From a virus: 20,076 nt of DNA. Below are positions 1 through 20,076 of this stretch, one piece after another (within the stretch, counting starts at the first letter, position 1; each line of letters opens with the position of its first letter). The notes under the pieces are model-generated. The model was not told where the DNA came from. It did no database searches and saw nothing but the letters and a program-made list of their open reading frames with translations. Both the position numbers and the translations under genes were made by a program. Location: positions 1-20,076 of the IMG/VR virus record IMGVR_UViG_3300025601_000166. One strand, given 5' to 3'.

Positions 1-290
1 CAGCTGACTATGAAACTGTAAAGGCTTACGAGCGCCGCTTTGATGAGGGGCTTGAAACTGTTCTTGGCCGCATTGAAGGTCTTGTAATGCTTGCCCGCGT
101 TCTGCATGGCGGCGATAAAAAGGAAGTTGCACTAAACTTTGTTCCAAACTTGATCCACAAAGAAGATGCTAGCTTTATCTTTCGTGTGCTTGACGGCAAA
201 GAACTGCGGCCTCTTGTACTTGAACATATTCGCAAAGGTGCGGGCAATACTGCACGTTATGAAGCACTTGAAAAATGGATGGAGATGTGA
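1..290 (+). CDS. C-terminal part of an unidentified phage protein
   Basis: The reading frame is open from the window edge (first full codon at base 3) to TGA at 288-290, so only the last 95 residues are visible. They are charged and helical, and include the segment DASFIFRVLDGKELRPLVLE. The pattern of a short helical tail ending in 'DGK(E/D)LRxLVxxxIR' recalls the C-terminal tails of some phage RNA ligases, but no catalytic motif lies inside the window, so this is only a guess. Base composition is slightly richer in GC than the following genes. The next gene starts two bases after the stop, so the two are probably co-transcribed. Confidence 0.6.
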   Translation, partial: ADYETVKAYERRFDEGLETVLGRIEGLVMLARVLHGGDKKEVALNFVPNLIHKEDASFIFRVLDGKELRPLVLEHIRKGAGNTARYEALEKWMEM

Positions 291-291
291 T

Positions 292-546
292 ATGGTAGAA
301 TTTGTTGATGCATCTATCCTTGATTTAGCAAAGTCTACTGAGTTTCTGCACCATATCAGGCCCTCTTTTAGAGATAAGCTTGTCTATGGTATTAAGAAAC
401 CAGCTGATACTGACAGAAGTGTTGTATTCTATCTAATGCCTCGCAATTCCGAAGAAAAAAGAACTGAGGCAGATGTTGAAACATTCATCTTTTCATCAGA
501 ATACATTTTGGAACATCCATTTTGGAACAAAGGAGAACCAGCATGA
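292..546 (+). CDS. hypothetical protein, 84 aa
   Basis: I do not recognise this protein. The frame is open further upstream, but the ATG at 292 has GGAG (279-282) just upstream and follows the previous stop directly, so I chose it over an internal start at 166 that would overlap the upstream gene. The product is a small acidic-to-neutral soluble protein with no membrane segment. It has a central strand-like stretch, SVVFYLMPRN, followed by an EEKRTEAD turn and ETFIFSSEYILEHPFW. The stop overlaps the next ATG (ATGA), which suggests translational coupling in the same early operon. Confidence 0.6.
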   Translation: MVEFVDASILDLAKSTEFLHHIRPSFRDKLVYGIKKPADTDRSVVFYLMPRNSEEKRTEADVETFIFSSEYILEHPFWNKGEPA

Positions 547-794
547 TTGAAGCACTTGAATACCAGAAAAAGCGTTCTATCCTAGAGGACTATGATTATG
601 AAGAAAAAGTTCGTTTGTTGACTTTGAACAAACGCATTGAATGGTTCATTGACAACAAACCTGATATGAGCCAAAATGATAAGTGGGATGCGTTCTATCA
701 TATCTGCGATGATTTTGAAGGTTACACCGAAGAACGAATGAAACAGATGATCAATAACTCAATTCGCCACAAAGGGCTGAGTGTATCTATCTAA
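543..794 (+). CDS. hypothetical protein, 83 aa
   Basis: I do not recognise this protein. The start at 543 is preceded by a strong ribosome-binding site, AAAGGAG at 529-535, and overlaps the previous stop by four bases. An upstream in-frame start at 522 has no such site. The product is predicted to be all-helical and highly charged (for example QKKRSILEDYDYEEKVRLL near the N-terminus), without cysteines suited to metal binding and without membrane segments. It sits in a run of small unknown genes of the type that T4-like phages keep for host takeover; that role is inference only. Confidence 0.65.
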   Translation: MIEALEYQKKRSILEDYDYEEKVRLLTLNKRIEWFIDNKPDMSQNDKWDAFYHICDDFEGYTEERMKQMINNSIRHKGLSVSI

Positions 795-824
795 ATACGA
801 TACTAATATAGAAATGGTATAAAA

Positions 825-1211
825 ATGAACACTGTTGAAAAACTAAAAGCAACAACACTTCAACTACGTAAAGATAGGCATCAGCTTGGCGCTACAATGC
901 AATTCCACCTAAGTGAACTTGCTAATATCGGTAAGGCAAAGAATCGTGAGACGACTGAAGATGAAACAATTCAATATCTGAAAAAATCAGTTCAGAAATT
1001 GAAAGAAGATAAACATTCTAATTTGCAAGAAGCTGATATTCTTGAGCACTTACTGCCACAAATGGCAACTTCCGATGAAGTGCGGACTTATATCTTCATG
1101 TTGCAAGCAGAGCGGGGTTTGGACATTTCCAATACAGGTGCTGTTATGAAAGCAGTAAAGCAGAAATTTGGTGTTTTGGTTGATATGAAAATGGTGCAGG
1201 GTATGCTATGA
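825..1211 (+). CDS. GatB/YqeY-domain-like protein
   Basis: This 128-aa protein matches the YqeY family, the stand-alone relative of the C-terminal tRNA-binding domain of the GatB amidotransferase subunit. An N-terminal helix region (LRKDRHQLGATMQFHLSEL) corresponds to the YqeY 'R.....LR.LLAEIKN' segment. It is followed by DETIQYLKKSVQKLKED, the 'EADILEHLLPQ' signature around residues 66-79 (equivalent to 'EIEILEEYLPKQ'), and a C-terminal 'GAVMKAVKQKFG..VDMKMVQGML' helix pair. Cellular YqeY is about 150 aa, so this copy is slightly short. The family's function is unproven; binding tRNA or altering aminoacyl-tRNA pools is the usual suggestion. The ribosome-binding site is weak, and the gene overlaps the next by four bases. 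Confidence 0.75.
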   Translation: MNTVEKLKATTLQLRKDRHQLGATMQFHLSELANIGKAKNRETTEDETIQYLKKSVQKLKEDKHSNLQEADILEHLLPQMATSDEVRTYIFMLQAERGLDISNTGAVMKAVKQKFGVLVDMKMVQGML

Positions 1212-1483
1212 ATGAACTAAGAAAAGGCAAACTTTCACCTTCACAACAGATACTATTATCTGAGCTTATGGAAGAAAACTTTCCTGAGATTATAGGATGG
1301 GGTAGTCTTGTTGATCACTGGAAGATAGAAACCAACCCATCCGATATATATGCAGGCCTAGTAGGTGTATATGAGATCAATGGGAAATTTAAGCAATGTT
1401 ATTTCTCTATGTACACTAATGCAACTATTACTGATGTAGTTGCCCATTATGACCATACTGGCTGGGACCGCATACAAACATAA
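1208..1483 (+). CDS. hypothetical protein, 91 aa
   Basis: I do not recognise this protein. It starts at an ATG overlapping the stop of the YqeY-like gene (ATGA), so translation is probably coupled. The second half looks like a small beta-rich domain: SDIYAGLVGVYEINGKFKQ is followed by CYFSMYTNATITDVVAHYDH. There is no signal peptide or membrane helix, and no obvious catalytic motif. The stop lies in an A/T-rich stretch that contains a CATAAATA sequence resembling a late promoter. Confidence 0.6.
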   Translation: MNELRKGKLSPSQQILLSELMEENFPEIIGWGSLVDHWKIETNPSDIYAGLVGVYEINGKFKQCYFSMYTNATITDVVAHYDHTGWDRIQT

Positions 1484-1512
1484 ATAAATAATGATAAACT
1501 TATAGGAATATC

Positions 1513-1755
1513 ATGTCTATTGTTACCAAATATATAAAGCGAATTTGCATAGCAACATCTGTGCTTTTAAATGTATTGCTACTCGGTGAAAGTAATCAGA
1601 CATTTAGCGCTAGAAACTATGGGTGGAAACGAAAAGGCAAGCCAAATATAGTTTGGTTTGTAGATCCTATTGCTAGAGTATTTTTTAAGGATAATAATCA
1701 TTGTTTATGCTCATGGGCATACTGGTATGTTAGAAAAAATAAAGGAATTAAGTAG
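1513..1755 (+). CDS. small membrane protein, 80 aa
   Basis: The protein has an N-terminal hydrophobic segment at about residues 9-26 (KRICIATSVLLNVLLLGESN), so it is probably a single-pass inner-membrane protein. The rest follows a pattern I know from many phage genomes: Q-T-FSAR-x-W-K-R-x-GKPN-x-V-x-F-x-D, then a 'NHC..SW.YW..RK' tail. The family is uncharacterised. The tail has two nearby cysteines (residues 64 and 66). The ribosome-binding site TAGGA (1501-1505) is six bases before the ATG. The stop TAG overlaps the GTG start of the glutaredoxin gene by one base. Confidence 0.7.
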   Translation: MSIVTKYIKRICIATSVLLNVLLLGESNQTFSARNYGWKRKGKPNIVWFVDPIARVFFKDNNHCLCSWAYWYVRKNKGIK

Positions 1756-2009
1756 TGATTACAATATACGGAAAAGAAAACTGCCCTTGGTGTGTGAAGG
1801 CAAAAAACCTTGCTGAGCAATACTCACTGAAATATGATTACCGAGACATAGGCGCTAATCCTGAGCTTAGAACAGAATTATTTGCTCGACACCCAGATAC
1901 TAAAACAGTACCACAGATTTGGTGGTATGATAGGCACTTGGGCGGTTTTGATGCATTAGCAGCAGAGATTGAAAATTCAGTAGGTGGTTTTGGTGAACAA
2001 AAAATTTAA
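1755..2009 (+). CDS. glutaredoxin
   Basis: This 84-aa protein is a compact glutaredoxin. The active site CPWC is at residues 10-13 after a beta strand (MITIYGKEN). The cis-proline motif TVPQIW is at 51-56, and GGFD (63-66) is the glutathione-binding turn. Length and motif order fit small phage and bacterial glutaredoxins. In T4-like phages such proteins supply electrons to the phage ribonucleotide reductase, but no reductase gene lies in this window. The start is GTG at 1755, supported by AAGGA at 1742-1746 and by the absence of an ATG near the N-terminus. The next gene overlaps its 3' end. Confidence 0.92.
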   Translation: MITIYGKENCPWCVKAKNLAEQYSLKYDYRDIGANPELRTELFARHPDTKTVPQIWWYDRHLGGFDALAAEIENSVGGFGEQKI

Positions 2010-2283
2010 ACCTATTGACTTACTAAAAGGATTGGATTATAGTAGACTAGACCAAACAGATATAGGACTATATGAGCAGCATGTCGTAAAAATAATGATC
2101 TGTGATAATTGCACGATGTCAGAAGCATTGAAGATTGATTTTCAAATGAATATGCTCGATAAAGATTGTGTGTTTGATCTTGTTGAATATTTAGAAGAAA
2201 AACTACCAGCACTAAATAAAGTATCCTTTTATATGGATATCTATACTGGTAAAATAAATGACTTTTACTTAACAAAAGAGTAA
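1993..2283 (+). CDS. hypothetical protein, 96 aa
   Basis: I do not recognise this protein. The frame opens with three alternative starts (GTG 1984, TTG 1990, GTG 1993). I chose GTG 1993 because AGGTGG at 1982-1987 lies six bases before it, giving MNKKFKPIDLLKG as N-terminus. The protein is acidic, helical at first and then beta-rich (KVSFYMDIYTGKINDFYLTK at the end). It contains two cysteines close together (ICDNC) without a second pair, so a zinc site is unlikely. It overlaps the glutaredoxin gene by 17 bases in another frame, typical of the tight packing here. Confidence 0.6.
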   Translation: MNKKFKPIDLLKGLDYSRLDQTDIGLYEQHVVKIMICDNCTMSEALKIDFQMNMLDKDCVFDLVEYLEEKLPALNKVSFYMDIYTGKINDFYLTKE

Positions 2284-2290
2284 GTTTATT

Positions 2291-2593
2291 ATGAAAAAAG
2301 AAAAACGTAAGTCACTAATTGAAGCAGAAAAGCAAATGCAAGCTTTACTTAAAAAAGTAGGCTATACTGGTGCGTATAAAGGTAATATAGTAAATGAAAT
2401 ACCAAGATACAAAATAGAAGGTAGGAATTATACCTCAGATATTGTGCCTGGTGTGTCAAAACTTAAAGAAAAACCAGTGTATAGCGGAGACCAGCTACTA
2501 GGTATAGCCTTAAACCACAAATCAAATTACGAACCAATTCGCAAGGACAATAAACAAGCTGCAATTGATTCAGCACAGATGCGGAGAAGCTGA
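2291..2593 (+). CDS. conserved phage hypothetical protein, 100 aa
   Basis: The protein begins with a lysine-rich helix (MKKEKRKSLIEAEKQMQALL), followed by 'KKVGYTGAYKG..VNEIPRYK' and 'NYTSDIVPG'. I have seen this LKKVGYxGxxKGxxVNEIPxYK pattern in small proteins of T4-like and rhizobial phages, but no function is known. The highly charged, aromatic-poor composition suggests a nucleic-acid or protein binder with little hydrophobic core. No strong ribosome-binding site is visible before the ATG; AAAGAG at 2275-2280 is the nearest purine run. It lies directly upstream of the RuvC-like gene. Confidence 0.6.
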   Translation: MKKEKRKSLIEAEKQMQALLKKVGYTGAYKGNIVNEIPRYKIEGRNYTSDIVPGVSKLKEKPVYSGDQLLGIALNHKSNYEPIRKDNKQAAIDSAQMRRS

Positions 2594-2595
2594 AT

Positions 2596-2622
2596 AAATA
2601 GTACCAAAGAGAGGTACTATTT
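2596..2622 (+). promoter_or_regulatory. hairpin around the ribosome-binding site of the RuvC-like gene
   Basis: A perfect 10-bp stem (2596-2605 with 2613-2622) closes a 7-base AAAGAGA loop. The Shine-Dalgarno sequence GAGAGG spans the loop and the first stem bases, and the ATG follows one base after the stem. Folding would limit ribosome access, so this is likely a translational control hairpin. Whether it is regulated cannot be told from sequence. An AATAAATA element (2593-2600) one base from the late consensus overlaps the 5' arm. Confidence 0.6.
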
Positions 2623-2623
2623 T

Positions 2624-3178
2624 ATGATTATCGCTGGGATCGACTATTCAATGACAAGCCCTTCAATCTGTATACATGAAGGACTTGAATGGAATTTTAA
2701 AAATTGCAAATTTTTCTATTTGATTAAGAAGGATAAACATATGGTGATTACGGATCGACTCAAAGGCACTCTTTATCCTGAGTGGAAAGTTGACCCGGAA
2801 CGATATGATAATTTGTCTCGTTGGGCCCGTGAAATTATTCATGAGCACTCAGTAACTAAAGTTTTTATGGAAGGTTATGCATTTGGGGCTACGGGTAGAG
2901 TATTTCAAATAGCGGAAAATACTGGTTCTCTTAAATACCAATTGTGGAAAGAAGGTTTGGGTTATGATGTATACCCACCGTCAATGATCAAGAAGTTTGC
3001 AACAGGTAAAGGTAATGCAAATAAAGAAAAAATGTGGGAAGCATTTAAGAAAGAAACAAATTATAATATCTTTAACATACTAGGACAAGAGGAAGGTAAG
3101 CACTGGAATCCAGTTTCAGATATTGTTGATGCTTTTTATATTGCAAAATTAGGCTTTATAAACCAACAAAGTGATTGA
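2624..3178 (+). CDS. RuvC-like Holliday junction resolvase
   Basis: This 184-aa RNase H-fold nuclease has the RuvC acidic layout. The first strand GIDYSMTSPS carries D7, E83 lies in VFMEGYAFG, and the C-terminal helix VSDIVDAFYIAKLG carries D166 and D169. A TGKGNANKEKMWEAF segment (127-141) matches the basic substrate-binding region of phage RuvC-like proteins. It would cleave branched DNA during recombination-dependent replication or packaging, the job done in T4 by the unrelated endonuclease VII. The last codons overlap the -35 box of the next promoter (the stop TGA is inside TTGACA). Confidence 0.85.
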   Translation: MIIAGIDYSMTSPSICIHEGLEWNFKNCKFFYLIKKDKHMVITDRLKGTLYPEWKVDPERYDNLSRWAREIIHEHSVTKVFMEGYAFGATGRVFQIAENTGSLKYQLWKEGLGYDVYPPSMIKKFATGKGNANKEKMWEAFKKETNYNIFNILGQEEGKHWNPVSDIVDAFYIAKLGFINQQSD

Positions 3179-3203
3179 CATAACCAATACTAAGGTTTAT
3201 ATT
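3175..3203 (+). promoter_or_regulatory. sigma70-type promoter for the 3238 operon
   Basis: TTGACA (3175-3180) and TATATT (3198-3203) are separated by exactly 17 bp. The -35 box overlaps the stop of the RuvC-like gene, and the start codon of the next gene is 63 bp from the -35 box. The spacer holds CC...GG flanks (CCAATACTAAGG) but not the CGAATCGG core of the sister promoters. Confidence 0.75.
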
Positions 3204-3237
3204 TAACTATACAACAGAAACATAATGAGGGTAGAGT

Positions 3238-3480
3238 ATGTGGATCAAACGTAAAAGTGTTATTTCTGGTATTGAGCGGACTCTCAGCATTCCAGTAAAC
3301 CCAGATGATTATTTGTCATGGAAGTCTGGTGCCGGTAGTATTCAAGACATGATGCCATATCTCAATGACAACGACAGGGAATTTCTTTTGTCTGGCATTA
3401 CCTCAGAGGAATGGGATGCCGCATTTCTAGATGAGTATGATGAAAGTGATGATATGCTAAATCACGAGGCTGCATTTTGA
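3238..3480 (+). CDS. conserved small phage/plasmid protein, 80 aa
   Basis: The product matches a widespread small protein of phages and mobile elements of unknown function. The pattern is an N-terminal 'R.S..SG....L.IPV....Y..WK.G', then 'IQDMMPYLNDNDREFLLSGI' and 'TSEEWDAAF'. The 'DREF..SGIT.EEW' signature is the part I recognise. It is acidic at the C-terminus and has no membrane segment. It is the first gene behind the promoter at 3175, with GAGGG (3227-3231) as ribosome-binding site. Its stop overlaps the TTG start of the kinase gene. Confidence 0.75.
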   Translation: MWIKRKSVISGIERTLSIPVNPDDYLSWKSGAGSIQDMMPYLNDNDREFLLSGITSEEWDAAFLDEYDESDDMLNHEAAF

Positions 3481-4127
3481 TCTTTATCTTAAATGGACCA
3501 CCTGGCTCTGGTAAGGATGAAGCATGCAATTTTTTTGAACAAAAAGATTGTCAGCATGTAAGTTTTAAATTTCACTTATTTAAAGCCACAGTTGAATACT
3601 ATAATGTATCTCTTGAATGGTTTATGCAAGATTATGATAATAGGCAGATAAAGGAAAAAGCAGAAAATCTGCTACATGGTTTGTCAAGAAGGGAAGCACT
3701 TATATATGTTTCAGAAAAAGTAATCAAGCCTCTATATGGAAGGGATTACTTTGGCGTTAGAGCTGCTGAAGAGCTAGAAGTAAATGGCAACTATTGCTTC
3801 AGTGATGGTGGCTTTCACGAAGAACTTATTCCTATTATAAATAAACTCGGGGACAATGCTATAACATTAGTCCAGCTAACGCGAGAAGGTTGTGATTTTT
3901 CTTCTGACTCTAGAAGATATATTAATGGCAATTTGATTGACGAGTTTATTCTTGGCTCACAAACTCCTGTAATAAAAGAATACATCTTAGAAAATAAATT
4001 ACCAGTCAGAACCTATCGTGTGCATAATAATGCTACAGTACAAGATCTTTATAATGTCTTGGAACAAATCCACGAGAAGGAAAGCAATGTCAGAAAAATC
4101 AATAAAAAAGAGAGCAAAGCCAGCTAG
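3477..4127 (+). CDS. deoxynucleoside monophosphate kinase-like P-loop protein
   Basis: The 216-aa protein opens with a beta strand and the Walker A loop GPPGSGKD (residues 7-14). It is followed by 'FKFHLFKATVEYYNV', where acceptor-nucleotide contacts lie in phage gp1-type dNMP kinases, then a YGRDYFGVRAAEEL helix and FSDGGFHEEL. This layout fits T4 gene 1-like kinases, which phosphorylate dNMPs to dNDPs for phage DNA synthesis. The start is TTG at 3477, overlapping the previous stop as TTGA, with GAGG at 3465-3468; no ATG is available before the P-loop. The C-terminal tail is lysine-rich and overlaps the next gene by 41 bases. Confidence 0.8.
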   Translation: MIFILNGPPGSGKDEACNFFEQKDCQHVSFKFHLFKATVEYYNVSLEWFMQDYDNRQIKEKAENLLHGLSRREALIYVSEKVIKPLYGRDYFGVRAAEELEVNGNYCFSDGGFHEELIPIINKLGDNAITLVQLTREGCDFSSDSRRYINGNLIDEFILGSQTPVIKEYILENKLPVRTYRVHNNATVQDLYNVLEQIHEKESNVRKINKKESKAS

Positions 4128-4317
4128 GTTATTTAGTGAAAATCCATATGAATTAGAAACAATATTTGAATCACTAAGTATAGCAAGCAGTAATAATAAG
4201 GAATTAATTTATGTTGATAGACTCATATCCGAAATAAGATCAAATCCACAGGGTGATATAACAAACATAAACTTCAAAATACTACAAGAGCTAAAGTTAA
4301 TTAACATACCAATGTAA
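4087..4317 (+). CDS. hypothetical protein, 76 aa
   Basis: I do not recognise this protein. The ATG at 4087 is preceded by AGAAGGA (4075-4081), a good ribosome-binding site, and was preferred over an internal start at 4018 deep within the kinase gene. The N-terminus is basic (KSIKKRAKPAR) and the remainder is helical with a short 'NPYELETIFESLSIAS' segment and 'LIYVDRLISEIRSNP'. No motifs or membrane segments are visible. It overlaps the 3' end of the kinase gene in a different frame. Confidence 0.6.
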   Translation: MSEKSIKKRAKPARLFSENPYELETIFESLSIASSNNKELIYVDRLISEIRSNPQGDITNINFKILQELKLINIPM

Positions 4318-4332
4318 ACAAGGAACTATATA

Positions 4333-4587
4333 ATGGCTAATAAAAGCAGCGGCAAGACACATACTTCAAAAGGCGAGCGGCGCAGCTCAATGAAAACTCC
4401 TACTACCAATTCGGCTGAAAAAATGCTAAACAAGCAAGCTGCGTGGGTCAAGGGCTCAAATCCATGGGTTACAATTGAAAACCCAAATAAAAATGAAAAG
4501 GACAAGCCACTTATCCGTGTCCGGTATAATGATCTACAGCACGGGTCGTACCGTGAAATTGAGAAAAAAGCATACATAATGAAGTAA
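4333..4587 (+). CDS. hypothetical protein, 84 aa
   Basis: I do not recognise this protein with certainty. It has a low-complexity, Ser/Thr/Lys-rich N-terminus of about 30 residues and then a small ordered part: KQAAWVKGSNPWVTIENPN, then 'KPLIRVRYNDLQHGSYREIE'. Short 'NPWVTI.NP' proteins of this type occur in T4-like phages without known function. AAGGA (4319-4323) precedes the ATG. A gap of ten bases separates it from the next start. Confidence 0.65.
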   Translation: MANKSSGKTHTSKGERRSSMKTPTTNSAEKMLNKQAAWVKGSNPWVTIENPNKNEKDKPLIRVRYNDLQHGSYREIEKKAYIMK

Positions 4588-4597
4588 GGATATGATC

Positions 4598-4864
4598 ATG
4601 GAACTAGTTGATCAAGATACAATCAAAAACCAATTAAAAGAACAAATTTGCCAGGTTATATTTACAAAGGTAGATGGCACTATACGGATAATGAATTGCA
4701 CACTGAATGCTTCTATGATTCCTAGTGATCTATCAGAAGAAAAAACGGGCAGAACTAAGGTCGAAAATGCTGAAGTTCAGGCAGTATATGATGTTGAAGC
4801 ACAGGGGTGGCGATCATTCAGATGGTCTTCAGTCACAAACTTTAGGGCTGATTTAAACCTATGA
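4598..4864 (+). CDS. WYL_2/DUF2693-like Sm-like protein
   Basis: The 88-aa protein resembles the small phage family called DUF2693 or WYL_2, predicted to adopt an SH3/Sm-like barrel. The core 'VIFTKVDGTIRIMNCTLN' (a strand, 'KxDGTxRxMxCTL') is followed by a variable loop and 'VYDVEAQGWRSFRWSSVTNF', matching the family's 'VWDvEakgWRSFRxdSV' end. I chose ATG 4598 because AAGGA (4586-4590) is seven bases away; ATG 4592 would be only one base from it. A role in nucleic-acid binding is inferred from the fold. The stop overlaps the glycosyltransferase ATG. Confidence 0.75.
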   Translation: MELVDQDTIKNQLKEQICQVIFTKVDGTIRIMNCTLNASMIPSDLSEEKTGRTKVENAEVQAVYDVEAQGWRSFRWSSVTNFRADLNL

Positions 4865-5814
4865 GTTGCATTTACAAAGGTTCTGTGATAGAGACAACTT
4901 TATCACAGAACTCAAAGGGCGGAACTGAACAGATGCGCAATCGGTTGCTTAAATATGCCGATCAGCAACTGCTTAATAAAGTAGCAATACATTTTTCAAG
5001 ACCTAGACAATTATATCAAGATGTACCCAATGTGCTTTATTGTCATGATATGCCATTAGATCCAGAAAATAAGATACTCAAAGATAGTGGATGGAAACAG
5101 TTTAGTCACTTTGTATTTGTATCTGCCTGGCAACGAGATCAATACATTTCAATATTCGACATACCATATTCAAAGTGTTCTGTAATTTATAATGCAATTG
5201 AGTTGGAATATGCATATGAAGAAAAACAACAGGATAAAGTTAGATTTATCTACCACACTACACCACATAGAGGTCTTCAGTTAGTATACCCGATCATTGA
5301 TGCTTTATCTAAAGATTTTGATAATGTTCATCTTGATGTGTATTCATCATTTAGCATCTATGGGTGGGAGCAAAGGGATAAGCCCTACAAGGAATTATTT
5401 GATAAGATTGACAATCATTCGCATATGACATATCACGGTGCAAAATCCAATCAGGAAGTATTGGTAGCACTTAAACAATCACATATCTTTATATATCCAT
5501 CTATTTGGCAAGAAACATCTTGTATTGCAATGATCGAAGCAATCCGATCAGGCTGTATGTGCATTCATCCAAATTATGGAGCCCTTACAGAAACTGCATC
5601 TGGACTTACTGCGATGTACGACTATACTGAGGATATGCAAGAACATGCTAATAGATGCTATGCAATTGTTACTAAAATGCTATGGGCGCATAAGCAGCAT
5701 TCTGATTTATTTAATACTATTTCAGCAAATGCTGGGTCTGAGTTGCCAGATAATACAATCCAGCGCTACAAGAATTCATGGGATAACTTATTGAAGGAAC
5801 TTACAAATGGTTGA
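4861..5814 (+). CDS. GT-B glycosyltransferase (GT4-like)
   Basis: This 317-aa protein is a single-polypeptide GT-B glycosyltransferase. The N-terminal half has GGTE (20-23) and 'PNVLYCHDMPLDP', and the linker 'FVFVSAWQRDQYISIF' is typical of GT4 enzymes. The C-terminal half has the HR-G segment (THTP-type 'TTPHRGLQLVYP') and the catalytic E-x7-E pair at E218/E226 in 'WQETSCIAMIEAIRSG'. Family knowledge suggests transfer of a sugar from a nucleotide sugar. In phages the acceptor may be modified DNA bases, virion protein or host surface glycan, and nothing here decides between them. It lies inside a nucleotide-metabolism operon and overlaps both neighbours by a few bases. Confidence 0.85.
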   Translation: MSCIYKGSVIETTLSQNSKGGTEQMRNRLLKYADQQLLNKVAIHFSRPRQLYQDVPNVLYCHDMPLDPENKILKDSGWKQFSHFVFVSAWQRDQYISIFDIPYSKCSVIYNAIELEYAYEEKQQDKVRFIYHTTPHRGLQLVYPIIDALSKDFDNVHLDVYSSFSIYGWEQRDKPYKELFDKIDNHSHMTYHGAKSNQEVLVALKQSHIFIYPSIWQETSCIAMIEAIRSGCMCIHPNYGALTETASGLTAMYDYTEDMQEHANRCYAIVTKMLWAHKQHSDLFNTISANAGSELPDNTIQRYKNSWDNLLKELTNG

Positions 5815-6136
5815 TAATATAGTAAAATTCCCTACTAAACTGGAAACCACAGTAGAAGTAACAGATGGCTGCCATGATGATTCAGTCGACTTTGCATATA
5901 CAGTAATTGAAGAATTGCACGACATGATGCACAATGAAACTGGTGATTGCATCTTTACAGATGAAGATTATCACCCATTGAATTCCATGATGGCAGAAGT
6001 AGTTTCAGCAATGTATCTTGTGTCTCAAGGTATCAATCATCCTATGCAAGAGATTGCAATAAATTTGCTTGAAAATGTTGACATTACAGATAAAGCCGAT
6101 TATAATGAAAATAATGAAATTGATAATGAGGAATAA
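5807..6136 (+). CDS. hypothetical acidic protein, 109 aa
   Basis: I do not recognise a functional family. The N-terminus 'VDNIVKFPTKL' resembles short phage proteins that begin with an 'IVxFP' segment. The middle is helical (FAYTVIEELHDMMHNETGD; MMAEVVSAMYLVSQGINHPM), and the last 20 residues are strongly acidic and asparagine-rich. AAGGAAC (5795-5801) precedes the ATG, which overlaps the end of the glycosyltransferase gene. It directly precedes the RNase H gene. Confidence 0.65.
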   Translation: MVDNIVKFPTKLETTVEVTDGCHDDSVDFAYTVIEELHDMMHNETGDCIFTDEDYHPLNSMMAEVVSAMYLVSQGINHPMQEIAINLLENVDITDKADYNENNEIDNEE

Positions 6137-6141
6137 CTGAA

Positions 6142-7002
6142 GTGCCTATTTTGATGGACTATAATCAGGTTATCCTGGCAACACTATTTGCCAATTTGGG
6201 TAATCATAAAAATGCAGAAATAGATGAAAATATGATACGTCATATGTTCTTAAATTCTCTTCGCGCAAATCGGAAAAAGTTTACCGAAGAGTTCGGGGAA
6301 ATGATCGTATGCGCGGATGGTAAAAATTCGTGGCGAAAAGAGGCATTCCCTTACTACAAGGCGGGTCGAAAGAAAGGCCGGGATGAATCTGAACTAGACT
6401 GGGGTGAGCTTTTCCGTATCATCAATCTTTTACGCAGTGAACTAATTGAGTATTTTCCGTACAAAGTACTTCACTTCGACCGATTAGAAGCGGATGATAT
6501 TATTGGCGTGCTTGCACATAAATTAGGCACTGAACTAAATATGGGTGCTGAAAAAGTGCTTGTATTGTCAGGTGATAAAGACTATATCCAACTACAAACA
6601 TATGCAAATGTCGACCAATATAACCCAGTGCTCAAGAAATGGGTGAGAGATCCAACTCCCGGTAACTATCTAAATGAACATATCATTAAAGGTGACAAGG
6701 GCGATGGGGTACCAAATATTTTATCAGCAGATAATGTATTAGTCATTGGTGAACGACAAAAAACCATGACTGCTAAAAGACTGGCAGCACTACTAGAAGG
6801 TCCAGACACAATGGATGAACTTACTAAGATTAGGTACTTCCGCAATAAGCTAATGATTGACCTCAAAGAAACACCACAAAAATATCAAGATATGATACTA
6901 GAAGAATATGAAAAAGAAAAAGATTTTGGTCGCTCGAAACTATTTAACTTTTTTGTAGAAAAACGACTTAAAAACTTAATTACAGATATCGGTGACTTCT
7001 AA
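6142..7002 (+). CDS. rnh: T4-type RNase H (5'-3' flap exonuclease)
   Basis: The 286-aa protein has the FEN-1/T4 RNase H acidic sites in order: D6 (LMDYNQV), D59 in 'VCADGKNSWRKEAFPYYK', E116/D118/D119 in 'LEADDIIGVLA', D145/D147 in 'LSGDKDYIQLQ', and D185/D188 in 'KGDKGDGVPNI'. The arginine/lysine-rich 'YYKAGRKKGRDE' loop is the usual helical gateway. It removes RNA primers and trims 5' flaps on the lagging strand. Length is close to the T4 enzyme (305 aa). The start is GTG at 6142 after GAGGA (6127-6131). The 3' end is overlapped by 27 bases by a convergent homing endonuclease gene, but the C-terminus appears intact. Confidence 0.92.
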   Translation: MPILMDYNQVILATLFANLGNHKNAEIDENMIRHMFLNSLRANRKKFTEEFGEMIVCADGKNSWRKEAFPYYKAGRKKGRDESELDWGELFRIINLLRSELIEYFPYKVLHFDRLEADDIIGVLAHKLGTELNMGAEKVLVLSGDKDYIQLQTYANVDQYNPVLKKWVRDPTPGNYLNEHIIKGDKGDGVPNILSADNVLVIGERQKTMTAKRLAALLEGPDTMDELTKIRYFRNKLMIDLKETPQKYQDMILEEYEKEKDFGRSKLFNFFVEKRLKNLITDIGDF

Positions 7003-7437
7003 AAAATCTCTAACATATCCTAGACAAACAGCAGAATATCCTTTTTTACCCACGGTTTCTTTCCAAATGGGATCATTTACTGTTTTAGTTTGTTTGGCTA
7101 TTGACTCACTACTTCGTTTTTCTCTGTTTGCCCCATCGATGCCGTTTTCTTCGATCAGATTGGCCCATAGTGAGGATTCTACTATATGATTATCTTTACA
7201 AAATTTTCTTGCTACATCAGTTATACTGGCATCATAATACCAATCGCTATTCCAAATATGTATAGATTTAGCATTGTGTTTTTTAATGTGATTTATCCAT
7301 CTTTTGCCAGATCCCGGGTATTTTTCTATATCCTCTGTGATGGTCTTACCAAAATATTTCAGATCGCAATGAGAACATTTCTTTATATAAAGCCTCGTGG
7401 GTCTAATAGATGCTATTTTATCTGATGCAAAATTCAT
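6976..7437 (-). CDS. GIY-YIG-like homing endonuclease
   Basis: This 153-aa protein matches the free-standing homing endonuclease type common in T4-like phages. 'TRLYIKKCSHCDLKYFGKT' supplies the GIY- and YIG-equivalent segments (LYI 16-18, YFG 28-30) with a CxxC insertion, and 'YPGSGKRWINHIKKH' follows. Then comes the acidic 'SSLWANLIEENGIDG' segment and a NUMOD3-like tail (SESIAKQTK...NDPIWKETVGKK). It is a lone minus-strand gene between two plus-strand genes, with its stop inside the RNase H gene. A late promoter and a conserved leader hairpin lie upstream. The short tail may mean that it has lost DNA-binding repeats. Confidence 0.8.
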   Translation of the reverse strand: MNFASDKIASIRPTRLYIKKCSHCDLKYFGKTITEDIEKYPGSGKRWINHIKKHNAKSIHIWNSDWYYDASITDVARKFCKDNHIVESSLWANLIEENGIDGANREKRSSESIAKQTKTVNDPIWKETVGKKGYSAVCLGYVRDFLEVTDICN

Positions 7438-7460
7438 GTTGGAAACCCTATATTGTTTCT

Positions 7461-7499
7461 AGAATAGTTGGGCTAAATTTGAAATTAGCCGCGAACTGC
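7461..7499 (-). other. structured leader of homing endonuclease transcript (copy A)
   Basis: Read on the minus strand, the leader begins six bases after the late promoter. Outer stem AGTT (7497-7494) pairs with AACT (7469-7466). An asymmetric internal loop is CGC (7493-7491) opposite C (7470). Inner stem GGCTAA (7490-7485) pairs with TTAGCC (7476-7471). TCTAGA follows the stem. Copies B (13051-13091) and C (10071-10104) share the architecture and unpaired bases with different stems. Confidence 0.65.
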
Positions 7500-7504
7500 A
7501 CTAA

Positions 7505-7512
7505 TATTTATA
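7505..7512 (-). promoter_or_regulatory. T4-type late promoter (TATAAATA)
   Basis: This is an exact TATAAATA on the minus strand, the T4 late promoter -10 element, upstream of the homing endonuclease at 6976-7437. The predicted transcript start, about six bases downstream, coincides with the base of the leader hairpin. Confidence 0.75.
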
Positions 7513-7549
7513 ATATATCAAACCTTACTAACATACAGGACTTCTGATT

Positions 7550-7987
7550 ATGACACCCAAAGCAATTTCTGAAATTATTGATGAAGCTTGTAAACTAAAG
7601 AAAAAGGAAGATAAGATTGAATTTCTCAAAAAGAATGAATCAGTCCCACTTCGTACAATTCTAAAGTTTACATACAATACAGCACAGATTAAATTTCTTT
7701 TGCCGGACATTCCTCCGCCATGGAAAAAGAATGGATATAAGGATGTCGAAGGTATGTTATATTCCGAGACTAGACGGCTTCGAATCTTCATAAAGGGTGG
7801 CGGTTATGATGATATGAATCAAGCAAAAAGAGAATATCAATTTATATCACTGTTGGAAGACATTGATGATCAAGATGCAGAACTTCTTTGCAAAATGATT
7901 CAACAAAAACCACTTAAAGGCCTTTCACTGGAAGTTGTAAAAGAAACCTTCCCACAAGATTATCTAGCAATGGAGACTAATAACTAA
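7550..7987 (+). CDS. DUF6433-like conserved phage protein
   Basis: The 145-aa protein matches a family conserved across T4-like phages of marine and soil bacteria (DUF6433 type, from memory of its pattern). It opens with 'ISEIIDEACKLKKKEDKIEFLKKN' and 'VPLRTILKFTYN', then 'IKFLLPDIPPPWKKN'. It then has 'EGMLYSETRRLRIFIKGGGYD', 'KREYQFISLLEDIDDQDAELL' and the terminal 'GLSLEVVKETFP'. Function is unknown; conservation beside replication and transcription genes suggests a core role. AGGA at 7537-7540 is ten bases from the ATG. On the opposite strand its upstream region carries the homing endonuclease late promoter. Confidence 0.75.
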   Translation: MTPKAISEIIDEACKLKKKEDKIEFLKKNESVPLRTILKFTYNTAQIKFLLPDIPPPWKKNGYKDVEGMLYSETRRLRIFIKGGGYDDMNQAKREYQFISLLEDIDDQDAELLCKMIQQKPLKGLSLEVVKETFPQDYLAMETNN

Positions 7988-8152
7988 ATGCCTAAAACAT
8001 TCAAAAAATTTCGTGATGAATGGGACGACGAATGGGATGCAGGAGATGATGATTTCCGTAAAAAAGACAACCGCCTAAAAGATCGCAGAGACCAGCGCCG
8101 GAAAAAGGTAAGTGAAAAGAACTCCAAATTTGATGAAACAGGTGATGAATAA
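7988..8152 (+). CDS. small highly charged protein, 54 aa
   Basis: The ATG at 7988 begins one base after the previous stop, and the TAA at 8150-8152 touches the ATG of the HAD gene at 8153. The product starts MPKTFKKFRDEWDDEWDAG, then has a DDDFRKKDNRLKDRRDQRR stretch. Nearly half of the residues are charged and it is probably a long helix or disordered. Similar 'KKFRKYRDEWDD' mini-proteins occupy this position in other T4-like phages, to my knowledge without assigned function. The tight gene junctions on both sides support real translation. Confidence 0.7.
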   Translation: MPKTFKKFRDEWDDEWDAGDDDFRKKDNRLKDRRDQRRKKVSEKNSKFDETGDE

Positions 8153-8743
8153 ATGCAACTTTTTGATAATGTAATTTTGACAGATGCAGATGGTTGTTTT
8201 CTTAATCTCGAGCACACGTTTCACATGTGGATGTCAGAGGGTGGGTATTCACCAAAAGATACTGAATTGTACAGTTTTCACCATATGTATGGCATCTCAA
8301 GAGACGCTTGCAATACGCTGTTTGAATCGTTCACTAAAAGTGGTGCCATAGCAAAACTGCCGCCAGTAAGAGATGCAATCAAGTACATCCGAAAACTACA
8401 TGAAGAACATGGCTATGTATTTCATTGCATAACAGCAATTCCCGATACAGAACAATTGTATCGAGCACGGATGAAAAACATCCAAAATTTGTTTGGCAAG
8501 ACTGCATTTGAGAAACTGGTATTGTGTGACGAATCAGCCAACAAGAAAAAACATCTGGAGCTATATAGGGACTCTGGTTGCTACTGGATCGAAGATTTGC
8601 CAAAGAATAGTTTAGTAGGCGTTGAACTTGGGCTGGACTGTATACTAATGGATGGGCGCTATAATAAAGATTTTGACCATCCCGATGTAAAAAGAGTATA
8701 TAACTGGAAAGAAATTTACGAAACTATAACCGGGATCATATAA
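8153..8743 (+). CDS. HAD-superfamily phosphatase (5'-nucleotidase-like)
   Basis: The 196-aa protein has HAD motif I as 'ILTDADGCFLN', with nucleophile D11 and D13. Motif II is T94 in 'HCITAIP', motif III a lysine in 'ANKKKHL' (131-133), and motif IV 'WIEDLPKNS' (E147/D148). The helical cap between motifs I and II is small. The best family fit is the deoxyribonucleotidase/phage HAD group, which would remove phosphate from nucleotides; substrate is not deducible. It starts directly after the 54-aa gene, with AGGTG (8140-8144) upstream. Its stop overlaps a late promoter on the same strand. Confidence 0.8.
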   Translation: MQLFDNVILTDADGCFLNLEHTFHMWMSEGGYSPKDTELYSFHHMYGISRDACNTLFESFTKSGAIAKLPPVRDAIKYIRKLHEEHGYVFHCITAIPDTEQLYRARMKNIQNLFGKTAFEKLVLCDESANKKKHLELYRDSGCYWIEDLPKNSLVGVELGLDCILMDGRYNKDFDHPDVKRVYNWKEIYETITGII

Positions 8744-8746
8744 ATA
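8739..8746 (+). promoter_or_regulatory. T4-type late promoter (TATAAATA)
   Basis: This exact TATAAATA overlaps the stop codon of the HAD gene. The predicted start is near 8753, only about 30 bases before a strong terminator hairpin. It would therefore give either a short RNA or readthrough into the gene at 8825. Confidence 0.6.
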
Positions 8747-8780
8747 GGTTTGTAGGTCAAATATTATATCATGCCATGAA

Positions 8781-8811
8781 AGGGTGATCTACACAGATCA
8801 CCCTATTTTTT
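8781..8811 (+). terminator. rho-independent terminator
   Basis: A perfect 10-bp stem (AGGGTGATCT at 8781-8790 with its complement at 8795-8804) encloses an ACAC loop and is followed by a run of six T after one A. It ends the 7550-8743 transcript. Confidence 0.9.
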
Positions 8812-8824
8812 ATTTGGAGAACAG

Positions 8825-9058
8825 ATGCCAACATATTCGATGAGAAACACTAACACTAACGAAGAGTTTGAGATAAGCTTCAAATACTCAGAACTAGAAG
8901 CTTATCTCAATGATAACCTACACATCAAGCAAATTTTTACTAGATTCCCGGGGACTGTGGACCCGGTAAACGTCGGTGTAAGAAAAACCGATGAGGGCTT
9001 CAAGGATGCACTTCGTGAAGTTCGCAACGCACACAGAAAAAATACTATAAATGTATAA
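8825..9058 (+). CDS. conserved FmdB-like small phage protein
   Basis: The 77-aa protein begins 'PTYSMRNTNTNEEFEISFKYSELEAYL', the pattern of a small T4-like phage protein often annotated as FmdB-like or as a putative regulator. The C-terminal half has 'VNVGVRKTDEGFKDALREVRNAH'. The FmdB zinc-ribbon cysteines are absent, so it cannot bind zinc in the FmdB way. Function is unknown. The ribosome-binding site is GGAG (8816-8819). It sits between a terminator and phoH and may be expressed by readthrough or from the late promoter at 8739. Confidence 0.75.
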   Translation: MPTYSMRNTNTNEEFEISFKYSELEAYLNDNLHIKQIFTRFPGTVDPVNVGVRKTDEGFKDALREVRNAHRKNTINV

Positions 9059-9078
9059 ACTATAACCCAGGAGGTTAC

Positions 9079-9807
9079 ATGCGTAAACGTCTTTCTCGTA
9101 AAACAAAAACACAAATCGAAAGAGAAACGGACCATATTATCAACACAAAGTTTTCAATGAAACGTGTCCAACCTAAGACAAAAAACCAGCAAAATATGTT
9201 TGACAGTTACTATTCTGGCAAAATGATTGCGGCTCTAGGTTCAGCAGGTTCAGGAAAAACATTCGTAGCAATGTATCTTGCGCTCGAAGAAGTATTGCAA
9301 AATAATGATTATAAGCAAGTAATCATTGTTCGCTCCGCGGTACAGACTAGAGAACAAGGTTTCATGCCAGGCTCACTAAAAGAAAAAGAGGCGTATTACG
9401 AAACACCTTATATTGATATAACCAACGATTTGTTTGATAGAGGAGACGCTTATCAAATACTTAAACAAAAGGGTCAAGTTAAGTTTATGACATCATCATT
9501 TGTCCGAGGCCTTACATTTGACAATTCAATTATTATAGTTGACGAAGCACAAAATATGAATTATCAAGAACTGTCAAGTATTATTACTCGACTAGGCGAA
9601 GGCTCAAAGATTATAGTTTGTGGTGATACCAAACAAGATGATTTAACAAATAGCAAAAACAGATCAGATATTTCCGGTCTTGTTAAGTTTAAATCTATCC
9701 TAGATAAAATGAATAGCTTTGATATTATTACCTTTACCACAGATGATATTGTTAGATCTGGCATTGTAAAGGAATTTATTATCGCATCTGAGTTAGAAAT
9801 GGCCTAA
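9079..9807 (+). CDS. phoH: PhoH-like P-loop ATPase
   Basis: The 242-aa protein is PhoH-like. It has a short lysine/arginine-rich N-terminus, 'VQPKTKNQQNMFDSY', Walker A GSAGSGKT (54-61), 'IIVRSAVQTREQGFMPGS' (82-99), Walker B IIIVDEAQ (151-158), and a sensor 'CGDTKQDDL' (181-189). The signature 'GLTFDNSIIIVDEAQNM' is diagnostic. PhoH proteins are thought to be RNA-related ATPases or helicases, and the phage role is not settled. A strong ribosome-binding site (AGGAGG, 9069-9074) precedes the ATG. A terminator follows at 9820. The stop overlaps the end of a minus-strand homing endonuclease remnant. Confidence 0.93.
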   Translation: MRKRLSRKTKTQIERETDHIINTKFSMKRVQPKTKNQQNMFDSYYSGKMIAALGSAGSGKTFVAMYLALEEVLQNNDYKQVIIVRSAVQTREQGFMPGSLKEKEAYYETPYIDITNDLFDRGDAYQILKQKGQVKFMTSSFVRGLTFDNSIIIVDEAQNMNYQELSSIITRLGEGSKIIVCGDTKQDDLTNSKNRSDISGLVKFKSILDKMNSFDIITFTTDDIVRSGIVKEFIIASELEMA

Positions 9808-9962
9808 TTTAAATAAAATATTGGCAGGAATTTAATTCCTGCCAATTTCTTTTCTCTATTTAACTTCTTAGTAATTCTAATTTTTTCTTTAGTTTCATCC
9901 GACATTTTTCTCCCATACATTGGGTTATTAATCCCCGAAACATCAGCGTGATTAATGTCCAT
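9804..9962 (-). pseudogene. NUMOD3-type tail of a decayed homing endonuclease
   Basis: The minus-strand frame from ATG 9962 to TAG 9804 encodes 52 residues. The middle, 'SGINNPMYGRKMSDETKEKI', is a clear NUMOD3 DNA-binding motif of phage homing endonucleases (consensus SGxNNPMYGKxxSxETKxKI). The frame continues upstream to about 9997 with homing-endonuclease-like sequence (FLHKKKVKYMDINHADV) and then hits a stop. No catalytic domain is present, although a late promoter and structured leader remain 110-150 bases upstream. I read this as the scar left by internal deletion of an endonuclease gene between phoH and the PAAR gene. Expression of the 52-aa piece is doubtful; its 3' end is the phoH terminator. 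Confidence 0.65.
9820..9853 (+). terminator. rho-independent terminator after phoH
   Basis: A 12-bp perfect stem (9820-9831 with 9835-9846) with a TTA loop is followed by a T-rich tail TTTCTTTT. It lies 13 bases after the phoH stop. Confidence 0.85.
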
Positions 9963-10070
9963 GTACTTTACTTTCTTTTTATGTAAGAAAGTTTTGTAAC
10001 AATATCAGATACCGATATACAAATGTATATAAATATAATAAATATTGCTGGTCAAAACTATCTGCTACGA

Positions 10071-10104
10071 CTAGAGGTAATGGAGCTGTGAACTCGCGAT
10101 TACC
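10071..10104 (-). other. structured leader left by decayed homing endonuclease (copy C)
   Basis: On the minus strand, outer stem GGTAAT (10104-10099) pairs with ATTACC (10081-10076). CGC (10098-10096) is opposite C (10082). Inner stem GAG (10095-10093) pairs with CTC (10085-10083), and TCTAG (10075-10071) follows. Stems differ from copies A and B, but unpaired bases and order are the same. Confidence 0.6.
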
Positions 10105-10109
10105 AACTT

Positions 10110-10117
10110 TATTTATA
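10110..10117 (-). promoter_or_regulatory. T4-type late promoter (TATAAATA)
   Basis: This exact TATAAATA on the minus strand lies six bases before leader copy C and reads toward the NUMOD3 remnant. The 9808-10189 interval (382 bases) between phoH and the PAAR gene otherwise holds only the terminator, the remnant and the PAAR leader hairpin. Confidence 0.65.
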
Positions 10118-10152
10118 AAAACTTGAATTAGCATAATAAAATAAAAGTGTTG

Positions 10153-10172
10153 TTGAGCATCTCGGTGCTCAA
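10153..10172 (+). promoter_or_regulatory. leader hairpin before PAAR gene
   Basis: A 7-bp stem (TTGAGCA with TGCTCAA) and TCTCGG loop are followed by AAAA, 17 bases before the ATG. The ribosome-binding site AAGGGG is outside the stem. It is probably a 5' stabilising structure. No exact late promoter is visible upstream, only an A/T-rich stretch. Confidence 0.4.
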
Positions 10173-10189
10173 AAACCTAAGGGGAATAT

Positions 10190-10495
10190 ATGCCAGCAGT
10201 TGCCGTATGTACAGTGGATACAATTTCCACGGGACACCTTTGTGATGCTACCGCGCTGATACAAGGTGCCATACAGACTAAAGTTACTATAGGAGGGAAA
10301 CCAGTGGCTATACAAGGTGATGCAATAGCACCTCACACAATACTTTCCGGTTCCTCTTGTGTACCTCATGCCGCTGTAATAAATGCCGGATCAACAAAAG
10401 TGTTTGTCGGTGGGATACCTATAGCACGCGTTGGGGATTCTGCAGATCTAGGTGCCATAATATCTGGATCGTCAAAAGTATCTGCCGGAGGGTAA
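10190..10495 (+). CDS. PAAR-domain tail spike tip protein (T4 gp5.4-like)
   Basis: The 101-aa protein is a single PAAR domain, which caps the tip of the central tail spike (gp5 trimer in T4, capped by gp5.4) and helps puncture the outer membrane. The sequence has the repeating beta pattern and glycine-rich turns: 'DTISTGHLCDATALIQGAI', 'GGKPVAIQGDAIAPHTI', 'SSCVPHAAVINAGSTKVFVG' and 'IPIARVGDSADLG'. Candidate zinc ligands are H16, H49, C57 and H60. The length is normal. It is the only clear virion gene in the window. The ribosome-binding site is AAGGGG (10179-10184). Confidence 0.92.
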   Translation: MPAVAVCTVDTISTGHLCDATALIQGAIQTKVTIGGKPVAIQGDAIAPHTILSGSSCVPHAAVINAGSTKVFVGGIPIARVGDSADLGAIISGSSKVSAGG

Positions 10496-10496
10496 A

Positions 10497-10581
10497 ATGA
10501 AAACATTTAAGGAATTTATTCCTAGTCGTATCACGCGAATTGAAGAAGATACGTGCTGAGTTTGAAGAAAAGGGTTATTAG
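10497..10581 (+). pseudogene. short MKTFKEF-type gene, probably frameshifted
   Basis: An ATG at 10497, overlapping the PAAR stop region, encodes 'MKTFKEFIPSRITRIEEDTC' and stops at 10559. The N-terminus MKTFKEF is common at the start of phage head and structural proteins. In the next frame the same DNA reads 'RELKKIRAEFEEKGY' and stops at TAG 10579-10581, which looks more protein-like. A one-base shift near 10535-10540 would join them into a peptide of about 27 residues. It may be a decayed remnant or simply a tiny gene. The remaining 118 bases to the next start hold only A/T-rich sequence with a weak promoter candidate. Confidence 0.3.
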
Positions 10582-10620
10582 ATACACGTACTAATTATTT
10601 GCCTCATATCTCATATCTCA

Positions 10621-10650
10621 TTGTCATATGTTTGTGGCGTATATTATATA
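10621..10650 (+). promoter_or_regulatory. possible sigma70-type promoter for the 10700 gene
   Basis: TTGTCA (10621-10626) is followed after 17-18 bp by the A/T-rich TTATATA (10644-10650). It is a weaker match than the other promoters and lacks the CGAATCGG core. The start codon is 79 bp from the -35 box. Confidence 0.3.
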
Positions 10651-10699
10651 AGTAAACTAACACTACCTGACTTTATTATGAACTTTGGAGTATTAAAAA

Positions 10700-11374
10700 T
10701 TGAAGACATTAAAGAAGACATTTGAGCACAAAGATTTAAATCTACCTGAACTAAGTGCCGAGATTGTAGAAGGCATAGGCCGACTCTACACGACTCCGGA
10801 AGGACTCAAATACCCTTCTGTTACTACAGTCATCGGTAAGACTTCTGACCAGTCTTGGCTTGATGCTTGGAAGGCACGAGTAGGAGAGGAAGAAGTTCGA
10901 AAGGTATCCGCACAGGCTTCGCGAAGAGGTACCGCAGTACACGAACTCGCGGAAGAATATCTAAAAAACAACCCACAATATACCAAAGGTCATATGCCTA
11001 GTAATATTGCTACATTCGGGCAGATTAGACCAATTTTAGATAAACATGTTACTAAAATATACGGTCTTGAAGTGCCGTTATATTCTGATAATCTGCGAGT
11101 AGCAGGAAGAGTTGACTGTGTTGCAGACTGGGATGGTGTTCTTTCAATCATAGACTTTAAGACAAGTAAGCGCGAAAAGAAACGCGAGGATATCGGTGGA
11201 TATTTTACACAAGCTTCTGCATATTCATATATGATGTTTGAACGAACAGGTATGCTACCTAAACAAATCGTGATCATGATGATGGTAGACGACGGTGAGC
11301 CACTTATCTTTATTGAAAAGTCAAAAGATTGGATTGAAAAGTTCATAGAGCTACGAGAATCGGTTGACATTTAA
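10700..11374 (+). CDS. PD-(D/E)XK nuclease (RecB/Cas4-type exonuclease)
   Basis: The 224-aa protein has the RecB-like nuclease motifs. 'RRGTAVHELAEEYL' contains H81, 'VAGRVDCVADWDG' contains D139, 'SIIDFKTSKREKK' contains D152 and K154, and the QxxxY helix 'FTQASAYSYM' has Q171 and Y175. The N-terminal 'GRLYTTPEGLKYPSVTTVIG' segment is typical of a family conserved in T4-like phages of marine and soil bacteria. It probably acts as a DNA exonuclease in replication, repair or host DNA breakdown. The start is TTG at 10700 with GGAG (10687-10690) upstream. An ATG at 10678 is in another frame and stops after 15 codons. The gene's end contains the -35 box of the next promoter. Confidence 0.85.
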   Translation: MKTLKKTFEHKDLNLPELSAEIVEGIGRLYTTPEGLKYPSVTTVIGKTSDQSWLDAWKARVGEEEVRKVSAQASRRGTAVHELAEEYLKNNPQYTKGHMPSNIATFGQIRPILDKHVTKIYGLEVPLYSDNLRVAGRVDCVADWDGVLSIIDFKTSKREKKREDIGGYFTQASAYSYMMFERTGMLPKQIVIMMMVDDGEPLIFIEKSKDWIEKFIELRESVDI

Positions 11375-11392
11375 CACGAATCGGTATATACT
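11364..11392 (+). promoter_or_regulatory. early promoter with CGAATCGG core
   Basis: TTGACA (11364-11369) and TATACT (11387-11392) have a 17-bp spacer. CGAATCGG occupies 11377-11384. The -35 box lies in the end of the nuclease gene, and the next start codon is 55 bp from it. Confidence 0.85.
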
Positions 11393-11418
11393 AATAATAG
11401 GAAATAAAAGGATATGTG

Positions 11419-11493
11419 ATGAAAATCTCTGATGCTTTCAAAAGCCTACAGCTTGGCTTCAAAGACGGTTCCTACATTGTTTTGAAGGGTTGA
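11419..11493 (+). CDS. 24-aa peptide ahead of deaminase gene
   Basis: The ATG at 11419 has AAAAGGA at 11406-11412 and is the first start after the promoter. It encodes MKISDAFKSLQLGFKDGSYI plus VLKG, then TGA, and the next gene starts one base later. The position, good ribosome-binding site and tight junction argue for translation. It may be a small functional peptide or only a leader that couples translation to the deaminase gene. It has no membrane segment and no attenuator-like codon run. Confidence 0.5.
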   Translation: MKISDAFKSLQLGFKDGSYIVLKG

Positions 11494-11494
11494 T

Positions 11495-11806
11495 ATGTCT
11501 AAGAGTCGCTTTTCAATTACGGCCATCATATACGACAAGCGCGGCAGGGTTCTTTCAATCGGTAAGAATAGCTACGTAAAAACTCACCCTCAAATGAAAA
11601 TTCATGCTTGTAAGGTAGGACTTCCTCATAAAGAATTCCTCCATGCTGAGGTGCATGCAATTGTCAGGTGCAAGCAGCTTGAAAAGGCACATAAAATTGT
11701 AGTGATGCGTTTTGATAAACAGGGTAATGAAATGAATGCTAGACCTTGCCCTGTTTGTCAGAGTGCAATATTTTCTGCCGGCATATCTATTATTGAGCAC
11801 ACATAG
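11495..11806 (+). CDS. cytidine/dCMP deaminase-fold protein
   Basis: The 103-aa protein carries the zinc-dependent deaminase signature: HAE at 50-52 (LHAEVHAIVRC) and PCPVC at 84-88. These give H50, C85 and C88 as zinc ligands and E52 as the proton shuttle. It is shorter than T4 dCMP deaminase (193 aa) and keeps only the core fold. 'FSITAIIYDKRGRVLSIGKN' forms the first two strands. It may deaminate a free nucleotide or a base in nucleic acid; substrate cannot be told. The ribosome-binding site AAGGG lies in the end of the 24-aa gene. The promoter at 11810 follows its stop. Confidence 0.85.
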   Translation: MSKSRFSITAIIYDKRGRVLSIGKNSYVKTHPQMKIHACKVGLPHKEFLHAEVHAIVRCKQLEKAHKIVVMRFDKQGNEMNARPCPVCQSAIFSAGISIIEHT

Positions 11807-11809
11807 CGG

Positions 11810-11838
11810 TTGACAACAGTACATAAACTGTATATTAA
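11810..11838 (+). promoter_or_regulatory. early promoter with ACAGT/ACTGT dyad
   Basis: TTGACA (11810-11815) is followed by a 17-bp spacer and TATTAA (11833-11838; TATATT starts two bases earlier). The spacer holds an inverted repeat ACAGT-6-ACTGT instead of CGAATCGG. The next start codon is 58 bp from the -35 box, as in the sister promoters. Confidence 0.7.
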
Positions 11839-11867
11839 CCAAATTATATAACTGAAAGGGACTATAA

Positions 11868-12119
11868 ATGTTTATATCTGATGAGCAAGCCCACAAGCTT
11901 CTTAATCCACTTTACAATGTTGCTGAAAAAGATCAAAATGACGTGATTGCCAATGCAGCATCCGCACTTGCAGTTCGCATTGAAACCAAAAAGAGCCGCT
12001 ATCTATTGACTACACTTGAGCAAAGGATTATTCAGTACGCGCTTAAGAACCAGCCCATCATGCCCGAGGCTAATCAGAATCGTCGGAAGACATACAAGAG
12101 ACGGGTTTCTTTAGCCTAA
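11868..12119 (+). CDS. hypothetical protein, 83 aa
   Basis: I do not recognise this protein. It is the only gene behind the promoter at 11810, with AAAGGG (11855-11860) upstream of the ATG. The N-terminal 60 residues are helical: 'SDEQAHKLLNPLYNVAEKDQ', then 'VIANAASALAVRIETKKSR' and 'LTTLEQRIIQYALKNQP'. The last 18 residues are strongly basic (NQNRRKTYKRRVSLA), which would suit RNA or DNA binding. Codon use is similar to the neighbours. The frameshifted homing endonuclease converges on it and ends at the next base. Confidence 0.65.
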   Translation: MFISDEQAHKLLNPLYNVAEKDQNDVIANAASALAVRIETKKSRYLLTTLEQRIIQYALKNQPIMPEANQNRRKTYKRRVSLA

Positions 12120-12657
12120 CTACTTATTCTTCCTGCTTTTAGTAATGCCTTTGCGCCAACCGAGAGGGACTTGCTCGTCCCTTTCTATGTATTTGTTAGT
12201 ATGCCCGTCAGTAACAAATATTCTGCCTTTAGTGCTATTAGTTCTGCCTGCATACCAGCCCTCTGGTATGTCCTCATTTGGGCTTATAGATTTATCATTA
12301 TAGCCGTCAGTTATGAAGATATTCCCAGCAAACTTAGCTTTAGATCTCTCTCCGAGTTTCTTTCCCTCAGTAATCTTCCATTCGCGAGTTCCCTTGGTCT
12401 TCTTTGTAGCAGCTGATATTTTTGCGACAACATCTGGGCAATGTGAAGGATTTTCTACCCCTCTATTTTTGATATTAGTTGCTCTTTGAGCTGCTTTAGT
12501 AGATTCAGACTGTGTATGGAATGGCACACCATACTTTTGTAGGCAAGTTTCTAAGTATCGCTGTTTATACTCATTAGTCTGCGTGTATACTTCAGTGCCA
12601 TATTTCTCAAGATTAGTTTGCTTGATTCTACTTTTTATTATCTCGGACTGGAATGCG
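12120..12657 (-). pseudogene. C-terminal part of frameshifted homing endonuclease
   Basis: This open frame continues the GIY-YIG protein encoded at 12638-13021 after a one-base shift near 12658. From the junction it reads 'NAFQSEIIKSRIKQ', 'NLEKYGTEVYTQTNEYKQ' and 'CLQKYGVPFHTQSE', a repeated YG(V/T)-E/P pattern of DNA-contacting modules. It ends with two copies of an 'ITDG..NK.I...E.IP.GW..G' repeat ('FITDGYNDKSISPNEDIPEG' and 'FVTDGHTNKYIERDEQVPLG'), also known from phage endonuclease tails. A GTG at 12527 could start a separate 135-aa piece, but the open frame and homology extend further upstream, so I treat it as part of one broken gene. The restored protein would be about 300 aa. Confidence 0.75.
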
Positions 12658-13021
12658 TTTCCACCCCATAAAGTTCCATCATAATGAGTTTCATCTTATC
12701 AGGATTCATAGCCCCATCATTTTCGTGTCCATTATAGAATCTTAAATTACTTCTTGCCTTTACTTTTCTAAGGAATCTTGTCTCGTAGTTATATGCTTTT
12801 TCTTTTGATTTAAATGTTCTTATTTTTCTAATGACAAACACATTAAGACCATGTTGTTCAATGATTTTCTTTATAGTCTTGGAAGAGGTAGAATAACCGT
12901 CTTCTTTCAATAATTGATCTGGATGGCATCCTTGAGCCCATTTAGCACCAGCGTAATACATGCCGTTGCGAGTATCCTGGATAATATAGAAATATGTCGT
13001 ATAAATAGATTTGCTGGACAT
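12638..13021 (-). CDS. GIY-YIG homing endonuclease, N-terminal part (frameshifted)
   Basis: This 127-aa product has a GIY-YIG domain: 'TTYFYIIQDTRNGMYYAGAK' gives the GIY (YFYI, 10-13) and YIG (YYAG, 22-25) segments. It continues with 'GCHPDQLLKEDGYSTSSK', typical of the phage subfamily, and the catalytic glutamate region 'EKAYNYETRFLRKV' (E80). The last nine residues (VETHSSPR region) are out of frame; the true continuation, ...YGVENAFQS..., is found one base over. The gene is expressed leftward from a late promoter with a conserved leader hairpin. The truncated product keeps the nuclease domain but lacks the DNA-binding tail, so it is unlikely to home. Confidence 0.75.
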   Translation of the reverse strand: MSSKSIYTTYFYIIQDTRNGMYYAGAKWAQGCHPDQLLKEDGYSTSSKTIKKIIEQHGLNVFVIRKIRTFKSKEKAYNYETRFLRKVKARSNLRFYNGHENDGAMNPDKMKLIMMELYGVETHSSPR

Positions 13022-13050
13022 AATAGTCTCCCATGATTATTTGCTTCTGT

Positions 13051-13091
13051 CTAGAGTAGTTGGGATAACCGCCAAGTAATCCGCGAACTAC
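13051..13091 (-). other. structured leader of homing endonuclease transcript (copy B)
   Basis: On the minus strand, outer stem GTAGTT (13091-13086) pairs with AACTAC (13061-13056). CGC (13085-13083) is opposite C (13062). Inner stem GGAT-T-AC (13082-13076) pairs with GT-T-ATCC (13069-13063) with one T-T mismatch. TCTAG (13055-13051) follows. It is the longest of the three copies and starts six bases after the late promoter. Confidence 0.65.
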
Positions 13092-13096
13092 ATGTT

Positions 13097-13104
13097 TATT
13101 TATA
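13097..13104 (-). promoter_or_regulatory. T4-type late promoter (TATAAATA)
   Basis: This exact TATAAATA on the minus strand reads toward the homing endonuclease at 12120-13021. Like the copies at 7505 and 10110, it has a G at the sixth base downstream, where the leader stem begins. Confidence 0.75.
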
Positions 13105-13136
13105 CAAGTAAGAATAACAAAGAACAAATTTAATCG

Positions 13137-13165
13137 TTGACATTTATTCCGAATCGGTATATTAT
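13137..13165 (+). promoter_or_regulatory. early promoter with CCGAATCGG core
   Basis: TTGACA (13137-13142) and TATTAT (13160-13165) are 17 bp apart, with CCGAATCGG at 13149-13157. The start codon at 13195 is 58 bp from the -35 box. It lies back to back with the minus-strand late promoter at 13097. Confidence 0.88.
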
Positions 13166-13169
13166 AAAA

Positions 13170-13196
13170 ATAGGAAAATAAAAAGGAGCTTCCTAT
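13170..13196 (+). promoter_or_regulatory. hairpin presenting the ribosome-binding site of the 13195 gene
   Basis: ATAGGAA (13170-13176) pairs with TTCCTAT (13190-13196), placing AAGGAG in the 13-base loop and the first bases of the start codon in the stem. A shorter version (TAGGA/TCCTA) recurs at 16647-16669 in another early leader. Confidence 0.5.
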
Positions 13197-13602
13197 GCAA
13201 GACATTCAAACTTTTACTGCAATCTGTGAAAAGGCTTCCCAAGCTGGATATGCAGCCGTAGAAACTGCCCGAGTAGTTCCAATGGTCGTTGGACAGGAAA
13301 CATCTTTGTTCTCTGGTGTCATTGATGAAACAAAGCCCACATACGTGCTTGATGATTACCCGTGCGGGTTTGCCTGGGTTTCTGTCAAGCCAGAAAACAA
13401 AGGTAATACTCGACTTGGTAAACAAGAACGCCGAGCACTTGAAGCTGCGGGTTTCCGCAAGAATGATTATGAGAAAACATATCAGCTATGGATTTCAGAC
13501 TTCAATCAGTCTATGCAGAAAAAAGAAACTTATGCTGATGCTTATGCTAAATTGCTACGGGATAATGGCGTCCGGGCCTACTCTGGCTCACGGATGGATT
13601 AA
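13195..13602 (+). CDS. conserved phage hypothetical protein, 135 aa
   Basis: The protein follows a pattern found in many phages without known function. It has an N-terminal helix 'ICEKASQAGYAAVETARVVP' and 'MVVGQETSLFSG', then 'YPCGFAWVSVKPENKG', 'ALEAAGFRKNDYEKTYQLWI', and the tail 'QSMQKKETYADAYAKLLRDN' ending in 'GVRAYSGSRMD'. The 'CGFAWV', 'Q(S)M..KE.YA.A(Y/F)A..LR..GV.A...SR.D' elements are the conserved ones. It is led by an early promoter and AAGGAG. The stop TAA shares its last A with the ATG of the next gene. Confidence 0.75.
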   Translation: MQDIQTFTAICEKASQAGYAAVETARVVPMVVGQETSLFSGVIDETKPTYVLDDYPCGFAWVSVKPENKGNTRLGKQERRALEAAGFRKNDYEKTYQLWISDFNQSMQKKETYADAYAKLLRDNGVRAYSGSRMD

Positions 13603-13802
13603 TGGTCTTCCCACACAAATACATCAATACTGAAAATCACTGGCTTCTCGGAACCGTTTGGCCTTTTCGAGGTTGTTCGGTTACCATGCAGTCTAGTGGT
13701 TTCTTATGCAACTGCCAAAAAAAGCCCCGCCAAAAATGTGCGCATATCAAAAGTGTCGAGATGGGCATTTTTGGAGTAAACCTAAAAGAATATACACTAT
13801 GA
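13602..13802 (+). CDS. SWIM-like zinc-binding protein, 66 aa
   Basis: The middle of the protein reads 'SGFLCNCQKKPRQKCAHIKS', a C-x-C...C-x-H arrangement like the SWIM zinc-binding motif. It is preceded by two beta strands (HWLLGTVWPFRGCSVTMQ), which fits small phage SWIM proteins that look like '..V..DG..CtC......pCKHI..V'. The Cys/His ligands are about C36, C38, C46 and H48. The function is unknown; the motif implies binding of nucleic acid or protein. The gene starts at the last base of the previous stop, with GGATGGA upstream. Confidence 0.6.
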   Translation: MVFPHKYINTENHWLLGTVWPFRGCSVTMQSSGFLCNCQKKPRQKCAHIKSVEMGIFGVNLKEYTL

Positions 13803-13879
13803 ATATTTTTATTTTATCCGCTCTGCCAGCAGAATTTACATGTTCATATCAAACAAAGGAGTTACTTGATGCTTGCTAA
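13799..13879 (+). CDS. possible 26-aa peptide
   Basis: The ATG at 13799 overlaps the previous stop (ATGA) and opens a frame for MNIFILSALPAEFTCSYQTK plus six residues, ending at 13879 just inside the next gene. There is no separate ribosome-binding site, so expression would depend on coupling. The N-terminus is hydrophobic. It may be chance. Confidence 0.25.
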   Translation: MNIFILSALPAEFTCSYQTKELLDAC

Positions 13880-14096
13880 TCTGTGCAAAGACTATATTAT
13901 CAACACGATTATAGGTGGATTTTTTGTAATTTTCCTTGTCGTTGTTACGGGCAGACCTATGACGCAGGAAGATTATACAGTTTTTATATTCCTCGGTTGG
14001 ATTTTTGGTTGGTTTTTACGAGGTGCGGGTAAGGCTCAAGTAACTACTACTAAAGATGCGGTTGGTGAAATTAAAAAGCTTAGAAATAAGGGCTAA
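13869..14096 (+). CDS. small membrane protein with two transmembrane helices, 75 aa
   Basis: I do not recognise a family. Residues about 11-27 (INTIIGGFFVIFLVVVTG) and 36-52 (DYTVFIFLGWIFGWFLRGAG) are hydrophobic helices joined by a short polar loop, and the C-terminus 'KDAVGEIKKLRNKG' is cytoplasmic-like and basic. A holin is possible by size and two-helix layout, but there is no endolysin nearby and early-type context makes this weak. I chose ATG 13869 because GGAG (13858-13861) is seven bases before it; the TTG at 13866 is too close. Confidence 0.6.
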   Translation: MLANLCKDYIINTIIGGFFVIFLVVVTGRPMTQEDYTVFIFLGWIFGWFLRGAGKAQVTTTKDAVGEIKKLRNKG

Positions 14097-14099
14097 GAA

Positions 14100-14395
14100 A
14101 TGGCATATAAGCACACCTCAAAGAAAACTGGATTTAATAGCCGAAAAACTAATACTATGAATAGAAATGGCTCACAGACTATTTCCAATTCAGTAAAGAC
14201 TGGAAATACTACATATACCAATACTACAAAAGGCGGCAAATCATATACAACTCAGACTACTAGAAGCCCAGACGGATATGTAACTAGCAAACGCATTACA
14301 TCTAGCGCACCTAAGAATGGAAAAATGCAAACTCAGGTAACGGTATTGGTATCATCTTGTTTGTTGTAGTTGCAAACTTGCTCGGATTTTCATAA
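14100..14395 (+). CDS. Ser/Thr-rich small membrane protein with apparent frameshift
   Basis: From ATG 14100 the frame encodes a Ser/Thr/Lys-rich segment (KHTSKKTGFNSRKTNTMNRN and similar) of about 75 residues and stops at 14369. In the -1 frame from about 14325 the DNA reads 'NSGNGIGIILFVVVANLLGF', a good transmembrane helix, and stops at TAA 14393-14395, exactly against the ATG of the next gene. Adding one A to the A5 run at 14321-14325 joins them into a 98-aa protein with a polar N-terminal domain and a C-terminal anchor. I prefer this reading because of the gene junction and the helix. A mutation, sequencing error or programmed shift are the alternatives. Confidence 0.6.
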
Positions 14396-14701
14396 ATGGA
14401 TTCTGTTCGCTACATAATAATTGAAAAAGAAAATGGTATATTCCTAGGCAACTATCTTGATATTCCATTATTTTCTAATGTGCTTTTGTTTCCTATTATC
14501 AAAGCATATTCGTTTGAGACACTTGAAGAAGCCAAAGAATATGTTGAATATATTTCATATATAGGTATAGAATTTTGCGTGAAAAAAATTGCTTGTAAAC
14601 AGAAGTATATACCGATTGATATTTTAATAAAGGCAGGATATAGTGAATATACTAAGCGTATGTTAAAATATACACCAGTAACATCACAAACAGTACATTA
14701 G
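14396..14701 (+). CDS. hypothetical protein, 101 aa
   Basis: I do not recognise this protein. It starts immediately after the restored stop of the previous gene. The N-terminal half looks like a small beta-alpha domain (VRYIIIEKENGIFLGNYLDI, then 'FETLEEAKEYVEYISYIGI'), with repeated aromatic and hydrophobic strands. The 'LEEAKEYVE' helix resembles that of small phage proteins with a 'F.TLEEA..Y' turn. No transmembrane helix is certain. Two cysteines (60 and 66) flank a KKIA segment. Confidence 0.55.
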   Translation: MDSVRYIIIEKENGIFLGNYLDIPLFSNVLLFPIIKAYSFETLEEAKEYVEYISYIGIEFCVKKIACKQKYIPIDILIKAGYSEYTKRMLKYTPVTSQTVH

Positions 14702-14712
14702 GAAAGAACAAT

Positions 14713-15065
14713 ATGAAAGACTCCTCAGCAATAACGAACTCAGTGATACAGGTATTTGGCATTGTTGGTGTGCAAGTATACGGACTTGAATGGGCAATTT
14801 ACCCCGCAATGTTTATGGTGCTTATTGTAGTATGCATGCAAACTATAGCAGCTGGGTATGTTTTTCCATAGGCGCATACCAAGACAAAACAGATCAGCCA
14901 GGTCATACTGTAATGTTAAGTGTACTAGTATCATTGATGTATGCAATGACATCGTACCAGATTTACTTATCAGGGTTTGAGGTTTGTGCTGGAATAGCAC
15001 TTGCGCATGCTATGATCATGTTCTTAACTCATATATTTAAGCTTATCATACCAAAAAAAGATTGA
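14713..15065 (+). CDS. small multi-pass membrane protein with apparent frameshift
   Basis: ATG 14713 (AGGAAA upstream) opens a frame with a hydrophobic segment (WAIYPAMFMVLIVVCMQTIA) that stops at TAG 14869-14871. In the -1 frame the DNA continues as 'SIGAYQDKTDQPGHTVMLSV', then two more hydrophobic helices (SVLVSLMYAMTSYQIYLSG; 'ALAHAMIMFLTHIFKLII') and a basic end. Adding one T to the T5 run at 14861-14865 gives an intact 117-aa protein, ending '..GYVFSIGAYQ..' across the joint. The family is unknown. The composition suggests three helices in the inner membrane. Confidence 0.6.
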
Positions 15066-15090
15066 CTTTTATACAAAGTTGATTTAATTT
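15062..15090 (+). promoter_or_regulatory. possible early promoter before the PTH2 gene
   Basis: TTGACT (15062-15067), 17 bp, then TAATTT (15085-15090). The start codon is 60 bp from the -35 box, as in the other early promoters, but both boxes are imperfect and the spacer has no CGAATCGG. Confidence 0.4.
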
Positions 15091-15121
15091 AATATTATGC
15101 AAAACCAAAGTATATTATATT

Positions 15122-15565
15122 ATGACCGCAGTACTTTACATTTTGATGCGTACAGATCTAGATTCACTAGGTGCAGGTAAGGCCATGGCGCAAGCGTCTC
15201 ATGCTTCAAACGCATTTGTTGACCACTATCATTCACATACACGAGATTTAAGTCTAAATACTGAGCGGACTGAAATGCAAGTTAAAAACGCAAAAGGTTT
15301 TACTGAATGGGAACATTCCACGACGCAGGGTTTTGGTACTGTACTTGTGCTCGGGGGTAGCATCAATGATATCAGTGATGCTACAGAAATGTTGCGATCC
15401 TACGGATATGTAGCAGGCATTCTTCATGATCCTACTTATCCTATTATAGACGGCGAAGTAGTTCACTGTATTCCACTTGACACTTGTGCGTATATTTTTG
15501 TGCCAGATAAAGAAGAAGACAAAATAGCACCGATCCTACTAAAGAAATTTTCACTTCACCCATAA
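15122..15565 (+). CDS. PTH2-type peptidyl-tRNA hydrolase
   Basis: The 147-aa protein has the PTH2 signature 'GAGKAMAQASHASNAF' (18-32), where the lysine and the AQ.SHA helix form the active site. It also has the conserved late 'VAGILHDPTYP' and 'IPLDTCAYIFVPDKEE' segments. PTH2 enzymes of archaea, eukaryotes and some bacteria release tRNA from stalled peptides. A phage copy could recycle tRNAs when host translation is disturbed. There is no good Shine-Dalgarno sequence before ATG 15122, only A/T-rich sequence, so the start is less certain than the function. Confidence 0.8.
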   Translation: MTAVLYILMRTDLDSLGAGKAMAQASHASNAFVDHYHSHTRDLSLNTERTEMQVKNAKGFTEWEHSTTQGFGTVLVLGGSINDISDATEMLRSYGYVAGILHDPTYPIIDGEVVHCIPLDTCAYIFVPDKEEDKIAPILLKKFSLHP

Positions 15566-15588
15566 CTTATTTAGTAAGGAGAATACCA

Positions 15589-15768
15589 ATCGACTATAAA
15601 ATAACTGACTACAACTATATCGGCAGTTCTGTTGGGAACGCGTATTTCAGCGGACTTAAGTTTGGCGAACTGTGGGATTGCATTAGCATAAGCACTTCCA
15701 GAGAAGAATTAGACGCTTCAATTGAGGCTACAATTAAACTACATGAATTACTTGAAAAGGGAAACTAA
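15589..15768 (+). CDS. small protein with non-standard or lost start codon, 59 aa
   Basis: A frame running to TAA 15766-15768 encodes 'DYKITDYNYIGSSVGNAYFS', 'GLKFGELWDCISISTSREEL' and 'DASIEATIKLHELLEKGN', which looks like a genuine small protein. A good ribosome-binding site, AAGGAG (15576-15581), lies seven bases before ATC 15589, where an ATG would be expected; no ATG, GTG or TTG is in frame near there. The start may be ATC (rare), ATA 15583, or an ATG lost by mutation or sequencing error. The stop is one base before the GapR-like gene, which fits a co-translated pair. Function is unknown. Confidence 0.45.
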   Translation: MDYKITDYNYIGSSVGNAYFSGLKFGELWDCISISTSREELDASIEATIKLHELLEKGN

Positions 15769-15769
15769 A

Positions 15770-16027
15770 ATGTCGGAACCTGAAACAAATAGCACTTACA
15801 GCGTAACTGCTAATGAACTGCGGTCATTTGTAGAACGCTATGAGCGGCTAGAAGCAGAAAAGAAAGATATTGCAGAACAAGCAAAGGAAGTAATGTCGGA
15901 AGCAAAATCACGCGGTTATGATACAAAAGTACTACGAGCCATTATTACATTGCGTAAGAGAGATCCAAATGATATTGCAGAAACTGAGGCTATTCTAGAA
16001 ATGTACAAAGAAGCATTGGGCATGTAA
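15770..16027 (+). CDS. GapR/DUF2312-like DNA-binding protein
   Basis: The 85-aa protein matches DUF2312, the GapR family: 'LRSFVERYERLEAEKKDIAE' (the coiled-coil helix), 'VMSEAKSRGYDTKVLRAIIT', 'LRKRDPNDIAETEAILEMYK' and the terminal 'EALGM' all follow the family pattern. GapR in Alphaproteobacteria is a nucleoid protein that binds over-twisted AT-rich DNA in front of replication and transcription machinery. The phage copy might handle supercoils on the phage genome or compete with the host protein. I chose ATG 15770 with AAGGGA (15758-15763); the longer frame starting at 15722 would overlap the upstream gene. This gene is the main pointer to the host class. Confidence 0.88.
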   Translation: MSEPETNSTYSVTANELRSFVERYERLEAEKKDIAEQAKEVMSEAKSRGYDTKVLRAIITLRKRDPNDIAETEAILEMYKEALGM

Positions 16028-16029
16028 AT

Positions 16030-16530
16030 ATGAATTACTATGCTGGTATAGGTTCCAGAGAAACACCGGCAGAAGTATTAAAACTAATGACTGCTATAGC
16101 CCAGAGACTATCAAAGCTGGGCTATAGTCTTAGATCAGGCGGTGCTGAAGGTGCTGATATTGCATTTGAAAGTGGAGCAGCTGCCAAACAAATCTTCTTA
16201 CCATGGAATAGTTTTAATGATAAGTATGCTGATGGCAGTTCATATATAATACCGCCTTTAAATACTGAGCTTGCCGAGCAATTTCACCCCGCCGCTAGTA
16301 AACTATCACAAGGTGCACTAAAACTAATGAGCAGAAATAGCTACCAAGTTTTGGGTCCTACGCTAGATGATCCTGTGGATTTTGTTCTTTGCTGGACAAA
16401 GCAAGGAACGCTAGCTGGAGGTACGGCTCAAGCAATGAGAATTGCCATGCATCATAATATTCCTATTTTCAACTTTGGCGGGAATGGTATTGAAGAGTTT
16501 GCTAAACATATGATGCTGTCACTAGGCTGA
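16030..16530 (+). CDS. SLOG/DprA-like Rossmann-fold protein
   Basis: The 166-aa protein has 'YAGIGSRETPAEVLKLM' (4-20), 'LRSGGAEGADIAFESGA' (34-50), 'IFLPWNSFN' and a nucleotide-binding 'WTKQGTLAGGTAQAMRIA' segment. This is the SLOG superfamily, related to DprA and LOG, in a single-domain form that is common in phages. Such proteins bind nucleotides or nucleotide-derived signals, and some process them. It has no DprA-type partner domain. The role could be nucleotide metabolism or interference with nucleotide-signal defence, both inference. It follows the GapR-like gene after two bases and is ended by the terminator at 16571. Confidence 0.75.
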   Translation: MNYYAGIGSRETPAEVLKLMTAIAQRLSKLGYSLRSGGAEGADIAFESGAAAKQIFLPWNSFNDKYADGSSYIIPPLNTELAEQFHPAASKLSQGALKLMSRNSYQVLGPTLDDPVDFVLCWTKQGTLAGGTAQAMRIAMHHNIPIFNFGGNGIEEFAKHMMLSLG

Positions 16531-16570
16531 CGTACTATATACATTAACATTTACTTATAATGGTTATCAC

Positions 16571-16610
16571 ATGCCGCTGCTTGCACAGACTCAAGCAGCG
16601 GCATTTTTTT
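16571..16610 (+). terminator. strong rho-independent terminator
   Basis: A 13-bp perfect GC-rich stem (16571-16583 with 16592-16604) with an 8-base loop is followed by a T run (16604-16610). It ends the PTH2-SLOG transcript. The -35 box of the next early promoter starts three bases later. Confidence 0.95.
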
Positions 16611-16612
16611 GG

Positions 16613-16641
16613 TTGACACTATGCCCGAATCGGTATATATT
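16613..16641 (+). promoter_or_regulatory. early promoter with CCGAATCGG core
   Basis: TTGACA (16613-16618) and TATATT (16636-16641) are 17 bp apart, with CCGAATCGG at 16625-16633. The start codon at 16672 is 59 bp from the -35 box. The leader has the same AGGAAAACAAAAGGA-type sequence as the one at 13137. Confidence 0.9.
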
Positions 16642-16671
16642 GATATTAGGAAAACAAAAGGAAATCCTATC

Positions 16672-17034
16672 ATGACAAAATTCTCCAACTTCGACAAGAA
16701 AAACCTCAACAATCTTCGTAATGACCTGAACGCAATCCTTGAAAAATATGGCATGAGCTCAAATCTCGAAATTGAAGTTGGAAATATGCGGTTCAGTTCT
16801 GCTGAAGTAGAAATTAAGGTAACTGCAAAAGTAAAAGGCGCAAAGACAATGAGTGACTCTATTCTTGAAAGCCGCTGCGCCGCTCTCGGATTGAAAATGA
16901 AAAACAAAGCAGGCGATGTGCTCGTTGGTTACAACACACGGGCACACAAAATGCCCTTTGTATATGTCTCAGCTACAGACGGCAAACGCTACAAGTGCTC
17001 AACTGAAATTGTAAAACTGCATTTCAGCGCATAA
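16672..17034 (+). CDS. conserved phage hypothetical protein, 120 aa
   Basis: ATG 16672 is downstream of the promoter and has AAAAGGA (16657-16663). A longer frame from 16609 starts upstream of the transcript and was rejected. The product resembles a family widespread in phages of Alphaproteobacteria. It has a helix 'FDKKNLNNLRNDLNAILEKY', then 'LEIEVGNMRFSSAEVEIKVT', then 'GDVLVGYNTRAHKMPFVYVS' and 'GKRYKCSTEIVKLHF'. The family has no known function; the 'VGNxxF', 'GxNxRxxKxP' and 'GxRYKxxxExV' elements are conserved. It is soluble, with no membrane helix. Confidence 0.75.
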   Translation: MTKFSNFDKKNLNNLRNDLNAILEKYGMSSNLEIEVGNMRFSSAEVEIKVTAKVKGAKTMSDSILESRCAALGLKMKNKAGDVLVGYNTRAHKMPFVYVSATDGKRYKCSTEIVKLHFSA

Positions 17035-17049
17035 GAAAGGAATATCACT

Positions 17050-17436
17050 ATGGGAACTTCATCAATGATCGGCATCTGGGACTCAGAAACGGGAAAAGTT
17101 ACTGCGTCGTATTGCCACTATGACGGCTATATCGAACACAACGGGGCTGTGCTTGCTGAACACTACAGCACACCAGAAGCGGCAGATAAGGTTGCAACTG
17201 GTGGATATATCAGTGGTCTTAGTGAAAACTATTCGCGCAGTCGGCAAGAAGCAGTTCATAATGAGCCTGCAGTAGTCTACAAGTCCGTGGAAGATTATCT
17301 TGCTACTGGTGCCGATTATGCGAGTGCTGAATATCTATATCTATTCGATGGAGACATTTGGTTCTTTGCTAGCTGGGACGCTGAAAACTTTTCCCTGTTT
17401 GAAGAAGTTGAAATGAATCTAAAAGCAACAGTATGA
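17050..17436 (+). CDS. conserved phage hypothetical protein, 128 aa
   Basis: The N-terminus 'MGTSSMIGIWDSETGKVTAS' with 'YCHYDGYIEHNGAVLAEHYS' and 'AADKVATGGYISGLSEN' follows a well-known pattern of phage and bacterial proteins ('MGTRSxIGx...V.aiYcHwDGYpehnG.iL..hY'). The C-terminal half has 'EDYLATGADYASAEYLYLFD' and 'WFFASWDAENFSLFEEV'. Function is unknown. AAAGGA (17036-17041) precedes the ATG. It is the second gene of the 16613 operon. Its stop codon lies in the loop of a hairpin. Confidence 0.78.
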   Translation: MGTSSMIGIWDSETGKVTASYCHYDGYIEHNGAVLAEHYSTPEAADKVATGGYISGLSENYSRSRQEAVHNEPAVVYKSVEDYLATGADYASAEYLYLFDGDIWFFASWDAENFSLFEEVEMNLKATV

Positions 17437-17449
17437 CATACTGTTGCTT
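17423..17449 (+). other. hairpin around stop codon of the 17050 gene
   Basis: An 11-bp perfect stem (AAGCAACAGTA at 17423-17433 with 17439-17449) has a TGACA loop containing the stop TGA. No T run follows, so it is not a standard terminator. It may be an RNA processing or 3'-end stabilising structure. Confidence 0.55.
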
Positions 17450-17479
17450 GGACTGAAGAAACTACTGACTAAATAATTG

Positions 17480-17508
17480 TTGACAGTAGAGCCGAATCGG
17501 TATAGTAT
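17480..17508 (+). promoter_or_regulatory. early promoter with CCGAATCGG core
   Basis: TTGACA (17480-17485), CCGAATCGG (17492-17500), then TATAGTAT (17501-17508; TAGTAT at the 17-bp position, TATAGT at 15). The start codon at 17535 is 55 bp from the -35 box. Confidence 0.85.
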
Positions 17509-17534
17509 GTAAATATACCAAAAGGAGACTCCAG

Positions 17535-18689
17535 ATGGAACTTACAACTTTTTCAATCCCATCATTTCGTAAGGACGCTATCAAAAAGCGACTTGAAAAA
17601 CTTGCTGGTAAAGCCACTAAATATGGAAATCCTGATATTACTATTAACTTTGGCGATACTAAACTAGTTAATATAAAAACCGAAGATGGCACGCGCGCCT
17701 ACGAATTCATTGATGTTACTGTATCCGGTGAGGTTCCTCAGATCTCTGGTTGGCAACTACAAGCTCGCGTTGAGTTAATGAATGATGAAAACCTTGTACA
17801 TATTGTACCTGGAGTAGAAACACAGCTTTCAAGCCATTTCCGTACGCATAATGGACATTGTGACCATTGTAATACTAATCGGCGCCGAAATGATGTCTAT
17901 GTATTGACTAATAAAACTGAACAAATTGCAGTGGGTCGTTCTTGTCTACGTGACTTCTTAGGAATTGATGACCCTAAAGCTATTGTTAATCGTGCCCAAT
18001 TCTTTGAAGAACTTCGCAACATGCAAGATGAGGATATGATCGGCGGCTTTGGATCATTGGGCTATCTTGATCTACATACAATTCTTTTGCTTTCAGCTGC
18101 GTATATTCGTACTAAAGGATATATCTCGAGGGCAAAACAGCAAGAGACTGGATATGAAACAACCGGTGATGCTGTAATGTTTACCATTCAAAATATACCA
18201 GGATATGAGATAAAAACAACCGAGGCTGATAAGCAATGGGCCGAAAAAACAATTGGTTTCTTCCGGGGTGTAGAACCCTTTGGCAATGATTATATGGACA
18301 ACATTCGTGTTTTAATGAAACAAGATATTATAAAAAATCAACACGTTGCACTTATTGCAAGTTCAGTTATTACTGCACAGCGCGAATTGGCACCTAAACC
18401 AGAGGTAAAACAAAGTAACTTTGTAGGTGAAGTAAAGCAACGGTTAAAAGGGCTCGAACTGGTAGTTGAAAAAATTATCTTTCTCGGGCACGGCGCGTTC
18501 GGCCCTTCCTTTCTGCATCTTATGAAAGACACAGACGGTAATGTATTCTCTTGGATCACTGGTAATAAACTAGAGGCTGATGACGGTGCTATCATAAAAC
18601 TAGATGCTTCAGTAAAGCAACATAAACTATACAACGGTGTAAAACAGACTGTGCTTACTCGCGCACGTCAACTAGAAAGTGTAAACTAA
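17535..18689 (+). CDS. conserved protein with zinc-binding and OB-like regions, 384 aa
   Basis: The N-terminal 90 residues are beta-rich. Residues 108-112 are HCDHC and 'GRSCLRDFLG' follows at 134-143, so C109, C112 and C137 (with a His such as H101 or H108) may hold zinc in a treble-clef-like site with the basic 'NRRRNDVYVL' strand between. A helical middle follows. The C-terminal 90 residues ('RLKGLELVVEKIIFLGHGAF', 'TDGNVFSWITG', 'DASVKQHKLYNGVKQTVLTR') read like a small OB-like barrel. Proteins with the HCDHC..RRR and GxxCLxDFxG motifs occur in phages and conjugative elements without known function. Context with UvsE and the zinc/OB features suggest DNA binding, by inference. Confidence 0.72.
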   Translation: MELTTFSIPSFRKDAIKKRLEKLAGKATKYGNPDITINFGDTKLVNIKTEDGTRAYEFIDVTVSGEVPQISGWQLQARVELMNDENLVHIVPGVETQLSSHFRTHNGHCDHCNTNRRRNDVYVLTNKTEQIAVGRSCLRDFLGIDDPKAIVNRAQFFEELRNMQDEDMIGGFGSLGYLDLHTILLLSAAYIRTKGYISRAKQQETGYETTGDAVMFTIQNIPGYEIKTTEADKQWAEKTIGFFRGVEPFGNDYMDNIRVLMKQDIIKNQHVALIASSVITAQRELAPKPEVKQSNFVGEVKQRLKGLELVVEKIIFLGHGAFGPSFLHLMKDTDGNVFSWITGNKLEADDGAIIKLDASVKQHKLYNGVKQTVLTRARQLESVN

Positions 18690-19714
18690 TGACTGGTAAA
18701 ATTGGATTTGCATGTAAATATTATCACGAAGATCAAACAATAGATAAAAAGCAACTTAATCTTATTGAACAAGCATTGCGACCAAAGTCCACTACAATTA
18801 CATGGCTGAACAGGCAAACCGCAAAAGTTGCTTTTGAAAAACTATGGGGTATACTAGAGCATAATATGCAAAGTACTAACAACCTAGTACAATATGTGGC
18901 AAATCTTGACCCTCAGTTGCGAATACTAAGATTAGGCAGTGACATATTACCTGCATATACTGAACCTACCTGGAGTTGCTTCTGGCAGCAAACCGATGTT
19001 AAAAACTATTGCCAAGAAAAACTTGCAGATATCGGCAAAATTGCAAGACAAGCCAATGTAAGGCTTTCAATGCACCCAGGTGCCTTCTGTGTTCTTGCAT
19101 CTGCCACACCCTCAATTGTAGAAAAAAGCATTCAGGAAATTGAATATCATGCAGATCTAATTCGATATATGGGCTATGGTAATAGGTTTCAAGACTTTAA
19201 ATGCAACGTTCATATTTCAGGTAAAAAAGGACCTGCTGGGATACTTGATATTTTACCAAGATTGTCTACTGAGGCAAGAAACTCAATTACTATCGAAAAC
19301 GATGAAAACGGTTGGGGACTAGATGCAAGTCTGGAATTGGAAAAACACTTGGCGCTTGTAGTAGACATACACCATCACTGGGTTCGCGCTGAAGAATATA
19401 TCTTGCCTACCGATGATAGATTTAAACGAGTGCTTGATTCTTGGCGTGGCGTGCAACCCGTTATTCATTATTCATATAGCAGAGATGAACATCTTCCTAG
19501 TGAATTTAAACATGATACTATGCCTGATATGCCAGAATTGCTAAACACAGGCTATAAAAAGCAAAAACTACGAGCTCACAGTGACTGGTTTCCTAACCGA
19601 CATGTAAATCAATACGCCTTATCATTTCTAGATTATGCAGATATTATGTGCGAATCAAAGATGAAAAATCTAGCAAGCATTAAACTATACAAGGAATATG
19701 CCAATGGGAATTAA
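18689..19714 (+). CDS. uvsE: UV-damage endonuclease (UvsE/UVDE)
   Basis: The 341-aa protein is a UVDE TIM-barrel endonuclease. The metal-binding residues are in the expected strands: 'RLSMHPGAF' (H129), 'NVHISGKKG' (H175), 'ITIENDENGW' (E203), 'VVDIHHHW' (H228-H230) and 'VIHYSYSRDEHLPS', then 'LRAHSDWF' at the end. It nicks DNA 5' of UV photoproducts and other helix distortions, starting an alternative excision repair. T4 uses the unrelated DenV for this job. The ATG at 18689 overlaps the previous stop (TAATG), so it shares the promoter at 17480 with the zinc/OB protein. Confidence 0.9.
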   Translation: MTGKIGFACKYYHEDQTIDKKQLNLIEQALRPKSTTITWLNRQTAKVAFEKLWGILEHNMQSTNNLVQYVANLDPQLRILRLGSDILPAYTEPTWSCFWQQTDVKNYCQEKLADIGKIARQANVRLSMHPGAFCVLASATPSIVEKSIQEIEYHADLIRYMGYGNRFQDFKCNVHISGKKGPAGILDILPRLSTEARNSITIENDENGWGLDASLELEKHLALVVDIHHHWVRAEEYILPTDDRFKRVLDSWRGVQPVIHYSYSRDEHLPSEFKHDTMPDMPELLNTGYKKQKLRAHSDWFPNRHVNQYALSFLDYADIMCESKMKNLASIKLYKEYANGN

Positions 19715-19747
19715 ACTTAACATTTGCAATAGTACATAAATAAACCT

Positions 19748-20076
19748 ATGAGCGGAATAAGACATAAAAATATACCCCTGAAAGAAGAATTAGAGACCCT
19801 TTACCTAAAGGAAGGGTCTACTATTTCGTCTGTTGCTAGGCATTATTCCACTTCCAATCCTACTCTAAGAGTTTGGTTAGATGGTTATGGAATACCTCGA
19901 AAGAGTCATAAGCAAGCATCTGCTGAAGCTAATAATAGAAATCGCAGACTCACAAAGCCCAGTAAGGAAGAATTGTTGCAGCTTTATCAAGAAAACAATA
20001 TTAAGTCTCTAGAGAAATACTATGGAGTAGGTCAACAGACCATATATGACTGGCTTTATTCTTATGATATTGATAC
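19748..20076 (+). CDS. helix-turn-helix protein, incomplete at window end
   Basis: The frame from ATG 19748 stays open to the window edge (109 codons). It contains two helix-turn-helix-like repeats of about 35 residues: 'LETLYLKEGSTISSVARHYS...LRVWLDGYGIPRK' and 'LLQLYQENNIKSLEKYYGVGQQTIYDWLYSYDI', about 65 residues apart. Repeats of this type stand at the N-terminus of phage HNH homing endonucleases and of some transposon-like DNA-binding proteins, so a fourth homing endonuclease is the likeliest identity; the catalytic part would lie outside the window. No Shine-Dalgarno sequence is visible. A CATAAATA (19735-19742) just upstream is one base from the late consensus. Confidence 0.6.
   Translation, partial: MSGIRHKNIPLKEELETLYLKEGSTISSVARHYSTSNPTLRVWLDGYGIPRKSHKQASAEANNRNRRLTKPSKEELLQLYQENNIKSLEKYYGVGQQTIYDWLYSYDID

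Follow-up and report, generated by a model that had tools for sequence, protein, structure and literature searches.

Organization of the locus

The stretch of DNA analysed here, called the window, comprises the 20,076 bases of a virus record, in which the genes are densely packed. It carries a gene for a 384-aa protein, followed on the same strand by uvsE, the gene of a UV damage endonuclease (Table 1). The stop codon TAA of the former (18687-18689) and the ATG of uvsE (18689-18691) have one base in common, in agreement with the overlapping stop and start described in the initial annotation. Since overlapping ORF pairs are common in the window (a by-eye count on the mechanical ORF list gave at least 7 other overlapping adjacent pairs on the plus strand), the overlap with uvsE alone says little. 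Three minus-strand ORFs lying amid the plus-strand genes (6976-7437, 12120-12527 and 12638-13021) resemble by eye parts of homing-endonuclease genes.

Table 1. Features of the locus and related domain occurrences. Positions refer to the window unless a locus name (L) precedes them.
Feature	Position	Strand	Basis and remarks
DprA-like gene (phrog_768 type)	16030..16530	+	PF02481 match under the cut-off (21 bits against 29.6), E 2e-4
Hairpin closing the upstream gene; possible terminator or processing site, without a T run	about 17424..17449	+	RNA fold
Sigma-70-type promoter-like site, TTGACA-17-TAGTAT	17480..17508	+	55 bp 5' of the ATG of the 384-aa ORF
Gene of the 384-aa phrog_2319 protein	17535..18689	+	ATG start; profile match, E 3.5e-73
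N-terminal beta-alpha-beta-beta-beta-beta domain, aa 1-95	17535..17819	+	predicted structure; weak ribosomal S10 resemblance
Putative zinc site, C109-x-H111-C112 ... C137, with R116-x-R118 and V133-G134	17859..17945	+	conservation
Helical middle region, aa 147-290	17973..18404	+	predicted structure; low confidence at about aa 164-175
C-terminal OB-fold domain, aa 294-384	18414..18686	+	predicted structure and conserved residues
uvsE, UV damage endonuclease, 341 aa	18689..19714	+	UvdE profile and solved-chain matches
OB domain after other N-terminal parts	L099:1936-2724, L139:2332-3288, L142:2479-3267, L138:2449-3285		

The RNA fold of 17415-17465 had a minimum free energy of -15.4 kcal/mol (z -5.93), and the stem limits of the hairpin were taken from it. 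The promoter-like site scored 10/12, the top of the 10 sites found in the region, where 9.7 sites would be expected by chance. In all 11 upstream regions compared (the window and 10 relatives) the best promoter-like match was located at -55 to -60, with scores of 8-11/12. When single bases were shuffled within each upstream region, the score was reached by at most 5 of 300 shuffles in 6 regions, by 21-34 of 300 in 4 regions and by 189 of 300 in the remaining one, L017. The position of the site is thus supported by the relatives, the support per region being uneven. Such a site also precedes the corresponding genes of relatives which have no adjoining uvsE. A promoter common to the two genes had been proposed for the window; the promoter-like site was indeed found, and the co-transcription of the 384-aa gene and uvsE is what we infer.

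The downstream gene is, judged by its sequence, a genuine UvdE-type uvsE. Its product matched PF03851 (UvdE) with 132.6 bits (cut-off 24) as well as the chains of solved UV endonucleases (2j6v and others), and the NCBIfam equivalog cut-offs were not reached. The metal-site positions of the solved enzyme, which we take to be H69, H101, H143, E175, D200, H203, K229 (a modified lysine) and H231 with a numbering offset of our own deduction, were compared with the window protein. The equivalents of H101, H143, E175, D200, H203 and H231 are kept, and those of H69 and K229 are E and I, so that the UvdE profile match is accompanied by most of the metal-site residues. In 80 of 80 phage UvsE sequences the counterpart of K229 is I, L, C or M, and the counterpart of H69 is Q or E in most (64 of 77); the remaining metal-site positions tested are invariant among the aligned sequences.

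An uncharacterised family of phages and plasmids

The 384-aa protein matched the profile of phrog_2319, a family of unknown function, practically over its full length (positions 1-394 of the 399 in the profile, E 3.5e-73). Pfam gave no match at E <= 1, and neither a named family nor a solved structure was matched in Pfam, NCBIfam, PADLOC and the PDB (phmmer and profile searches). The profile search of the PDB returned weak matches at chance level, such as ribosomal S11 with E 0.35. On these matches the window protein is an additional member of an existing, uncharacterised family.

The spread of the family was measured by tblastn. Among 50,697 phage records, 282 were matched at E 1e-5 and 557 at E 1e-3, and in 237 and 396 of them, respectively, the match spanned 80% or more of the query; of 72,556 plasmid records, 99 were matched at E 1e-2, 65 of them to this extent. 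From the family the window protein differs in divergence only, the best record among the 60 listed having about 30% full-length identity. The phage carriers include Ackermannviridae, T4-like Aeromonas and Vibrio phages and others; Aeh1, phiAS5, KVP40, Kuttervirus PhaxI and Salicola phage SCTP-2 can be named. In 274 genomes of one bacterial class the sole match was the genome at the centre of the search. Since the family is spread over phages and plasmids and was met in 1 of these 274 genomes, the sequence matches fit a protein mostly of mobile elements. Most of the matches inspected are deposited as 'hypothetical protein'; other labels are 'DNA binding domain protein' and, in the case of a shorter relative which has the C-terminus in common, 'ssDNA binding protein'. 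A literature search, which included the terms 'PHROG 2319' and 'RecT-like ssDNA annealing protein', found no paper on the family.

Domain architecture of the protein

The AlphaFold2 model, built with 34 sequences, had a mean pLDDT of 79.7 and a pTM of 0.62, with block means of 78-93 for residues 291-380. Residues 294-384 form five strands in the model, arranged in the prediction as a closed barrel of the OB type; the C-terminal barrel reported earlier is therefore recovered as a predicted OB barrel. In Foldseek searches of the PDB with this model no match reached E 0.001. The first match was PrgE of pCF10 (E 0.014, probability 0.98), the top rows after it including Potempin A, RPA, human SSB (probability 0.99), POT1 and Rim1; the superposition with PrgE was poor (TM 0.33 by target, rmsd 8.9). 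With VIA, an archaeal RPA-type domain was matched over 83 residues with Z 8.5 and an rmsd of 2.4; this Z is just over the 7-8 which the tool gives as the level of models without a clear match, and it is tied with the OB folds of TSST-1 and tRNA synthetases, which do not bind DNA. Among predicted viral structures there were 39 matches at E <= 0.001. They include a stand-alone Microbacterium phage protein of 97 residues (TM 0.85 by target, rmsd 1.3), and proteins named ssDNA-binding were matched with E 8.9e-6 and E 7.4e-3. An OB fold in the C-terminal domain of the model is likely. Its ligand is less certain, since the RPA-type Z value is tied with those of the TSST-1 and tRNA synthetase domains.

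Conservation was followed in a set of 13 sequences, consisting of the window protein and 12 relatives which had been found independently of the zinc motif. In the OB domain G298, W340, V360, K361 and T372 occur in 13 of 13, H363 in 12 and K370 in 11. On the OB surface, in 32-33 rows of the larger alignment, K361 is present in 97%, Y366 is aromatic or His in 94%, and R376, R378, W340, H363 and K370 are kept in 84-94%; these residues are mostly on the last two strands. The domain is weakly basic at most, having a net charge of +2 in the window protein and a median of +1 over 33 sequences. Bacterial SSB proteins have an acidic C-terminal tip. The window protein ends in TRARQLESVN and has no such acidic tail; in the family the tails vary, a few of 34 being acidic (e.g. 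L132).

The same C-terminal OB domain is common to phrog_2319, phrog_3628, 30451, 27218 and 4095. The latter four, all of unknown function, have an OB domain like that of the window protein but differ in the N-terminal part in the members examined. A DUF3820-like (PF12843) part precedes the OB domain in MyoSmar (27.9 bits, above the cut-off of 22) and in RB43 and a Serratia plasmid (19 and 21.6 bits, below it), and the same place is taken by an anti-TRAP-like stretch in a protein of a Bacillus plasmid (20 bits against a cut-off of 32); only the MyoSmar match passed the Pfam cut-off.

The zinc-type character claimed for the protein has its counterpart in the sequence. The window protein contains H108-C109-D110-H111-C112 and C137, and C109, C112 and C137 are its only cysteines. 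In the set of 13 sequences C109, H111, C112, G134 and C137 are present in all, R116 and R118 in 12 and V133 in 11. Another alignment of 34 sequences (A3) was selected in part by means of the zinc motif, thus its 34 of 34 for C109, H111, C112, R116 and R118 is not independent. With its C-x-H-C ... C pattern the site may hold zinc through the three cysteines and a fourth, uncertain ligand, either a histidine or an acidic residue; the conserved candidates are three Cys and one His. At the level of prediction, therefore, a Cys/His set suited to zinc is conserved in 13 of 13. Named zinc-finger folds were absent from the listed rows of the searches with the N-terminal model, these rows being taken by other parts of the model.

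When the N-terminal 290 residues were modelled alone, the pTM was 0.48. Searches with this model gave nothing firm: the best Foldseek match was YbaA with E 0.084, and the best VIA match, with Z 6.2, a chain of the pre-40S particle. This chain is presumably an S10 homologue, and a Z of 6.2 is within the range which the tool describes as common. Prediction of the structure of both ends thus gave an OB barrel at the C-terminus and no firm match for the N-terminal part. No annealing fold of the RecT/Rad52 type was among the rows listed in the Foldseek and VIA searches.

Neighbourhood of the family genes

In a search of 98 sequences, uvsE was found in none of the flanks of 15 other family loci and the family gene at none of 80 uvsE loci, within the available flanks, some of which are short. 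In this search the matches of L004 and L005 were identical, and the weak relative L010 gave no match at E 1e-4. In 14 whole records, six of which are 204-519 kb long, 4 had the family only (without phrog_8420), 10 had uvsE only (without phrog_2319) and none had both. Among 39 family-bearing records, 18 of at least 100 kb and 21 below 100 kb, UvdE was present in one, phiAS5, at 160.7 kb, the family gene being at 21.8 kb, more than 80 kb apart.

A scan of the neighbours within two genes (121 of 123 proteins of at least 50 aa, at 36 family loci including the window, one L013 and one L100 neighbour being left out) gave 76 PHROG families, each represented by 3 proteins at most. The uvsE gene of the window was the single representative of its family, and head families were among the matches. 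Gene calling relied on a plain script taking the longest ORFs, so some of the genes scanned are spurious. Neither a repeated neighbourhood nor a co-occurrence of the family with uvsE was seen in these comparisons.

Parts of the window's gene order are kept in relatives which have no uvsE there. Three loci (L002, L004 and L016) retain the order Pth2, 15722 gene, DprA-like gene, 17050 gene, family gene, and the fragment L017 retains the last part of the upstream order. When 20 other window genes were searched in the available flanks of relatives, one was found near the family gene in L003 and none in L006-L009.

The DprA-like phrog_768 gene lies not more than 3.1 kb from the family gene in 6 of the 39 records, the distance being 10 and 115 bp in the two Aeromonas phages concerned and 0.6-3.0 kb in the four records of the window clade. 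It is unlinked in Salicola phage SCTP-2, one genome has a weak partial match on another contig, and no match was found in 31 of the 39 records. Because the proximity was noticed post hoc and concerns two lineages, it is a lead only.

In Ackermannviridae the family gene is located between a group with UvsX (or 'DNA repair protein') and helicase and a group with DNA ligase and helicase loader. A Xanthomonas plasmid has it overlapping with the gene of a toprim-domain protein, a topoisomerase gene being close by, and in KVP40 it is flanked by head genes on one side and, at a distance of about 4 kb on the other, by uvsW. A broader link of the family to DNA metabolism is possible. The survey of neighbourhoods thus did not find the uvsE pairing repeated but did find recombinase, helicase and ligase neighbours in Ackermannviridae. 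In phage Tunturi_5 the gene after the family member (L013:7313-8143) matches the PADLOC model NsnA with E 2.2e-16.

Discussion

The initial annotation had proposed a new repair or damage-recognition factor paired with uvsE, which could for instance hand lesions over to UvsE or cover the nicked strand. The one-base overlap, the lack of a terminator-like site between the genes and the predicted OB and zinc-type parts would agree with it, but overlaps are common in the window, and within the available flanks uvsE is missing at 15 of 15 other family loci and the family at 80 of 80 uvsE loci. No whole record of the 14 has both (4 family-only, 10 uvsE-only), and the single UvdE among the 39 family-bearing records is unlinked. 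The partnership with UvsE was rejected on these counts, and we consider such a factor very improbable. Since the place beside uvsE is not repeated in the relatives examined, the 384-aa protein is probably a general DNA-handling helper and not a sensor of UV damage. The simplest reading of the locus is that uvsE arrived 3' of a pre-existing transcription unit.

Two further possibilities have to be weighed. The protein may be a RecT-like single-strand annealing protein, perhaps acting as a recombination mediator with the DprA-like product. At least two public records, those of Tunturi_5 and Salmonella phage vB_CECAV_050, use the name 'RecT-like ssDNA annealing protein', in the latter phage the gene is near UvsX, and the DprA-like gene adjoins in two Aeromonas phages and is close in the window clade. 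However, the records state no ground for the name, and there is no RecT, Rad52 or Erf match in Pfam, no RecT/Rad52-type family being listed in the Pfam search with the window protein or for the 34 members. The DprA-like gene, moreover, is unmatched in most of the family records and unlinked in SCTP-2, and we regard this function as quite unlikely. Somewhat less unlikely, though still doubtful, is a host-takeover or regulatory protein, in which the OB and zinc parts would bind RNA or a host protein and not phage DNA. The promoter-like site of host type, whose position is shared by all 11 upstream regions compared, the weak S10 resemblance of the N-terminal part and the sub-threshold anti-TRAP-like stretch of the Bacillus plasmid protein point in this direction, but the family is found on plasmids too besides phages, several lineages have DNA-metabolism neighbours, and the S10 likeness is in the common range of the tool.

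The reading we prefer, tentatively and at a probability a little short of even, is an accessory DNA-metabolism protein of large phages and plasmids that helps the element to replicate or recombine its own DNA. In its favour are the spread of the family over phages and plasmids, the predicted OB fold, the conserved residues, the DNA-metabolism neighbours in several lineages, and the promoter-like site and upstream gene order kept by relatives which have no uvsE there. The gene would probably be expressed early. The protein would consist of an N-terminal beta/alpha domain, a small zinc knuckle with Cys109, Cys112, Cys137 and His111 or another residue as presumed ligands, a helical middle and the C-terminal OB barrel. 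W340, K361, H363, Y366 and K370 are among the residues by which the barrel would most likely bind ssDNA or, like PrgE, both ssDNA and dsDNA, and the zinc and helical parts would contact a partner or a further segment of nucleic acid. The downstream uvsE would be a locally acquired gene of the same transcription unit and not a partner kept by selection. Several observations speak against this reading of an accessory DNA-metabolism protein: the OB domain has little net positive charge, the window protein lacks an SSB-like acidic tail, the PrgE and VIA matches are weak, and no sequence match connects the protein to a solved structure or a named DNA-binding family. Neighbours are mixed in other phages, e.g. 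the head genes near the family gene in KVP40 and the head families of the neighbour scan, and L006-L009 have none of the 20 other tested window genes in their available flanks.

Known OB-fold proteins offer partial parallels. PrgE of the conjugative plasmid pCF10 (PDB 8s4t) is described as an OB-fold protein which binds single- and double-stranded DNA (PMC11137577). It resembles the window protein in having an OB fold on a mobile element and was its top Foldseek match, but it differs in its chains of 128-136 residues, which leave no room for the other parts of the window protein, and in having no detectable sequence relation to it. With RPA/SSB-type proteins the likeness is a five-stranded OB barrel, with Z about 8 over roughly 80 residues. 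The difference is that the window protein has neither an SSB family match nor an acidic tail, and the same Z is obtained with OB folds of other functions; the bacterial SSB profile was not matched by the window protein, and no SSB family was listed for the 34 members.

A more far-reaching proposal, which we think improbable, is that phrog_2319 could be an unrecognised class of ssDNA-handling proteins of mobile elements, built of a CxHC-C zinc knuckle and a portable OB domain which is also joined to DUF3820-like and anti-TRAP-like parts, and that in some lineages it would form a self-contained recombination-loading module with the DprA-like mediator.

The family is present in several hundred phage and about a hundred plasmid records and is labelled hypothetical in most of the matches inspected. 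A lead towards UV repair, which rested on a neighbour not repeated in the examined relatives, is removed for it. What is new for the family is a testable identity, consisting of a predicted OB domain and a predicted zinc site with three invariant cysteines and the conserved W340, K361 and H363.
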